A stretch of DNA of 64,000 nt from Halosolutus amylolyticus (GCF_023566055.1 NZ_JALIQP010000002.1:992001-1056000), one strand, 5' to 3'. Shown: positions 1 to 64,000, counted from the first letter of the stretch. Numbers and translations are program-made. The notes: generated from the letters alone by a model not told the origin.

Positions 1-654
1 CTCTCGGAGGCCGGCCTCGACGAGATCCGCTTTCACCCGCCGTACGAACAGTGGGGCGACCTCCACGGCACGGAGTGGGAAGACATCCTCTATATCGCCC
101 GTGAGGAGGGACTCACCCCCGCGTTCGAGATTCCCGGTATCCGCGCCGAGGAGGAGTTCCTCGACTTTCTGGACGAGGGGGCCGCGGACTTTTGCAACGT
201 CAACGAGTTCGAGATGAGCGACGGCAACTACCGCCGGATGCAGGAACAGGGGTTCGAACTCAAGGAGGACCACATGAGCGCGGTGGACGGCGATCGGGAG
301 GAGATCCTCGACGTGATGGGCGATCACGAGAAGGTCTACTTCTGTACGTCGGTGTTCAAGGACGCCGCCCAGCACCGCCGTCGCCTGAAGCGGATGGCCC
401 GCAACATCCGCCGCGAGTTCGACGACATCACGGACGACGGCACGCTCGTCTACGGGAAGACGACGGCCGCGCCGGAGCGATTCGAGGACCTCGGCGTTCC
501 CGAGGAGTTCTACACGGTCAAGACGAACCACGTCGAGGTCGCGTGGTGGCTCTTGGAGGAGATGATCGACGAAGGCGATCTCGAGGACGGCGAGATCGTC
601 GAGCAGTACCCGACCTACGACGGGCAGGTCGTCGAGCGGACGCCGCTGGCGTAA
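1..654 (+). CDS. Radical SAM protein, 3' part (5' end outside window)
   Basis: The frame is open from the first base to TAA at 652-654, giving the last 217 residues. The visible part resembles the C-terminal half of a haloarchaeal radical SAM protein related to pyruvate formate-lyase activating enzymes (COG2108-like): a barrel-strand stretch EIRFHPPYEQWG, then FEIPGI and CNVNEFEMSDGNY, then an acidic tail. The CxxxCxxC cluster-binding motif would lie upstream of the window, so the assignment rests on family resemblance only. The substrate is unknown. The last 17 codons and the stop are duplicated downstream (see 603-832). Confidence 0.6.
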   Translation, partial: LSEAGLDEIRFHPPYEQWGDLHGTEWEDILYIAREEGLTPAFEIPGIRAEEEFLDFLDEGAADFCNVNEFEMSDGNYRRMQEQGFELKEDHMSAVDGDREEILDVMGDHEKVYFCTSVFKDAAQHRRRLKRMARNIRREFDDITDDGTLVYGKTTAAPERFEDLGVPEEFYTVKTNHVEVAWWLLEEMIDEGDLEDGEIVEQYPTYDGQVVERTPLA

Positions 655-832
655 CGACCGCGAGAGCGCGAAGCGATCGAGCGGCTTTTTCATCGAAGTT
701 TTTGCGTGAGTGGTGCGCCCTGGCGCACCCGAACGGAAAAAGTTCGCGACGCGGTACCCGACCGACGACGGGCAGGTCGTCGAGCGGACGCCGCTGGCGT
801 AACGACCGCGAGAGCGCGAAGCGATCGAGCGG
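603..832. repeat. Tandem duplication of a gene 3' end, period 148 bp
   Basis: Bases 603-684 (end of the radical SAM gene, stop codon, 30 bases of trailer) recur at 751-832 with two mismatches, at 605/753 and 616/764. The second copy carries the same last codons and TAA but has no open frame leading into it, so it is a non-coding echo. A hairpin-forming spacer of 66 bases lies between the copies. Confidence 0.9.
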
Positions 833-1085
833 GCTGGTGTCGGTTTCGCGAATGAAACGATCGACGACCAGCCAGCGCCGCGTTCGCATCGCATGGTTTG
901 GAAAGAGGCGTGAAACAGCGTGAACTGACGCGTATCGTCTTGGGCACTCCATAGGCGTCTTCCGTCTCGTTCAACGGCGAGCAAACGGACGTGTAGGTAC
1001 CTATACGACCAATTCATCGTCGAATCGGGGGCGATCGCTTATCGAGCGTGTAATAATGGGGATCGTTCCGGAACGGGTGTCTACA
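655..1085. other. Intergenic region of 431 bases
   Basis: No credible gene is seen. The first 180 bases hold the duplicated gene end and hairpin described separately. The remainder contains a TATA-like CGCTTATCG at about 1035-1043 and an A/T-rich TAATAAT near 1050, either of which could serve the downstream lipoprotein gene. Confidence 0.6.
694..746. other. Hairpin element between the duplicated gene ends
   Basis: Inner arms GGTGCGCC (712-719) and GGCGCACC (722-729) pair perfectly around a 2-base loop. Outer arms CGAAGTTTTT (694-703) and AAAAAGTTCG (737-746) pair with one mismatch. The T- and A-tracts could make it a terminator or the scar of a small palindromic insertion. Confidence 0.55.
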
Positions 1086-1919
1086 ATGCAATTCCGAACC
1101 GTCGCCACCGTCGCGGTGGCACTGCTCGTGGCGCTCTCGGGGTGTAGCGCCCTCGGAGGATCGTTCGCGGACGGACCGTCGAACGAGACCGAAACCGAAT
1201 CAAACGTGAGCGAGGACCTGAACGACAGCGCGTCGGTGGACGGCGAGGACGAAGACGACGACGCGAACGAGACCGACGAAGGGACGGAATCAGACGAGGA
1301 CGATACGGCTGATAAAGAGTGGTACCCGCCAGCGGAACCGAACCGGCCGCTGGAGGACAAACGCGAGGATCGGATCGAGAGCGTCGAGTTCGTCGACACG
1401 GAACCGGCGGCGGACGGCGAGGGCTACTCGAACTTCAACCTCGAAGTCGTCGCCAACACCAGCATGGAGAACGTCGACCCGCCGGAACACGGTGACGTGG
1501 TCGGCGAGCCGTACTTCTTCGTCAAGATCAACGAGGACACGCAGAAAATCGTCGAGCGCACGCGGGAAGTCCGGATGGACGAAAACGGCACGTTCCACAT
1601 CGACGTCCGGCCGGCCGGGATCGAAGAGTTCGGCGAGGGCCCGCTGACGGTCGAAGTCTTCCTGATGGACGAGGACAAGGACTGGGACGACATCTACGCC
1701 TCGGTGGGCAAAGAGATCTACTTCAACCCGGATACTGACGATGCAGACGAGGACACCGACGACACGGACGAGAGCACCGACGACACGGATGCTGACTCCG
1801 GGACGGACGACTCGAACGCGGACGAAGACACCGACGGCACAGGGGACGACACTGACGAAGAGACCGACACCGAGGATTCGGATTCAGAAGCCGGTGATTC
1901 GGGAGGCGACGAGAGCTGA
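1086..1919 (+). CDS. Acidic secreted lipoprotein, function unknown
   Basis: 277 residues. The start is the ATG at 1086 because the signal peptide begins there: MQFRTVATVAVALLVALSGC, with lipobox LSGC at residues 17-20. No twin arginine is present, so export would be Sec-type with a lipid-anchored cysteine. An Asp/Glu/Thr-rich spacer (about residues 28-80) precedes a compact middle region (about 85-215) containing NFNLEVVANTSMENV and FLMDEDKDWDD. A second Asp/Thr/Ser tail built on DDTD-like repeats follows. An in-frame ATG at 1056 would put ten extra residues before the signal peptide and is unlikely. The middle domain was not recognised. Confidence 0.75.
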   Translation: MQFRTVATVAVALLVALSGCSALGGSFADGPSNETETESNVSEDLNDSASVDGEDEDDDANETDEGTESDEDDTADKEWYPPAEPNRPLEDKREDRIESVEFVDTEPAADGEGYSNFNLEVVANTSMENVDPPEHGDVVGEPYFFVKINEDTQKIVERTREVRMDENGTFHIDVRPAGIEEFGEGPLTVEVFLMDEDKDWDDIYASVGKEIYFNPDTDDADEDTDDTDESTDDTDADSGTDDSNADEDTDGTGDDTDEETDTEDSDSEAGDSGGDES

Positions 1920-1964
1920 GTGGAACGACGAGAGCTGAGTGGAACGACGAGAACCGAGTGGCAA
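1908..1964. repeat. Tandem repeat, 19-bp unit, spanning a stop codon
   Basis: Three units of a 19-base sequence (GACGAGAGCTGAGTGGAAC) lie head to tail. The first two are identical and the third is diverged. The TGA of the lipoprotein gene (1917-1919) lies inside the first unit, so the gene's final codons and stop have been copied twice into the trailer. Confidence 0.9.
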
Positions 1965-1985
1965 CTCGAACCAACGATCGGCCGA

Positions 1986-3284
1986 TCAATCGATCTCGGT
2001 CGGATCGACCTCCGGAAGCGTGATCAGGTTCTCGCGGCCGATCCGGAGTTTCTCGATCTCGCCGTCGTCGTCCATCTGTGAGAGCAGTTGGGAGACCTTG
2101 GCGTTCGACCAGCCGGTTTCAGTCACGATCGAGCCCTGTTTCATCCGGCCACCGTTTCGCTTTAACAGCCGGTGAACGCGTTCCTCGTCGCTCAGCAGTT
2201 CCGGATCGACGTCGTCTGGTTCCTCGAACGACAACTGCTCTCCACCGTCCGATTCGGCGGCTGCGGGACCGACGTCCGGCGTCCGGCGATCGCCTCCGGG
2301 CCCGGCGCCGGGGTCCGTGGCTGGCGCGTCGGGGTCGCGAGAGCCGATCACGGGCAGGCGATCGCGGATCGCCGGCGGGACGTCGATTTCGACGTTCGAT
2401 CGGCGCCGTACGATGAAGTAGGCGGCCGCCGCGGCGACGACGATCACGAGGAGTGCGACACCGGGGTAGAGCCACGAGTTCTGCGGGCTACCGGCGACGC
2501 GAACGAAGACGATATCGAGGTCGCCGTTTTCGAACTGCTGTGGGCCGTTCCAGATGAACGCTCCGTCGTTCGTCGTGGTCGGCGGCGTGTTGAACTCCTC
2601 GAAGCTGTAGCCGGGTGGCGACTGGATGACGAGCCGTTGCTCGGACCCGAGATTCGCGAGCCAGGGTCCCTGTGACGTCTCGAACGCGTCCCCGAAGTAA
2701 ACGTGATCCCCGTCGGTGGTCGCGAAGTTGGTCCAGGTAAACGAGTACGAGATGACGCCGACGCGGTAGTCCTCGTCGGCCGCGTCGGGATCGTCGATCG
2801 ATTCGACCCGCGGGTCGTCCCAGCCCATCCCTTCGATCGACATGGTACGGCCTGTCGACTGCTCGGCGGTGGCGAGCTGGTTTTCGAACAGCTGTCGATC
2901 GTAGTCGACGTCCCGGTTGCCGGCGGTGACTTCTCCGGCGTACGACTCGAACGTCTCGACGTCCTCGTCGTCGGTCAGGAGAAACCGGCTCTCGATCGAC
3001 CATTCCGCGTCACCGGTTTCGGTCACGTTGATCCGGATCACCTGCGCCGGGTCGGCAGCCTGGAGGGATAACTGCTGATCGTCCTGGATCGACGACGAGG
3101 AGGCCGAACCGGAGACAGATATCACTTGTGACTGCTGCACCGCAGGGTCGTGGAGGGACGCCTCGGACGGGGACCGATCGGCTACCGTCGGCGTCCGCGC
3201 CGACGGTGCGGCGGCCACCGCCCCCAGCATTGACGTGGCGAGGAGGACTGTGAGGGCGAGTGTAACGGCGGTGGATAACCGCAT
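1986..3284 (-). CDS. Membrane-anchored winged-helix (HTH) protein with secreted sensor domain
   Basis: 432 residues counted from the ATG at 3284-3282. That start gives a clean signal peptide (MRLSTAVTLALTVLLATSML), while the longer upstream reading frame does not. A large extracytoplasmic domain follows, then one membrane helix (WLYPGVALLVIVVAAAAAYF) and an arginine-rich stop-transfer sequence. A cytoplasmic linker leads to a C-terminal winged helix (HRLLKRNGGRMKQGSIVTET, then NAKVSQLLSQMDDDGEI). This is the architecture of haloarchaeal membrane-bound MarR/IclR-like transcription factors (DUF7345/DUF7343 type), where an outside signal could be passed directly to DNA. Its target is unknown; the divergent gene at 3443 is a natural candidate. 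Confidence 0.75.
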   Translation of the reverse strand: MRLSTAVTLALTVLLATSMLGAVAAAPSARTPTVADRSPSEASLHDPAVQQSQVISVSGSASSSSIQDDQQLSLQAADPAQVIRINVTETGDAEWSIESRFLLTDDEDVETFESYAGEVTAGNRDVDYDRQLFENQLATAEQSTGRTMSIEGMGWDDPRVESIDDPDAADEDYRVGVISYSFTWTNFATTDGDHVYFGDAFETSQGPWLANLGSEQRLVIQSPPGYSFEEFNTPPTTTNDGAFIWNGPQQFENGDLDIVFVRVAGSPQNSWLYPGVALLVIVVAAAAAYFIVRRRSNVEIDVPPAIRDRLPVIGSRDPDAPATDPGAGPGGDRRTPDVGPAAAESDGGEQLSFEEPDDVDPELLSDEERVHRLLKRNGGRMKQGSIVTETGWSNAKVSQLLSQMDDDGEIEKLRIGRENLITLPEVDPTEID

Positions 3285-3409
3285 GCGTATCAACCGGTGG
3301 TCCCCCATAGGAAAAAACACTTTCCATCGAAAAAATCCGCCATTACGTTCGTCCCCGGATCGGATCCGCAACCGGGAACGGCAGGAACAGGCACATTACC
3401 GGTGCGACC

Positions 3410-3423
3410 AGCTTTTATATCAG
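3410..3423 (+). promoter_or_regulatory. TATA-like promoter for the gene at 3443
   Basis: GCTTTTATATCAGG lies about 25 bases before the ATG at 3443, the spacing expected for a haloarchaeal TATA box with a short or absent leader. Confidence 0.55.
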
Positions 3424-3442
3424 GAGCCCATACAGTGGCTCG

Positions 3443-4681
3443 ATGAAGAGCGCGACGCCCGCCCTCCTCGCGTTTCTCCTCGTCTGTTCGCTCCCCGCGA
3501 TGACGGTCGTCGCAGTGGGGCCGGCGGCCGAGGGGATTGGCGACGCGAACGACAACCAGCCCCTTCGTTTGCTTCCCCACCAGCAAGGGGATTTACTCCA
3601 CGCCGAAGGCACGACGAACCGGCTCACGCTGAGCCACGAGGCCACCGACGTTACCAGTAGCCACGCTGAGTACCAGCACGATCTCGGAACGGAGCTCGCG
3701 ATTACTGATGACGAGCTCAGAATCGACCAGAGCAAGTACGCAATCCTCGATCGAGAGTTCGACGACGCGACCGACGAAGAGCGATCGGAGAAGGCCGAGG
3801 CGACGTATAGTCATCTCAAAGACCGGATGGACGCGATAGAAGCCCGCGAAAAACGAGCCGTCCGCGAACACGCTAGCGGCGACATATCTGACGCCGAGTT
3901 GCTCCAGACGCTGGTACGAAATTACAGGGAAGCGCTCGTAATTCACGATACGCTCTCCGAACTAGACGACCGGACGGACAGAATTTCGGGTTATTCGGTA
4001 CCGCGAGAGCAACTCCGAGCAGATCGTACGATCCTCGACTTTCATCAAACGCAGATTCGATCCTCCCTGGAAGCATCGTCGAGAACGCAACAAAAAGTTC
4101 TGCTCGAAACCTCACAAAACGGATACAGTCTCGCGATGATACGCGGCGGGACGTACATCGTCGAAACGACACGGTTCGATAACCGGGATACGAACTCCCC
4201 AAATCAGTTCGAAGAGTTCGAAGGAATGATAGAACGGACGAGCGAACTGTACCCGTGGGCGGGAAGTGACGAATACGGCTCGCCCCACTACCAGGACAAT
4301 AGCTACGAGAACCTCTACTGGATAGATATTCTTCACCAGCAGGGCTCCCTCGAGGTGTATCTCGACGCTGGGTCCGGTGACGTGCATCGCGAAGTGCAGG
4401 AACTATCGATGGCGAAACTGCCCCAGTCTGAAACCGAGACCTGGTCCAACGACGGCCTCGAACTCACGCTCAACCGGACGCCGGCGAACGGTCCGGCACA
4501 GGTGAAGGTGGTCGACGCAGTCTCGGGCGAACCCCAGGCGGCGACGATCACGATCGACGGCTACGAATTCGGCGAGACCGACGGCGACGACGGGACGCTC
4601 TGGATCCTCCCGCCATCCGGGGAGTACGAACTGGGTGCCGAGACGGAAACCGGGAGCATCAACACGACCGTCTCGGGCTAA
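3443..4681 (+). CDS. Secreted protein of unknown function
   Basis: 412 residues. The N-terminus MKSATPALLAFLLVCSLPAM is a Sec-type signal peptide with probable cleavage near AVG-PAA; no lipobox is seen. The central part (about residues 90-230) is rich in charged helices, for example SHLKDRMDAIEAREKRAVRE, and could form a coiled bundle. The C-terminal 90 residues look like a beta domain with VKVVDAVSGEPQAATITIDG, similar to a carboxypeptidase-regulatory-like fold. No transmembrane anchor is seen. The middle of the gene (about 3650-4330) is visibly richer in A/T than its neighbours: bases 4081-4140 have 27 G/C of 60. The family was not recognised. Confidence 0.65.
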   Translation: MKSATPALLAFLLVCSLPAMTVVAVGPAAEGIGDANDNQPLRLLPHQQGDLLHAEGTTNRLTLSHEATDVTSSHAEYQHDLGTELAITDDELRIDQSKYAILDREFDDATDEERSEKAEATYSHLKDRMDAIEAREKRAVREHASGDISDAELLQTLVRNYREALVIHDTLSELDDRTDRISGYSVPREQLRADRTILDFHQTQIRSSLEASSRTQQKVLLETSQNGYSLAMIRGGTYIVETTRFDNRDTNSPNQFEEFEGMIERTSELYPWAGSDEYGSPHYQDNSYENLYWIDILHQQGSLEVYLDAGSGDVHREVQELSMAKLPQSETETWSNDGLELTLNRTPANGPAQVKVVDAVSGEPQAATITIDGYEFGETDGDDGTLWILPPSGEYELGAETETGSINTTVSG

Positions 4682-4730
4682 CGAATTGCGTTCGATCGCG
4701 TCCGGCAGGGCCTCGCCCGTCGGATGCCGG

Positions 4731-4739
4731 CGTTTATAA
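4731..4739 (+). promoter_or_regulatory. TATA-like promoter for the pilin-like gene
   Basis: GTTTATAAC sits about 29 bases upstream of the GTG start at 4764, supporting a leaderless transcript that begins at or near that GTG. Confidence 0.5.
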
Positions 4740-4763
4740 CTGAAGGAGAGGCCATGCTGGCTC

Positions 4764-5261
4764 GTGATCGGACGGTCGGAGAGTTGGGCCGACGAGCCCC
4801 CGCATCGGGAGCGTGGCGTCAGCCCGATCGTCGGCCTGCTGGCACTCCTCGCGGTTACCGTCGCGCTCGCGACGATCGTCGCCGTCGGAGCCAGCACGGT
4901 GTCGATCGGGTCGACCGGGCCGACGGCCGCGTTCGACCTCGCCGTCGACGGATCGACGATCACGATCGACCACCTGGCCGGTGACGCGATCGACGTGGCG
5001 GCGCTCTCGGTGACGATTGCAGTGGACGGAACCGAACTGGACAGTCAGCCGCCGGTCCCGTTCGTCGGGGCCGAAGGGTTCGACGGCGCGCCGTCGGGGC
5101 CGTTCAACGCGAAATCGGATCGGACGTGGCGATCGGGGACGACTGCCGGGGTCACCGTCGCCGACACGAACGCGCCCGAGATAGAGCGCGGCGATTCGGT
5201 GGCGGTCACGCTGGTCGTCGACGGGGAGGCGGTCGCGACGCTCGAGACGACGAGTCGGTGA
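4764..5261 (+). CDS. Type IV pilin-like protein (archaeal pilin N-terminal domain)
   Basis: 165 residues from a GTG start. The start is supported by the TATA-like box 29 bases upstream and by the short positively charged leader it yields. The sequence RERGVSPIVGLLALLAVTVA at residues 16-35 is the haloarchaeal prepilin signature: a charged leader, cleavage by a PibD-type prepilin peptidase at the Gly-Val junction, then a hydrophobic assembly helix. The rest is a small beta-rich head. It would be an adhesive pilus subunit or a minor pilin; no assembly ATPase or platform protein lies in the window. Confidence 0.8.
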   Translation: MIGRSESWADEPPHRERGVSPIVGLLALLAVTVALATIVAVGASTVSIGSTGPTAAFDLAVDGSTITIDHLAGDAIDVAALSVTIAVDGTELDSQPPVPFVGAEGFDGAPSGPFNAKSDRTWRSGTTAGVTVADTNAPEIERGDSVAVTLVVDGEAVATLETTSR

Positions 5262-5326
5262 GATCCGCACGAAAAACGGGCAGGGCGGCGGCGTCGTGGA
5301 GACCAGCGTTCGAGTTCTGAGATCCG

Positions 5327-5950
5327 TTACTCGGGTGCCCGGCCGATCGTCGTGATCGCGACGTCGGGATCGTACGACGGCCCCTGGAACAGGTGTTGCA
5401 CGTCCTCGAAGCCGGCGGTCTTGAACATCCGATCGGCCTCGTACTCGTCGTAAAAGAGCATTATCGAGTCGGCGAGTCGCTGTGCGAGGAAATTGTCGGG
5501 ATAGTTGGGGCCGACGACGAGCACCTGCCCGCCGGGTTTCAGCACGCGGCGGAACTCACGGAGCGCGAGGATCGGGGTGGGCCAGTACTCGATCGAGCCG
5601 GAGGACCAGACGACGTCAAACGTGTCCGTCGCGAACGGGAGCCGTTCGGCGTCCCCACGGTGGAAGTGTACCGGTGGGGCGCGTTTCCCGAACTTCGCGT
5701 AGGCCTGTTCGAGTTGGTGTCGACTCTGGTCGAGCGCGTACACTTCGTCGACGTGCTCGAGGAGACCCTCGGTCGCGAACCCGGTGCCACAGCCGACGTC
5801 GAGAACCGTCATGTCGTCCTCGAGGTCGAGCAACGAGAGGGCCTCGGCTCGCATGTCCTCGGTCCAGACGAACGGGTTGACCTGGTCGTACACCTTCGAG
5901 AGGTACTTGTAGAACAGTCGAGCACGGGCCTTGTTCTCGAGAACTCCCAT
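5327..5950 (-). CDS. Class I SAM-dependent methyltransferase (quinone-biosynthesis type)
   Basis: 207 residues from the ATG at 5950-5948 (MGVLENKARARLFYKYLSKV). An upstream extension to 6064 lacks conserved sequence and crosses the promoter region of the ATP synthase operon. Motif I is VLDVGCGTGFATEGL, followed by the acidic residue in YALDQSRHQLEQA and by FDVVWSSGSIEYWPTP and VLKPGGQVLVVGPNYP. This pattern matches haloarchaeal MPBQ/MSBQ-like or UbiE/MenG-like methyltransferases, which methylate the quinone ring, so a role in menaquinone maturation is plausible but not proven. It is transcribed away from the ATP synthase operon. Confidence 0.75.
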   Translation of the reverse strand: MGVLENKARARLFYKYLSKVYDQVNPFVWTEDMRAEALSLLDLEDDMTVLDVGCGTGFATEGLLEHVDEVYALDQSRHQLEQAYAKFGKRAPPVHFHRGDAERLPFATDTFDVVWSSGSIEYWPTPILALREFRRVLKPGGQVLVVGPNYPDNFLAQRLADSIMLFYDEYEADRMFKTAGFEDVQHLFQGPSYDPDVAITTIGRAPE

Positions 5951-6067
5951 TGTGCGGGAGTTTCGGTCCGAGGAAAATATGTCTGCCGTTCCCGGTGGAA
6001 CGGTGGCCTGGTAATCCTGAACTACTCCCCGACGAACGCCGAGCGCGGCGAGGTGCTTTCGCAACTA

Positions 6068-6099
6068 CCATATACGCGCTCTGGCAAACATCCGTTTGC
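6068..6099 (+). promoter_or_regulatory. ATP synthase operon promoter with an inverted repeat
   Basis: A TATA-like CCATATACGC at 6068-6077 lies about 35 bases before the ATG of atpH. Directly behind it GCAAAC (6084-6089) and GTTTGC (6094-6099) form a 6-base inverted repeat with a 4-base spacer, near the expected transcription start. It could be an operator or a short 5' hairpin. Confidence 0.5.
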
Positions 6100-6106
6100 T
6101 TAGAGT

Positions 6107-6439
6107 ATGCCGAGGCCAGAGGTTCTCGAACGAATTAAGTCGGCGGAAGAAGAGGCCGACGAGATCGTCGCATTGGCAGACAACGACCGCGACGAGCGAA
6201 TAGCCGAGGCCCGGGAACGTGCCGAGGAGATTCGCACGGAAGCGGAACAGGAGGCGCAGGAGTTGAAAGAGCGCCGCCTGGAGGAGGCTCGCGAAGAGAT
6301 CGACGCGGAGTGCGAGCGCGTCCTCGAAGACGGCGAACAGGAGCGCGAGGAACTCGCCGAGCGCGCCCGGACCCGGGTCGACGAAGTGACCGACCACGTC
6401 GTCGAACTGTTCCAGGAGGACGTCCATGCTCAGACCTGA
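6107..6439 (+). CDS. atpH: A-type ATP synthase subunit H
   Basis: 110 residues, almost entirely a charged coiled coil (ERIKSAEEEADEIVALADND; EAREEIDAECERVLEDGEQE). This is the peripheral-stalk subunit that pairs with subunit E to hold the A1 catalytic head against the membrane part. It is the first gene of the operon. Its end overlaps the start of atpI by 14 bases, implying coupled translation. The size and composition fit archaeal AhaH proteins. Confidence 0.85.
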   Translation: MPRPEVLERIKSAEEEADEIVALADNDRDERIAEARERAEEIRTEAEQEAQELKERRLEEAREEIDAECERVLEDGEQEREELAERARTRVDEVTDHVVELFQEDVHAQT

Positions 6440-8675
6440 GCAAATGAGCAAGGTCTCGGTGACCGGCTCCAAGGGCATCATGCCCACGGTCATCGAGACG
6501 ATCCACGGACTGAACCTGGTGCACCTCTCGGACTACGACGGCTCCTGGGAGGGGTTCGACAACGGCAACCCGATCGAGGGTGCCGACGACGCCTCCGAGA
6601 AGCTGGTAACCGTCCGCGCCCTCGAGAGCACGCTCGGACTGTCCGACGCGGACGTCGCGCCGGGCACGATCGAGGACGACTGGGAGGAGCGACTCGAGGA
6701 GATCCGCACGCGGGTCAACGACCTCGACGATCGGCGAACGGAGGTCCGCGAGCAACTGCGCCGGGTCAAAGAGCGGATCGACCGCGTCGCCCCGTTCGCG
6801 GAACTCGGGATCGACCTCGATCTGCTGTCGGGGTACGACTCCGTCGAAGTGCTCGTCGGGGAAGGCCCACAGGAGGCGATCGAGGGAGCGCTCGACGCGT
6901 CGGACGATATCCGGGCGTTCGAGACGTTCACCGGTGGCGACGTCGTGGCGATCGTCGCCGCGCCCACCGACGACGCAGAACCGGGCGTCATCGACGACGC
7001 CCTCGTCGGCGTGGAGTTCGCCCGCCACGAGGTGCCCGACACCGAGAAGAGTCCCGAAGCGTACGTCGACGAACTCGAGTCGCGCAGAGCCGACCTCGAG
7101 TCGAAACTCGAGGACGTCGACGCTGATCTCGAACAGATCCGCGGGACGGAGGGGTCGTTCCTCCTGCGCGTCGAGGAGGAGCTCACGATCGAGGTCCAGC
7201 GCGCGGAAGCGCCGCTGCAGTTCGCGACGAGCAAGCACGCGTTCATCGCCGAGGGCTGGATCCCGACCGACGAGTACGACACCCTCGTCGCGGCGCTGAA
7301 CGACGCCGTCGGTGACAGCATCGAGATCGAAGAGCTAGAGCGCGCGGACTACGATCGCCACGGCGCGCATACCCACACCGAAGACGTCCAGAAAGGGGCG
7401 CCGGCAGCGGCCGACGACGACGAAAGCGCCGCCGAAGCGGACGACGAGCCGCAGAAGGCCGTCACGGACGGCGGCTCTGCGGTCACGATGGGCGACGAAC
7501 CGCCGACGGTACAGGACAATCCGGGACCCGCCAAACCGTTCGAGGTCCTGGTACAGGCGGTCAACCGACCGAAGTACAGCGAGCTCGACCCGACGATCTT
7601 CCTGTTCCTGACGTTCCCGGCGTTCTTCGGGTTCATGATCGGCGACGTCGGGTACGGGATCCTGTACGTGGCGATCGGCGCGTACATGGCGACCCAGTTC
7701 GACAGCAAAGGCATCACCAGTCTCGGCGGCGTCGCCATCTGGGCCGGCATCTTTACGATCCTCTTCGGGATCGTCTACGGCGAAATCTTCGGGCTGCACG
7801 TGCTTGGAGAGGTCATCTGGCACGACACGCTGAACGTCGAACTGCTCCCACTCAACAAGGGACTCGAGCCGGCAGCCGCGGACTTCGCGCTCGGCTGGAT
7901 GGTCATCAGCGTGCTCGCCGGAATCGTCCACCTCAACATCGGGTACATCGTGGACTTCTACGAGAACCTGAGCCACGGCGTCAAGGACGCGCTCCTCCAC
8001 AGCGGGTCGTGGATCCTGATGCTCAACGGCATCTGGATCTGGATCTTCTCGACGCACGGAGAAGGTTCGAAGCCGGACTTCCTGTTCACGACGTTCGCCA
8101 GTGACGGACCGTTCCCGATCGGGTTCGCCGGGTTCCCGGAGTGGGGACTCGTGACGATCCCGCTAGGATTCACCGAGTTCCTGCTGACGGCTCCGTTGCT
8201 CGTCTTCCTCGTCGGGCTCGCCATGCTCGCGATCAGCGAACCCGTCGAGATCGTCGAGTCGCTCGACGTCGTCGTCAACGTCTTCTCGTACACCCGGATG
8301 GGAGCCGTGTTGCTCGCGAAGGCCGGCATGGCCTTCGTGGTCAACCTCCTGTTCTTCGGCGGGTACGAGGACCCAGACGGCGCGTTCCACTTCCTGGGCT
8401 CGGCCGGACACGAACCGGCCTACGTCGCCGAACACTACGGCGGCGAAGCCACCCTCATCTTCGACGGCCTCATGCACATGGGAGGCATCGCCGGACTGCT
8501 CGGCGGGCTCGTCATCCTCGTCCTCGGGCACGTCGTCGTGCTAGTGCTTGGCGTGACAAGCGCCGGCTTACAGGGTGTGCGCCTCGAGTACGTCGAATTC
8601 TTTAACAAGTTTTATGAGGGCGGTGGGGCGAACTACGAACCGTTCGGACACGATCGAAATCACAGTGCGGAGTAA
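6426..8675 (+). CDS. atpI: A-type ATP synthase subunit I (a subunit)
   Basis: 749 residues. The N-terminal half is cytoplasmic and contains coiled coils that form the collar connecting to the peripheral stalks. An acidic linker (about residues 315-365) follows. The C-terminal half carries multiple membrane helices, from LDPTIFLFLTFPAFFGFMIG through the last helix LLGGLVILVLGHVVVLVLGV. This subunit forms the ion half-channels facing the c-ring. The sequence SYTRMGAVLLAKAGMA carries the essential arginine region of the family. The start is the ATG at 6426; an in-frame ATG at 6444 is an alternative. Confidence 0.92.
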   Translation: MLRPEQMSKVSVTGSKGIMPTVIETIHGLNLVHLSDYDGSWEGFDNGNPIEGADDASEKLVTVRALESTLGLSDADVAPGTIEDDWEERLEEIRTRVNDLDDRRTEVREQLRRVKERIDRVAPFAELGIDLDLLSGYDSVEVLVGEGPQEAIEGALDASDDIRAFETFTGGDVVAIVAAPTDDAEPGVIDDALVGVEFARHEVPDTEKSPEAYVDELESRRADLESKLEDVDADLEQIRGTEGSFLLRVEEELTIEVQRAEAPLQFATSKHAFIAEGWIPTDEYDTLVAALNDAVGDSIEIEELERADYDRHGAHTHTEDVQKGAPAAADDDESAAEADDEPQKAVTDGGSAVTMGDEPPTVQDNPGPAKPFEVLVQAVNRPKYSELDPTIFLFLTFPAFFGFMIGDVGYGILYVAIGAYMATQFDSKGITSLGGVAIWAGIFTILFGIVYGEIFGLHVLGEVIWHDTLNVELLPLNKGLEPAAADFALGWMVISVLAGIVHLNIGYIVDFYENLSHGVKDALLHSGSWILMLNGIWIWIFSTHGEGSKPDFLFTTFASDGPFPIGFAGFPEWGLVTIPLGFTEFLLTAPLLVFLVGLAMLAISEPVEIVESLDVVVNVFSYTRMGAVLLAKAGMAFVVNLLFFGGYEDPDGAFHFLGSAGHEPAYVAEHYGGEATLIFDGLMHMGGIAGLLGGLVILVLGHVVVLVLGVTSAGLQGVRLEYVEFFNKFYEGGGANYEPFGHDRNHSAE

Positions 8676-8691
8676 CTGATAACTGATACCA

Positions 8692-8952
8692 ATGGCACTT
8701 GAACTTGGACCTGAACTGGCGGATGTTGTACTGCAAGCAGAAGGCGGCCCGACGCTCAACGACGCGGGCGCCGCGGCAATCGCTGTCGGCCTCGCCGCGC
8801 TCGCGGCGGGCTACGCCGAGCGCGGTATCGGCGCCGCAGCCGTCGGCGCGATCGCCGAAGACGACGACATGTTCGTTCCCGGCCTGATCATGACCGTCCT
8901 TCCGGAGACGCTCGTGATCCTGGCCCTGGTCGTCGTCTTCATCGTCGGATAA
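8692..8952 (+). CDS. atpK: A-type ATP synthase subunit K (c-ring proteolipid)
   Basis: 86 residues with two hydrophobic helices: AAAIAVGLAALAAGYAERGI and LIMTVLPETLVILALVVVF. The glutamate in LPETL of the second helix is the ion-binding carboxylate. The short polar loop AEDDDMF connects the helices. Length and topology match a single-hairpin haloarchaeal c subunit. It lies 16 bases after atpI and 22 before atpE. Confidence 0.92.
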   Translation: MALELGPELADVVLQAEGGPTLNDAGAAAIAVGLAALAAGYAERGIGAAAVGAIAEDDDMFVPGLIMTVLPETLVILALVVVFIVG

Positions 8953-8974
8953 CCACGCCCCCCTTCTCTCACCA

Positions 8975-9556
8975 ATGAGTTTGGACACAGTCGTAGAAGA
9001 CATTCGAGAAGAGGCCCACGCGCGTGCGGAGGACATCCGCAGTGAGGGCGAAACGCGCGCCGAAGAGATCGAATCGGCCGCCGAGGAGGACGCCGAGGAG
9101 ATCGTCGCGACTGCAGAGCGGGAAGTCGAACGCGAGATCGAGCAGCTTCGCGAACAGCGTCTCTCCAGTGCCAAGCTGGAGGCGAAACAGAAACGCCTGG
9201 AGGCACGCCGTGACGTCCTCGGCGAGGTTCGCGAGCAGGTCGAAGACGAACTTGCCGCGCTCGAGGGAGAGACCCGCGAAGAACTCACTCGAGATCTGCT
9301 CGAGGCCGCGAGCGACGAGTTCGACGCCGACGACGACGTCAGCGTCTACGGCCGTCCCGACGACCAGGAGCTGATCGAGTCGATCCTCGCGGACTACGAC
9401 GGCTACGAGTACGCCGGCGAGTACGACTGTCTCGGCGGGGTCGTCGTCGAGAGCGAGCAGTCCCGTGTTCGAGTCAACAACACGTTCGACTCGGTGCTCG
9501 AGGACGTCTGGGAGGACAACCTCCGGGAGATCAGCAACCGACTCTTCGAGCAATGA
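8975..9556 (+). CDS. atpE: A-type ATP synthase subunit E
   Basis: 193 residues. The N-terminal half is a long charged helix (RAEDIRSEGETRAEEIESAA onward) that pairs with subunit H in the peripheral stalk. The C-terminal part is a globular domain (ESILADYDGYEYAGEYDCLG, then GGVVVESEQSRVRVNNTFDS) that caps the A1 head. Its stop overlaps the atpC start by 4 bases. Confidence 0.92.
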   Translation: MSLDTVVEDIREEAHARAEDIRSEGETRAEEIESAAEEDAEEIVATAEREVEREIEQLREQRLSSAKLEAKQKRLEARRDVLGEVREQVEDELAALEGETREELTRDLLEAASDEFDADDDVSVYGRPDDQELIESILADYDGYEYAGEYDCLGGVVVESEQSRVRVNNTFDSVLEDVWEDNLREISNRLFEQ

Positions 9557-10650
9557 CTACGAGAGGGTCAAATCCGGAGTCCGGAACGCTCGGTGCCTCG
9601 AACCCCGAGTACGTGATCGGGCGCGTTCGATCGCGCCGCGCGTCGCTGTTCGCGGACGAGGATTATCGGAAACTGGTCCGGATGGGGCCGAGCGAGATCG
9701 CACGGTTCATGGAAGAATCGGAGTACGAACGCGAGATCAACGAACTCGGCGCGCGCTTCTCGGGCGTCGACCTGATCGAGTACGCGCTGAACCGGAACCT
9801 CGCGAAGCACTTCCAGGACCTGCTGGACTGGTCCGAAGGTCGGCTGTACGACCTCATCTCCCGGTACCTCCGAAAGTTCGACGTCTGGAACATCAAGACG
9901 ATCATCCGCGGGATCTACACCGACACCGATCCCGAGGAGATCCGGACCGACCTCATCCGCGCCGGCGAACTGGACGATCGGACCGTCGATCGCCTGCTCG
10001 AGGTCGACGAGATCGAGGACGCGATCGAGGTGCTCGATCGGACGGTCTACTACGAGCCCCTCACCGAGGCCTTCGAGGAGTTCGAGGAGACGGGTGCGCT
10101 CGTCCCGCTCGAGAACGCCCTCGACCGGGAGTTCTACGAGCACCTGCTCGAGGACGTCTCCCGCGGACCGGGCGCCGAGCCCCAGGAGGGACCGAAAGCG
10201 AAGTACGTCGAGTTCCTGCAGGCCGAGATCGACTTCCGGAACGCCCGGAACGCGTTGCGCCTCTCGCGAAGCGGTGCCGACCTCGATCCGGCGTCCTACT
10301 ACATCGAGGGCGGCGTCCTGTTCGACCAGTCGGAACTGAGCCGCCTCGTCGGCGACTACGACGCGCTCGTCGATCACATCGCCGAGAACAAGCGGTACGG
10401 CGATCGGCTCTCGGGAGCCCTCGATCGGCTCCGCGGGGCTGACAGCCTTATTCAGTTCGAGCACGCACTAGACGCTGCGTTGCTCGAGTACTCGGATACG
10501 CTCTCGAGTATCTATCCGGTCTCCGTCTCGGCCGTGCTGGCGTACATCCTCGCGAAGGAGCGCGAGGTCGAGAACATCCGCGCGATCGCGCGGGGTCGGG
10601 AGGTCGGCCTCTCGGAGAACGAAATCGAAGACGAGCTGGTGATCCTATGA
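9553..10650 (+). CDS. atpC: A-type ATP synthase subunit C
   Basis: 365 residues. It is the funnel-shaped central-stalk socket that joins subunits D/F to the rotating c-ring (V-type d subunit homologue). Family-like segments are RVRSRRASLFADEDYRKLVR near the N-terminus, then FDVWNIKTIIRGIYTDTDPE and VSAVLAYILAKEREVENIRA near the C-terminus. ATGA overlaps join it to both atpE and atpF, indicating translational coupling. Confidence 0.92.
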   Translation: MTTRGSNPESGTLGASNPEYVIGRVRSRRASLFADEDYRKLVRMGPSEIARFMEESEYEREINELGARFSGVDLIEYALNRNLAKHFQDLLDWSEGRLYDLISRYLRKFDVWNIKTIIRGIYTDTDPEEIRTDLIRAGELDDRTVDRLLEVDEIEDAIEVLDRTVYYEPLTEAFEEFEETGALVPLENALDREFYEHLLEDVSRGPGAEPQEGPKAKYVEFLQAEIDFRNARNALRLSRSGADLDPASYYIEGGVLFDQSELSRLVGDYDALVDHIAENKRYGDRLSGALDRLRGADSLIQFEHALDAALLEYSDTLSSIYPVSVSAVLAYILAKEREVENIRAIARGREVGLSENEIEDELVIL

Positions 10651-10976
10651 GCCAGGAAATCGCAGTCGTCGGCAGTCCGGAGTTCACGACCGGCTTCCGC
10701 CTCGCTGGCGTGCGCCGGTTCGAAAACGTGCCGGACGACGACAAGGACGCGGCACTCGACGCCGCCGTCACGGACGTCCTCGAGGACGAGGGCGTCGGCA
10801 TCGTCGTCATGCACGACGACGATCTCGACTACCTGTCGCGGAACGTACGCCAGACCGTCGAGACGAGCGTCGAGCCAGTCGTCGTCACCATCGGTAGCGG
10901 CACCGGTGGCGGCGGCCTGCGCGAACAGATCAAACGTGCGATCGGTATCGACCTGATGGACGAGGACGAGAGTTAA
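10647..10976 (+). CDS. atpF: A-type ATP synthase subunit F
   Basis: 109 residues. It is a central-stalk regulatory subunit with a Rossmann-like fold: IAVVGSPEFTTGFRLAGVRR at the start and GIVVMHDDDLDYLSRNVRQT in the middle, then a C-terminal helix ending GIDLMDEDES. The start overlaps the atpC stop by 4 bases, and the stop is 3 bases before atpA. Confidence 0.92.
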   Translation: MSQEIAVVGSPEFTTGFRLAGVRRFENVPDDDKDAALDAAVTDVLEDEGVGIVVMHDDDLDYLSRNVRQTVETSVEPVVVTIGSGTGGGGLREQIKRAIGIDLMDEDES

Positions 10977-10979
10977 ACT

Positions 10980-12743
<1,764 letters not shown>

Positions 12744-12745
12744 CA

Positions 12746-14167
12746 ATGAAAGAGTACCAGACAATCACCGAAATCAGCGGTCCGCTGGTGTTCGCCGAGG
12801 TCGACGAACCCGTCGGGTACGACGAGATCGTCGAGATCGAAACCGAAGACGGGCGAACGCTCCGTGGACAGGTACTGGAATCGAGCGAGGGCGTCGTCGC
12901 GATCCAGGTGTTCGAAGGCACCGGCGGGATCGACCGCAACGCCTCCGTTCGCTTCATCGGCGAAACGATGAAGATGCCCGTCACCGAGGACCTCCTCGGC
13001 CGGGTGCTGGACGGATCGGGGAACCCGATCGACGGCGGCCCCGAGATCGTCCCGGACGAACGACAGGATATCGTCGGTGAGGCGATCAACCCCTTCTCGC
13101 GGGAGTATCCCGAGGAGTTCATCCAGACCGGCGTGTCGGCGATCGACGGCATGAACACCCTCGTTCGTGGGCAGAAACTGCCGATCTTCTCCGGATCGGG
13201 ACTGCCCCACAACGAACTCGCCCTGCAGATCGCCCGGCAGGCGACCGTGCCGGAAGAGGAAGGCGGCGAGGACGACGAGGGCACCGAGTTCGCAGTCATC
13301 TTCGGTGCCATGGGGATCACCCAGGAGGAGGCAAACGAGTTCATGCAGGACTTCGAGCGCACCGGCGCGCTCGAGCGATCGGTCGTCTTCATGAACCTCG
13401 CGGACGACCCCGCAGTCGAGCGGACGGTCACGCCGCGACTCGCCCTGACCACCGCGGAGTACCTCGCCTTCGAGAAGGGGTACCACGTGCTGGTCATCCT
13501 GACCGACATCACCAACTACTGCGAGGCGCTTCGCGAGATCGGTGCCGCACGCGAGGAGGTCCCGGGTCGCCGTGGCTACCCCGGGTACATGTACACCGAC
13601 CTGGCGACGCTGTACGAGCGCGCCGGCCGTATCGAGGGCCGCGAGGGCTCGGTCACGCAGCTGCCGATCCTGACGATGCCCGGCGACGACGACACCCACC
13701 CGATCCCCGACCTCACCGGTTACATCACGGAGGGCCAGATCGTGATGGACCGGGACCTGAACAGCCAGGGGATCGAACCGCCGATCAACGTCCTGCCCAG
13801 CCTCTCGCGGCTGATGGACGACGGGATCGGCGAGGGCCTCACCCGCGAAGACCACGGCGACGTCTCCGACCAGATGTACGCCGCGTACGCGGAGGGTGAG
13901 GACCTGCGCGACCTCGTGAACATCGTCGGTCGCGAGGCGCTCTCCGAGCGGGACAACAAGTTCCTCGACTTCGCCGATCGCTTCGAGGAGGAGTTCGTCC
14001 AGCAGGGGTACGACACCAACCGTTCGATCGACGAGACGCTCGAACTCGGCTGGGACCTGCTCTCGATGCTCCCGAAGGAGGCGCTCAACCGCATCGACGA
14101 GGACCTCATCGCGGAGCACTACCGCGAGGACGAGTCCGAAGTTGCGGAAGCGACGGCCGACGACTGA
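12746..14167 (+). CDS. atpB: A-type ATP synthase subunit B (regulatory nucleotide-binding)
   Basis: 473 residues from the ATG at 12746 ([20 protein letters not shown]), two bases after the atpA stop. The longer open frame from 12680 only overlaps atpA and is not used. Family segments are [20 protein letters not shown], with the degenerate P-loop typical of B subunits, then [20 protein letters not shown] and [20 protein letters not shown]. It alternates with subunit A in the hexamer. The stop codon lies in a tandem repeat (14155-14296). Confidence 0.95.
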
Positions 14168-14296
14168 GCAGGGAGCGCGGTTTATCGCCGACCCGCAGTC
14201 TCGGCCGTCCGGGCCGACGACTGAGCAGGGAGCGCGGTCCACTGGACCGCGGAAAAGCGAGCGGGGAGGAAGACCCGCGAGCAGGGAGCGCGGTTT
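14155..14296. repeat. Tandem duplication of the atpB 3' end, period 57 bp
   Basis: The sequence GGCCGACGACTGAGCAGGGA plus GCGCGG at 14155-14180, which contains the atpB stop, recurs at 14212-14237. A shorter third copy of GAGCAGGGAGCGCGGTTT lies at 14279-14296. The trailer between the copies is non-coding. The third copy runs into a T-rich tract that may end transcription of the operon. Confidence 0.9.
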
Positions 14297-14418
14297 CTTT
14301 TTCCGATACCCACGAGAGCCGTCAGTTCGTCGATCGAGGCCCGACGAATCCCGAACACGAAGCGATCGACAGCCGCGAGTCGATCGGGTTCGGTCGAGAA
14401 TCGAGCGGCCACGGGCCG

Positions 14419-14703
14419 CTAGGGTCGATCGTCGCTGTCGTCCCGGTCGGTCCGGTGTCCCCACCCCGACTCCGCGTGTCGATCGCCGCCCCGGTCGTCG
14501 CGACCGGTCCGGTCGGTGGCGGACGCATCCGGACCGCCGCCCGATTGGGAGGGGGACCGGCCCCCGCGCTCTTTCGCGATCCGTTCCGCTTCCGATCGAT
14601 CGACGACGGCGGGATCCGACGTCTCGTTCTCGATCGCCAGCCAGAGCAAGAGCGGGATCGCGAGGGCGAACAGGAGGAAGACGAAGACGAACGCGGCGGA
14701 CAT
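14419..14703 (-). CDS. Small single-helix membrane protein
   Basis: 94 residues: MSAAFVFVFLLFALAIPLLL opens a transmembrane helix (about residues 3-25). A hydrophilic tail rich in Asp, Arg, Gly and Ser (GRSPSQSGGGPDASATD onward) follows and looks disordered. It faces away from the zinc-ribbon gene at 14766 and shares its upstream region. The family was not recognised; the clean helix and the ATG next to a promoter-sized gap support it as real, although the tail overlaps long open frames on the other strand. Confidence 0.5.
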   Translation of the reverse strand: MSAAFVFVFLLFALAIPLLLWLAIENETSDPAVVDRSEAERIAKERGGRSPSQSGGGPDASATDRTGRDDRGGDRHAESGWGHRTDRDDSDDRP

Positions 14704-14737
14704 CGGTAGGCGACGACTCGCGTTCCGAGCACAAAGA

Positions 14738-14747
14738 ATTTATCGTA
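14738..14747 (+). promoter_or_regulatory. TATA-like promoter of the zinc-ribbon gene
   Basis: AATTTATCGT is centred about 24 bases before the ATG at 14766, a typical haloarchaeal leaderless arrangement. Confidence 0.5.
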
Positions 14748-14765
14748 TGACACGAAGGAGCAGGT

Positions 14766-14969
14766 ATGAAAGACGACGATCGCGGCTGTCCGAAGTGCGA
14801 CCACACGGAGACGGAGGTCGACGAGATTTCGACGACCGGAACGGGACTGTCGAAGTTCTTCGACATCCAGAACCGGCGATTCATGGTGATCAGTTGCACC
14901 AACTGCGGCTACTCGGAACTCTACCGCGGCCAGTCGTCCGGGGCAATGGCCGACCTCTTCCTGGGGTGA
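14766..14969 (+). CDS. Small zinc-ribbon nucleic-acid-binding-type protein
   Basis: 67 residues. Two cysteine pairs, CPKC (about residues 9-12) and CTNC (about 44-47), form a zinc ribbon around the segment SKFFDIQNRRFMVISC. The pattern resembles the COG3478 family of predicted nucleic-acid-binding zinc-ribbon proteins. It is preceded by a TATA-like box and followed immediately by a palindromic repeat that begins one base after its TGA. Confidence 0.75.
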   Translation: MKDDDRGCPKCDHTETEVDEISTTGTGLSKFFDIQNRRFMVISCTNCGYSELYRGQSSGAMADLFLG

Positions 14970-15046
14970 GACGGATCGCTGTACCGTTGCACCGGGCCAC
15001 CGCGGACAGGTCGCGGTTGCACCGGAACTGACGTACAGCAGTCCGG
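14970..15046 (+). repeat. Stop-anchored palindromic repeat, copy A
   Basis: About 76 bases. ACGGATCGCTGTACCG begins one base after the TGA at 14967-14969. Inner arms CCGGGCCACCGCG and CGCGGTTGCACCGG are imperfect complements. The far end GACGTACAGCAGTCCG mirrors the near end. Related copies lie at 23251-23329, 33375-33454 and 52193-52270. Confidence 0.8.
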
Positions 15047-15120
15047 AGAGTCCATCCGCGTCTCGCCGCCGATCGGTCCTTGGCCGAGTCCGGCCGGGAA
15101 GCCGGCCGGACGGCCGGCAA

Positions 15121-15134
15121 AACTGTAAACAGTT
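15121..15134. promoter_or_regulatory. Inverted repeat upstream of atpD
   Basis: AACTGT and ACAGTT flank a 2-base AA spacer about 31 bases before the atpD ATG, where the TATA element or an operator would lie. It stands out as A/T-rich within very G/C-rich DNA. Confidence 0.35.
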
Positions 15135-15164
15135 ATCCGACTGGGAGCGCAAGCCCTCCACAAG

Positions 15165-15920
15165 ATGGCCAAGGACGTCAAACCCACCCGCAAGAACCTG
15201 ATGGAGATCGAGGATCGGATCGAACTCTCCGAGCGCGGGCACGGGACCCTGGAAAAGAAGCGGGACGGGCTGATCATGGAGTTCATGGACATCCTGGACA
15301 AGGCCCAGGACGTCCGCGGTGACCTCGCCGACGACTACGAGCAGGCCCAGAAGAAGATCAACATGGCCCGGGCCATGGAGGGCGACGTCGCGGTTCGCGG
15401 CGCCGCCGCGGCCCTGCAGGAACACCCCGAGATCACGACCGAGTCGAAGAACATCATGGGCGTCGTCGTCCCCCAGATCGAGTCCTCGCGGGTCTCCAAG
15501 AGTCTCGACCAGCGCGGCTACGGGATCATGGGCACCTCCGCCCGCATCGACGAGGCCGCCGAGGCCTACGAGGATCTCCTCGAGAGCATCATCCTCGCCG
15601 CGGAGGTCGAGACGGCGATGAAGAAGATGCTCCGCGAGATCGAGACGACCAAGCGCCGCGTCAACGCGCTCGAGTTCAAACTCCTGCCCGACCTCTACGA
15701 GAGCCAGGAGTACATCGAGCAGAAACTCGAGGAACAGGAGCGCGAGGAGACGTTCCGGCTGAAGAAGATCAAGGACAAGAAAGAACAGGAGGAAAAAGAA
15801 GAGCGAGCGGCCGATGCGGCCGCCGAAGCGGAAGCGGAAGCCGAAGACGACGCGGAACGGGAGGACCTCGAGGACACCCAGCCGAGTACCGCCGCTCGAT
15901 CGCCGACGGCCGACCAGTAA
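15165..15920 (+). CDS. atpD: A-type ATP synthase subunit D
   Basis: 251 residues. It is the central rotor shaft, predominantly two long antiparallel helices. [20 protein letters not shown] at the N-terminus and [20 protein letters not shown] towards the C-terminus are family signatures. An acidic, Ala/Glu-rich tail after about residue 205 is a haloarchaeal extension. It is separated from atpB by about 1 kb containing two small unrelated genes and repeats, and has its own upstream region, so it is probably transcribed separately. Confidence 0.92.
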
Positions 15921-16000
15921 GCTCTGGACCCGAACGCTCCGAACCGGCGCGATCGACCACGGGACCACGTCGACGACGTCCCGGTGGCAACTGACACCCG

Positions 16001-16417
16001 ATGGCCTGTTCACACTGCGGCACCGAATCGACGATCGCCACGGCCGTCCCCGACGACTACCGGGAATACGCGCCCGACTCCGCGGCCGCGGTGACGATCT
16101 GTCCCACCTGTCTCACCGTCGACCCTGCGCCGTCAGCCGCCGCCAACGACGACGGTGACGGAGAGGACCCCGACTTCTCACGCCTCAGCGACGCGTTTCC
16201 GAGGCGGCCCGACCGAGCGGTCCCGCTCGCGCTGGCGATCGAGCGATGTGACTCGCTGGCGACCAACCGCGAGGCGATCGAAACCCTGCTCCGGGCCGTC
16301 GAGCGCGCGGGAACGGACCCGTTGCTGGTCGTCGATCGACTCGTCGCCGATCCGTCGATCGAACCGGCAATCGACCTCGATCGTCGTCGACACCAGCTCG
16401 AGCAGTTGCTGTACTGA
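16001..16417 (+). CDS. Haloarchaeal zinc-finger protein (DUF6276-like)
   Basis: 138 residues. It opens with MACSHCGTESTIATAVPDDY and has a second pair CPTC at about residue 34, so four cysteines could bind one zinc. The C-terminal half is helical (VPLALAIERCDSLATNREAI, then ETLLRAVERAGTDPLLVVDR). The overall form matches a family conserved next to atpD in haloarchaea. No catalytic motif is visible and the role is unknown. Confidence 0.65.
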   Translation: MACSHCGTESTIATAVPDDYREYAPDSAAAVTICPTCLTVDPAPSAAANDDGDGEDPDFSRLSDAFPRRPDRAVPLALAIERCDSLATNREAIETLLRAVERAGTDPLLVVDRLVADPSIEPAIDLDRRRHQLEQLLY

Positions 16418-16454
16418 GTCGGGACCGAAGTCGACGAAAACGCGGCGAGTGAAC

Positions 16455-16847
16455 TTACTTCCCGGTCGGCGTCACGTTGTCGCTGACGGCCTGTTTCACC
16501 TGCAACGCGGCGCTGGCGGCGAGACCACGGGCAACTTCGTCTCGCTCGTCGGCCGTGATGACCTCCTCCGGAGCGTCCTCGAGTTCGGGTGTGAAGCCGG
16601 CGCTGACGGCGTGGCCGATCGGCGGCCGGACGGCGACGGTCACCTCGGGGCCGGAGATACCACGGGAAACCTCGGCGTCGACGACGTACTCGCTGGGGAG
16701 GAACTCGCGAGTTCGGGCGGCGATCCGTGAGACGTCACGGTTGAGCACTCGCTTCTGGGCGCTCGAGAGATCCGGAACGTCCGCCGCTGCACGCTGACCA
16801 GCACCCGTTTCCCCCGGCAGCCCTGCGTACGGCGTGTTTCCGTTCAT
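16455..16847 (-). CDS. Conserved haloarchaeal protein (DUF5811-like)
   Basis: 130 residues, no signal peptide or membrane segment. Recognisable stretches are MNGNTPYAGLPGETGAGQRA, LSSAQKRVLNRDVSRIAART and PEVTVAVRPPIGHAVSAGFT. The composition is that of a soluble alpha/beta protein. It is convergent with the gene at 16001 and follows the arginine decarboxylase gene on the same strand, 59 bases downstream. The function is unknown. Confidence 0.65.
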   Translation of the reverse strand: MNGNTPYAGLPGETGAGQRAAADVPDLSSAQKRVLNRDVSRIAARTREFLPSEYVVDAEVSRGISGPEVTVAVRPPIGHAVSAGFTPELEDAPEEVITADERDEVARGLAASAALQVKQAVSDNVTPTGK

Positions 16848-16906
16848 GAGAAGTGTGTAGCGCTACCAAAGGTCCGGGAGCTAAAAAGGGTTCGCCTTCG
16901 GGAAGG

Positions 16907-17386
16907 TTACAGGAGTGGAGTGCTCTCGCCGTAGACCGCGAGCACGAGCGCTGTCGTGTGGGTGCCCGACTCGGCCGGCGCGCTCTCGACGGCGATGCGG
17001 GGATCGCCGAACTGCCAGTCCCGGAGGTCCTGTCCCGCGGCCAGCCCCTCGCGAACGCGCCGTTCGACGTCGTCGCTGTCCATCTCACCGGCCGTCTCGT
17101 AGAACAGCCCCGGCCCGTGGTCGATCGACTGGGCCCACGCCAGCGCCGCGCTGACCCGTCCCGGTTCTGCGGTCGTGGCCCGGGCTTCGACCACCGTCAG
17201 GCGCTCGCCCGCGGGGCCGAGATCGGGTGCGGTGCCGACGGCCTCGACCTCTACACCTGCAGGAATAACCGAGGAGACGGAGACGAGATTGTAGTTCTCG
17301 ACGCCGGCCTCGGCGAGGGCGGCGTCGTAGGAGGCCATCGCCGTGGGTCCCGAGGCAGAACCCCAGACGACTCGGATCATACTCAT
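16907..17386 (-). CDS. pdaD: Pyruvoyl-dependent arginine decarboxylase
   Basis: 159 residues from the ATG at 17386 (MSMIRVVWGSASGPTAMASY); a second ATG two codons later is also possible. The proenzyme would cleave itself at the serine in LVSVSSVIPAGVEVEAV, turning that serine into the pyruvoyl cofactor. The reaction converts arginine to agmatine. In archaea agmatine is needed for agmatidine in tRNA-Ile and for polyamines. The length is normal for the single-chain precursor. Confidence 0.85.
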   Translation of the reverse strand: MSMIRVVWGSASGPTAMASYDAALAEAGVENYNLVSVSSVIPAGVEVEAVGTAPDLGPAGERLTVVEARATTAEPGRVSAALAWAQSIDHGPGLFYETAGEMDSDDVERRVREGLAAGQDLRDWQFGDPRIAVESAPAESGTHTTALVLAVYGESTPLL

Positions 17387-17677
17387 GTCTACGGATCGGG
17401 GACGGACGGCGTAAGGACTTGCGATCCGCGATCGACGACGATCCGAAACGCTACCAGTGGCCGCGAGCGACGCCCGACGAACTGAGGGCATCGCGAGCCG
17501 GGGGAAGGCAGGAAGCAGTTGTGGGGTTACTCACCGCGAGCGAGCCGTGAGGCGAGTGAGCGGGCCGACGACCGATGTGAAGGGGCGCGAAGCGTCCCGA
17601 AACGGAGGGAGGAGTGCTTTTGATCAACCTGTTACCGAGCGAACGAGCGAAGCGAGTGAGCGCAGTGTAAAAGGTTG

Positions 17678-18910
17678 TTATTGGTAGAAGTAGCCGGGCG
17701 AGGAGATCACGTCGCTCGAATCGTCCTGCTCCATCTTCTCGTGGGCGTCTACGAAGTCCTGGTGGTGGACCTCGTCCCGATCGTTCCGGATCGCGAACAT
17801 GCCGGCCTCGGTCGCGAGGCTCTCGATGTCGGCCCCGGAGTAGCCCTCGGTCTCGTCGGCCAGCACGTCGAAGTCGACGTCGGCATCGACGTTCATGCCG
17901 CGGGTGTGGATCTCGAGGATCTGCTCGCGGCCGTCCCGATCGGGTTCGGGAACTTCGATGAGGCGATCGAAGCGGCCGGGGCGGAGGATGGCCCGATCGA
18001 GCATGTCGAAGCGGTTGGTGGCGGCGATGATACGGATCTCGCCGCGGGCCTCGAAGCCGTCCATCTCGGAGAGCAACTGCATCATCGTCCGCTGGACCTC
18101 GGCATCGCCCGACGTCTTCGACTCCGTGCGGGTGGTCGCGATCGCGTCGATCTCGTCGATGAAGATGATGGCGGGTTCGCGCTCGCGGGCCATCTCGAAC
18201 AGGTCGCGGACGAGCCGCGAGCCCTCGCCGATGAACTTGCGGACGAGTTCGGAGCCGGCCATCTTGATGAAGGTGGCGTCGGTCTCGTTGGCAACGGCCT
18301 TCGCGAGCATCGTCTTGCCCGTCCCTGGCGGCCCGTAGAGGAGGACGCCGCTTGGCGGATCGATGCCGACCTCCTGGAACATCTCGGGCTGGGTGAGCGG
18401 CTGTTCGACGGCCTCGCGGACCTCGCGGACCTGTTCGTCGATGCCGCCGATGTCCGCGTAGCTGACGGCGGGCCGCTCGGTGATCTCCATCGACTGGGCG
18501 CGCGCGTCGGTTTCGGCCGAGAGCACCGTCTGGATCGCAAAGGAGTCGTTGACGGCGACGCGATCGCCGGCCTCGACGCGGTCGACGATCCGGGGCGAGA
18601 CGTCGGTGAGCACTTCCTGGTTGTTGCCGTGCTGTTTGACGATGACCTCGTCGTCGTCCATCACGTCCTCGACGGTCGCGATGTACAGCGACGAACTCTT
18701 GAGCGTCTCGTTCTCGCGTTCGACGCGGTCGACTTTCTCGCGGAGGCGCTGGCGGCGGTCATCGGCGTCGTCGAGCTGGTCGGACAGCTGTTCGTTGACC
18801 TCGACGAGATCCTCGTAGTGGCCGCGAAGCGCCTCGAGCCGTTCGTCGTCCGGCAAATCGGGATCGATATCGCGGTGGGGTCGATCGGGGATAGACGGGC
18901 TTCGAGACAT
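17678..18910 (-). CDS. pan: Proteasome-activating nucleotidase PAN
   Basis: 410 residues. An N-terminal coiled coil (about residues 25-72) is followed by an OB-fold and then the AAA+ domain, with Walker A GPPGTGKT at 193-200 and Walker B IIFIDEID at 248-255. MMQLLSEMDGFEARGEIRII and an arginine-finger region RPGRFDRLIEVPEPDRDGRE follow. The chain ends PGYFYQ, so the last three residues FYQ fit the HbYX motif that docks into the 20S proteasome and opens its gate. The proteasome core genes are not in the window. Confidence 0.95.
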   Translation of the reverse strand: MSRSPSIPDRPHRDIDPDLPDDERLEALRGHYEDLVEVNEQLSDQLDDADDRRQRLREKVDRVERENETLKSSSLYIATVEDVMDDDEVIVKQHGNNQEVLTDVSPRIVDRVEAGDRVAVNDSFAIQTVLSAETDARAQSMEITERPAVSYADIGGIDEQVREVREAVEQPLTQPEMFQEVGIDPPSGVLLYGPPGTGKTMLAKAVANETDATFIKMAGSELVRKFIGEGSRLVRDLFEMAREREPAIIFIDEIDAIATTRTESKTSGDAEVQRTMMQLLSEMDGFEARGEIRIIAATNRFDMLDRAILRPGRFDRLIEVPEPDRDGREQILEIHTRGMNVDADVDFDVLADETEGYSGADIESLATEAGMFAIRNDRDEVHHQDFVDAHEKMEQDDSSDVISSPGYFYQ

Positions 18911-18936
18911 CCTAACGTACGTCGGTAAGTCCCCGG

Positions 18937-18946
18937 CGATAAATGT
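18937..18946 (-). promoter_or_regulatory. TATA-like promoter of pan
   Basis: Read on the minus strand the sequence is CACATTTATCGC, centred about 30 bases upstream of the ATG at 18910. Confidence 0.5.
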
Positions 18947-19122
18947 GCCTTTGGGTCCCGGTTGGATTTCCGACGCCGATCGGTCAGGGAATGGCTACCG
19001 ACGGTAGCCAGTCGCTACGCGACCGCGGGTAGGAGCATCTGAACGGCCGTCTACGCCGCCGTACTGCGACGGCGAGACGGCGAAATTGCGATCGAGGCCC
19101 GCGCGCCGAACCGGCCGGAGTG

Positions 19123-20916
19123 CTACGACAGGAGCGTCTCCATCTCGTCGAGTCGATCGCCGTAGGTCGCGAGCGCGCGATCGATCGGGTCGGACGTGCT
19201 CATGTCGACGCCGGCGATCCGCAGGAGGTCGAGCGGGTACTCCCGGGAGCCGCGGCGAAGGAATTCGAGGTAGTCCTCCGCGGCGGCCTGGCCCTCCTCG
19301 AGGACGGTGTCGACGATCGCGAGCGCTGCCGAGATGCCGGTGGCGTACTGGTAGACGTAGAACGCGCGGTAGAAGTGCGGGATGCGCATCCACTCGCGGG
19401 CGATCCGGTCGTCGATCGCGGCCGGCTCGTAGTAGTCGGCCTTGAGGTCGCGGTAGAGGTCGTCCAGCCGATCGGCGGTCAGCGGTTCGCCGGCCTCCTC
19501 GAGTCGATGCGCCTCGTGTTCGAACTCGGCGAACAGCGTCTGGCGATAGAGTGTCGATCGGACGCGCTCTAAGAACTCGTTGAGGACGTGCTTGCGGAAC
19601 TCGGGATCCTCGACGGTCTCGAGCAGGTGGTTCGTCAGCAGGGCCTCGTTGACCGTACTGGCAACCTCGGCCACGAAGATCTCGTACCCCGAGTAGACGT
19701 AGGGCTGTTCCTCTTTCGTGAGTTGGGAGTGCATCGAGTGGCCCAGTTCGTGGGCCAGCGTGTACATCGAGGAGATGTCGTCCTGGTAGTTCATCAGGAT
19801 GAACGGCTGGGTGTCGTAGGTGCCCCCCGAGTAGGCACCGGACTGTTTCCCCTCGTTCTCGTAGACGTCGACCCACTGCGAGTCGAGGCCGTCGGCGACC
19901 CGGGACTGGTACTCCTCGCCGAGCGGTTCGAGCGCGGCGACGACGTGGTCTGTGGCCTCGTCGTACTCGACGTCAGGTCCCTCGTCACCGGTCAGGGGCA
20001 TGTAGACGTCCCACATCCGGAGTTCGTCGACGTCGAGCGCGTCCCGCTTGAGTTCGGCGTGGCGGTGAAGTTTGTCGAGATTGTCGTGGACCGATTCGAC
20101 GAGCGTATCGTAGACGTCGACGGGAACGTTGGGACCGTCGAGCGCCGCCTCGCGAGCGGTGTCGTAGTTGCGCGCCTGGGCCGTCTTGACGTCGGCCTTG
20201 ACGCTGTTCTTGTAGGACGCGGCTACCGTGTTCCGGACCGACGCCCACTCGTCGAAGTAGTTCTCGTAGACCCGCTTGCGGAAGTCACGATCGGGCCGCT
20301 TGAGCAGGTTGACGAAGTTGCTCTGTGAGATTTCGACGGCATCGCCGTCCGGGTCTTCCACGGTCGGGAACGTCATGTCCGCGTTCGAGAGCATGTTGTA
20401 CACCTCGCCGGTCGCCCCCGTGACCTCGCTCAGGTCCGCGAGCAGGGCCTCCACCTCGGCCGATCGCGTGTGGGGCTTCATGCGGAGCACGTCGTCGACG
20501 TAGTGGTCGTAGGTCTCGAGATCGGGTTCGGCCGCGACCATCTCGTCGAACTCCTCGCGGGTCAGGTCCTGGAGTTCCGGTTCGATGAACGACGCGGCGG
20601 ACTGGGCGTCGGCCGCCAGCGACTGTGCGCGGGCGGTCAGCCCCTGGTAGTGCTGGTTCGTCGTGTCCTCGTCGCGGCGCATCCGGGCGTAGGCGGCCAC
20701 CGTCGACACCTCGCGCATGATCTCGTCGCGCAACCCGAGGACGGCGAGCAGCGTCTCGGCGTCGTCGACGGTCTGGCCCTCGTAGGCGGCGAGGTCGTCG
20801 ATCCGATCGGCGACCGACTCGTAGGCCGCCTCCCAGTCGTCGTCGGTGGTGTAGATGCTCTCGAGATCCCAGGTATAGGCCTCGTCGATCTCGGAGCGCT
20901 CCGGAACTGAACTCAT
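19123..20916 (-). CDS. pepF: Oligoendopeptidase F (M3 zinc peptidase)
   Basis: 597 residues. The zinc-binding motif HELGHSMHS lies near residues 386-394, and the third ligand glutamate is expected in EIFVAEVASTVNEALL. The N-terminal helical region (YTWDLESIYTTDDDWEAAYE) and the C-terminal FYVYQYATGISAALAI are typical of PepF. It is a cytoplasmic enzyme that cuts short peptides, plausibly those released by the proteasome whose activator is encoded next door on the same strand. Confidence 0.93.
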   Translation of the reverse strand: MSSVPERSEIDEAYTWDLESIYTTDDDWEAAYESVADRIDDLAAYEGQTVDDAETLLAVLGLRDEIMREVSTVAAYARMRRDEDTTNQHYQGLTARAQSLAADAQSAASFIEPELQDLTREEFDEMVAAEPDLETYDHYVDDVLRMKPHTRSAEVEALLADLSEVTGATGEVYNMLSNADMTFPTVEDPDGDAVEISQSNFVNLLKRPDRDFRKRVYENYFDEWASVRNTVAASYKNSVKADVKTAQARNYDTAREAALDGPNVPVDVYDTLVESVHDNLDKLHRHAELKRDALDVDELRMWDVYMPLTGDEGPDVEYDEATDHVVAALEPLGEEYQSRVADGLDSQWVDVYENEGKQSGAYSGGTYDTQPFILMNYQDDISSMYTLAHELGHSMHSQLTKEEQPYVYSGYEIFVAEVASTVNEALLTNHLLETVEDPEFRKHVLNEFLERVRSTLYRQTLFAEFEHEAHRLEEAGEPLTADRLDDLYRDLKADYYEPAAIDDRIAREWMRIPHFYRAFYVYQYATGISAALAIVDTVLEEGQAAAEDYLEFLRRGSREYPLDLLRIAGVDMSTSDPIDRALATYGDRLDEMETLLS

Positions 20917-21013
20917 AGCGGGAGGTTTGCAACGGCAGTGGTAAAGCGTGTCGGACTATTGCGATCGGTGATCGTGCCGACGGCTTTTGTCGGTGGCCGA
21001 GCAAAAACGGGGT

Positions 21014-22456
21014 ATGACGGATCGTGAACCAGTTCCCGCCGACGTCGAGCGTGCACTCGGGCGCACGTGGACCGACGATCGGCCATGGGATCTGTTGACG
21101 CGACTGACCGAACTGCCGGACCGGATGGGTGGCTCCCCGGGTGAACGGCGCGCAGCCGAACTCGTCCGGACGGCGTTTACCGACGCCGGCCTCGCGGACG
21201 TCCGGATCGACGAGTTCCCGATGCAGTACTGGGAGCGCGGAGAGACCGAGTTCGCCGTCGTCGGCGACGAGACGACGCGCGGAAGCGAGCGCCTGGGGAC
21301 CGGCCCGATCGATCGGTCCTTCGGGGCGATCGCGCTGCCCTACTCCCCGCCGGGCGACGTCGAGGGGCCGCTGGTCGACGTCGGCTACGGCACGCCCGAG
21401 GAGTTCGAGGCGGCGGGATCGGCCGTTCAGGACGGCATCGTCGTCGCGAGCACGACGACGCCACCCGATCGGCGGTTCGTCCACCGGATGGAGAAGTTCG
21501 GACACGCGGTCGCCGCCGGAGCGTCCGCGTTCGTCTTCGTCAACCACGTCCCCGGGCAGTTACCGCCGACCGGGGCACTGCGATTCGACGCCGAGGCCGC
21601 CGTCCCCGGCGTCGGCGTCAGTGCCGAGACGGGCGACTGGCTACGCGAGTACGCCGATCAGGGCGCGAGCGCGCGGATCCGCGTCGATGCGACGACGCGA
21701 CGGGGATCGAGCCAGAACGTCCACGGGGTTCTCGGCGATTCGAGTGTCCCGGGGGAAACCGCGGACGATGGCGAGGACACCCCGGACGAGGCGGTGCTCG
21801 TTCTCGCCCACTACGACGCCCACGACGTCGGCGAGGGTGCGCTCGACAACGGCTGCGGGATCGCCACCGTCGTCGGTGCCGCGAGGATCCTCGCGACGAT
21901 CGAGGACGACCTCGCCTGCCCGGTACAGATTGCCGGCGTCGGTTGCGAGGAGATCGGTCTGCTCGGTGCCGAAGCGCTGGCGGACGACCTCGATCTCGAC
22001 GCGATCCGGGCGGTCGTCAACGTCGACGGCGCAGGCCGGTTCCGGAACCTGCGGGCGCTCACGCACGGGTCGGAGACGATGGCAGCGGTCGCCGAGCGCG
22101 TCGCCGACGAGGCCGGCCAGCCGATCGGCCGGGAGCCAGATCCGCACCCGTTCAGCGACCACTGGCCGTTCCTGCGGGCGGGCGTCCCGGCGTTGCAACT
22201 GCACAGCGAACCGCCCGAGGGGAGCGAGCGCGGTCGTGGCTGGGGCCACACGGCGGCGGACACGCGGGACAAGGTCGATCCGCGGACCCTGCGTGAACAC
22301 GCGATGCTGACGGCGCTGCTGGTGCGGGAACTCACCCGAGTCGACGTCCCGCGAATCGACGAGGCCGACCTCCGCGATCGGCTCCGCGATCAGGAGTACG
22401 AACCGGGGATGCGTGCGGCCGACGTCTGGCCGGCCGCGTGGGAATCGGCCGAGTGA
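21014..22456 (+). CDS. M28-family zinc peptidase
   Basis: 480 residues from the ATG at 21014; the frame is open to 20987 but without similarity. A protease-associated insert (about residues 85-225) precedes the catalytic part. Metal ligands are visible in VLAHYDAHDVGEGALDNGCG and GVGCEEIGLLGAEALADDL, in the aspartate of AVVNVDGAGRF, and in the histidine of RGWGHTAADTRDKVD. It is probably a cytoplasmic aminopeptidase, since no signal peptide is seen. It is divergent from pepF. Confidence 0.85.
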   Translation: MTDREPVPADVERALGRTWTDDRPWDLLTRLTELPDRMGGSPGERRAAELVRTAFTDAGLADVRIDEFPMQYWERGETEFAVVGDETTRGSERLGTGPIDRSFGAIALPYSPPGDVEGPLVDVGYGTPEEFEAAGSAVQDGIVVASTTTPPDRRFVHRMEKFGHAVAAGASAFVFVNHVPGQLPPTGALRFDAEAAVPGVGVSAETGDWLREYADQGASARIRVDATTRRGSSQNVHGVLGDSSVPGETADDGEDTPDEAVLVLAHYDAHDVGEGALDNGCGIATVVGAARILATIEDDLACPVQIAGVGCEEIGLLGAEALADDLDLDAIRAVVNVDGAGRFRNLRALTHGSETMAAVAERVADEAGQPIGREPDPHPFSDHWPFLRAGVPALQLHSEPPEGSERGRGWGHTAADTRDKVDPRTLREHAMLTALLVRELTRVDVPRIDEADLRDRLRDQEYEPGMRAADVWPAAWESAE

Positions 22457-22459
22457 CGG

Positions 22460-22780
22460 CTAGAACGGGACGTCTTCCGGCACGTCGCGCGGAGTCCCCT
22501 CGCCGGCCATCCCGTCGAAGCCGAGGGTGACGGAGACGCGATCGATCGCGTCGATCTCGCCGGGGAGCCGTTGCTGGATCGCCTGCGTCGTCATCGGGCT
22601 GACGCCACAGCCGTCGCAGGCGCCGCTGAGCGTGATCGAGACGTGGCGCTCCTCGCGATCGACGCCGGTGATCGCGAAGTCGCCGCCGTGGGCCTCGATC
22701 TGCGGGAAGTTCCGCCTGAGGAACAGCGAGACGGCGTCTCTGATCTCGTCCTCCGACTGGGCCGACGGGGAATCACTCAT
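22460..22780 (-). CDS. NifU C-terminal domain iron-sulfur scaffold protein
   Basis: 106 residues from the ATG at 22780. The core matches the NifU C-terminal (Nfu) domain: AVSLFLRRNFPQIEAHGGDF and SGACDGCGVSPMTTQ. The CxxC pair in CDGC would coordinate an Fe-S cluster for delivery to client proteins. The long open frame continuing upstream to 23323 runs through the small membrane protein gene and is not coding. Confidence 0.85.
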   Translation of the reverse strand: MSDSPSAQSEDEIRDAVSLFLRRNFPQIEAHGGDFAITGVDREERHVSITLSGACDGCGVSPMTTQAIQQRLPGEIDAIDRVSVTLGFDGMAGEGTPRDVPEDVPF

Positions 22781-22908
22781 ACGAACCCGTAGGGGACCGA
22801 AGAGAGATAATCCTGTCCACGATGGGGTTCGGCCGACGGCCGGGTTCGGTTCCCAATCGTCTCCAGTCTCCGAACGGCTTCGGTCCACGACCGGCTTCCG
22901 TCCCCGGA

Positions 22909-23178
22909 CTACCCGCGCATCTCGGCGTCGACTGCGGTCCGGACGACCCGGGCGACCCCGAGCATCGCGACGAACGTCCCCGCGGCGACCAGCGCGGCGA
23001 ACAGGAAGACCCCGAGCGCGATCGCGCCGGCGTTTCCGTACGCCAACAGCCCCGCGACGAGAAACCGGTAGCTGAGGAAGACGACGAGGATGCCGGCCGC
23101 GACCCGGATCGACGCCCGCCAGTATGCTCCGTACTCCTCCGGCGACAGCTCCATGCTCCGGCGTGTGTGTTCGGCCAT
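22909..23178 (-). CDS. Small two-helix membrane protein
   Basis: 89 residues from the ATG at 23178 (MAEHTRRSMELSPEEYGAYW). Two hydrophobic segments, VAAGILVVFLSYRFLVAGLL and AIALGVFLFAALVAAGTFVA, are separated by a short polar turn. No motif suggests a transport or enzymatic role. It lies between the NifU-type gene and truA on the same strand. The family was not recognised. Confidence 0.6.
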   Translation of the reverse strand: MAEHTRRSMELSPEEYGAYWRASIRVAAGILVVFLSYRFLVAGLLAYGNAGAIALGVFLFAALVAAGTFVAMLGVARVVRTAVDAEMRG

Positions 23179-23250
23179 CAAAAGTGTACCCGAGTGCGGT
23201 CCAGCGCGGGATCGATCGCTCCCGTCGTGGGCCGATCGACGAAGGCTCAG

Positions 23251-23329
23251 ACGGTTTACTGTAAGTCAGTTCCGGCGCAACCGCCGCCCGGATCGCGGTT
23301 GCGCCGGTAAATCGGTACAGCAATCCGTA
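23251..23329 (-). repeat. Stop-anchored palindromic repeat, copy B
   Basis: 79 bases. Read in the direction of truA, TACGGATTGCTGTACCG follows the TGA with no gap. Inner arms CCGGCGCAACCGCG and CGGCGGTTGCGCCGG flank a short loop, and the far end reads GACTTACAGTAAACCGT. Confidence 0.88.
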
Positions 23330-24220
23330 TCAGTCGATCCCGTCGACGACCTGGCCGGCCACCCGCGCCCCCGTCCGCCGATCGATCCGCCGGCGATCGA
23401 ACACGGCCCGCGCGCTCTCGACCGCCCGCTCGTCGACCGTGAACGCGACGTCGGGGTACGTGACGCCGGTCAGGATCAGCGGATCGGGCGGCGCTGGCGC
23501 GATTCCCTCGTGACCCGGAAGCGGGCCGTCTCCGAGAACCCGATCGATCGTCTCGAGACTCGCCTCGCCGGTCCCGACGGCGTGTGCGAGCGAGACCAGC
23601 CGCCGGACGAGTTCGCGGGCGAACCCGCCCGCGGCGACGGTGAGCACGAGGAAGTCAGCGTCCCGCGTCGCCTCGATCGTCGGCGCTCGCTCGGTGTTGC
23701 GATCGTCCGGCGTGAGATTGTGGAAGTCGTGCCGGCCCGAGAGTGCCTCGCAGGCCGCGCGGAACCGATCGTCGTCGACGGGGGAGCCGAGACCGTCCTG
23801 GACCGGGTCGTCGGACGAGGGATCGTCGCTCCGGTCGCCGTCGGCGGGCGGCGCGTACAGGTGGTACGTGTACGTCCGTTGGGTGGCGTCGTGCGTGGCG
23901 TGGAACGTGGGGGACACGTCGGCGGCCGCCCACGCCCGGACGTCGGCCGGGAGGTCGGCGTTGAACGCCCGCGGCGTGAGCCAGTCCGGAACCTCGAGCG
24001 CGATCGTCTGGGCGAGCGCCGTCACCCCGGCGTCGGTTCGGCCGGCGGCGGCGTAGCCGGCCGGCCGATCGGGTCCCTCGCGATCGGCGTTGGGGTCGTA
24101 CGCGTCGAGCGATCGGAGCGCGCGAAAGATGGCGTCCTCGACCGTCGAAACGTCGGGCTGGCGCTGGAACCCGTGGTAGCCGGTGCCGTCGTAGGCGATC
24201 CGGAACGCTCGCTTGGGCAT
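23330..24220 (-). CDS. truA: tRNA pseudouridine synthase A
   Basis: 296 residues. It converts uridines at positions 38-40 of the tRNA anticodon stem to pseudouridine. The N-terminus MPKRAFRIAYDGTGYHGFQR and the catalytic aspartate in AAGRTDAGVTALAQT are family hallmarks, and the active-site region RTYTYHLYAPP and GRHDFHNLTP follow. A haloarchaeal acidic loop lies at about residues 130-150. The stop codon directly abuts palindromic repeat copy B. Confidence 0.93.
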   Translation of the reverse strand: MPKRAFRIAYDGTGYHGFQRQPDVSTVEDAIFRALRSLDAYDPNADREGPDRPAGYAAAGRTDAGVTALAQTIALEVPDWLTPRAFNADLPADVRAWAAADVSPTFHATHDATQRTYTYHLYAPPADGDRSDDPSSDDPVQDGLGSPVDDDRFRAACEALSGRHDFHNLTPDDRNTERAPTIEATRDADFLVLTVAAGGFARELVRRLVSLAHAVGTGEASLETIDRVLGDGPLPGHEGIAPAPPDPLILTGVTYPDVAFTVDERAVESARAVFDRRRIDRRTGARVAGQVVDGID

Positions 24221-24419
24221 CGGTTCGATCGAGGGGTGCCAGCGTGTTAGGCGCGTCGACCGCCGACCGTGCCGAACCGCGCCACGAGAGCGCGGCGAAT
24301 CGCGGGAATCGGCGCACGTCGCGGACCCCGCGACGAGGGCGCGTCTTAAACGACCCTGATATCGAGGCTACCAAGCCACCCCGCCGGCCGGCGTCTAGTC
24401 GGGTAGAGGAGGAACGTCT

Positions 24420-24572
24420 ATGGCGAGATACGAATTTACCTGTCCGGACTGCACGGCGCAACTCGAGTTCGACGACCGACAGCGATCGGTGGCGATACGG
24501 AGCGGGTGTCCGCTCTGTGGCCGCCCGATCGCCGACACCGACTTCGCGACGAGGGAAGGAGGATCCGCCTGA
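24420..24572 (+). CDS. Very small zinc-ribbon protein (DUF7560-like)
   Basis: 50 residues starting MARYEFTCPDCTAQLEFDDR. Two pairs, CPDC (residues 8-11) and CPLC (30-33), make a complete zinc ribbon that fills nearly the whole protein. It has a normal ATG and TGA. Many haloarchaea encode such micro-proteins of about 50 residues; roles proposed for relatives are nucleic-acid or protein binding. An antisense open frame here is unsupported. Confidence 0.7.
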   Translation: MARYEFTCPDCTAQLEFDDRQRSVAIRSGCPLCGRPIADTDFATREGGSA

Positions 24573-24740
24573 TCGACCCCCGAGAGCGACCGGCGAGGGG
24601 CACGGGCGAGTATCCGCGAGCGCGGTACCCACCGTGCGAATAGCGAAACGAGCGGCGTTCGGACGCGTCCCGATATCGTGAATCGCCTGCATACTCCGGG
24701 CGGGTGACCTTCCCCACGAGTGGCGGAGACACCACCACAC

Positions 24741-26324
24741 ATGGGCGAGTCCAACGAGCGTGACCCGGAGTCACACACTACTGTGCGGAACGTCGTTCTC
24801 GTGATCCTCGATACGGCACGATCGAAGAGCGTCGGTTCGTTTCCCGGCGACCCGGGCCGGGCTGGGCCTGGCGACGACGACGGTGACGCGTCTCGGATCG
24901 GAGAGCGATCGAGCGATCGCGGATGCGACGGGCCGCAACCCACCCCAGCGCTATCGCGTCTCGCGGCCGAGGGGACCGCGTTCGAGAACGCCTTCGCGAC
25001 CGCACCGTGGACGCTTCCCTCCCACGCGTCGCTGTTTACGGGTCTGTACCCCTCCGAACACGGCACGCACGGCGGTCACACCTACCTCGACGACGACCTG
25101 CGGACGCTGCCCGAGGCCTTTTCCGACGCGGGTTACCAGTCGATCGGCGTCTCGAACAATACCTGGATCACCGAGGAGTTCGGCTTCGATCGGGGCTTCG
25201 AGGACCTCCGCAAGGGCTGGCAGTACGTCCAGTCCGACGCGGACATGGGCGCGGTGGTCCGCGGCGAGGACCTGAACGAGAAGCTCCAGGCGACCCGGAA
25301 CCGCCTCTTCGACGGCAATCCGCTCGTCAACGCCGCCAACATCCTCTACAGCGAACTGCTCCAGCCCGCCGGCGACGACGGCGCAAGCCGATCGGTCGAC
25401 TGGATCGAGAACTGGCTCGCCGGCCGCACCGACGAGCGGCCGTTCTTCCTGTTCTGTAACTTCATCGAACCACACGTCGAGTACGATCCGCCCCGAGAGT
25501 ACGCCGAGGAGTTCCTCCCGGCCGGCGCGACGTACGAGGAGGCGACCGCGATCAGGCAGGATCCCCGGGCCTACGACTGTGACGATTACGACCTGTCCGA
25601 TCGGGACTTCGCCCTCCTCCGGGGACTCTACCGGGCCGAACTCGCCTACGTCGACGACCAGCTCGCCCGGCTCCGGACGGCCCTCGAAGACGCCGGCGAG
25701 TGGGACGACACCCTGTTCGTCGTCTGCGGCGACCACGGCGAACACATCGGCGAACACGGCTTCTTCGGTCACCAGTATAACCTGTACGACACGCTGCTGA
25801 ACGTCCCGCTGGCGATCCACGGCGGCCCGTTCACCGGCGGCGGCCGACGGTCCGACCTCGTCCAGTTGCTCGATCTGCCCGCGACCCTGCTGGAGACGGC
25901 CGGGGTCGACGACCCCGCCCTGCTCGGCCAGGGCTCGAGCCGGTCGATCCACCCGACGTCGGACGCCGAGCCGCGGGACGCGGTCTTCGCCGAGTACGTC
26001 GCCCCACAGCCCTCGATCGATCGGCTCGTGGCGCGCTTCGGCGAGATTCCCGATCGGGTTCACGCGTTCGATCGCCGCCTGCGGGCCGTCCGGACGACCG
26101 AGTACAAGTACGTCCGCGGCGACGACGGGTTCGAACGGCTCCACTACGTCCCGACCGATCCGGCCGAGCACGACGACGTCGCACCCAGCGAGCCAGCACG
26201 GGTACGGGCGCTCCGGGACCGACTCGAGGATCGGTTCGACCCGATCGCGGACGTCGACGATTCCGCGGCCGTCGAGATGCGAGCGGGAACGAAAGAGCGA
26301 CTGGCGGACCTGGGCTACCTCTGA
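24741..26324 (+). CDS. Sulfatase/alkaline-phosphatase-superfamily hydrolase
   Basis: 527 residues from the ATG at 24741. Metal ligands are expected in VVLVILDTARSKSVGSF near the start and GDHGEHIGEHGFFGHQYNLY in the middle. The active-site motif reads APWTLPSHASLFTGLYPSEH. The usual formylglycine cysteine or serine is replaced by threonine (T91), as in phosphotransferases and lipoteichoic-acid-synthase-like enzymes, so true sulfatase activity is uncertain. A Gly/Asp/Ser-rich insert (about residues 33-66) is unusual. No signal peptide is seen. It could act on a sulfated or phosphorylated glycan or lipid. Confidence 0.8.
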   Translation: MGESNERDPESHTTVRNVVLVILDTARSKSVGSFPGDPGRAGPGDDDGDASRIGERSSDRGCDGPQPTPALSRLAAEGTAFENAFATAPWTLPSHASLFTGLYPSEHGTHGGHTYLDDDLRTLPEAFSDAGYQSIGVSNNTWITEEFGFDRGFEDLRKGWQYVQSDADMGAVVRGEDLNEKLQATRNRLFDGNPLVNAANILYSELLQPAGDDGASRSVDWIENWLAGRTDERPFFLFCNFIEPHVEYDPPREYAEEFLPAGATYEEATAIRQDPRAYDCDDYDLSDRDFALLRGLYRAELAYVDDQLARLRTALEDAGEWDDTLFVVCGDHGEHIGEHGFFGHQYNLYDTLLNVPLAIHGGPFTGGGRRSDLVQLLDLPATLLETAGVDDPALLGQGSSRSIHPTSDAEPRDAVFAEYVAPQPSIDRLVARFGEIPDRVHAFDRRLRAVRTTEYKYVRGDDGFERLHYVPTDPAEHDDVAPSEPARVRALRDRLEDRFDPIADVDDSAAVEMRAGTKERLADLGYL

Positions 26325-26389
26325 AACGGGCTCTGGATCGGGCCGTCGTCGAACCGGCCGCGTCGGCCCCGCCGACATGAAGCGGCCAC

Positions 26390-26728
26390 GTGTACACGCT
26401 GACTCGTTTCCGTTACCCGTCGGTACGTGGCTCCGTGTCACCCGCTACGTCCGCCGACACGCACCCACACCCCGCCCGCGGCCTGTACGATCGATCCGCC
26501 CGGCAGTTGACGATCGTCGTCGACGCAGCCCCTGCCGACGTCGACGACGTCACGGTCGAAGCGAGTCCGACCCGCGTTCGGATCACGGTCTCCCGCGCGG
26601 AGCGCGACGAAGTCTGGACCGTCGCGCCGCCGACCCGAGGACACGACTTTACCGGGGAGCGCGAGGCTCGCTACAACAACGGCGTCCTCACCGTCTCGAT
26701 CGGGACGGAACCCCGGTGGCGGCACTGA
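26390..26728 (+). CDS. Hsp20-like (alpha-crystallin fold) small protein
   Basis: 112 residues from a probable GTG. The C-terminal 75 residues have the beta-sandwich rhythm of an alpha-crystallin domain: LTIVVDAAPADVDDVTVEAS, TRVRITVSRAERDEVW, and a final strand EARYNNGVLTVSIGT like the closing strand of Hsp20 proteins. The haloarchaeal relatives (DUF7127-like) are small and poorly studied. The first 30 residues are not conserved-looking, so an inner start is possible. The stop region is duplicated downstream (26725-26771). Confidence 0.55.
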   Translation: MYTLTRFRYPSVRGSVSPATSADTHPHPARGLYDRSARQLTIVVDAAPADVDDVTVEASPTRVRITVSRAERDEVWTVAPPTRGHDFTGEREARYNNGVLTVSIGTEPRWRH

Positions 26729-26771
26729 GATCGGTCACGTAGTCGACTTCTGAGATCGGTCACGTGGTCGA
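26725..26771. repeat. Tandem duplication at a stop codon, period 25 bp
   Basis: CTGAGATCGGTCACGTAGTC plus GA at 26725-26746 recurs at 26750-26771 with a single change. The TGA of the Hsp20-like gene (26726-26728) lies at the start of the first unit. Confidence 0.88.
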
Positions 26772-26802
26772 TCGGCGATCCCCGTCGGTGATCCGCGGAT
26801 CG

Positions 26803-27588
26803 CTATCGAACACTCGAGATGCTCACGAGACCGTCGTCGTCTTCCTCGTCGGTCTCGTTGTCGTCGGTTGCGTCGTCGCCGGATCCGTCATCGTCCCCCT
26901 CCTCGTCGTTGTCGCCGTCGTCCGCTCCGCCGGTGCTGGCGGATTCGTCCGCATCCTCGACGACGCCGGCCGCGAGATCCTTCACGTTCGACTCCTCTAC
27001 GGTCCGGACTCGTTGCGGGTAGACCCCGATCGCGACCAGCAGGTCCGACTCGGTCTCGACGGCCTCGGTGGCGTGCAGGCTGACGTCGACGGGGTGACCC
27101 TCGAACTCGGCGCTGGCAGTGAACCGGGACATCGTCGTCTCCTGGTCGAGGATCGTGACCGTCTCGTCCTCCTCGTGAGAGATGTCGTCGATCCCATCGT
27201 AGTTGTCCTCGACCAGTTCGACGAGTTCCGTGGTCGTCATCTCCTCGACCGGGTTGAACTCCCGGCCGGCGATCGAGACCTGCGGGGTCGTCAGGAGCAT
27301 GAAGACGGCTCCCCGAGCGTCGCCGATCGGGCCCATGTCGACCGCCTTCTCGTGTTCGGTCAGGTAGTTCGTCACCGTGATCGTCTCCGAGTAGGGACCC
27401 ACCTCGAACGATTCCGTGATCTCGATCGGTTCGATCCCGGTCTGCTCGTACCCGGTGTCCTCTCGAACGCCAGCTTCGACGCCTGCAGGCGCGGATTCGT
27501 GCGTATCGAGGCCAGCCAGGCCGAGACAGCCAGCGAGACTCGCGAGTCCGATGCTACCGGCACCGGCCAGGACCGTTCTGCGGTTCAT
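26803..27588 (-). CDS. Tat-exported lipoprotein (DUF6517-like)
   Basis: 261 residues. MNRRTVLAGAGSIGLASLAG followed by Cys combines a twin-arginine motif with a lipobox, the usual haloarchaeal route for lipid-anchored secreted proteins. The mature domain (about residues 50-215) contains ITVTNYLTEHEKAVDMGPIG, FNPVEEMTTTELVELVEDNY and VSLHATEAVETESDLLVAIG. It ends in an acidic Asp/Glu/Gly-rich tail. The function is unknown; the domain is widespread in halophilic archaea. Confidence 0.8.
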   Translation of the reverse strand: MNRRTVLAGAGSIGLASLAGCLGLAGLDTHESAPAGVEAGVREDTGYEQTGIEPIEITESFEVGPYSETITVTNYLTEHEKAVDMGPIGDARGAVFMLLTTPQVSIAGREFNPVEEMTTTELVELVEDNYDGIDDISHEEDETVTILDQETTMSRFTASAEFEGHPVDVSLHATEAVETESDLLVAIGVYPQRVRTVEESNVKDLAAGVVEDADESASTGGADDGDNDEEGDDDGSGDDATDDNETDEEDDDGLVSISSVR

Positions 27589-27735
27589 CTTGCCGGCTCT
27601 TTCGGTTCGGGGACCATGAATATAGTGGGTTTAGAACCGTTCCGATGGTTGAAACGCGTCGATCGACTCCGAGAGCAGGACCGTCCCCGGGGCCGATCAT
27701 CAGCCGAGAGTCCCGCGTTCCGATCGGCCATCGAT

Positions 27736-28221
27736 TTACTCGAGATTCAGTTCGGCGCCGCAGTCCGGACAGACGAACTCCGACTCGCCGTCCGAGATTC
27801 GCACGCTGTCGCGTCCGCAGTCGGGACACTGGACCTCCCGATCGTCGAGCACGGGAATCCGATCGATCCGGACGTCCTCGGTCTCCCTGGGCGCGCCGAT
27901 CGCGAGCGCGACCAGGGCCGCCTCACCGTCGTTGAACCCCGACTGAAACTCCCCCGGGGCGAACCGGATCGCCTCGTCTTCCTCGACCGTGATCTCGCCG
28001 TCTCTCGTCTCGAACGACGCCGTCCCCTCGAGGACGACGAACACTTCCTCCTGGTCCGCGTGGGCATGCACCGACCCGCTGAACCGCTCGCCCGGTTCGA
28101 GGGCGTAGCGCGTGATCGCGACGGACGTCGCGTTCAGCGGGTCCGAAAGCGGCCGTCGATCGGACTGCCAGGCGTCCTCGTACGGGTCGGGATCGATCTC
28201 GTCGATCGAAACGTGCTCCAT
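27736..28221 (-). CDS. Cupin protein with C-terminal zinc ribbon
   Basis: 161 residues from the ATG at 28221 (MEHVSIDEIDPDPYEDAWQS). A single cupin barrel spans about residues 30-115, with metal-ligand-like HAHADQEEVFVVLEGTASFE and DEAIRFAPGEFQSGFND. It is followed by a zinc ribbon with CPDC at both ends (VQCPDCGRDS and VCPDCGAELNLE). A barrel joined to a zinc ribbon suggests a sensor or small-molecule-binding protein rather than a simple isomerase. The substrate is unknown. Confidence 0.75.
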   Translation of the reverse strand: MEHVSIDEIDPDPYEDAWQSDRRPLSDPLNATSVAITRYALEPGERFSGSVHAHADQEEVFVVLEGTASFETRDGEITVEEDEAIRFAPGEFQSGFNDGEAALVALAIGAPRETEDVRIDRIPVLDDREVQCPDCGRDSVRISDGESEFVCPDCGAELNLE

Positions 28222-28365
28222 GGACGGCCTTCGTGTCACTGGCCCAAAATTACAGTGGTTCGATCGGCGCGACCAGGGGAGCGAGCGCGGCGGTCGATCG
28301 ATAGGGGCGAGTGCCGGAACAGGCCCCGCGAAGGTTTATCCGGTCACCGATGGTCCGTCACGAGC

Positions 28366-29157
28366 GTGACTCCAGCCGCCCCACCACGATCGAACGACCT
28401 TCGCGAGACCCTCGAGAGCGACGCGGTCGCACTCGGCGTCCTCGAGAGCGCATACAGTCCGGATCTCGTCGAGTTCTACGGCGACCTCGGCCTGGACTTC
28501 GTCTGGATCGACCTCGAACACGCCGGTCCGAGCCCCTGGGACGGCGAGCGAATGGCCGATCTCCTGCGGGCGGCGGACGTCTCCGGCACCGAACTTCTCG
28601 TCCGACTGCCGGAACCCGATCCCGGGATGGTCCGGAAGGCGCTGGACGCCGGCGTCCGGAACCTCTTCGTCTCGCGGATCGAGACCGCGGACGACGTTCG
28701 ACGGGCCGTCGAAGCCGCCCGGTTCCGGTACGACGGCGAGCCAGGGAAACGCGGCTTCGCCAATCCCCGCGCGAGTCGGTGGGGGACCGCCGACGACTAC
28801 GTCGACACCGAGGACGAGGAAATCGTCGTCGGCGTCACGATCGAGTCCCCCGCGGCGATCGACAATCTCGACGAAATCCTGGCCGTCCCGGACCTCGGGT
28901 TCGTGTTCGCCGGCCCGCTCGATCTGGCCGTCTCCCTCGGCCACCCCGGCGAGCCGACCCACGACGAGGTCCAGGCCGCGGTCGAAGAAATTCGGGAGCA
29001 GGCGATCGACGCCGACGTCCCCCTCGGCGGACTGGGGTTCGGAATGGACGACGTCAACGAGAAAGCCGACGCGGGGTACCAGCTCCTGAACCTCGGGAGC
29101 ACGACCGGCGCGCTCGGGAGTACGGTGCGATCGTGGCTCGAGGAGTACGAGGGATAA
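28366..29157 (+). CDS. HpcH/HpaI-family aldolase
   Basis: 263 residues from a GTG at 28366. A TATA-like AGGTTTATCC at about 28331-28340 makes this leaderless start likely. The frame is open far upstream to 26764, but that part is antisense to other genes. Family features are LGVLESAYSPDLVEFYGDLG, LDFVWIDLEHAGPSPWDGER, NLFVSRIETADDVRRAVEAA, and the metal-binding glutamate/aspartate region LGFVFAGPLDLAVSLGHPGE. The family cleaves or forms 2-keto-3-deoxy acids by class II aldol chemistry. The actual substrate cannot be read from the sequence. Confidence 0.85.
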   Translation: MTPAAPPRSNDLRETLESDAVALGVLESAYSPDLVEFYGDLGLDFVWIDLEHAGPSPWDGERMADLLRAADVSGTELLVRLPEPDPGMVRKALDAGVRNLFVSRIETADDVRRAVEAARFRYDGEPGKRGFANPRASRWGTADDYVDTEDEEIVVGVTIESPAAIDNLDEILAVPDLGFVFAGPLDLAVSLGHPGEPTHDEVQAAVEEIREQAIDADVPLGGLGFGMDDVNEKADAGYQLLNLGSTTGALGSTVRSWLEEYEG

Positions 29158-29226
29158 CGAAAGAAGGGAACCGATCGAAGCCGGCGGGCACAGCCGATCG
29201 AACCCGACGACCACGGTCGATCGGGC

Positions 29227-29613
29227 TCAGCGCTCGTCCCGCGAACGCCGCGCCGGCGGGGTCCGGGAGAGGACCTTGCCGAACAGGTCGCGGTTGTCCG
29301 CGACGAACCGGTAGGCCCCCTCGCGGAAGCGCCTGTAGTCCTCGAAGTGTCGGAGGAAGTCGACGGCGTCGTCGACGGGGCCACCCCTGTCGACGCGGCG
29401 GAGCGCCTCCTCGATCGAGGCCCCGCAGGAGTACACCCGGTCGTCGGTCACGAGGTGGGCACACTCCTCGTAGTACTCCGGCAGTCGATCGCGCAGGTCG
29501 GGCGTCAGGTCGCTGAAGCCGACGACGCGGAGGTCCGATAGCTCGTCGACGTACTCGGCCCACCACGTACAGAACCCGCAGTCGTCGTCGTAGACGAGGG
29601 TCGGCTCGGGCAT
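29227..29613 (-). CDS. DCC-family (DUF393) thiol-disulfide-type protein
   Basis: 128 residues. The N-terminal motif VYDDDCGFCTWWAEYVDEL contains the DCC signature and a CxxC pair in the position of a thioredoxin-like active site. The region to about residue 115 is helical, and the last residues are rich in arginine. Family members are predicted disulfide oxidoreductases of unknown partner. No signal peptide is seen, so it is cytoplasmic. Confidence 0.8.
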   Translation of the reverse strand: MPEPTLVYDDDCGFCTWWAEYVDELSDLRVVGFSDLTPDLRDRLPEYYEECAHLVTDDRVYSCGASIEEALRRVDRGGPVDDAVDFLRHFEDYRRFREGAYRFVADNRDLFGKVLSRTPPARRSRDER

Positions 29614-29709
29614 ACTAGCGACGTCGTGCCGGAGGCACTAACCTCTGGCTCCGCTCCGCGATCGAGCGCGGGGCAGAACATTATTGACGGTTCTGGTCAA
29701 TCGAAGGGC

Positions 29710-30954
29710 ATGAGCAGTGCGGCCCGATCGCTCTCGGAACCGCAGGTTCTGGCCCACGCGAAGCGGCGGCTCTTTCCGACCAACGAGAAGCGCCGATCGT
29801 ACGCCGTCGCCGACACGCAGTTCGCACGGGACGAGTGGCTCCCCGGCCGGCCCATCCGGCCCGACGTGCGCGATCGGCTGGCCCCGTTCAACCACGTCCA
29901 GATCGGCGGCGGCTATCCCGACCTCGTGGGCGTGGGCCGCCTCGAGTCCGACCTGCTGGCCGTCGATCGGCTGGGCGAGGAGCCGCCGCTGATCGCCATC
30001 GAGGCGAAAGGCGAGACCAGCAACGGCGTCGACACCCACCTCGGGATCGCCCAGGCCCACGATCGACTCCACGAGGCGAACGTGGCGTACGTCGCCGCGC
30101 CGGCGGCCGCGATTTCCGCGACCGATCGGACGCTCGCCAGAGAACTCAACGTCGGCGTCCTCGGCGTCGATTCGACGGGCGACGTGGCGGTGCTCGAGCG
30201 CCCGCGGGTCGTCGGCAACCGGACCTCGACGGAGGCGACCGCGTTGCGCTTCCAGGCCAGCGCACAGGGCGTCGCGGACGCCTCGTTCGGACTGAACCAC
30301 CCGAAGAACTACCTCGGCTATCCGCTCGCACACTACGCCGACGGCGATACCGCGTCCCTGCTGTCCGAGTACGACGTCGTCGGCGCGGTTCGGGACGCGA
30401 AACGCGGGGCGCGGTTCCTCGGACTGATCGACGACGGACCGAACGGCCCGGAACTGACCTCGCTCGGTCAGGAGGTCGTCCGGTTCGCGCTGGCCCGCAA
30501 CGGCACCGTCGAGGCCGCCCTCGCGGAGTTCCAGGACTGGTACCGATCGCGTAAACGGTTCGTCGACCTCGCGCCCGCGTGGGGCCGGCTCGCACGGCGG
30601 GTCGTCTTCGACTACGAGGCCACGGAGCTGCTCGTCACGGAACTGCAGTGCATGCACGACGACGGGATCACGGACCCGTCGCTCGTGGACCTGGTCGAGT
30701 ACCTGCACGAACTCCACCCCTCGTTCACGATCGAGCTGTTCGTTCGCGGCGACGAGGCCGTCCGGAGCCGGGTCCTGACCGACGACGGGGCGTTGCGATC
30801 GGCCCCGCTCGAGGACGGCACCGTCTACCACTCGCCGACCGTCTTCCAGCTGAAGGCGATGCTGTATCACACCGGCATCCTGGCCGAACGGGGCGCGGAG
30901 CCCCACCGGCTGGAGCCGATCGAGGATCGCTGGGCGCTTCGGGAGGCCGTCTAA
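29710..30954 (+). CDS. PD-(D/E)XK nuclease-like protein with helical C-terminal region
   Basis: 414 residues from the ATG at 29710. The N-terminal 170 residues show a restriction-endonuclease-like core: GGGYPDLVGVGRLESD (P70-D71), then PPLIAIEAKGETS (E98-x-K100), then a helix with glutamine (LGIAQAHDRLHEANV) and strand YVAAPA. The rest contains winged-helix-like stretches (GPELTSLGQEVVRFALARNG) and an all-helical tail ending in KAMLYHTGILAERGAE. A catalytic nuclease of unknown target is inferred. It stands alone, without a methyltransferase or helicase partner that would mark it as a restriction system. Confidence 0.65.
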   Translation: MSSAARSLSEPQVLAHAKRRLFPTNEKRRSYAVADTQFARDEWLPGRPIRPDVRDRLAPFNHVQIGGGYPDLVGVGRLESDLLAVDRLGEEPPLIAIEAKGETSNGVDTHLGIAQAHDRLHEANVAYVAAPAAAISATDRTLARELNVGVLGVDSTGDVAVLERPRVVGNRTSTEATALRFQASAQGVADASFGLNHPKNYLGYPLAHYADGDTASLLSEYDVVGAVRDAKRGARFLGLIDDGPNGPELTSLGQEVVRFALARNGTVEAALAEFQDWYRSRKRFVDLAPAWGRLARRVVFDYEATELLVTELQCMHDDGITDPSLVDLVEYLHELHPSFTIELFVRGDEAVRSRVLTDDGALRSAPLEDGTVYHSPTVFQLKAMLYHTGILAERGAEPHRLEPIEDRWALREAV

Positions 30955-30965
30955 GACCGTCCCGG

Positions 30966-31559
30966 CTAGCGCTCGAAGACCAGCCCGTAGTGGTACGGCG
31001 GCAGGTCGATCCGCCGACCCCGATCGAAGTCGCCGGCGTCGGTGACGAGAGACCGGGTTTCTGCAGGCGAGAGCCGGAGTTCGGTCGGGGGACCTCGCGG
31101 ATCGCCTGCGATCGTCGTCTCCGCTCTCGGGAGCGGGAGCCAGTTGACGACGACGAACGTTCCGTCCGGGTCGAGTGCCGCACCGACTTGCTCGACGAAC
31201 GCCGTCGGGTCCTCGATCCCGTGAAACGCGTTCGCGCACAGGCAGACGTCGACGGGCTCCGGCAGGTGGGAGGTGAGCGATCGGGCGTCGCCGCGGACGG
31301 GGACGACGTTCTCGACGCCCTGTTGGTCAGCGATCGTCTCGAGTTCTCCGAGCAACGTCTCGTCGAGGTCGAGGGCGTAGACCGGGGCCGGATCGGTGAT
31401 CCGGGCGGCCGGAAGCGCGAAGTAGCCGTTTCCACACCCGATCTCGACGAGGGAGTCGCCGGCCGCGACCCCGAGCCGCCGGAGCGTCTCTCCGGGCGTC
31501 GGCCAGAGTCGTCCCCACCAGTCCCAGTCCGGCTGTCCGGTGTTCCGGAAGCGGTCCAT
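30966..31559 (-). CDS. Class I SAM-dependent methyltransferase
   Basis: 197 residues. Motif I is SLVEIGCGNGYFALPAARIT, with the acidic residue in VYALDLDETLLGELE. It also has VPVRGDARSLTSHLPEPVDV, CLCANAFHGIEDPTAFVEQV and LDPDGTFVVVNWLPLPRAET. The N-terminal segment DWDWWGRLWPTPGETLRRLG is typical of a haloarchaeal subgroup. The acceptor substrate is unknown. It is convergent with the PD-(D/E)XK gene and 11 bases from it. Confidence 0.82.
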   Translation of the reverse strand: MDRFRNTGQPDWDWWGRLWPTPGETLRRLGVAAGDSLVEIGCGNGYFALPAARITDPAPVYALDLDETLLGELETIADQQGVENVVPVRGDARSLTSHLPEPVDVCLCANAFHGIEDPTAFVEQVGAALDPDGTFVVVNWLPLPRAETTIAGDPRGPPTELRLSPAETRSLVTDAGDFDRGRRIDLPPYHYGLVFER

Positions 31560-31717
31560 GGCGGAACGTTCGAATTCCGATCGTATAATCGATCGGCCAC
31601 TGCTAACGGGCCGGGAATTTCCGCGGTCGCGATCGAGCGCGGTCCCTCACGAGTTCGATCCGGGGCGATGCGCCACGCGAGGCTTCGATTCGAAACGGCT
31701 TTTTCACCGTCTTCGAA

Positions 31718-33070
31718 ATGAGCGGTGTGAACGACGATCGACTCCAGTTCTGGGCGCTCTATCTCGCCCGCTTCGCGGAAGGGTTCGGGTTCATCACGTT
31801 GATCACGCTCCTGCCGTACTACATCAACGCGCTCGATCCCTCCGGCACGACGATCCTCGGCGTGACGATCGGGGCCGGCCTCGTCGTCGGGCTGTACACG
31901 ACCGGCTTTACCCTCGCCCAGACCGTCGCCGTCGTTCCGGTCGCGTGGGCCGGCGATCGCTTCGACAAGCGAACCGTCCTGCTCGTCGTCCTCGGGATCG
32001 GGATCGGCGTCTACGGGCTGTTCCCGATCGTCGACTCGAGCGCGTCGTTCATCGCGATCCGGGCGCTACAGGGGGTCGCCGTCACCGGTGCCGGGCTGAT
32101 GTCGCTGTCACTGGTCGGCCAGCTCGCCGGGGGTGACACGCGAGCGAACTACATCGGGAAAGCGAACGCGGCGAGCTTCGCCGCGTCGATCGCCGGAAGT
32201 CTCGGTGCGGGGACGCTCTACGAGGCGTTCGGCTTCGGCCCGATCTTCGCGATCATCGTCGCGCTCATGCTCGTCGCGTGGCTCGGCACGGTCCGGTTCC
32301 TCGAGGGCGACGAGACGCGCATCCACGGCTTTCCGTTCGCCGACCTGGCGCTCAACCGACGCATTCTCACCCTCTCGAGCTTTCGGTTCCAGTACGCGTT
32401 TTCGGTCACGCTGGTTCGAACGTGGGTGCCGATCTTCGCGGGCGTCGCCGCCGCCCAGGGCGGACTGGCCTACGGCGGTCTCGCCGTCGCGCTCACGGTC
32501 GTCGCCGAGAAGTTCACCAACATGTGCTGTCAGCCGTTCACGGGCCGGCTCTCGGACGGCTACGGGCGAGCACTGTTCGTCTTCGCGGGCGGCGGCGCGT
32601 ACGGCCTCATCGCGCTGTTCGTCCCCCTGTCGCCGGCGATCGGCACTGCGATCGGCGCACCGTCCGAACTCGTCGTGGCGATCCCGACGGTGCTCGCCGG
32701 CGCCGCGCTGCCGATCGGAACGGTCCCGACGCAGGTCACGCTGTTCGGCGAGGTTTCGCCGGCGTTCCTGCCGCTCGTCGCACTCTCGGGACTGCTGGGC
32801 GTCGCGGACAGTTTCCGCGAACCGGCGAGCATGGCCCTGTTCGCCGACGAGGGGACCGCCGACGGAGGTGTCGCCTCGAGTTTCGGCATCCGCGAACTCG
32901 TCTGGCGACCGGGAAGCGTGATCGCACCATTGCTCGGCGGGTGGCTCATGTACGAGGTGAGCATGGCGTCGGTCTTCTACGTCGGCGGCGCGTTCGCGCT
33001 GACCGGCGTCGGTTCGTTCCTCCTCATTCTGGTGTGGGTCCACGGGGCGAACGCCCTCACCGAGTGGTAG
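31718..33070 (+). CDS. Major facilitator superfamily transporter
   Basis: 450 residues with about twelve hydrophobic helices. It begins LQFWALYLARFAEGFGFITL. The loop between helices 2 and 3 carries the MFS signature GDRFDKRTVLLVV. Later helices include ALFVFAGGGAYGLIALFVPL and IPTVLAGAALPIGTVPTQVT. An equivalent loop in the second half, GRLSDGYGRALF, is well preserved, supporting a functional transporter. The substrate is unknown; neighbours give no clear clue. Confidence 0.85.
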   Translation: MSGVNDDRLQFWALYLARFAEGFGFITLITLLPYYINALDPSGTTILGVTIGAGLVVGLYTTGFTLAQTVAVVPVAWAGDRFDKRTVLLVVLGIGIGVYGLFPIVDSSASFIAIRALQGVAVTGAGLMSLSLVGQLAGGDTRANYIGKANAASFAASIAGSLGAGTLYEAFGFGPIFAIIVALMLVAWLGTVRFLEGDETRIHGFPFADLALNRRILTLSSFRFQYAFSVTLVRTWVPIFAGVAAAQGGLAYGGLAVALTVVAEKFTNMCCQPFTGRLSDGYGRALFVFAGGGAYGLIALFVPLSPAIGTAIGAPSELVVAIPTVLAGAALPIGTVPTQVTLFGEVSPAFLPLVALSGLLGVADSFREPASMALFADEGTADGGVASSFGIRELVWRPGSVIAPLLGGWLMYEVSMASVFYVGGAFALTGVGSFLLILVWVHGANALTEW

Positions 33071-33129
33071 CGGGCGGCAGGGGCTCGGCCCGATCGACGA
33101 CACCGAACAGAACCTGACCGCCAGAATAC

Positions 33130-33150
33130 GGGCGCGACGGGATTTGAACC
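33130..33150 (-). tRNA. Partial tRNA 3' end (remnant)
   Basis: Read on the minus strand the sequence is GGTTCAAATCCCGTCGCGCC plus C. It contains a T-loop and half of an acceptor stem, closely matching the 3' end of the intact tRNA-Arg 89 bases away, but no D-arm or anticodon arm lies before it. It looks like a tRNA tail duplicated by a past integration or recombination event. Confidence 0.55.
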
Positions 33151-33238
33151 ACGCGAACGGCTCGTTTCACTCGCCGTTCTCTACTTCGAATCCCTCTACC
33201 GTCGCTGCCGCTCACGTCGTTGTTCGCGGCAGAACGAC

Positions 33239-33310
33239 GGGCGCGGAGGGATTTGAACCCCCGACATCTTGGTCCGGAACCAAGAACTCTGTCCACTGAG
33301 CTACGCGCCC
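33239..33310 (-). tRNA. tRNA-Arg (anticodon CCG)
   Basis: 72 bases on the minus strand. The acceptor arms GGGCGCG and CGCGCCC pair perfectly. The D-arm is GCTC/GAGT. The anticodon stem CTTGG/CCAAG encloses the loop TTCCGGA, giving anticodon CCG (reads CGG, arginine). The T-arm is GGGGG-TTCAAAT-CCCTC. CCA is not encoded, as is usual in haloarchaea. Confidence 0.93.
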
Positions 33311-33374
33311 TCGAAAAAACCTAGTGCGATCGACGACATAACGGTTCCCCTTCCGATCGCCCGTCGACGACTTA

Positions 33375-33454
33375 TACGGATTGCTGTAACGATGTACCGG
33401 CGCAACCGCCGCCCAGATCGTGGTTGCGCCGGAAATGACGTACAGTAAACCGTA
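33375..33454 (-). repeat. Stop-anchored palindromic repeat, copy C
   Basis: 80 bases. In the direction of the HalOD1 gene, TACGGTTTACTGTACGTC follows the TAA directly. Inner arms CCGGCGCAACCACG and CGGCGGTTGCGCCGG pair almost fully, and the far end reads TACAGCAATCCGTA. Relative to its gene this copy is inverted compared with A, B and D. Confidence 0.88.
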
Positions 33455-33772
33455 TTACAGCGACGAGGTGTCCGCCGCCCCGCACCCGGACGGGTCCCCG
33501 ACCGGGGACGGGCCTCGATCGATCGTGATCTCGAGTTCGCCGTCGGTCGCCGCGACGGTGACGGCGTGGTCACCGTAGGTGAACTCGATCGAGTCGAACC
33601 CGGATCCCGACTGGCAGAGGGCATCGAGTGCGTCGGGATCGATCGCGGAGTAGAGAGGCTCGAGGTCGAGCGGGTCCACCCCTTCGACGCGAGCCAGCAG
33701 ATCGATGACGGCCGTACTGGGTCGTCGATCGTCCGCCGGGCCAACTCTCGTAGACGTGCTCGAGGTGTTCAT
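33455..33772 (-). CDS. HalOD1 output domain protein
   Basis: 105 residues from the ATG at 33772. The haloarchaeal output domain HalOD1 is recognisable: STAVIDLLARVEGVDPLDLE, PLYSAIDPDALDALCQSGSG and FDSIEFTYGDHAVTVAATDG. In signalling proteins this domain is the effector module attached to receivers or GAF/PAS sensors; here it stands alone, as in many haloarchaeal genomes. A TATA-like TCTTTACC on the minus strand lies about 27 bases upstream. The stop abuts repeat copy C. Confidence 0.8.
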   Translation of the reverse strand: MNTSSTSTRVGPADDRRPSTAVIDLLARVEGVDPLDLEPLYSAIDPDALDALCQSGSGFDSIEFTYGDHAVTVAATDGELEITIDRGPSPVGDPSGCGAADTSSL

Positions 33773-34111
33773 CACTACTGGTGAGGTGATCGGAGGTAAA
33801 GAGAATGACTCAATATTCCGCTCGCGTTCGGGAAGATAGAAAAATCGTTCGGGCGGCGATGAGCGAATATCCCGCGGACGGCGTCGATCCGTGATCGCGT
33901 TTCGGGAACGGAGACGGAGATTCCGGTACCGGACGACGGTTCGACGGTCGGTCACTCGACGATAGCCGAAACGCCGTCGAGATTCGTCGGACGGGGAGCC
34001 CGTTCGATTCCGCACCACCCGTCGGGGAGCACCATTCAAAAATATTCGTCGGTGGTCGGAACACGGCGGTACCCCACAGCACCACGGGAGCGACACGGCG
34101 GTGCTACCGAC
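33773..34111. other. Intergenic region of 339 bases
   Basis: No gene is supported. The first 50 bases would hold the promoter of the HalOD1 gene. An A/T-rich CAAAAATATTCG near 34036-34047 lies beyond the stop of gnd and could be part of a terminator or an orphan promoter. The open frames crossing this stretch have no start signals and no recognisable sequence. Confidence 0.5.
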
Positions 34112-35011
34112 TCACTCCCGTCGTGGGACCTCGTGCCGGCCGAACCCGTACCGGAGTCGGTTCGCCAGCCGACGCGAGAACCGGCCGTCGTCGGCCCGCG
34201 AGCCGAACCGTTCGGCGAGCGAGGTGTAGATCAGCGGCAGCGGCACCTCCTGTTCGAGGGCCTCCTGGACCGTCCACGTCCCGGTCGATCCGCCCTCGAC
34301 CCGATCGGCGACGTCGCCGAGGTCGGTCCCCTCCTCGCGGAACGCCTCCTCACAGAGTTCGAGCAGCCACGAGCGGATGACCGCGCCGTTGTTCCAGACC
34401 GACGCCACGGATTCGAGATCGAGGTCGTACCGGCCCTCGTGGAGGAGTTCGAACCCCTCGCCGTAGGCCTGCATCAGCGCGTACTCGACGCCGTTGTGGA
34501 CCATCTTGACGTAGTGACCCGATCCCGCGGACCCCATCCGCTCGTGGCCGTCGGGGCCGGTCGCGACGGCGTCGAAGACGGGCGTCAGTTCGTCGTATGC
34601 CCACTCGGGACCGCCGACCATCAGGGAGAAGCCGAGTTCCGCCCCGGCGGGGCCGCCGGAGGTGCCACAGTCCAGGTACGCCGCGGGGCAAGACTCCGCG
34701 CGGCGGACGGAGTCCTCGAAGTAGGAGTTGCCGCCGTCGACCACCACGTCGTCGCCGTCGAGGTGGGGTTCGAGTTCCTCGAGCGTGACGTCGACCGCCT
34801 CGCCCGCCGGGACCATCAGCCAGATGCGCTTGTCCGCCCCGAGCCGATCGACGAGGTCGTCGATCGAGTCCGCCGGTTCCGCACCCGCGTCGGCGGCCGT
34901 CGCGATGGCCTCGGCGTCGAGGTCGAAGGCGACGATGTCGTGGCCCGCCGCCAGCGTGCGATCGACGACGGTCTGTCCCATGCGTCCGAGTCCGATTACG
35001 CCCAGTTGCAT
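34112..35011 (-). CDS. gnd: 6-phosphogluconate dehydrogenase (decarboxylating)
   Basis: 299 residues, the short form typical of NAD-type enzymes and of haloarchaea. The nucleotide-binding N-terminus is MQLGVIGLGRMGQTVVDRTL. Substrate-site features are DDVVVDGGNSYFEDSVRRAE, LDCGTSGGPAGAELGFSLMV, and the catalytic lysine region GSGHYVKMVHNGVEYALMQA. It converts 6-phosphogluconate to ribulose 5-phosphate with release of CO2. This is the oxidative pentose phosphate route that supplies pentoses in haloarchaea. Confidence 0.92.
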   Translation of the reverse strand: MQLGVIGLGRMGQTVVDRTLAAGHDIVAFDLDAEAIATAADAGAEPADSIDDLVDRLGADKRIWLMVPAGEAVDVTLEELEPHLDGDDVVVDGGNSYFEDSVRRAESCPAAYLDCGTSGGPAGAELGFSLMVGGPEWAYDELTPVFDAVATGPDGHERMGSAGSGHYVKMVHNGVEYALMQAYGEGFELLHEGRYDLDLESVASVWNNGAVIRSWLLELCEEAFREEGTDLGDVADRVEGGSTGTWTVQEALEQEVPLPLIYTSLAERFGSRADDGRFSRRLANRLRYGFGRHEVPRRE

Positions 35012-35209
35012 GGTCGATGCTGGGCGATGCTACGAGGTAGTGGTTGTGATTCGGCGGCCGCTCGCTCGACCGGGCGGGCCACCGAACGTGCCGGGGGAGG
35101 GTTCTGGAGGCGACGACGCGTCGCAGGCGAGAAGAGCGCGGCGTAGACGGTGCGGCGGCGATCGATAGCCGGGGCTCCCGGTTCGTGACCCTGGACCGGT
35201 CGAGCGGCG

Positions 35210-35638
35210 TCAGTAGACCGGGTCCTCCAGGCGGGCCCAGCCGATCGCATCGAGGACGACGATCCGGTCCTCGTAGCGAACGTAGACGCCGTTGTACTCG
35301 CAGCCGGCGGCGTCGTAGTACGGGAGCGAACTCCGGACGGCGTCGACGACCGACCACGCGCCGTCGCGGTCGAGGGTGACGTGTTCCCACTCCTCGCGCG
35401 CGTCGTTGCGGACCGCCCGATCGATCGCGCGTCGCGCGCCGGGGATGCGATCCAGCTGGTTGGACGTCGCGTCGACGACGGTCGCGCCGGTCGGCACGTC
35501 CTCGACGATTCGCGCGCCGAGATCCGCCTTCGATCGTGCCGACGACGTGCGCGAACGGCCCGATCGAAGCACGTAGCCGGCAGCAGCGGCCGTTCCGACC
35601 GCGAGAAGTGAGAGCCCGATCTCTTTGCCCCTGATCAT
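35210..35638 (-). CDS. Small membrane-anchored protein of unknown function
   Basis: 142 residues from the ATG at 35638 (MIRGKEIGLSLLAVGTAAAA). The first 25 residues form a signal-anchor helix. The remainder is soluble and ends in a beta-rich part (NGVYVRYEDRIVVLDAIGWA). The open frame continues far upstream, but the upstream part is antisense-like and overlaps the next gene. The family was not recognised. Confidence 0.6.
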   Translation of the reverse strand: MIRGKEIGLSLLAVGTAAAAGYVLRSGRSRTSSARSKADLGARIVEDVPTGATVVDATSNQLDRIPGARRAIDRAVRNDAREEWEHVTLDRDGAWSVVDAVRSSLPYYDAAGCEYNGVYVRYEDRIVVLDAIGWARLEDPVY

Positions 35639-35730
35639 TATGCGAGTACGTAACAGTAACCGATTAAGTATCTTTCGGCGGAATGTCTGACGTCGATGAT
35701 TGCCATCGAGTCGCAGTCGACGCGCCGCCC

Positions 35731-36195
35731 CTAGAGGGCCGCCGACAGGTTCGTCGTGATCGCGCCGGCTACGACGAGCAGGGCGAGGCCGACGACCGCC
35801 GCCGCCCGGTAGAACGGCAACGCGTCGGCGGCGGGTTCGCGGAGTTTCTTCCCGTTGAGACCGGCTTCGAACCGCTTGGAGCCGACCTCGACGAGGCCGG
35901 CGAACGCGAGCCAGAGCACGACCATGGCGATCACCAGCTGGCCGTTCGTGGACCCAACGAGCCTGTCGGCAGTGTATCGGGTCCCCGCGAGGTGGCCGCC
36001 GGTGAGTAACAGGACCAGCGCGCTCACCCGCGAAATCGTCGTAAGTCGACCCGCGATCCGTTCGAGCGGCTTCGTCGTGTTGAACGCTCCATCTCGAGCG
36101 AGCGGAACCACGACGAACGCGACGTAGAAGACGCTGCCGGCCCAGATCGCGGCAAAGAGCAGGTGCGTCGTCTGGGCGAGAAACGTATCGATCAT
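35731..36195 (-). CDS. CopD-like integral membrane protein
   Basis: 154 residues and about four transmembrane helices: TTHLLFAAIWAGSVFYVAFV, RVSALVLLLTGGHLAGTRYT, LVIAMVVLWLAFAGLVEVG and AAAVVGLALLVVAGAITTNL. The histidine- and tryptophan-containing first helix (THLLFAAIWAG) is typical of the CopD/DUF4149-like group, whose bacterial members take part in copper uptake. No copper genes are adjacent, so the function remains inferred from fold only. Confidence 0.65.
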   Translation of the reverse strand: MIDTFLAQTTHLLFAAIWAGSVFYVAFVVVPLARDGAFNTTKPLERIAGRLTTISRVSALVLLLTGGHLAGTRYTADRLVGSTNGQLVIAMVVLWLAFAGLVEVGSKRFEAGLNGKKLREPAADALPFYRAAAVVGLALLVVAGAITTNLSAAL

Positions 36196-36264
36196 ACAGG
36201 GTGACTCGAAGCACGATGGTATCAGCGTTCCGACTCGCGGACGGGATCGGCCGCGAGCGCCCGC

Positions 36265-36819
36265 TCACTCGAGCCACTCGGGCGTCCACGCGACCAACCG
36301 TCGCCGGACGCCGGCGTAGACGAGCGAGACTGCGATCCCGCCGAGGACGACCGCAGGGAACCAGCCGTCGAAGACGAACAGGGCAGGCACCGCGAGCGCG
36401 ACGGCGACCGCGGCGTCTTCGGGTGCGCCGTCGTACCGAATCCATCGGCGCGGGCGCAGCCACCGACCGCGAACGTGATCGTAGACCGCCCGATCGCTCG
36501 GGTTCGTCCAGGGATCCATCTCCGGCCCGCCGCCGAGGGCGTCGCTCGCCGCGTGAAGCCACGCGGCCACCGCGACCGCCGCGAGAGCGACGGTGAGCGC
36601 GGTCGGAACGAGCGCGGCGAGCGTCGCCGCGAGCACCGCCGGCACGACGCCGGCGACGGGAAAGTGGAAGCTCCGCCGGTGCTCGAGGACGAGATCGAGG
36701 TCGGGCGCGAGGCCGCCGAGGATCGCGCCGACGGCGAGCGGACCGGCGAACTCCGGCGCGGCGTAGGCGACGGGGGCGACGGCTGCGAGCCCCGCGAACG
36801 CGTGCGTCGTCGCCATCAT
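36265..36819 (-). CDS. Membrane-bound metal-dependent hydrolase (YdjM/DUF457-like)
   Basis: 184 residues. The start is one of two consecutive ATGs at 36819 and 36816. The N-terminus MMATTHAFAGLAAVAPVAYA and the motif GGLAPDLDLVLEHRRSFHFP match the YdjM group, in which early His and Asp residues bind metal. A later HAASDALGGG adds further candidate ligands. Several membrane helices follow. Relatives are annotated as LexA-regulated putative hydrolases; the substrate is unknown. Confidence 0.75.
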   Translation of the reverse strand: MMATTHAFAGLAAVAPVAYAAPEFAGPLAVGAILGGLAPDLDLVLEHRRSFHFPVAGVVPAVLAATLAALVPTALTVALAAVAVAAWLHAASDALGGGPEMDPWTNPSDRAVYDHVRGRWLRPRRWIRYDGAPEDAAVAVALAVPALFVFDGWFPAVVLGGIAVSLVYAGVRRRLVAWTPEWLE

Positions 36820-37010
36820 GGCTCGGCGTAGGCGGCCGATCGCCAAAACGCTACGCGAAACGGCAGGGGAAACGGCGCCGATCGGGTCCTCGCCCCTCGA
36901 GTGCGATCCCGGAGCGGAACGATCGCCGGGAGAGAGCGATCGCGTCGAGCCCGCTTCGACCGTGCGAGTGCTTGCGTCCGGCTTATCGGCGCGGCAGTGG
37001 AATCACGATC

Positions 37011-37286
37011 ATGGATCAGTCCGAGCGATCGCGAGAAGTCGAGACGCGAACGCGCCGACGTTTCATCGGGACGGCGACGGCGGCCGCGACGACCGCCCTC
37101 CTAGCGGGCTGTGGCGGCCCCGGCGAAGAGGGAGGCGGAGAAGAGGACGACGGCGAACCGGAGGCCGAAGAGGGGACGGGCAACGGTCAGGAGCGGGACG
37201 AGGACGAGGACATGGGGAACGAGTCGGACAACGAGTCGGACGACGCCGAGAACGAGACTGACAACGAAACTGACGACGGAGGGTAG
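37011..37286 (+). CDS. Small Tat lipoprotein with acidic tail
   Basis: 91 residues from the ATG at 37011. The signal RTRRRFIGTATAAATTALLA ends at a lipobox cysteine (LLAGC). The mature part is only about 55 residues, almost entirely Glu, Asp, Asn and Gly (EEGGGEEDDGEPEAEEGTG onward), with no folded domain visible. It may be a charged surface-coat peptide or a truncated copy of a larger lipoprotein; no frameshift was seen. Confidence 0.6.
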   Translation: MDQSERSREVETRTRRRFIGTATAAATTALLAGCGGPGEEGGGEEDDGEPEAEEGTGNGQERDEDEDMGNESDNESDDAENETDNETDDGG

Positions 37287-37311
37287 GCGGGCGGAGCCCG
37301 ATCGAATCGCG

Positions 37312-37794
37312 TCACTCGATATGTTCGCCCTGGTAGCTGCCGTCGTAGACGTCCTCGTGGTTCGCCTCGGCGAACACCAGCTGGGCGATCCGGGCCCCGC
37401 GTTCGATCTCGACGTCGTGGTGGACCTGCAACAGACCCTCGCCGCGGCCCTCGTAGCCGGCGTCCCAGACCGCCGTGTTGAGCATACAGGAGTTGCGCAT
37501 GAGCGACGATCGCGGGTAGACGAAGCCGACGTGACCCTCCGGGATCGCGATCCGCTCGCCGTAGCGGGCGACGTAGGCTCCCTCGGGGAGGTAGTAGGTG
37601 TCGGGATCCTTCTGCTCGAGTTCCTCGAGCGGGCGGGCGATCCGATCGCCGATCTGCTTGTCGTCCCGGCCGATCCGACCGGGTTCCAGTTGCTCGAAGA
37701 CGACGTCGACGGTGAGATCGACGCCGTTGGGCTGGACCTGCTCCTCGTCGATCGGCGAGACGTGGTCGGCGACGAACGCACCTGAACGGAACAT
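37312..37794 (-). CDS. dCTP deaminase / dUTPase family protein
   Basis: 160 residues from the ATG at 37794; a GTG two codons upstream is possible. Family motifs are QVQPNGVDLTVDVVFEQLEP, the nucleotide-binding GFVYPRSSLMRNSCMLNTAV, and WDAGYEGRGEGLLQVHHDVE. Proteins of this fold deaminate dCTP, hydrolyse dUTP, or do both. The sequence alone does not separate these, so no gene symbol is given. They keep uracil out of DNA and supply precursors for dTMP. Confidence 0.8.
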   Translation of the reverse strand: MFRSGAFVADHVSPIDEEQVQPNGVDLTVDVVFEQLEPGRIGRDDKQIGDRIARPLEELEQKDPDTYYLPEGAYVARYGERIAIPEGHVGFVYPRSSLMRNSCMLNTAVWDAGYEGRGEGLLQVHHDVEIERGARIAQLVFAEANHEDVYDGSYQGEHIE

Positions 37795-38054
37795 ATCCAC
37801 GCAACGCCCCGGAAGTGAGATAAGCCGTTCGTTCGCCGACGGTCCTCGCGAACCGCCGACGGACAGCGGCCAGCCGACAGGGGGATCCGATCGGCGACGC
37901 CGGCGAACGACGAATCTCGGTCGGCGACGACGGCGGACGGAGGTTTCGATCGATCGCGTCCCGTTCGACGGGCGTCCAGTGAGCTGGCAAAAATTACTCG
38001 AAAACTGCTATACTGGCGGGGAATTCACACGGTCGATCCCTACAGAAACACGCT

Positions 38055-38064
38055 GGTTTTATCA
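38055..38064 (+). promoter_or_regulatory. TATA-like promoter of the aconitase gene
   Basis: GGTTTTATCA lies about 31 bases before the ATG at 38091, with an A/T-rich stretch about 60 bases further upstream. Confidence 0.5.
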
Positions 38065-38090
38065 GGACGGACAGCCGAGATTCGGGTGCT

Positions 38091-40058
38091 ATGGGACAGA
38101 CTCTTACCGAAAAGGTTCTCGACGACCACCTCGTCGAGGGCGAACTCGAGACCGGCGAGGAGATCGGGATCGAGATCGACCAGGTACTCACCCAGGACAC
38201 GACAGGCACGATGGTCTGGCTCCAGTTCGAGGCGATGGGGCTGGACGAGGTCCAGACCGAAATCGCCGCCCAGTACTGCGACCACCAGACCTACCAGTTC
38301 GACTTCAAGAACACCGACGACCACCGTTTCCTGCGTTCTGCGGCCGGCAAATACGGCGCTCACTTCTCTCGCCCCGGTAACGGTATCTGTCACAACGTCC
38401 ACCGCGAGAACTTCGCGGCCCCCGGCAAGACGCTGCTGGGTTCGGACTCTCACACCCCGACCCCCGGCGGCCTCGGCCAGCTCGCGATCGGTGCCGGCGG
38501 GATCGACGTCACCGTCGCGATGGGTGGCGCACCCTACTACATCGAGATGCCCGAGATCGTCAACGTCCGACTCGAGGGCGAACTCCCCGAGTGGGCCACC
38601 GCGAAGGACATCATCCTCGAGATGCTGCGACGTCTCTCCGTGAAGGGCGGCGTCGGCAAGATCCTCGAGTACACCGGGCCCGGCGTCGAGACGCTCACCG
38701 CGCCCGAGCGGATGACCATTACCAACATGGGCACGGAACTCGGCGCGACCACGTCGATCTTCCCGACCGACGAGCAGACCCAGGACTACCTGGAACGCGT
38801 CGGCCGCGGCGACGAGTACGTCGAACTCCAGCCCGACGAGGACGCCGAGTACGACGACGAGATCGTCGTCGACCTCTCGGATCTCGAACCGCTGATCGCC
38901 CAGCCGTCGATGCCGGACAACGTCGTCCCCGTCAGCGAGGCGGCCGGCCAGTCCGTCGAGCAGGTCATCGTCGGCTCCTGTACCAACGGCGGCTACGAGG
39001 ACATCCTCCCCGTCGCGAAGATGCTCGAGGGCCGCGAAGTCTCGATGGAGACCGAGACGATCGTCGCCCCCGGATCCAAACAGGCCTCCGAGATGCTCGC
39101 CCGCGAGGGGTGGGTCGCGGAGATGATGGCCGCCGGCGTCAACTTCTCCGAGGCCACCTGCGGTGCGTGTATCGGGATCGGTCACGTGCCGTCCTCCGAC
39201 TCCGTCTCGCTGCGGACCTTCAACCGCAACTTCGAGGGTCGCTCCGGCATCGAGGACGACAACGTCTACCTCTGTTCGCCGGAGGTCGCGGCCGCCGCCG
39301 CGATCAAGGGCGAAATCGTCGATCCGCGGGACCTGGCGGACGAACTCGGCGACCTCGAGGCCCCCGGCGTCGAACTCCCCGACGAGTACACCGGCTCCAA
39401 GACCGACCTCATCAGCCCCGACGAGGCCGTCGACGACGAACTCATCAAGGGCCCGAACATCGGTGACGTCCCGCTGAAGGATCAGTTGGGCTCCGACATC
39501 GAAGGCGAGGCGCTGCTCAAGATGGAGGACAACATCACGACCGACCACATCATCCCTGCGACCCAGGACATCCTGATGTACCGGTCGAACGTCCCCAAAC
39601 TGAGCGAGTTCACGCTCTCGCGCGTCGACGACACCTTCGCCGAGCGCGCGCTCGAGGCCGACGGCGGCTTCCTCGTCGCCGGCGAGAACTACGGGCAGGG
39701 CTCCTCGCGCGAACACGCCGCCCTCTGTCCGATGTACCTCGGCATCGAGGGCGTCCTCGCACAGAGCTTCGCGCGCATCCACCGCGCGAACCTCTTCAAC
39801 TTCGGCATCGTCCCGCTGACGATCGACGAGGAGACCTACGAGTCGATCGACCAGGGCGACGAGATCGAGATCGTCGACGACGTCTACGACGCCGTCACCT
39901 CCGGCCAGGAGGAGTTCACGGTCCGCGTCGGCGACGAGGAGTTCACCGCGACGCTCGACGCCTCCGAGCGCGAACGCGACATCCTCGCCGCCGGTGGCAA
40001 ACTCGCCTGGACGAAAGAACAGGCCGAGGGAAGCGGCGCCGCACCCGCCGACGACTGA
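38091..40058 (+). CDS. acn: Aconitate hydratase
   Basis: 655 residues. It interconverts citrate and isocitrate in the TCA cycle. Three cysteines hold the [4Fe-4S] cluster: the one in GSCTNGGYED (about residue 296) and the pair in TCGACIGIGHVPSSDS (about 357 and 360). The N-terminal LLGSDSHTPTPGGLGQLAIG and the swivelling C-terminal domain GENYGQGSSREHAALCPMYL are intact. The size matches the compact aconitase found in haloarchaea. The gene is monocistronic with its own promoter. Confidence 0.95.
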   Translation: MGQTLTEKVLDDHLVEGELETGEEIGIEIDQVLTQDTTGTMVWLQFEAMGLDEVQTEIAAQYCDHQTYQFDFKNTDDHRFLRSAAGKYGAHFSRPGNGICHNVHRENFAAPGKTLLGSDSHTPTPGGLGQLAIGAGGIDVTVAMGGAPYYIEMPEIVNVRLEGELPEWATAKDIILEMLRRLSVKGGVGKILEYTGPGVETLTAPERMTITNMGTELGATTSIFPTDEQTQDYLERVGRGDEYVELQPDEDAEYDDEIVVDLSDLEPLIAQPSMPDNVVPVSEAAGQSVEQVIVGSCTNGGYEDILPVAKMLEGREVSMETETIVAPGSKQASEMLAREGWVAEMMAAGVNFSEATCGACIGIGHVPSSDSVSLRTFNRNFEGRSGIEDDNVYLCSPEVAAAAAIKGEIVDPRDLADELGDLEAPGVELPDEYTGSKTDLISPDEAVDDELIKGPNIGDVPLKDQLGSDIEGEALLKMEDNITTDHIIPATQDILMYRSNVPKLSEFTLSRVDDTFAERALEADGGFLVAGENYGQGSSREHAALCPMYLGIEGVLAQSFARIHRANLFNFGIVPLTIDEETYESIDQGDEIEIVDDVYDAVTSGQEEFTVRVGDEEFTATLDASERERDILAAGGKLAWTKEQAEGSGAAPADD

Positions 40059-40180
40059 TCGCGCCACGACGCTTCGATTCTCCCTTTTTTGACGGCGCCG
40101 ACGGACAGTCGCTACTGGGCCCGAAAAGAACGGCTGGACGTTCGGTGAGCTATTCAACAGCGGGTCCGTACGATCCGGAT

Positions 40181-41239
40181 ATGGACTCGACATCGCAGGA
40201 CGTTCTCGTCGAACTGCTCGAGACGCCCTCGCCATCGGGCTTCGAAACCCGCGGACAGCGCGTCTGGATGGACTACGTCGAACAGTTCGCGGACGACGTC
40301 CGGACGGACGCCTACGGGAACGCCATCGCCGTCCACGAGGGCGACCCCGACGCACCGGAAGTAGTTCTCACCGGCCACGCCGACGAGATCGGCTTCATCG
40401 TCAGATCGATCGACGAGGACGGGTTCGTCAGGCCGGGTCGAATCGGCGGCAGCGATCCGTCGGTTTCCCAGGGCCAGCACGTGACGATTCACGCCGCGGA
40501 CGGTCCCGTCGAGGGTGTCGTCGGGCAGACGGCGATCCACCTTCGCGAGGAGGACGACGACACCGAAATCTCGGACCTCTGGATCGACATCGGGGCCGAG
40601 AGCGAGGACGAAGCGACCGAGCGCCTCGATATCGGCGACCCGATCACGTTCTCGTCGACGGTTTCCTGGCTTTCGGAGACGCGTCTCGCCGCCCGCGGGC
40701 TCGACAATCGCGTCGGGACGTGGGCCGCCGCCGAGGGCTTCCGGCAGGCCGTCAATGCCGGCACCGAAGCAACCGTCTACGCCGTCTCCACCGTCCAGGA
40801 GGAAGTCGGCGTCAAGGGGGCGCAGATGGTCGGGTTCGACCTCGAGCCGGACGCCGTCGTCGCCGTCGACGTCGGCCACGCCGTCGACTACCCCTCCGCG
40901 CCGAGCGAGAAGACGAGCCGGATGGAACTCGGCGAGGGGCCGGCGCTGGGACGGGGGAGTACGAATCATCCGGTGCTGTTCGAGGCCCTGCGATCGATCG
41001 CCGACGACCGCGACGTCGAGGTGCAAGTCGAGGCACTCGGCCTCGGAACGGGGACGGACGCCGACGGCTTCTTCACCGCGGCCGGCGGGATTCCCTCACA
41101 AGTCGTCAGCGTCCCCAACCGGTACATGCACACTCCCGTCGAGGTGATCGATACCGACGATCTCGAGGCCGTGGCGACGCTTCTCGGGGCGTTCGCGAGC
41201 AACGCACACGAGTTCGCTCCGTTCGCCGTCGACATCTGA
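40181..41239 (+). CDS. M42-family metallo-aminopeptidase
   Basis: 352 residues from the ATG at 40181. Two-metal ligands are recognisable: VVLTGHADEIGFIVRSID, LAARGLDNRVGTWAAAEGF, STVQEEVGVKGAQMVGFD, VVAVDVGHAVDYPS and VPNRYMHTPVEVIDTDDLE. M42 enzymes form tetrahedral particles (TET) that trim peptides released by the proteasome. The cytoplasmic location is supported by the absence of a signal peptide. Confidence 0.9.
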   Translation: MDSTSQDVLVELLETPSPSGFETRGQRVWMDYVEQFADDVRTDAYGNAIAVHEGDPDAPEVVLTGHADEIGFIVRSIDEDGFVRPGRIGGSDPSVSQGQHVTIHAADGPVEGVVGQTAIHLREEDDDTEISDLWIDIGAESEDEATERLDIGDPITFSSTVSWLSETRLAARGLDNRVGTWAAAEGFRQAVNAGTEATVYAVSTVQEEVGVKGAQMVGFDLEPDAVVAVDVGHAVDYPSAPSEKTSRMELGEGPALGRGSTNHPVLFEALRSIADDRDVEVQVEALGLGTGTDADGFFTAAGGIPSQVVSVPNRYMHTPVEVIDTDDLEAVATLLGAFASNAHEFAPFAVDI

Positions 41240-41313
41240 GCACCAGGGCTCGAGAATCGGACCCGGTGTCGGAACCGGTACCGACATCCGATCGGAGCCG
41301 ATAGCTCGACCGA

Positions 41314-42237
41314 ATGCCGACCCGCGGACACGAAAACGAGGGGTATCGACGGCTGTTCGACGACGACGGACTCACCTTCGGCACCGGCTTCCCCCTCACG
41401 GGGACGAGCCGATCGACGCCCCCGATCGACGAGGAACTGCGCCTCGCTGCCCACGCGGAAGCCGTCGGCTTCGGCGGCCTCTGGGCACGCGACGTTCCGA
41501 CCTACTGGCCGAAGTTCGGCGACGCGGGCCAGACCGTCGATACGTGGCCGTGGCTCTCGCAGGTCGCCGCCCACACCGACGAGGTCGCGCTCGGCACCGC
41601 GAGCATCGTCCTCACGTTGCGCCACCCACTGCACGTCGCGAAGGCGGCCGCGACCGTCGATCGACTCTCGGACGGCCGGCTCGTCCTGGGCGTCGCGAGC
41701 GGCGATCGCGATCCCGAGTTTCCCGCGTTCGACGTCGACCCCGACGACCGCGGCGATCGGTTCCGGGAGGCCGTCGAGGTCCTCCGGACGGTCTGGCGGG
41801 AGGAGTATCCCGAACTCGAGGGCGACTGGGGCGCGCTCGAGGGAGACCTCGACGTCGTCCCGAAGCCGACGTCCGAGACGCTCCCCCTGTTGCCCACGGG
41901 CCACGCCCGCCAGTCCCGCGAGTGGATCGCCGCGCACGGCGACGGCTGGCTGTTCTACCACCTCCCGGAGGAAACGCTCGCGAGCTATCTCACCGACTGG
42001 CGCGCCGACGCGGGCGCAAAGCCGTTCACGATGGTCGTCTGCGTCGAATTCGCGGACGATCCGACGGCGGACCCCGAACCGCTGCACCAGGGATACCGCG
42101 CCGGCGTCGAGTGGTTCCGGGACTACTTCCGGCGGCTCGACAACCTGGGCGTCGATCACGCGATCGTTTCGATCGAGAACGAGGATTCCGAGCAGGGGCT
42201 CACGCAGTTTGGAGAGGAGATCATCGACGAACTGTAG
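41314..42237 (+). CDS. LLM-class flavin-dependent oxidoreductase
   Basis: 307 residues. The luciferase-like barrel is clear: LTFGTGFPLTGTSRSTPPID, EAVGFGGLWARDVPTYWPKF, EVALGTASIVLTLRHPLHVA, DRLSDGRLVLGVASGDRDPE, and a C-terminal LDNLGVDHAIVSIENED. It resembles the TIGR03571 subgroup. Such enzymes use FMN or F420; the substrate is unknown. It is the last gene before the surface-protein locus. Confidence 0.85.
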   Translation: MPTRGHENEGYRRLFDDDGLTFGTGFPLTGTSRSTPPIDEELRLAAHAEAVGFGGLWARDVPTYWPKFGDAGQTVDTWPWLSQVAAHTDEVALGTASIVLTLRHPLHVAKAAATVDRLSDGRLVLGVASGDRDPEFPAFDVDPDDRGDRFREAVEVLRTVWREEYPELEGDWGALEGDLDVVPKPTSETLPLLPTGHARQSREWIAAHGDGWLFYHLPEETLASYLTDWRADAGAKPFTMVVCVEFADDPTADPEPLHQGYRAGVEWFRDYFRRLDNLGVDHAIVSIENEDSEQGLTQFGEEIIDEL

Positions 42238-42652
42238 TCACTGCAGTTTCGGAAGCGGATCAGGGTCCGAATCCCTCGAGAGAGCGGATCAACTCGAGAT
42301 ATACCCGATCTCTGAACCGTCTGTCGCCTGTTGACCGGCATACTGCAGACCGGTAACGTGGTCAACGAGAATAATACAATACGCCCATCGTGGGTACGTT
42401 CTCGTGTGTTCCTCACCACGGGAACACATCACCGGTTGGGGGATGTCTCCACGCCCTTGGGGGGGTACGACATTCCCGTTTTTCAACGATCGCCACCGAT
42501 CGACCGGTAGCTGAGCTAGCACTGCTCCCGTTTTCTGGACACATCACTGCCGCTCGACGAGAGGATCGCGGTCGACGAGAGCGACGCGACAAAAAGAAGT
42601 CGTAGTTCATCGAGCCGACACTATCGGCGTTCGTATCCGTCCAGTTCCGGAT
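42238..42652. other. Intergenic region of 415 bases with palindromes; possible small RNA
   Basis: No protein gene is supported. GTTGACC (42330-42336) and GGTCAAC (42359-42365) form a spaced inverted repeat of the same motif found at 43980-44071. Just after it lies a TATA-like GAATAATACAATAC (about 42369-42381). Two short hairpins follow, CCCA-TCG-TGGG (42384-42394) and GTGTTCC/GGAACAC (about 42406-42427), then a T-tract at about 42479-42483. The order promoter, stems, T-tract is compatible with a small non-coding RNA, but nothing more can be shown. Confidence 0.35.
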
Positions 42653-43144
42653 TCAGCTCTTGCACTCGACGGATACCTTACGAGGGGAGGTCGTGTCGAC
42701 ATCCACACTGTCTCCGTCCGCCTCGACCTCGAACGTGAGCGACTCCGTTCCAGAATCCAGTTCGACGTCCGCATCGGCACTGGAAGCGTTGCACGCGGCC
42801 TCGATCGAGACGGTTTCGTTGCTTCCGACCGATTGGTACTGGACGGTTTCATCGGCGTTCCCGCTTTCATCGTATTCACCCACGTAAATCGACACCTCGA
42901 GCGGATCGAGTTCGTTCTCGAAGTTGTTGGTGACGTTGAATACTCCCTTCGTCTCGCCCGACTCGAACGTGACGGTCGAACTATTCTCGTAGTCGAACGC
43001 CAGGTACGCATCGTCGTCTCCGACCACCGAAACCGCCGACGAACGATCGGCTTCCGTAGAGCTAAACGCGCCGCTGCCTCCGAGCAGGAGGAGAAGGACG
43101 GCGACGATCAGCAACGCCGTGCTGGCGAGTTTGAGTCGGTTCAT
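42653..43144 (-). CDS. Secreted DUF1102-like surface protein
   Basis: 163 residues. The N-terminus MNRLKLASTALLIVAVLLLL is a signal or anchor helix followed by GGSGAFSSTEADRSSAVSVV. This SGAFSSTEADRS block is shared almost word for word with the proteins at 44141 and 44848. The rest is a beta-sandwich-like domain ending in a pair of cysteine-containing stretches (IEAACNASS and VECKS). The pattern matches haloarchaeal DUF1102 proteins, comparable with bacterial camelysin/TasA substrates of a dedicated signal peptidase. It starts 3 bases after the stop of the regulator gene, so they form one operon. Confidence 0.7.
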   Translation of the reverse strand: MNRLKLASTALLIVAVLLLLLGGSGAFSSTEADRSSAVSVVGDDDAYLAFDYENSSTVTFESGETKGVFNVTNNFENELDPLEVSIYVGEYDESGNADETVQYQSVGSNETVSIEAACNASSADADVELDSGTESLTFEVEADGDSVDVDTTSPRKVSVECKS

Positions 43145-43147
43145 GGA

Positions 43148-43753
43148 TCAGTGTCGATCGGAAACGTGTTCGACTTCGGGTGGTTCGCTGTCGATTCCGA
43201 GCCGGTTTCGCCTCGAGTAGAACCGGTGTGCGAGCGCCGAGACGGCGAACGCGACGACCACGAAGACCCCCCACGTGAACTGATCGATCACCGAGAACGG
43301 GAATATCTCGAGCGTTGAAACCGCGAAGGAGGCCGCCGCGACGGCCGTCAATCCGAGGTAGTAATCGCTCCACGGGATCTCCCGCCCGCGAACGACGTCC
43401 ATGTAAATCTCGACGTCCTCGAGCGCCTCGGTCGGCTCGACGACGCCGTGGTTGTGGTCGTACTCGAGGACGCCAGCCTTGTCCATCTTCGGGAGGTGGG
43501 TCTGCTGGAGCGCCGTGTAGACGCGCTTGCGATCGGTACTCGAGACCTTCTCGATCGGCGTCCCGTCCTCCCAGGCCGCGATCTCCTGGGAGATCTGCCC
43601 GACGTCGACCGGGCCGTCCTCGCGCATGAGCGCGTGGAGGATGTGTCGTCGTCGCTGGTTCGAGAGGAGCGTAAAGAGCTCGTCCTCCGAAATCGATCCA
43701 CTATCGTCCGTCGTCTGTTCCCCCCCAAGGGAACTCGCCCCCGCTGTCGCCAT
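43148..43753 (-). CDS. Winged-helix regulator with two membrane helices (DUF7344-like)
   Basis: 201 residues. An N-terminal winged helix (ELFTLLSNQRRRHILHALMR, then RKRVYTALQQTHLPKMDKAG) is followed by a linker and two hydrophobic segments (LGLTAVAAASFAVSTLEIFP and FTWGVFVVVAFAVSALAHRF). A repressor tied to the membrane could sense the state of the cell surface. It is divergently oriented to the DUF1102 operon at 44141 and co-transcribed with the DUF1102 gene at 42653, so it is the best candidate regulator of the locus and of the nearby palindromes. Confidence 0.78.
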   Translation of the reverse strand: MATAGASSLGGEQTTDDSGSISEDELFTLLSNQRRRHILHALMREDGPVDVGQISQEIAAWEDGTPIEKVSSTDRKRVYTALQQTHLPKMDKAGVLEYDHNHGVVEPTEALEDVEIYMDVVRGREIPWSDYYLGLTAVAAASFAVSTLEIFPFSVIDQFTWGVFVVVAFAVSALAHRFYSRRNRLGIDSEPPEVEHVSDRH

Positions 43754-44140
43754 CGACTGAAGCTAATTATGTCGACCTATTAATCCTATTGGTAATTCAG
43801 ACATTAATCGAGAGAAACAGTTCTGGTGGGGTCGAGAACCCGACAGTGGACCTGGTGGCGACGCGGTCATTTCGAAGACGATGCGTTTCGGTTCCGGGTC
43901 GATCGAAAACTGACGATAGCGGACCGGCACCGGGAGGTCAACGACCCCAATCCGCCGGTTCGGGGTGCCGAAAGCACCCGTTGACCGGTGTTCAACACCG
44001 TCGATACGGGTCACCCGGACGAGTCGATACGGCGTTGACCGACGGTCAACAGGGAGTGGTGATCGGTCAACTCGCGTACTACAATGGGCCTTCCACCGGG
44101 AGTATGGAGCGAGTCCCTTCGAGGGACTGGCGACAGAACC
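43754..44140. promoter_or_regulatory. Divergent control region with palindromic operator-like sites
   Basis: 387 bases without a gene. A/T-rich boxes near the left end (CTAATTATG, CCTATTAATCC) would serve the leftward regulator operon. To the right, CGGTGTT-C-AACACCG (43986-44000) and GTTGACCG-A-CGGTCAAC (44034-44050) are perfect odd palindromes. Additional half-sites are GTTGACCG at 43980-43987, GGTCAAC at 43937-43943 and CGGTCAAC at 44064-44071. GTCGATACGG is repeated at 44000-44009 and 44023-44032. A weak TATA-like TACTACAAT near 44076-44084 precedes the rightward operon. Confidence 0.6.
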
Positions 44141-44815
44141 ATGCAACGACGCAAGTTCGTAATCGGAATGGGGGCATTGGCATCAGGTACTGCGGCTGCG
44201 GTCGGCTCAGGCGCGTTCACGACTTCGAAGGCAGACCGTTCACTCGAAGTGTCCGTTGCGGCCGATGACAGCCAAGCCTTCCTCGCAATGGATCCACAAG
44301 ACGAGGATAGAGTTAGAACCAACGGCGACGGTGCGATCGAAATTGACCTAGCTCAGGACAACACTGGAAACAGTGAAACTGCTGACACGGGGGTGAATCC
44401 GAACGGGTTTACTGATTTCCTGAATCTCTTCACAATCACGAACCAGAGTACGAACGATCTCGTCGTGATGATCGACGGTGCAACGGACGTTCAATCATAC
44501 GAGGGGATTTCGATTTTCAGCGCTTACGACACGAGTCGGGAACACGAACCTGGAATTTCCGATAACGCCGGCAGCCCGCCGCCGCTCGAATACGACGAGA
44601 CGGAAGGCGGTGCTAATTATAAGATCCCCAGCAACTTCGATCCGACTGACTACTTCGGTGAAGGAAACGACTACCCAGTTCTCAGTCCAGGTGAAACACT
44701 CGATGTCGGGTTCTACTTCGTGACGGAAAGTGCACCCAGTACGCGTCTATACAAGGATACCAGCCTGACGGTCGCTGCCGTTGCAGTCGACAGTGAGCGG
44801 GACAAGAGGTCGTAA
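44141..44815 (+). CDS. Secreted DUF1102-like surface protein
   Basis: 224 residues from the ATG at 44141. The N-terminus MQRRKFVIGMGALASGTAAA has a twin-arginine-like start and a hydrophobic core, and runs into VGSGAFTTSKADRSLEVSVA. The mature domain is beta-rich and acidic, with FLNLFTITNQSTNDLVVMID and SPGETLDVGFYFVTESAP, like the structural domains of TasA/camelysin-type proteins. Base composition is less G/C-rich than its neighbours: 44281-44340 has 33 G/C of 60. It is the first gene of a three-gene operon. Confidence 0.72.
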   Translation: MQRRKFVIGMGALASGTAAAVGSGAFTTSKADRSLEVSVAADDSQAFLAMDPQDEDRVRTNGDGAIEIDLAQDNTGNSETADTGVNPNGFTDFLNLFTITNQSTNDLVVMIDGATDVQSYEGISIFSAYDTSREHEPGISDNAGSPPPLEYDETEGGANYKIPSNFDPTDYFGEGNDYPVLSPGETLDVGFYFVTESAPSTRLYKDTSLTVAAVAVDSERDKRS

Positions 44816-44847
44816 CACCACCTCTACGCCCCGAGTCATCCACTACA

Positions 44848-45408
44848 ATGAAACGACGACGATTCGTCATTGGAACGGGCGTATTCGCCGCTTCCACGAG
44901 TATCGTGCTCGGCTCGGGAGCATTCACGACGACGACAGCCGACCGGTCTGTCTCGATCAGCGTGGCAGATGAAGACCCGAATGCGTTTCTCGCGATAACC
45001 GCTGAATCGGAAATTGCCGAAGTCGGTGAGGATGGAACGATCGAGATAACGATCGACGAGCAGCTCGGAACCAACGACGGCAAAGGCGTCGGTGTAGACT
45101 CGTCATACACGTTCTGGAACGTCTTCTCGGTGCAGAACTATGGCACAAATCCAGTGAACGTGTATGGAGAGCCAGGTCATCTAGAAGATCACGAAGGTGG
45201 TGCTGGAACACCAGAGATAGTCGAACCGACTGATAACGAGATAACAGTTACTCTGCTTGACGGGAACGGTAACGAACTCGATATTCAAGAACTCCAACCC
45301 GGTGATCCAAAAGAAACCGTATCTGTGAAAATAGATACCACGGATGTCGAGCCGGGTGCTGAACCTCATCAGGCAGAGTACGTGCTCGTCGCCGAAGCAG
45401 TAGAGTAA
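44848..45408 (+). CDS. Secreted DUF1102-like surface protein
   Basis: 186 residues. MKRRRFVIGTGVFAASTSIV followed by LGSGAFTTTTADRSVSISVA repeats the export and processing block of its neighbours. The domain includes FWNVFSVQNYGTNPVNVYGE and the closing strand PHQAEYVLVAEAVE. It lies 32 bases after the previous gene and is clearly paralogous to it. Like that gene it has lower G+C than the flanks, consistent with joint acquisition or relaxed codon bias. Confidence 0.72.
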   Translation: MKRRRFVIGTGVFAASTSIVLGSGAFTTTTADRSVSISVADEDPNAFLAITAESEIAEVGEDGTIEITIDEQLGTNDGKGVGVDSSYTFWNVFSVQNYGTNPVNVYGEPGHLEDHEGGAGTPEIVEPTDNEITVTLLDGNGNELDIQELQPGDPKETVSVKIDTTDVEPGAEPHQAEYVLVAEAVE

Positions 45409-45455
45409 CGAACAGCCAGAGGGTACGAGCGCCCCTCACTGACGAAATCCAATCG

Positions 45456-46949
45456 ATGAAAACGTCTCACGCCACACTGGTGTTCGCTCTCGTTCTCGTA
45501 GTGGCAATACCGACTGCTGCAGTAACTGTATTCGACACCAACTCCCAGGATCGGATCACCGACGACATCGTCGCCGAGCCATCTGACGGCCCGAACGGCG
45601 CGTACGCGTTCGTCGACAACGACACCGACGAGCTGGTGGTCGATCTGACCGCGAGTAACGACGAGGTCGAGGGTGACGGCGTCTCACCGGACGCGCTCAC
45701 CGGAGTTTCGGACGTCTTCACCCTCACGTACGAGGGCGACGAGTACGCCGAAGTCTGGCTCGAGGACGACACTGACGACGTCACCTTCTACGACGGTGCA
45801 GGGAATTCGATCGAAGGCCAGGCCAATAACGTCACGCTCCACCAGAACCAGACGGTTCACGTCGGCTTCTCGGTCGATACCCGCGATCTCGAGACGATCG
45901 ATCCGATTATCGACTCGATCGAGATCAACGCGCGAGTGCCCGACGACGACGGCGATGGCGGTGGCGGAGGCGGTGGCGGCGGCGCCCCGTCGCCGGGACA
46001 GCCCGCGCCGCCCGACCCGGCACCGCCGGATCCGACCGTCATCGTCCAGACGCCGGCGGACGACGTCCGCAACGTGCAGGTCCTGAACGCGCAGGGCGGC
46101 ACCGCGGTGACGGTCGACCTCGAGGAACTGCGGATCGGCCCGCACGTGACGCTCGATCGGACCGACGTCACGATGGTCGACGATCGCAACGCGATCTACA
46201 GCATCGACGCGTCCCAGAAGGGGCCGAAGTTCGAGCCCCTCGACACCCTGCCCGCACAGGCGGGCGCGGAACCGATCGGGAGTTACAAGATCGAGGATCC
46301 GCCGGCGGCCGACGCCGTGAAGTCGGTCGAGTACGGCTTCAGCGTCGATCGAAACTACCTCGAGAACGAGGAGATCGAACCCGACGAGGTGACGCTCTAC
46401 CGGTACGACGACGACAAAGGCACGTGGACCACGCTCGAGACGAAGGTCCTCGAGACGAGCGACGACCGGGTCGCGTACACCGCGACAATCGATCGATTCT
46501 CGCTGTACGCCGTCGGCGTCGACACCGCGGCGATCACGGTCACCGACGCGACCGTCGAACCCGATACCGTCTCGATCGACGAGAACGTGACCGTCACCGG
46601 GATGATCGCCAACGACGGGCAGGACGAAGGTGAGTACGACGCGGTGCTCACGGTCGACGGCGAGGTCGTCGATCGGCAGACCGTCACCGTCCCCGCAGGC
46701 AAGTCCGTCGAGGTGTCGTTCGAGCGCTCGTTCGACGAGGCCGGCGAATACGACCTCGGGATCGGTACCGTCCCCGCGGGCACGGTCACCGTCGAGGCCG
46801 CGGAGGAACCGAAGGAACCGATCGAAGAACCCGGCGGGTTCGGAGTCACGGAAACGGGACTCGTCCTCGTCCTGCTCGCGCTCGCGCTGACCGCGCTGTG
46901 GTTTGTCCGTCGGCGACTCGACGACGAGAGCCCGTTCGATCGACGGTAG
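45456..46949 (+). CDS. Large cell-surface protein with C-terminal membrane anchor
   Basis: 497 residues. A signal peptide MKTSHATLVFALVLVVAIPT leads to a DUF1102-like beta domain (about residues 30-165). A glycine run and a proline-rich linker (about 170-195) follow. Next comes a PGF-pre-PGF-like domain (PADDVRNVQVLNAQGGTAVT to YTATIDRFSLYAVG), then a CARDB-like beta-sandwich (VTDATVEPDTVSIDENVTVT). The end, GGFGVTETGLVLVLLALALT and an arginine-rich tail, is a membrane anchor resembling a loose PGF-CTERM signal. It probably ties the two smaller proteins upstream to the cell surface. Confidence 0.75.
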   Translation: MKTSHATLVFALVLVVAIPTAAVTVFDTNSQDRITDDIVAEPSDGPNGAYAFVDNDTDELVVDLTASNDEVEGDGVSPDALTGVSDVFTLTYEGDEYAEVWLEDDTDDVTFYDGAGNSIEGQANNVTLHQNQTVHVGFSVDTRDLETIDPIIDSIEINARVPDDDGDGGGGGGGGGAPSPGQPAPPDPAPPDPTVIVQTPADDVRNVQVLNAQGGTAVTVDLEELRIGPHVTLDRTDVTMVDDRNAIYSIDASQKGPKFEPLDTLPAQAGAEPIGSYKIEDPPAADAVKSVEYGFSVDRNYLENEEIEPDEVTLYRYDDDKGTWTTLETKVLETSDDRVAYTATIDRFSLYAVGVDTAAITVTDATVEPDTVSIDENVTVTGMIANDGQDEGEYDAVLTVDGEVVDRQTVTVPAGKSVEVSFERSFDEAGEYDLGIGTVPAGTVTVEAAEEPKEPIEEPGGFGVTETGLVLVLLALALTALWFVRRRLDDESPFDRR

Positions 46950-47281
46950 CCGACCCCACTTCGATCGGTTCGGACATCCACGGCCGAACTGGGGAGCCTA
47001 TTTCTTCGCAATCGCTCCGCAAGAGCCGTCCCTGTCTCGTATCGAGTCGTGAGTCGAGCGTCGAAACGCGTGTTGAAACGGTGCCGAGGTTAAGGTGCGT
47101 TCAAGCCTACTCCGTTACACGTCGCCTGCTCTCGACCGAGTGTGGCGCGGCGGCGAGGACTCCCCCAAGGGACGACCCCGACACACTTCCCCCCAAGGAA
47201 TCGCCGCGAACCGACCCGGACGTGAGTGCGGCGAGAGGCATTGCTGGCGCTGCCAGCAACTGCACTCGTTTCACGAACGCT
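46950..47281. other. Intergenic region of 332 bases
   Basis: No gene is supported; open frames here lack starts and recognisable sequence. CCCCCAAGG occurs twice, at about 47162-47170 and 47190-47198. The same nonamer occurs at about 43722-43730 and, inverted, near 42455-42464. No clear TATA box precedes the rhomboid-like gene. Confidence 0.45.
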
Positions 47282-48210
47282 ATGCTGGACCAGAACCGGC
47301 GATCGGACCACGACACAGCACCGATAGCCGATCGAGTCGAGAACGCCGCCACCGCGACCGATGGATCTGTGTCGACCGTTCGACGGGACCTCGTTCTTCT
47401 CGGATGCGTTCCGTTCCTGCTAGTGATCGGGTTTTTGCTCCCGGCAGAACTGCAGCGACGACTCGCGTTCCGGTACACCGATCCGTCAGTTCTCACCGCG
47501 TACACGGCACCTTCGTGCACATCGAACCGGCGCACCTCGTCGCGAATCTGATCGGATACGGACTGCTCGCGGGGACGTGTTACCTGCTCGCGGTCGAATC
47601 CGACCATCGTTCGTTCTTCGTGATCGCGTTTTCCGGAATCGTGCTGTCGTTTCCACTGACGCTGTCCGCGCTGAACCTGGCGACGCCGAGAAATGGGATC
47701 CTGTACGGGTTTTCGGGCGTAAATATGGCACTTCTCGGTCTGTTGCCGCTGTGCCTCGTCGAGTTCGCCCGTGTTCGGTTCTGGATCGGGTTCGAACGCC
47801 GTGACGGCGGGATGCTCTTCTTCCTCTCGCTGGCAGCGATCGCGATGCTGGCCGTACCGCTCTCGCTGATGACGAGTGCACTCTCGCTCAGCGCAGTCGT
47901 GATTTCCGGATGGTACGTCCACGATCTCACCGATCGAGGCTTTCGATTGGCTGGATTTCTACGGCTGGTACTCGAACGGAGGCACGACGGCAATCAGTTC
48001 GTTCTCGGAAGCGTTCTCTTCGTGTCGTACCTGTTCGTCGGATTTCCGACCGACATCGTCACCGACGGTTCCGTCCTGAACCTCTACGTGCATTTCCTCG
48101 GGTATAGTATGGGCTTCGTCGGATCGTACGTTCTGCTCGAAGCGCAGGTCTTCGGTCCACCCGCCCCGGCTGAGGCGAGGGATTCCCAACTCGAAACACG
48201 GTCTCGATGA
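47282..48210 (+). pseudogene. Rhomboid-family intramembrane protease, frameshifted
   Basis: The N-terminal part reads in one frame from the ATG at 47282 (MLDQNRRSDHDTAPIADRVE to RYTDPSVLTAYT). The rest continues in another frame from about 47505 (VHGTFVHIEPAHLVANLIGY). Together they give a rhomboid-like protein of about 310 residues. It has six or more helices, a catalytic-serine-like GILYGFSGVNMALLGLL, and a late histidine in YVHFLGYSMGFVGSYVLLE. One missing base at about 47500-47515 would explain the break. This is either a genuine inactivating mutation or a sequencing error. If intact it would cleave membrane segments of surface proteins, fitting the locus. Confidence 0.65.
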
Positions 48211-48448
48211 CTGGGCGAACTCGGGTGGAGTCAAGATCGGCCCGTACCCGAAACACTGGACAAAAGACCACTGAATCACACGGGTATCGAGGCCGTGAAC
48301 CGCCCCGATTGCAATCAGTTCGAGAGAGCGACTCTCACGAGTCATCACGGCGGATCTTCCGTCTTCCGAGCGACCCCGAGGCATCCGGCCTGCTCCGCCT
48401 GTAGATTACCGCCCCAAACATCTCGCAGAAAACATGTATCTGAACCAG

Positions 48449-48487
48449 AAATATAATGTAAGTAGCCAATAATTCACGATAGTGAAT
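48449..48487 (+). promoter_or_regulatory. Promoter and start-site palindrome of the signal peptidase gene
   Basis: TATA-like AAATATAATG (48449-48458) is 28 bases before the ATG at 48486. ATTCAC (48472-48477) and GTGAAT (48482-48487) form an inverted repeat with a 4-base spacer that overlaps the start codon, as an operator or a short 5' hairpin would. Confidence 0.5.
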
Positions 48488-49649
48488 GAGTCGGGTATGG
48501 ATCGGGAGACTGATACAGGGAGTGATACTCCTCACCATTATTTCACTGGTGATAGGTCAACTACTTGGACAACCGGTCCTACTTGGCTTCGTCAAAACGG
48601 GCAGTATGGAACCGACGATCGAGACCGGTGACGGATTTATTGCGATTCCGAGCGCGCTTGCCGGGGATCCTGAGACAGGGGACGTCGTCGTCTTCGAAGC
48701 CGAAGAGATCGACGGCGGCGGGCTAACGACACACCGTATCGTCGACGAGACGGACCAGGGCTACGTGACTCGCGGTGACGCCAACCCCTTCACCGATCAG
48801 GACGGGGGTGAACCACCGGTACAGGACGCACAGGTCGTGGCGACGACGGTACAGGTCGGGGACTCGGTCGTCACGATTCCACATCTCGGAACGCTCGTGA
48901 TGGGACTCGACGACGGGCGCGAGTCCGTTCAGACCTGGCTCGCGGCCACCGTCGGCGTTCGATCGCTGCTCGGGACGACGGGTCTCGCCTACCTGTTACT
49001 CGGCCTCTCGGCCGTCGCGTACACGCTCGAAACAGTCCGTGAACGTCGTGACCAGGATCGTGAGTCGCGTCTCGGACGCGACCGGAAACGGGTCCTCGAT
49101 CCGCGGGTAGTCTGCGGGACGTTCGCGGTACTGGTCGTCGTCGCGGCGACTGCCGCAATGATCGTCCCTGCGGGAAGCCACTCTTACGATGTCGTCAGTT
49201 CGGAGTCGCCCTCGGAACGCCCGCTCGTGATCGAGCACGGAACGACCACGGACCTGCCATACACCGTCGCCAACACCGGCGCGGTTCCCGTCGTCTCGTA
49301 TTTCGAATCCGACAGTGATCGCGTCGCCGTCGATCGTGAGCGCGTGACGGTCGGGAGCCGAGCGGAAACCGACGTCACCGTTTCCCTCACTGCACCGGCA
49401 GATACGGGATACTACCAGCTGTACGTCACCGAACGCCGGTATCTGCACGTGCTCCCGCTACCGGTGCTCGATTTCCTCTACGGCGTTCATCCCTGGATTC
49501 CGATCGCCGTTATCGACGCCCTGTTCGGTGGGACGACCTACGCGGTCGGACGAACGACGATCGACACGGGCCGGTATCGAGGACAGTATCGAAGTCTCCG
49601 AAGCGATCGTCCGAGAACAAGCCGTCGAGAACGTTACCGTGACCGATAA
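48486..49649 (+). CDS. Archaeal signal peptidase I (S26), extended form
   Basis: 387 residues, roughly twice the usual Sec11-type length. The N-terminal part is a standard archaeal peptidase: a membrane helix (VILLTIISLVIGQLLGQPVL), catalytic serine S40 in VKTGSMEPTIETGDGF, histidine H83 in LTTHRIVDE, and acidic residues in VTRGDANPFTDQDGG. After a second helix (LAYLLLGLSAVAYTLETV), a third helix and an Ig-like extracytoplasmic domain (TTTDLPYTVANTGAVPVVSY) are added, then a C-terminal hydrophobic segment. Its position beside three DUF1102 proteins suggests a dedicated SipW-like peptidase for them. Confidence 0.85.
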   Translation: MSRVWIGRLIQGVILLTIISLVIGQLLGQPVLLGFVKTGSMEPTIETGDGFIAIPSALAGDPETGDVVVFEAEEIDGGGLTTHRIVDETDQGYVTRGDANPFTDQDGGEPPVQDAQVVATTVQVGDSVVTIPHLGTLVMGLDDGRESVQTWLAATVGVRSLLGTTGLAYLLLGLSAVAYTLETVRERRDQDRESRLGRDRKRVLDPRVVCGTFAVLVVVAATAAMIVPAGSHSYDVVSSESPSERPLVIEHGTTTDLPYTVANTGAVPVVSYFESDSDRVAVDRERVTVGSRAETDVTVSLTAPADTGYYQLYVTERRYLHVLPLPVLDFLYGVHPWIPIAVIDALFGGTTYAVGRTTIDTGRYRGQYRSLRSDRPRTSRRERYRDR

Positions 49650-49692
49650 CTATGGGTAAGCATCCAGTTCGAACGGAGACGTGGTCGAACCG

Positions 49693-50895
49693 ATGACCGA
49701 GACGCAACTACGACTGCGAGCGACATTCGCCGAGTACCGACCGATTATCGTCGTCGCACTCGTCGTGCTGCTGGCAGTCGGTGGATGGGTGACGTACGGG
49801 ACGTACGTCGATCCGGGCGAAGAGACCGAACGACAGCGCGTCGATTCGTGGATAGTCACCGGCGACGTCTCACACGGCGCAGAAATCACACGGGAGAACG
49901 CTGTCTTCGAGAACGGATCCGAGTTCAACGACGAACCGGTCTACTACACCGAACTCTCGCCGACGGCCACTGGCGAATTCAGCGTCAGGTATCATGCGAC
50001 GTCGGGAGAGAACGTCACGATCACGATCGTTCCGGAACTCGTCTATCGATCCGCGGACGAGGACGTAGTGTACTGGGAGCAATCCAGCGAACTGTCGTCG
50101 GTCACCGAATCGAACGTCGCTCCCGACGAAGCGGTAACTGCGAGTTTCGACGTCAATACGACCGCCGTCGAAGACGAGGTTGGAGAAATCGAGGACGACC
50201 TGGGAGCCAGTCCCGGGGAGACTGCAGTGTTTGTCCGCGCCACCATCGCCGTTGACGGCCAGATCAACGGTCAACAGCGGTCGGTGAGTCAAACGGAGCG
50301 CGTCACACTCTCGATCGATGGCGGGACCTACCGTTTCGAGAACGACGACGCGTTCGAGGAGTCGTTCGACGAGTACGAAACCGTATCTGTCACGCAGTCG
50401 CACGGGCCGATTCGAACCATCGGCGGACCGCTCTTGCTAGTACTCGGGGGAGCCGGACTGATCGCGAGTGTGATCGCCGATCGGCGCGTTCTCGACCTTA
50501 CGGACGGCGAGCGACGCTGGCTCGAATACGCCGCCGATCGATCCGAGTTCGAAGACCTCGTCACGACCGCAGCGCTTCCAGCCGACGTTCTCGATCGGCC
50601 CCGCGCCGAAGTCGCGTCGTTCGAAGACCTCGCTCAACTCGCGATCGACCTCGAAACTCCACTGATCGACGAGCGAACGGAAGAGTGCTACGTCGTTCCC
50701 GGTGAGGACGTCTGCTACGTCTACGACCCACCAGAACCACCGTCTGCGAATCACGCTCCCAAATCGACGCCGGGAGACGGATCGAACTCGATCCTCGAAT
50801 TCGCATCAGTCGACGACGAAGAAACTGACAACGAGGACAGCGTCGTTGAAGCGGAAACGATCCCTGACGAAGCGACTGACGAGACCGCAAAATAG
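49693..50895 (+). CDS. DUF5305-like membrane protein
   Basis: 400 residues from the ATG at 49693; a GTG four codons earlier is possible. One N-terminal helix (IIVVALVVLLAVGGWVTYGT) leads to an outside beta-rich domain with FSVRYHATSGENVTITIVPE and VFVRATIAVDGQINGQQRSV. A second helix (IGGPLLLVLGGAGLIASVIA) leads to an inside domain with the conserved-looking RWLEYAADRSEFEDLVTTAA, and an acidic tail. The family repeatedly accompanies signal peptidase I in haloarchaea and is probably its partner or an assembly factor. The role is inferred from context. Confidence 0.78.
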   Translation: MTETQLRLRATFAEYRPIIVVALVVLLAVGGWVTYGTYVDPGEETERQRVDSWIVTGDVSHGAEITRENAVFENGSEFNDEPVYYTELSPTATGEFSVRYHATSGENVTITIVPELVYRSADEDVVYWEQSSELSSVTESNVAPDEAVTASFDVNTTAVEDEVGEIEDDLGASPGETAVFVRATIAVDGQINGQQRSVSQTERVTLSIDGGTYRFENDDAFEESFDEYETVSVTQSHGPIRTIGGPLLLVLGGAGLIASVIADRRVLDLTDGERRWLEYAADRSEFEDLVTTAALPADVLDRPRAEVASFEDLAQLAIDLETPLIDERTEECYVVPGEDVCYVYDPPEPPSANHAPKSTPGDGSNSILEFASVDDEETDNEDSVVEAETIPDEATDETAK

Positions 50896-51021
50896 TGATC
50901 GGTTCGAATGGACGGAACCGCCCCGACCACGCGCGACGAGCGGACCGTCGCGGGGTATCCAACTGGAGGGAAGGGGGGTCGTTGCAGTCAGTTGACGTCT
51001 GAAACCGAGCCAATCGCACCC

Positions 51022-52149
51022 TCAGAACCGATCGAGCGAGAACATCCCGATCGGGTGGTCGGTCTCGCCCTCGAGCGCGAGGTCGGCCATGATCTCGCCG
51101 ATCACGCTGGCGAATTTGAAGCCGTGGCCGGAGAAACCGGCGGCGACGGCGACCTGCGGGTGGTCGGGAAGCGTGTCGAGGACGAAGTGGTCATCGGGCG
51201 TGTTCGTAAAGAGACAGGTCTTCAGGCGCATCGTCGGCCCCGCGCCGTCGGGGAAGTACGTCTCCGCGAACTCCCGCAGCAATCGCTCGTCCGCCTGCGT
51301 CGGTTCGCGCTCGAATGCGTCGGGGTCGACCGTCTCCTCGCGGTGGTGATAGCGGCCGAACTTGAATCCCGGGACGCCGTGAACCGGGAACCCGTAGAAG
51401 CGCCCCTCCGGAACCTGCAGGTTCCAGACCGGGAACCGATCGGGCGCGAACCGATCGGGCTCGCGGGGCTGGAGCCAGGCGAGCACCTGTCGCTCGGGAA
51501 CGGCGATCCCGTCGAGCGCGTCGACGAACCGCGCCGCCCACGCCCCCGCGGTGATCACGAGCCTGTCGGCCTCGTACTCGTCGTGATCCGTCTCGACGCG
51601 AACGCCGTCGGCGGTCGGCCGCCAGTCGACGACGCGCTCGCGAGCCCGGATCGTCGCCCCGGCGCGGTGGGCGCGCTCGACGTGGGCGACGATACACTGC
51701 TCGGGGACGAGAAAGCCCCCATCGGGCTGGTAGATCGCCTCGTAGTCCTCAGGTAGCCCGTACCCGGGATAGCGATCCGAGAGTTCGGCACTCGAGAGGT
51801 GCTCGTACTCCAGGTCGTGTTCCTCACAGGACCGCTTCGAACCCTCGACGAGCGGGTCGCCGGCCGGCCCGGCGTCGATCGACCCGGTCCGGTACAGCAA
51901 CTGGCGATCGTGGTCGGCCTCGAGATCCGTCCACAGGTCGTCCGCCCGCCGGAGCAGGGGCACGTAGTCGGCTCCCTCGTAGTAGGCGAGCCGAATGATC
52001 CGGGTGATGCCGTGCGAGGACCCGTAGCCGTGGGGCACGTCGTAGCGTTCGAGGCCGAGGACGTCCGCGCCGCGATCGGCGAGGTGGGCGACCGTCGCGC
52101 TCCCCATCCCGCCGACGCCGACGACGATGGCGTCGTACCGATCGGTCAT
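51022..52149 (-). CDS. MSOX/N-methyltryptophan-oxidase-like FAD amine oxidase
   Basis: 375 residues from the ATG at 52149 (MTDRYDAIVVGVGGMGSATV). The dinucleotide-binding motif GVGGMG and ERYDVPHGYGSSHGITRIIR near the N-terminus fit the monomeric sarcosine oxidase family. The cysteine in RLKTCLFTNTPDDHFVLDTL is where FAD is covalently bound in relatives. VAAGFSGHGFKFASVIGEIM is the C-terminal flavin-site block. It oxidises an N-methyl or secondary amine to aldehyde and hydrogen peroxide. The exact substrate is unknown. Confidence 0.85.
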   Translation of the reverse strand: MTDRYDAIVVGVGGMGSATVAHLADRGADVLGLERYDVPHGYGSSHGITRIIRLAYYEGADYVPLLRRADDLWTDLEADHDRQLLYRTGSIDAGPAGDPLVEGSKRSCEEHDLEYEHLSSAELSDRYPGYGLPEDYEAIYQPDGGFLVPEQCIVAHVERAHRAGATIRARERVVDWRPTADGVRVETDHDEYEADRLVITAGAWAARFVDALDGIAVPERQVLAWLQPREPDRFAPDRFPVWNLQVPEGRFYGFPVHGVPGFKFGRYHHREETVDPDAFEREPTQADERLLREFAETYFPDGAGPTMRLKTCLFTNTPDDHFVLDTLPDHPQVAVAAGFSGHGFKFASVIGEIMADLALEGETDHPIGMFSLDRF

Positions 52150-52192
52150 GGGAAGCGGTGCAACGGCGAGGACGAAAACAGTTAACACTCGC

Positions 52193-52270
52193 ACGGACTA
52201 CTGGAAGCCAGTTCCGGAACAACCGCGGTCGCCCTTGCGGTTGCATCGGCAACTCGGTACAGCAACCGTA
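52193..52270 (-). repeat. Stop-anchored palindromic repeat, copy D
   Basis: 78 bases. In the direction of the gene at 52675, TACGGTTGCTGTACCG follows the TGA directly. Inner arms are GATGCAACCGC and GCGGTTGTTCC, and the far end reads CTTCCAGTAGTCCGT. This is the most diverged copy, but order and spacing match copies A and B. Confidence 0.82.
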
Positions 52271-52675
52271 TCAGTCGTCGACGTCGTCGCTGCGTTCGCG
52301 AAGGTGCCGTTTCTGCCGGCGCTCGGTCACGTGATCGACGCCGTCGGCCAGTTCGTCCCTGACGTCGGTCTCGAAGGCGTCGACCTGTTCGAGGAACTCC
52401 GTCGAGAACTCCTCGACGAGTTCGAACGTCCACTGGTCGCTGATCGCACCTGACGGGAGGTGATCGTCGCGAAGCTCGTCGGCCCACTCGTCGTGGCCGG
52501 CCTCGCGAAGGTGCTCCTCGGCGTCGCTCATCCGGTCCATCGCGTGGCCGAGCTGGTGGTGGAACTCGAGCAGGCTCCCGTAGGCGCGGTAGACGTACTC
52601 CAGGCCGAGTTGCATGTCGTGGAGCGCGTCCCGTTCGGCGTCGGTCAGCTCGAGGTCGTCGGGATCTGTGGTCAT
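52271..52675 (-). CDS. Helical haloarchaeal protein of unknown function
   Basis: 134 residues, no membrane segment, almost entirely helical and acidic: RDALHDMQLGLEYVYRAYGS, LLEFHHQLGHAMDRMSDAEE and FELVEEFSTEFLEQVDAFET. A cluster of histidines (EFHHQLGHAMDR) could bind metal, recalling ferritin-like or DinB-like bundles, but the spacing does not match a known motif. The stop codon abuts repeat copy D. Confidence 0.6.
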   Translation of the reverse strand: MTTDPDDLELTDAERDALHDMQLGLEYVYRAYGSLLEFHHQLGHAMDRMSDAEEHLREAGHDEWADELRDDHLPSGAISDQWTFELVEEFSTEFLEQVDAFETDVRDELADGVDHVTERRQKRHLRERSDDVDD

Positions 52676-52751
52676 CCGACCCCATCGACCACGAAGCTCT
52701 CAAAAGAGGTTTCAGGCCCGGCAACGGGTTCCGCTTCTCGAGAGCGATCGG

Positions 52752-54185
52752 TCACGCCGTCACTCGAGACCCGACGGCCGCCTCTGTGTCCTCCTCGTGG
52801 CGTTCCGCGCGCCGTTTGAGTTCGCGAAGCATCCGTTGCTCCATGACGAAGTGAGCCGGTTCCCAGCCGAGGTACTCGATCGCGGCCTCGAGTCGCGACG
52901 ACGATTCTGGCGATCGCATCCGGACCACGAGCCGCGTCGTCCCCTCGTCGGTCTCCCGGAGCACGAAAGCCCAGGTCCACGTCGGCCCGTCGACGGGCGG
53001 CCGGAGGACGATCGCTCGTTCCGCCTCGAGGTGGACGACCTCGGGTGCGGATTCGGGCGTTTGGACCCGGTAGTCCTCGGGTGCCAGCCGGACGGTGTCG
53101 CCCTCGGCTAGCTGCTGGTACTCGGGGACGATTCGATCGACGGTGTGGATGTCCGCGCCGACCAGGTTCTCGAGCACGTCGTAGCTGTAGAACCCGCCCC
53201 GGTTCTGGCCGATCTGGACGAGCCACTGCCAGACCGCGTCGGGCGACGCGTCGATCTCGATCGCGTGTGTCACCTGATCCGCGGGCTCGGAGCAGAATTC
53301 GTCGCCGGGGAGCGCGCCGACTGCCTCCCGCGGGGTCGTCCCCCACGTGCGATGCCACGGTCGAACGCGCGTGTGGTACGCGGCGGCGACGGCGATCGAG
53401 AGGGCGGCGAAGAGCCACGATCGTCGGCGGCGCGGCCGGGCGCTCGACTGCCGATCGGACGTGCCGGGCGTCCCGTCCATCCTGTCGGTCGCGGCCGGCT
53501 GTTCCATCGCGTCCCGATCGCGGGCACGTTCCTCGGCGTCGATTCGCATCCGCTCCAGCGCCCGGCTCATCAGGTAGCCGGCGAACGGGCCAATCAGTCG
53601 CCAGTACCGCCGGAATTTCCGTCGTGACGCCGCGTCGGTCGTCGCCGTCCGTGCCTCGTAGGTGAGAAGCGTTCGCTCCGCTCCGTAGGGTCGAACCGAC
53701 AGACTCACTGCGAGTTTCGCGTACCCCGACTCGTCGAACGCCGCGAACGCGTCGGGGTCGACCTCGCGCCACTCGATCGACGGTCGCCAGAACGTCCCGA
53801 CGGAGCCGAAGACGAGTTCCTCGCCCGGACGCTCGCCGATCAGGAGCCACTCGTCGGACTCGCCGAGGCGAGCGATCGTCAACTCGCCGGGAAACTGTGC
53901 GGGTTCCGTCCCCCGAATCCGGTGGGCGAGTCGGGCGGGCAGATCCCGGAGGCGACCCAGCGCGCGAACGGCCGGGCCGGTGTCCATCATATCGGCTTCG
54001 AGCATCGCCGCGTAGGTCGTCTCCGGATCGGCGTCGACGACGGCGTGGCGGTGCTGGGTGACGTCGTACGCCGGAAGGTGGCGATCGATCAGGAGTGGCG
54101 GGTCGGCAGACGACGCGGCGGCATCGAATCGGGCTCCGTCGTCGGATCGAGGTCGGGTCAGCGTGTGTCCGAGCGGTCCAGGCAT
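52752..54185 (-). CDS. Double SRPBCC (START-like) protein with a central membrane helix
   Basis: 477 residues containing two related lipid-binding-type domains. The first (about residues 40-215) includes HRHAVVDADPETTYAAMLEA and EWREVDPDAFAAFDESG. An arginine-rich stretch and hydrophobic segment (SWLFAALSIAVAAAYHTRVR) separate it from the second (about 290-455), which has the typical IEIDASPDAVWQWLVQIGQN and GGFYSYDVLENLVGADIHTV. Both halves belong to the SRPBCC superfamily, which binds hydrophobic ligands. A tandem fusion with a membrane segment between is unusual. It may move or shield a lipid or quinone. Confidence 0.75.
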   Translation of the reverse strand: MPGPLGHTLTRPRSDDGARFDAAASSADPPLLIDRHLPAYDVTQHRHAVVDADPETTYAAMLEADMMDTGPAVRALGRLRDLPARLAHRIRGTEPAQFPGELTIARLGESDEWLLIGERPGEELVFGSVGTFWRPSIEWREVDPDAFAAFDESGYAKLAVSLSVRPYGAERTLLTYEARTATTDAASRRKFRRYWRLIGPFAGYLMSRALERMRIDAEERARDRDAMEQPAATDRMDGTPGTSDRQSSARPRRRRSWLFAALSIAVAAAYHTRVRPWHRTWGTTPREAVGALPGDEFCSEPADQVTHAIEIDASPDAVWQWLVQIGQNRGGFYSYDVLENLVGADIHTVDRIVPEYQQLAEGDTVRLAPEDYRVQTPESAPEVVHLEAERAIVLRPPVDGPTWTWAFVLRETDEGTTRLVVRMRSPESSSRLEAAIEYLGWEPAHFVMEQRMLRELKRRAERHEEDTEAAVGSRVTA

Positions 54186-54245
54186 ACCGACCGTACTACA
54201 CTGGCAGGGGTCATAGAGTCGCCGTCGCCGGCCGAGCGGTCCGGT

Positions 54246-54782
54246 TCAGAGTAGCGTCCCGAACTCGGCCGCGAACGTCTCGACCGCGTCCCAGTCGGTG
54301 TACTCGTGATCCCGCGAGGTATCGGTATCACCGCCCGACTTGCGGGCGATGCGGCGCATCACGAATCGCTTGAGCAGGCCGTACTCGCTGTACTTCAGCG
54401 CTCCCGCGACCGCCAGCGTGCTGTCCGGATCCCAGCCCGTGTCTTCGAGAAACTCCTCGACGAGATCATCGGCCGCCGATCGGGCCTCGGGATCGTCCGA
54501 CGCACTCGAGAGGCTGACGGAGAAGAACGCCGACGGCAGCCGGTTCAGCGTCGATCGCTGCTCCCGGACGAAGTCGGTGACGTACGCCTGGTGTGATCCC
54601 ACGTGGATCGATCCGCCGACGATCACGCCGCCGTACGCCCCCGGATCGAGTCCGGTGGGCGGATGGTTCAGGTTGACGAGCGTCGCGTCGTGACCCTCGT
54701 CCCCGAGCACGTCGCCGATCCGGTCGGCGATCGTCGCCGTCTGCCCCTCGCTGGATCCGTAGGCGACGAGGACTCGGGTCAC
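54246..54782 (-). CDS. Flavodoxin-domain protein (HemG-like)
   Basis: 178 residues from a GTG at 54782 giving TRVLVAYGSSEGQTATIADR, the FMN phosphate-binding loop at the very N-terminus. Further elements are DPGAYGGVIVGGSIHVGSHQ and FFSVSLSSASDDPEARSAAD. It resembles menaquinone-dependent protoporphyrinogen oxidase (HemG) and related flavodoxins; the short sequence does not prove the heme-pathway role. It lies 60 bases downstream of an SRPBCC gene convergent in orientation only by spacing, and both are on the minus strand. Confidence 0.75.
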   Translation of the reverse strand: MTRVLVAYGSSEGQTATIADRIGDVLGDEGHDATLVNLNHPPTGLDPGAYGGVIVGGSIHVGSHQAYVTDFVREQRSTLNRLPSAFFSVSLSSASDDPEARSAADDLVEEFLEDTGWDPDSTLAVAGALKYSEYGLLKRFVMRRIARKSGGDTDTSRDHEYTDWDAVETFAAEFGTLL

Positions 54783-55047
54783 TGGCGGCCACCTCGTCCC
54801 GGGCCGCCGAATGCGAAGGTGACCGCTGGACGCGGGAGCGAACCGGATCGATCGTGTCTCATACCCACACGTTCGGGCTGGAAGACGATCAACGCACCTC
54901 CACGAAACGACGACCACGAGAAAATACGTGGGTGTTCGGGACGATCGGTTCGGATCGCCGACACAGCGGGACGCGACGGACGTGGCATCGAGGGAAGACA
55001 CCGCCCGATCGAATCAGTCACGGCGACCGGGGTGGATCGGAACGCGC

Positions 55048-56289
55048 TCAGTCGATCCCGGTCGTCACCGTCGCGCCGAGGTCCGGCGCGCTCGCGTCGA
55101 AGCCGTCGTCACGCAGTTCCGCGGCGAATCCCTCGCACCGATCGCCGTGATCGACGAGCACCGCGGTGTCCCGGTAGGACTCGAGAAACGACAGGAGTCC
55201 CGATCGATCGGCGTGGGCGGAGAAGTCGTACTGTTCGACCTGCGCGCTGACGGGCATCACGCGGCCGTCGATTTCGGCGGTCCCGGTCTCGACGAGGTCG
55301 CGTCCGGGGGTCCCCTCGACCTGGTAGCCAGTCATGGTGATCTTGTTCATCGGATTCGCCCGAATTTCGGGAATATAGGTCATGGCGGGGCCACCAGACA
55401 GCATTCCGCTAGTGGTGATGATCGCTGCCTTCTGTTCAGTAATCCGCTTTCGCTGACCGTTACGTCCGGTGACGAACCGGGCGTGGGATTTCGCTCGCCG
55501 GAACGCATCCGCGTCGCGGAGGAACTCGGGATCCTGCTGAAGCATCTCGGTTACTCGCTTCCCCATCCCGTCGACGTAACAGGGGATGTCGTAGGCGTCA
55601 CAGATGAGCATCATCTCCTGCGTTCGTCCGATCGCGAACGCGGGGACGACGACCGTGCCGCCCTCCCAGAGCGTCGTCTCGACGCTCTCGGCGAATCGTC
55701 CCTCCACCACGGATCGGTCCTCGTGCTCGACGTCGGAGTAGGTGCTCTCGCAAATGACGACGTCAGCCTCGGGTCGCGCAGTCGTCCCTGAAACCAGACG
55801 CTGGTCGTCAGTGTGGAAGTCTCCCGTGTAGAGCAGCCGCGTATCCCCGTCGTCGACGAGCACGTGGGCGCTTCCCGGAATGTGTCCCGCGTTGTAGAAC
55901 GTCACCTCGTGGCCGGCCGCCGCGAACGTCTCGCGGTAGCCGTGGGTTTCGGAGACCTGCGTGACGCGCCTGAGGTCGGTCTCGGTGAACGGGCAGTTGT
56001 ACGTGCCGCCGTGCAGTTTGAGCGTGTCCCGTGCGAGCGTCAGGGTCAACTCGTACGTGGGCGGCGTCCAGTGAATCGGCGGGCGTGAGTCGCCGGAGAG
56101 CAACGCAGGGACCGTTCCGACGTGATCCAGGTGGCCGTGCGAGATGACGACCGCATCGGGATCCGGCGTCTCGATCGGGAACTGCGGGGGATTGTCCGTC
56201 AGCATCCCGAAATCGAGGAGGAGAGCGTCGTTCACCAGAACGGCGCTCCGCCCGATCTCGCGAGCGCCGCCGAGAAACTGAACGTCCAT
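55048..56289 (-). CDS. Beta-CASP metallo-beta-lactamase nuclease (aCPSF2-like)
   Basis: 413 residues from the ATG at 56289 (MDVQFLGGAREIGRSAVLVN). Zinc ligands lie in VVISHGHLDHVGTVPALL, FYNAGHIPGSAHVLV and LLYTGDFHTDDQRLV. The beta-CASP part has VVPAFAIGRTQEMMLICDAY and ITTSGMLSGGPAMTYIPEIR. The final histidine motif is QYDFSAHADRSGLLSF. No N-terminal KH domains are present, so it is not the terminator factor aCPSF1 but the shorter aCPSF2/RNase-J-like class, which processes or degrades RNA. Confidence 0.88.
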   Translation of the reverse strand: MDVQFLGGAREIGRSAVLVNDALLLDFGMLTDNPPQFPIETPDPDAVVISHGHLDHVGTVPALLSGDSRPPIHWTPPTYELTLTLARDTLKLHGGTYNCPFTETDLRRVTQVSETHGYRETFAAAGHEVTFYNAGHIPGSAHVLVDDGDTRLLYTGDFHTDDQRLVSGTTARPEADVVICESTYSDVEHEDRSVVEGRFAESVETTLWEGGTVVVPAFAIGRTQEMMLICDAYDIPCYVDGMGKRVTEMLQQDPEFLRDADAFRRAKSHARFVTGRNGQRKRITEQKAAIITTSGMLSGGPAMTYIPEIRANPMNKITMTGYQVEGTPGRDLVETGTAEIDGRVMPVSAQVEQYDFSAHADRSGLLSFLESYRDTAVLVDHGDRCEGFAAELRDDGFDASAPDLGATVTTGID

Positions 56290-56532
56290 TGTCGGCGATA
56301 GCTCCCGGACCCGTTTTTCTTCGTCGGTTTGCGTCGATGGATGCCGACGCGCCGATCGACCCTCGAAACGGCGACGATCGGGAGCGTCCGGCCAGCCGAA
56401 TCGCCGCTTCGAAACTACCGCCCTCTGACTGGGGACCACCTCCCCCTGACGGGGGCTTCGTCGTCGACGTTCCGTAAGCAAGCCACACACCCTTCGTCCG
56501 TCGTCGCGTAGTCGTCCCGACGAGGAGAGTTC

Positions 56533-58863
56533 ATGGACGAACACGGGGACGGGAATTCGCCCGACCGGCACGCGAGTCACGACGGGCACGACGACCCCGC
56601 GGGCGATCGGGGATCGACCCCCGACGAGGGGGACGAACCGCGCGTCGAACAGTCGATGCTGGAGGAAGAGGCCGACGTCGCCGACGAGGGCGAACGCGAG
56701 GTCGGCGAGCAGTACGGCCACGAGCATCACGGTGGTGGAGACCACGACGGACGCGGCGAGGGTCACGAAGATCACGGTGGTGGCCACGACGGACACGGCC
56801 GGATGCACGAGGGCCACGAACAGCTGTTCCGCCGGCGATTTTTCGTCTCGACCCTGCTCTCGATCCCCGTCCTGCTGTACAGCGAGACGCTCCAGGCGTG
56901 GCTCGGCTTCTCGGTCCCGCCGTTCCCGGGTAGCGAGTGGATCAACCCGGTCTTCGCGGTGATCGTCTTCGCCTACGGTGGCGTCCCGTTCCTTCGCATG
57001 GCCGTTCCCGAACTGCGCGATCGGTCACCGGGGATGATGACGCTCATCTCGATGGCGATCACCGTCGCGTTCGTCTACAGCCTGGCGAGCGTCGTCTTGC
57101 CGACCGAATCGGCGTTCTTCTGGGAACTCGTGACGCTGATCGACGTCATGTTGCTGGGCCACTGGATCGAGATGCGATCGGTCCGCAGAGCCTCCAGCGC
57201 GCTCGACGAACTCGCGGAACTCCTCCCGGACACCGCAGAGCGCATCACCGACGACGGTGACACCGAGGAAGTTCCCGTGAGCGACCTGAACGAGGGCGAT
57301 CGCGTGCTCGTCCGGCCCGGGGCGAGCGTTCCCGCCGACGGCGTCGTCGAGGAGGGGGACTCCGACGTCAACGAGTCGATGATCACCGGCGAGTCGAAAC
57401 CGGTATCGAAGGAGCCGGGCGACGAGGTGATCGGCGGGACCATCAACAGCGACGGGAGCCTCCGCGTACGGATCAGCGCGACGGGGGAGGAAACGACGCT
57501 GGCGGGAATCATGCGCCTCGTCGAGGAGGCACAGGAGAGCAAGTCCCAGACCCAGATGCTCGCCGATAGAGCGGCTGGATGGCTCTTCTACGTCGCGCTC
57601 GCTGCGGCGATCGTGACCGCGATCGCGTGGACCGTCGCCGTCTCGTTCGACGCCACGGTCATCGAACGGGTCGTGACCGTGCTGGTGATCGCCTGTCCGC
57701 ACGCGCTCGGCCTCGCCATCCCGCTGGTCGTCGCGATCAATACGTCGCTCGCGGCGCGAAACGGGATGCTGATCCGCGATCGGATCGCGATGGAAGAGGC
57801 CCGCGACCTCGATACGATCGTGTTCGACAAGACGGGGACGCTCACGAAGGGCGAACAGGGCGTCGTCGACGTCGAAACGGTCGGCAACGTCGACGCGGAG
57901 GAGGCGCTCGCGCTCGCTGCGACCGTCGAGGGCGATTCGGAACACATGATCGCACAGGCAGTTCGCGACGCCGCCGCCGAGCGGGGCGTCACGACGAGAA
58001 CGGCGACGAACTTCGAGGCGCTCAAGGGCCGGGGCGTGCGTGCGACCGTCGACGGCGACACAGTGTACGTCGGCGGTCCGAACCTCCTGTCGCACCTGGA
58101 CGCCGACGTCCCGTCCGCGTTGGCGTCGTTCGCAGAGCGGGCCGGTGAAAACGCGCAGACGGTCGTGTATCTCGTTCGCGAGCCCTCGAATGGGCGAGCG
58201 GGAGCGACGCGACACGCGAGCCGCGAGGGCGAACTCGTCGCCGCGTTCGCGCTCGCCGACGTCGTCCGCGAGGAGAGTTACCAGGTCGTCGACGCGCTCC
58301 ACGAACTCGGAATCGAGGTGGCCATGCTGACCGGCGACTCCGAAGACGTGGCCCACGCCGTCGCCGACGATCTCGGGATCGACACGGTCTTCGCGGAGGT
58401 ACTGCCCGAGGACAAGGACGAGAAGGTATCCGAACTCCAGGAGGAGGGCAAGTCCGTCGCGATGGTCGGCGACGGCGTAAACGACGCGCCCGCACTGACC
58501 CGCGCCGACATCGGCATCGCGATCGGGTCCGGAACCGACGTCGCCGTCCAGTCGGCGGACATCATCCTCGTCCAGAACAACCCGCTGGACGTCGTTCGCC
58601 TGGTGAAACTGAGCAGGGCCAGTTATCGGAAGATGCAGGAGAATCTCGTCTGGGCCGCCGGCTACAACGTGTTCGCGCTACCGCTCGCGGCGGGGATCCT
58701 CGCGCCGATCGGCATCCTGCTCTCGCCCGCCGTCGGCGCCCTGCTGATGTCGCTCAGCACGGTGATCGTCGCGATCAACGCCCAGTTCCTCCGCCGGGTC
58801 GATCTCGACCTCCCGAGTCTGTCGGGGGTATCCGCACCGCAGAAACCACAGCCAGCGGACTAA
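56533..58863 (+). CDS. copB: Copper-exporting P1B-type ATPase, CopB-like
   Basis: 776 residues. The N-terminal 95 residues are rich in histidine, aspartate and glycine ([20 protein letters not shown]), a metal-collecting tail instead of a CxxC domain. The ion-path motif is CPH (about residues 387-389), which defines the CopB subgroup. It also has [20 protein letters not shown], the phosphorylation site [13 protein letters not shown] (Asp near 432), and [20 protein letters not shown]. It pumps copper (or silver) out of the cell at the cost of ATP. No sensor gene is adjacent, but a halocyanin-like gene lies 1.7 kb downstream. Confidence 0.92.
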
Positions 58864-59101
58864 CGAAGTTACGTCGGGAATTGAGACGCGCTCCCGACCC
58901 GGTTCGTTCGGGCGGGGTTCCACCTCGGTCGCGACCGAAAGCGGACGAACCATTGGATCGAAAGCAGGCAGATGATTGGCGCCGAGGACGAGTACATCGC
59001 CGTGAACCGGTCGCGGAACGCGAACGCGGGTGGCGAACGCAGACCACGGCGGACGAACGATACCGCAGAAACGCCCGGACGGTACTGACCCGATACGCAG
59101 T

Positions 59102-60118
59102 ATGAACGTCTGGTATCTCCTTCTCGGCGTCGTTCTGCTCGGCGGTGTTACCGTCGACCTCCTCTGGACGACGCTCTGGATCTCGGAAGGTGCCGGCCCA
59201 CTGACGTCCCTGCTGATGGCGTGGACGTGGCGGGCGCTACGGACGGTCGGGCCTGAGAATAATCGACTTCTCAGTCTCTCGGGACCGCTAATTCTCGCGC
59301 TCGGCCTCTCGACGTGGATCGTCCTCCTCTGGAGCGGCTGGACGCTCGTCTTTGCCAGTGCCGAGCACGTCCTCGTGGATACGCTTCGCCGGGGGCCGAT
59401 CACGTGGACCGATCGGGTCTACTTCACGGGGTACGCGATATTCACGCTGGGAAACGGCGATTTCGCTCCGCGAGAGGGGTCGTGGCAGGTACTGACCGTC
59501 CTCGCGTCCGCGAGCGGGCTGCTCTTCATCACGTTGAGTATCACGTACATGCTGTCGCTCCTCGACGCCGTCACGCAGAAGCGTTCGTTCGCCAGTACCG
59601 TGCGCACACTGGGCCCGTCGAGCGAGGAGATCCTTCGAACGAGCTGGGACGAGGACGGATTTCGCGGACTCGATCTGCCACTGAACGCGATCACGACGCA
59701 GCTCAACACCCTCACGACGAACCACAAGGCGTACCCGATCCTCCACTATTTCTACAGCCAACAACCGAACGAGGCGGCGGTACTCGGGATCGTGATTCTG
59801 GACGAACTGCTGACGCTCCTCCGGTGTGGCGTCCCGGAAGCGGTCCGCCCCGACGCGATTCTCGTTCGGAGCGCTCGGACGAGCGTACAGAACTATCTCC
59901 GAACGCTCCAGCACACGTTCGTCGAACCCGCAGATCGGACGCCACCGCCGCCCGACCTCGGGCGTCTCCGTGAGGGAAACGTTCCGACGGTCTCCGACGA
60001 CGAGTTCGCCTCGTCCCTCGACGAACTGAGCGATCGGCGACGAGTACTGCTCGGCCTCGTCGACTCCGACGAGCGTGACTGGCCCTCTCCAGACGAGTCG
60101 GATGACACCATTGCGTGA
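59102..60118 (+). CDS. Potassium-channel-like (two-helix pore) protein
   Basis: 338 residues from the ATG at 59102. Four hydrophobic segments precede the cytoplasmic part. The selectivity-filter-like YAIFTLGNGDFAPREGSWQV lies near residue 112 between helices, with filter TLGNGD instead of the canonical TVGYG. It is followed by the inner helix LLFITLSITYMLSLLDAVTQ. The C-terminal half is cytoplasmic and mostly helical, with no RCK/TrkA nucleotide-binding motif visible. The channel could conduct potassium, or potassium and sodium, across the membrane. Confidence 0.75.
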   Translation: MNVWYLLLGVVLLGGVTVDLLWTTLWISEGAGPLTSLLMAWTWRALRTVGPENNRLLSLSGPLILALGLSTWIVLLWSGWTLVFASAEHVLVDTLRRGPITWTDRVYFTGYAIFTLGNGDFAPREGSWQVLTVLASASGLLFITLSITYMLSLLDAVTQKRSFASTVRTLGPSSEEILRTSWDEDGFRGLDLPLNAITTQLNTLTTNHKAYPILHYFYSQQPNEAAVLGIVILDELLTLLRCGVPEAVRPDAILVRSARTSVQNYLRTLQHTFVEPADRTPPPPDLGRLREGNVPTVSDDEFASSLDELSDRRRVLLGLVDSDERDWPSPDESDDTIA

Positions 60119-60185
60119 GGAGTGCGGTAACTCCCGGCGGCGAGTTCGACGCGGGACCGCATCGGCGTCGCCCTCGAGCGCGCAG

Positions 60186-60458
60186 TTACACCGTGTCGTC
60201 GGGATCACGTTCGGCCGCCATTCGTGCGGCTTCGTCGGCGTACCGGTTCTGCACGGCCGTCTCGTCGACGGGTTCGAGGTCGTCTTCGGAGACGTCTTTC
60301 GCGGCAGTCACCGTGTCCATGTCGACGACCTGCGATGCGAGTTCCTTCCGAAAGAATCGATCGCCCTCCGGGGTCGCGTACTTGAGAACGATGAGGTTGC
60401 GATTGTTGTACCCGCGCTCGACGAGCCACACACGGACGTCGTCAGACTCCGGTGACAT
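60186..60458 (-). CDS. Small conserved haloarchaeal protein
   Basis: 90 residues from the ATG at 60458 (MSPESDDVRVWLVERGYNNR). The beta-rich N-terminal half (NLIVLKYATPEGDRFFRKEL) is followed by an acidic helical tail. No cysteines, membrane segment or catalytic motif is seen. The upstream extension to 60647 has no conserved sequence. The family was not recognised. Confidence 0.6.
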   Translation of the reverse strand: MSPESDDVRVWLVERGYNNRNLIVLKYATPEGDRFFRKELASQVVDMDTVTAAKDVSEDDLEPVDETAVQNRYADEAARMAAERDPDDTV

Positions 60459-60606
60459 GGCTGAACGAACGAGATCCGCGAGTGTATTCGTTGGCCTTGA
60501 CGCCGATTGATAATGAAAGCCGAAATACTCGCGGGTGCAGCGACGGTCACGGTACCGCGAGCAGATCGAAGCCGTGATCCTCGCTTCCCGGGCCGGGCGG
60601 GTACCG

Positions 60607-61266
60607 TCAGTGATCGTCCTCGTGATCGCCGTGGCCGCTTTCGCCACCGTTCCGAACCTGTTCGTTCAGTCCACGGATCTTCTCGTGGGAACCGTCAGGC
60701 AGTTCGGACTGCGGCGCAGCCATGCCGGGCTGGTCATCGAGGTGAGGATCGCCGACGACGACGCTCCCGAGCATTCCCCCGTTCTCGTGTGGGCTACAGA
60801 AGTAGTCGTAGACCCCCGCAGTTTCGAACGTGTGTTCGAAGGTCGCGCCCGCTTCGGTGAGCGTTCCGCTGTCCCACGCGTCTGCGTCGTCGGGAATCCG
60901 CCGGGGCCTGTCGTTCGTCGGCGCGTAGGCGGTCGTCGTGTGAGAACCCCTCTCTAGGACCCACGAGACCGTCTCGCCTGGCTCGATTCGGACGACGTGC
61001 GGTTCGAAGTGAGTCCCGGAGTCGTTGGTCACCATCGTCACCTCGGACCCGCTCGCGGATGTGCTTTCGTGGTCGCTCTCCTCCCCCGACTGGGTGTCCT
61101 CCTCACCGCTCCGGTCGTCGGATTCGTCGCTGGAGCCATCGGTGCTCCCGTCCTGACTGGTGTCGGTCTCTGGACCGTCGTTATCGGTCAGACAACCGGC
61201 AAGACCGCCCACGATCGTTCCGCTAGCTACACCGAGTACGCGCCGTCGGGATGACTGATCACTCAT
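60607..61266 (-). CDS. Halocyanin-like blue copper lipoprotein
   Basis: 219 residues. The signal SRRRVLGVASGTIVGGLAGC is twin-arginine plus lipobox, so the protein is exported folded and lipid-anchored. After a Ser/Asp/Glu-rich linker (about residues 30-75) a cupredoxin domain follows, with VTNDSGTHFEPHVVRIEPGE. Copper ligands are histidine in RGSHTTTAYAP and Cys/His/Met in YDYFCSPHENGGMLGSVVVG. The histidine-rich end (GESGHGDHEDDH) may bind extra metal. It would carry electrons at the outer face of the membrane and receive copper there, near the copper ATPase at 56533. Confidence 0.88.
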   Translation of the reverse strand: MSDQSSRRRVLGVASGTIVGGLAGCLTDNDGPETDTSQDGSTDGSSDESDDRSGEEDTQSGEESDHESTSASGSEVTMVTNDSGTHFEPHVVRIEPGETVSWVLERGSHTTTAYAPTNDRPRRIPDDADAWDSGTLTEAGATFEHTFETAGVYDYFCSPHENGGMLGSVVVGDPHLDDQPGMAAPQSELPDGSHEKIRGLNEQVRNGGESGHGDHEDDH

Positions 61267-61384
61267 CGTGGTCGCCAGACTGTCGAAACGCCCGCTACGA
61301 GTTCCTTATTTGGAGTATAATGTCAGCAGACGTGTTCGTACTCTCGGCGGACCGTCCAACCGAGTGCCCTGCCGTGAGAGGACG

Positions 61385-62590
61385 TCAGATTCCACTCTCG
61401 GAAGCGTATTCCCACGAGTCCGTATAGGAGTCGTAGAGCCGCCGGATCATTCCGCCGTCGGAGAGGAGTCTGGCCGCGATCGTCGGCCGTCTCACGACGC
61501 GCCGAATCACCGTTGCAGGTCGCCGTGTAATGTCGTCGATCGTCAGCCCGTCGAGGGCCTCTGCGACGGCTGCCAGCAACTCGGGATTTTCGTGTTCGAC
61601 CCACGCACCACGCATCAGGTGGGCGAGCCGGTACTCCGACTGCATCAGTTCGTGCAGTGCTCGTGGATACGCCGACTCGTTCCCAGCCCTGATCAGGTCG
61701 GTGAGGAGAGACGCCGATCTGATCCCCTGGCAGATTCCCTCCCCCTGATACCGATTGGCGATTCCGGCCGCATCACCGACGAGAAACACGTTCTCCTCGG
61801 GATAGTACGCGCTGGCAGGGTCGAGGCTCGGACCTTTCGGGATCGTGTAGATGTTGACGCGGTCCCGGTCCGGTATCGGGAAGCCGTTCCGCTCGGCAGC
61901 AGCCTCGAGCGCGGCGACATAATCGTCCGGACGCTGGTCACCCGCCCACCCGATTCCGACGTTCGCGTGACGCTCGGACTTCGGGAACGCCCAGGCGTAG
62001 CCGACGTAGCCCTCGAAAAAGATGCGCGGCCGGTTCACGTACGCCGAGAAGTCGCCCTCGACCGTCGCATTGAGAGCGACCATATCACCCGTGTAGTCTC
62101 GCGTTTTCCCCTTCGATTTGAGCGTCAGGGAGGGCTGGCCCGACGCGTCGACGACGTAGTCGTACGTCTCCACGATGTCCGCGTACTCGTCCGGCGAGAC
62201 CGATCGTCCGGTGCGGAATTCGACGCCCCGGGAGGCGAGGCGATCCGCCCACTGTCGTTCGACCACGTCTCGCTCACAGATGTAGCCGGGGTCACAGCGC
62301 AGGTTCGACGTCGCCAGCGGGGGCGCTTCTGGCGGGCGATCGGTGCCGGTATAGATCCGGAGCTGGAACCCGTCGACGTCGTTGACGAATCCGTTCTCGG
62401 GCGTCTTTTCGAGTGGTACCAGCGTTGCATCGTTTATCGCCTCGCCACAATCGACCCGCTTCTCGTCGTACTCCTGGCGTTCGTAGACGGTCACGCTAGC
62501 GATCGCTGGTAACTGGTTCAGGCCCGTCGCCGCGGCGAGCCCGGACACGGAGCCGCCGATAACTGCTGCTGTGGACTGACTCTCGTTCAT
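61385..62590 (-). CDS. Geranylgeranyl-reductase-like FAD oxidoreductase
   Basis: 401 residues from the ATG at 62590 (MNESQSTAAVIGGSVSGLAA). The FAD motif IGGSVSGLAAATGL and the second block DYVVDASGQPSLTLKSKGK are followed by the binding motif NVFLVGDAAGIANRYQGEGI. This matches digeranylgeranylglycerophospholipid/geranylgeranyl reductase-type flavoproteins, which hydrogenate isoprenoid chains of lipids or quinones. Substrate specificity cannot be decided from the sequence. Confidence 0.82.
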   Translation of the reverse strand: MNESQSTAAVIGGSVSGLAAATGLNQLPAIASVTVYERQEYDEKRVDCGEAINDATLVPLEKTPENGFVNDVDGFQLRIYTGTDRPPEAPPLATSNLRCDPGYICERDVVERQWADRLASRGVEFRTGRSVSPDEYADIVETYDYVVDASGQPSLTLKSKGKTRDYTGDMVALNATVEGDFSAYVNRPRIFFEGYVGYAWAFPKSERHANVGIGWAGDQRPDDYVAALEAAAERNGFPIPDRDRVNIYTIPKGPSLDPASAYYPEENVFLVGDAAGIANRYQGEGICQGIRSASLLTDLIRAGNESAYPRALHELMQSEYRLAHLMRGAWVEHENPELLAAVAEALDGLTIDDITRRPATVIRRVVRRPTIAARLLSDGGMIRRLYDSYTDSWEYASESGI

Positions 62591-62711
62591 CGCTGTTTGC
62601 GTCCTCGATCGAACCATCTCCGTGCAGAGTAATGAGAATGGTCGACAGCCTGTCGGGATCGATGCGCATCTACGCGGCCCCGGCCACCGGTCGTCCGGAG
62701 TCAGGCAGCGG

Positions 62712-63140
62712 CTACCGGTCCCGGAGTCGCGTCCGATCGGACTCGTGGCCGTTCGAGGAATCGCGGTCCAGCCGTGGCGCCGACTCCTCCGTCTCGAGCA
62801 ACAGGTCGAGTTGCCGTTCGAACTCGTCGTCGTCGATCTCGCCCGCGACGTACCGCTCCCGGAGTCGTGCTTCGGGGTCTCGATCGGCCGTCTCGGTTCC
62901 CGTGTGAGGGGCCGCGATCGTCGACTCGGCTCGCTCGTCTCCGTCGTCGCGGACGAGCGACCACAGGCCGACGAGTGCCAGCAGGACGACCCCGAGAACG
63001 ACGAGAGTCACGACGAGCGAGACGACGGTCGCCACGACGCTCATGGCGAGGCCGACGATCGTCGCGATCGCGGACAGGACGAGGATCGCGAGCACGAGCA
63101 CGCCGACCCCCTTGAGGACGGTGGTCGTGAACCGGCTCAT
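62712..63140 (-). CDS. Membrane protein with C-terminal SHOCT domain
   Basis: 142 residues from the ATG at 63140 (MSRFTTTVLKGVGVLVLAIL). Two hydrophobic segments cover about residues 8-55. The short C-terminal SHOCT-like helix pair ARLRERYVAGEIDDDEFERQ (about 92-111) is a common oligomerisation or docking module at the end of small proteins. The partner is unknown. Confidence 0.75.
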   Translation of the reverse strand: MSRFTTTVLKGVGVLVLAILVLSAIATIVGLAMSVVATVVSLVVTLVVLGVVLLALVGLWSLVRDDGDERAESTIAAPHTGTETADRDPEARLRERYVAGEIDDDEFERQLDLLLETEESAPRLDRDSSNGHESDRTRLRDR

Positions 63141-63212
63141 ACGCTGGTGTAGCACGGTCAGGTTCAAAAACCACACCCCAGGGAGGCGATCGGACCCGGC
63201 CCCGGATCGGGA

Positions 63213-63557
63213 TCAGGAGGTCCCGTCCGATCGGACCGGCGTGCCGTTCGAACGCTCGGAGCGGAACTCGGCGAGTCCGATGAGATAGACGTCGAGCAGG
63301 CAGACGACCAGGACGGCAAGCGGGAAGGCGACGTCGGTGTAGCTCACGGCATCGAACTGCAACGCCGAAATGACGAACGGAGCGCCCGGTTCGAGCGCAC
63401 TCGAGAGTGTCCGCGCACTGAGGAACGCGAGCGCAAGGACGTAGCTGCCGAACCAGGCACCCCCTCGCTTCCACTGGCCGAGATAACAGTGCCCGAGGCC
63501 GGCGACGAGTACCGTCAGCAGGTACGCCGGCCAGAGCGGACGGATCGAGTCACTCAT
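63213..63557 (-). CDS. Small TM2-like membrane protein
   Basis: 114 residues from the ATG at 63557 (MSDSIRPLWPAYLLTVLVAG). The start PLWPAYLLTVLVAGLGHCYL followed by GQWKRGGAWFGSYVLALAFL has the Gly-His-x-Tyr turn and two helices seen in TM2-type proteins. A third hydrophobic segment is FPLAVLVVCLLDVYLIGLAE. It follows the SHOCT gene's upstream region on the same strand, separated by about 70 bases. The function is unknown. Confidence 0.65.
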   Translation of the reverse strand: MSDSIRPLWPAYLLTVLVAGLGHCYLGQWKRGGAWFGSYVLALAFLSARTLSSALEPGAPFVISALQFDAVSYTDVAFPLAVLVVCLLDVYLIGLAEFRSERSNGTPVRSDGTS

Positions 63558-63642
63558 CGACTCCACGTTCGTCGTCCAGCACAATCCCTGTTACTCTCGA
63601 GAGCGCCACCGGACGCTGTCGAACCGGGGTCGTCCCCACCCG

Positions 63643-63921
63643 CTACGGACGGTACCGCCGGATCCCGAACCGGCCGTAGCCACCGTACGCGAGCTCCAGC
63701 GAGCCGATCCACCAGTTCCAGCGCTCCGGCGGGCCCCCGTCCGGGGCGTCGGCCAGTTCGTCGACGACGACGTCGTTCGTGAGAGCGACGCCCACGTCCT
63801 CGCGGTACTGCCCGGAGTCCGCGAGGTCGACGGCCTGCCGAACGACGACGCGGGACTGGCCCATCGTCCCGCCGAACTCGTCGCGCAGACGAAGCTCCAG
63901 TCGCCCCGGATCGAGGGTCAT
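63643..63921 (-). CDS. Small soluble haloarchaeal protein (DUF7532-like)
   Basis: 92 residues. MTLDPGRLELRLRDEFGGTM begins a basic-acidic stretch, followed by REDVGVALTNDVVVDELADA. The aromatic end PERWNWWIGSLELAYGGYGR is unusual and probably conserved. No membrane helix or metal motif is seen. The remaining bases to the end of the window hold no visible gene. Confidence 0.6.
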   Translation of the reverse strand: MTLDPGRLELRLRDEFGGTMGQSRVVVRQAVDLADSGQYREDVGVALTNDVVVDELADAPDGGPPERWNWWIGSLELAYGGYGRFGIRRYRP

Positions 63922-64000
63922 ACCTCCAGGAAGGGGTCGTGCGGCCTAAATCCCACTGCCCGGCTCGTCGCCGGTCCGCCCGTGGCCGTCGGATGGAGCG

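Follow-up and report, generated by a model that had tools for sequence, protein, structure and literature searches.

The question raised by this locus is what surface structure its genes build. The window, i.e., the whole 64,000-nucleotide stretch of Halosolutus amylolyticus DNA that was analyzed, contains a cluster of eight genes at positions 42653–50895. These encode a TafC-like protein, a DUF7344 membrane winged-helix protein, two pilins with twin-arginine signals, a TafF-like anchor, a rhomboid, a signal peptidase and a DUF5305 protein, and all were found in the order and at the coordinates given by the initial annotation. That annotation had suggested an archaeal fibre or matrix layer as the product. 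We assign a probability of roughly 85% to the reading that this is a tafi-type (Tat-dependent fimbria) biogenesis locus, and the very probable product of the cluster is a thin surface filament of this type. In haloarchaea, the name tafi denotes fimbriae with components that depend on Tat for export (Galeva et al. 2025, iScience 28:111793, as cited in PMC12687288). The fibre is supported as the product, by homology and recurrence, yet the system is of a known kind, and its novelty as a whole is not supported because tafi were described in 2025. What can be read from the DNA is the gene content, the conserved order, the signals, the active-site residues, the homology of the pilins to a solved Tafi pilus and the fixed position of the peptidase beside DUF5305.

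The three small proteins were compared with known families and structures. Protein B (224 aa, 44141–44815, plus strand) and protein C (186 aa, 44848–45408, plus strand) carry twin-arginine signals, RRKF and RRRF, respectively, which the initial annotation had not mentioned, and the RR pair was invariant across a 60-row pilin alignment. Protein A (163 aa, 42653–43144, minus strand), a TafC-like minor fimbrial protein, has a Sec-like signal without RR; despite the missing RR, profile comparison showed it to be kin to the pilins (hhalign E 2.7e-22). Export would be by Tat for B and C and by Sec for A. The nearest NCBIfam models were TafE and TafA for B (5.7e-16 and 8.9e-10) and for C (TafE 3.4e-12) and TafC for A (6.6e-8), with best window scores that all lay below the cut-offs (TafE, 58.7 vs 155 bits; TafA, 38.9 vs 190 bits; TafC, 32 vs 410 bits). 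All 60 aligned pilins also matched TafE and TafA below the NCBIfam cut-offs. As every Taf match fell under its cut-off, the locus is described as divergent and tafi-like, and its proteins were not filed as equivalogs. The small proteins had been called DUF1102-like; this identity was ruled out, as Pfam DUF1102 (PF06510) matched none of them at E ≤ 1.

The pilin profile found one strong relative in the PDB, 9p0a (E 1e-31; 2.3e-10 for B and 8.6e-11 for C), titled 'Structure of Natrinema sp. J7-2 Tafi pilus', which is the closest solved relative. Tat-signal pilins and a GAF..ADR block are common to the window and to 9p0a. The N-terminal block GSGAF[ST][ST]xxADRS, said earlier to be common to the three small proteins, was matched exactly in A (GSGAFSSTEADRS, about 43040–43078, minus strand), B (GSGAFTTSKADRS, 44204–44242, plus strand) and C (GSGAFTTTTADRS, 44911–44949, plus strand). 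The block regex missed many proteins, and the letter profile alone was taken from that search. Of the 215 residues in the 9p0a chain sequence, 188 are modelled. By length arithmetic rather than from coordinates, and if the C-terminus is complete, the first modelled residue is F28, directly after GTGA of the block, in agreement with a peptidase cut at GA|F that leaves a strand at the N-terminus. The GSGAF..ADR block probably covers both the site of the peptidase cut and an N-terminal assembly strand. In TasA of B. subtilis, a Phe is located close after the SipW cut, at P2' (PMC10269814). Separately, the cysteines of the TafC-like A proteins were located only near two conserved places, one of them invariant (C161 of the window protein), and a disulfide is possible.

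In the case of the signal peptidase I (archaeal/SipW type, 387 aa, 48486–49649, plus strand), the match to TIGR02228 reached 57.6 bits, over the cut-off of 51.85. Its description as an enlarged enzyme with a catalytic Ser/His pair was borne out by alignment, as Ser40 and His83, together with Asp98, were the same in all 14 relatives aligned, and the C-terminal extension was conserved. The initial annotation had assumed that this enzyme processes DUF1102 proteins; a dedicated peptidase beside likely pilin substrates is supported by homology and recurrence, and only the DUF1102 label was given up. The dedicated peptidase would cut inside the shared block (GSGA|F), and the freed N-terminal strand would complement the following subunit, in the manner of TasA/AbpA-type fibres, leading to polymerisation.

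A dedicated SipW-like peptidase, small beta-rich subunits and an aromatic residue just after the cut are also features of the SipW/TasA/CalY system of Bacillus and of archaeal bundling pili (AbpA, PDB 7ueg). By similar logic, the cluster could make a TasA/camelysin-like matrix or coat layer instead of discrete pili, as a SipW-like peptidase lies beside small beta-rich substrates there too. The peptidase matched the Bacillus SipW model at 2.3e-10, below the cut-off, and the best fold match of the predicted pilin model (moderate, pLDDT 67) was the bundling pilin 7ueg, with several FimA pilins ranking next; none of these matches was significant. However, the pilus 9p0a is closest in sequence among solved relatives, and the names of the Taf family models refer to fimbriae; a matrix or coat was judged improbable. 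Moreover, the window differs from these systems in the twin-arginine signals of its pilins and in the extra components D, DUF5305 and DUF7344, and no significant sequence match of the window proteins to TasA or AbpA was found.

Co-occurrence of these families, whose failure to recur had been set beforehand as a refutation of the proposed module, was found. DUF5305 was present in 92 of 116 sampled genomes of the class. The 98 analysable DUF5305 loci contained the extended peptidase in 94 cases, a pilin-like protein in 90, a DUF7344 winged-helix protein in 75 and a rhomboid in 27, and the peptidase was located immediately upstream of DUF5305 in 62. Similarly, 63 full peptidase-centred loci from named genomes held DUF5305 in 61 cases and a pilin-like protein or D in 62. 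In 20 arbitrary 18-kb control loci from the same genomes, no peptidase, pilin, anchor D, rhomboid or DUF5305 was found, and two winged-helix genes were. A widespread haloarchaeal neighbourhood is thereby tied to one tafi-related fibre-building system. Moreover, 10 of 12 TafA genes over the cut-off lay within about 7 kb of DUF5305. The TafA-bearing loci (gene lists L098, L118, L123 and L125) share the extended peptidase, DUF5305, DUF7344 and TafF-like genes with the window, and they also hold TafC- and TafE-like genes. The window differs from them in that none of its proteins reaches the TafA, TafC, TafE or TafF cut-off, in its gene order and in having a rhomboid placed after the TafF-like gene and before the peptidase.

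The DUF5305 protein (404 aa, 49681–50895, plus strand; Pfam 1.9e-53), correctly named as a membrane protein before, was predicted to consist of a TM helix, a beta-rich outer part, a second TM helix and a cytoplasmic domain (mean pLDDT 89.7). The fold search returned generic beta-sandwich matches with low TM-scores; therefore, no function was read from it. DUF5305 may be a membrane assembly factor. The probable regulator (43148–43753, minus strand) carries a DUF7344 winged-helix domain (Pfam PF24035, 6.7e-29) followed by two C-terminal hydrophobic segments, in agreement with its earlier description as a membrane-tethered winged-helix protein. Between this gene and pilin B, the divergent intergenic region holds five of the 16 GGTCAAC/GTTGACC copies of the window (43936–44071, no strand), one pair of which forms a palindrome (GTTGACCGACGGTCAAC). 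The word was enriched six-fold in 103 homologous divergent regions, although it was chosen after looking. Several Natrialbaceae loci have two or three GGTCAAC copies at the equivalent place, and the paralogous cluster of the same genome has none. These heptamers are a candidate operator, and DUF7344 would control transcription from this region. DUF5305, the extended peptidase and DUF7344 thus gain roles that can be tested.

Protein D (497 aa, 45456–46949, plus strand) is the large anchored surface protein noted earlier; its presence was confirmed, and a large C-terminally anchored protein is supported by homology and recurrence. It consists of a pilin-like N-terminal domain, a PGF-pre-PGF domain, a CARDB domain and a C-terminal tail of EEPGGFG, a TM helix and RRR (about 46815–46946), with matches to TIGR04213 (1.5e-13) and CARDB (3e-5). 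The N-terminal part is kin to the pilins (hhalign E 2.2e-18) and fits Pfam DUF1102 weakly, just under its cut-off (20.1 vs 22.2 bits). In NCBIfam, no TafF match of the window protein was found at E ≤ 1, and a Halorubrum orthologue matched TafF at 2.7e-13, below the cut-off. With its pilin-like domain and C-terminal TM helix, D would be the membrane-bound base of the filament. A plain PGF-CTERM signal was set aside for its tail, as the PGF-CTERM model matched 11 places in the genome and D was not among them.

The rhomboid (47282–48210, plus strand, the start being an estimate from the upstream frame) had been described as broken, and tblastn of intact relatives located the damage: homology follows frame 2 as far as 47509 and frame 1 from 47512 on, and the relatives keep intact copies. 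In these intact relatives, 16 in number, HxxxHxxxN, GxSG and a final His were invariant. No match to the window rhomboid was found in the two other genomes of the genus. A second, diverged cluster of the same genome lies about 110 kb away (L004:4332-10540; G000:C2, about 1150.3–1156.5 kb) and keeps the order TafC-like protein, winged-helix protein, pilin, D, peptidase and DUF5305, with one pilin and no rhomboid. The window cluster could then be decaying or silent, the work being done by this rhomboid-free paralogue; the frameshift would agree with this, as would the fact that no other copy of the rhomboid subfamily was found in the genome. However, the other seven genes are intact, and the frameshift is possibly a one-base assembly error. 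Moreover, the two clusters are not recent duplicates, because their peptidases share only 44% identity and clusters with the rhomboid recur elsewhere. Decay or silence was regarded as unlikely.

The rhomboid and the matching tail of D are the feature of the locus that may be new. The place of the rhomboid in the cluster is fixed, and all 32 rhomboid matches over 300 bits lay within about 4 kb of DUF5305. The only NCBIfam model matched by the intact rhomboids was the rhombosortase model TIGR03902 (12 of 16, best E 2.2e-5), far under its cut-off of 84 bits, and the window rhomboid reached 17.6 bits. Genomes with a single rhombosortase target are reported to encode the rhomboid beside the target protein (Haft and Varghese 2011, PMC3237569). 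Likewise, most of the rhomboids here lie next to a gene whose product bears a Gly-containing motif, a TM helix and a basic C-terminus. They differ from the rhombosortase/GlyGly-CTERM system in their scores (17–25 bits vs the cut-off of 84) and in their motif, which is EPGGFG-like and not SGGS; moreover, the surveyed rhombosortases were mostly from proteobacteria (PMC3237569), whereas the rhomboids described here are haloarchaeal.

At most rhomboid loci, the protein just upstream ends in an EEPGGFG- or EEPSGID-like motif, a TM helix and basic residues, whereas the D proteins of rhomboid-free loci, including that of the paralogue in the same genome, mostly keep the TM helix without the motif. 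An EPGGFG-like/TM/RR tail was found on the TafF-like protein in 43 of 47 rhomboid loci and in 4 of 31 rhomboid-free loci, and the tail score separated the two groups (AUC 0.98 under cross-validation). A Fisher test across loci gave p = 1e-12, which was not taken at face value, the loci being related. Mapped on the peptidase tree, the states of rhomboid and tail show only 5 and 8 changes, which leaves 3–5 independent contrasts; 3 of the contrasts were supported, with means of 1.7 concordant and 0 discordant.

We propose that the intact rhomboid acts on the EEPGGFG/TM/RRR tail of D, releasing or re-anchoring the base. Tentatively, and with somewhat less than even odds, the rhomboid is regarded as a dedicated archaeal rhombosortase for the TafF-like base subunit of Tat-exported fimbriae, so that one operon would hold processing enzymes for both the N-terminus of the shaft and the C-terminus of the anchor. 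The rhomboid and D are a candidate protease–substrate pair and, if this is true, rhombosortase-like C-terminal sorting reaches archaea. It is also quite conceivable, though again not favored, that the rhomboid is unrelated to the tail, which would be a signal for archaeosortase (ArtA/PGF-CTERM) or simply an anchor, the association reflecting shared ancestry of one operon type. The PGF-pre-PGF domain of D, the small number of independent contrasts and the TafA-type loci L098 and L118, which have a rhomboid nearby and no such tail, are consistent with this. On the other hand, the PGF-CTERM model passes over the tail of D, the tail score separates the loci as described, the paralogue without a rhomboid lacks the motif, and L068 and L133, two loci where the tail is present but no rhomboid lies next door, belong to genomes that hold an unlinked rhomboid of the subfamily.

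For the proposed action of the rhomboid on D, the frameshift implies that processing of the tail may be lost in this genome; D of the window keeps its tail although the rhomboid is frameshifted. Members of the subfamily with in-frame stops or in fragments were also observed in other genomes (G054:C14:95905-96747, G030:C3:347688-348440 and L051), and loss of the rhomboid gene may recur across genomes. Another member (L225:12716) lies away from tafi-like clusters, beside a secreted-looking upstream ORF of 560 aa with the tail EQSGFD, a TM helix and ARRRV, which hints at targets beyond fimbriae.
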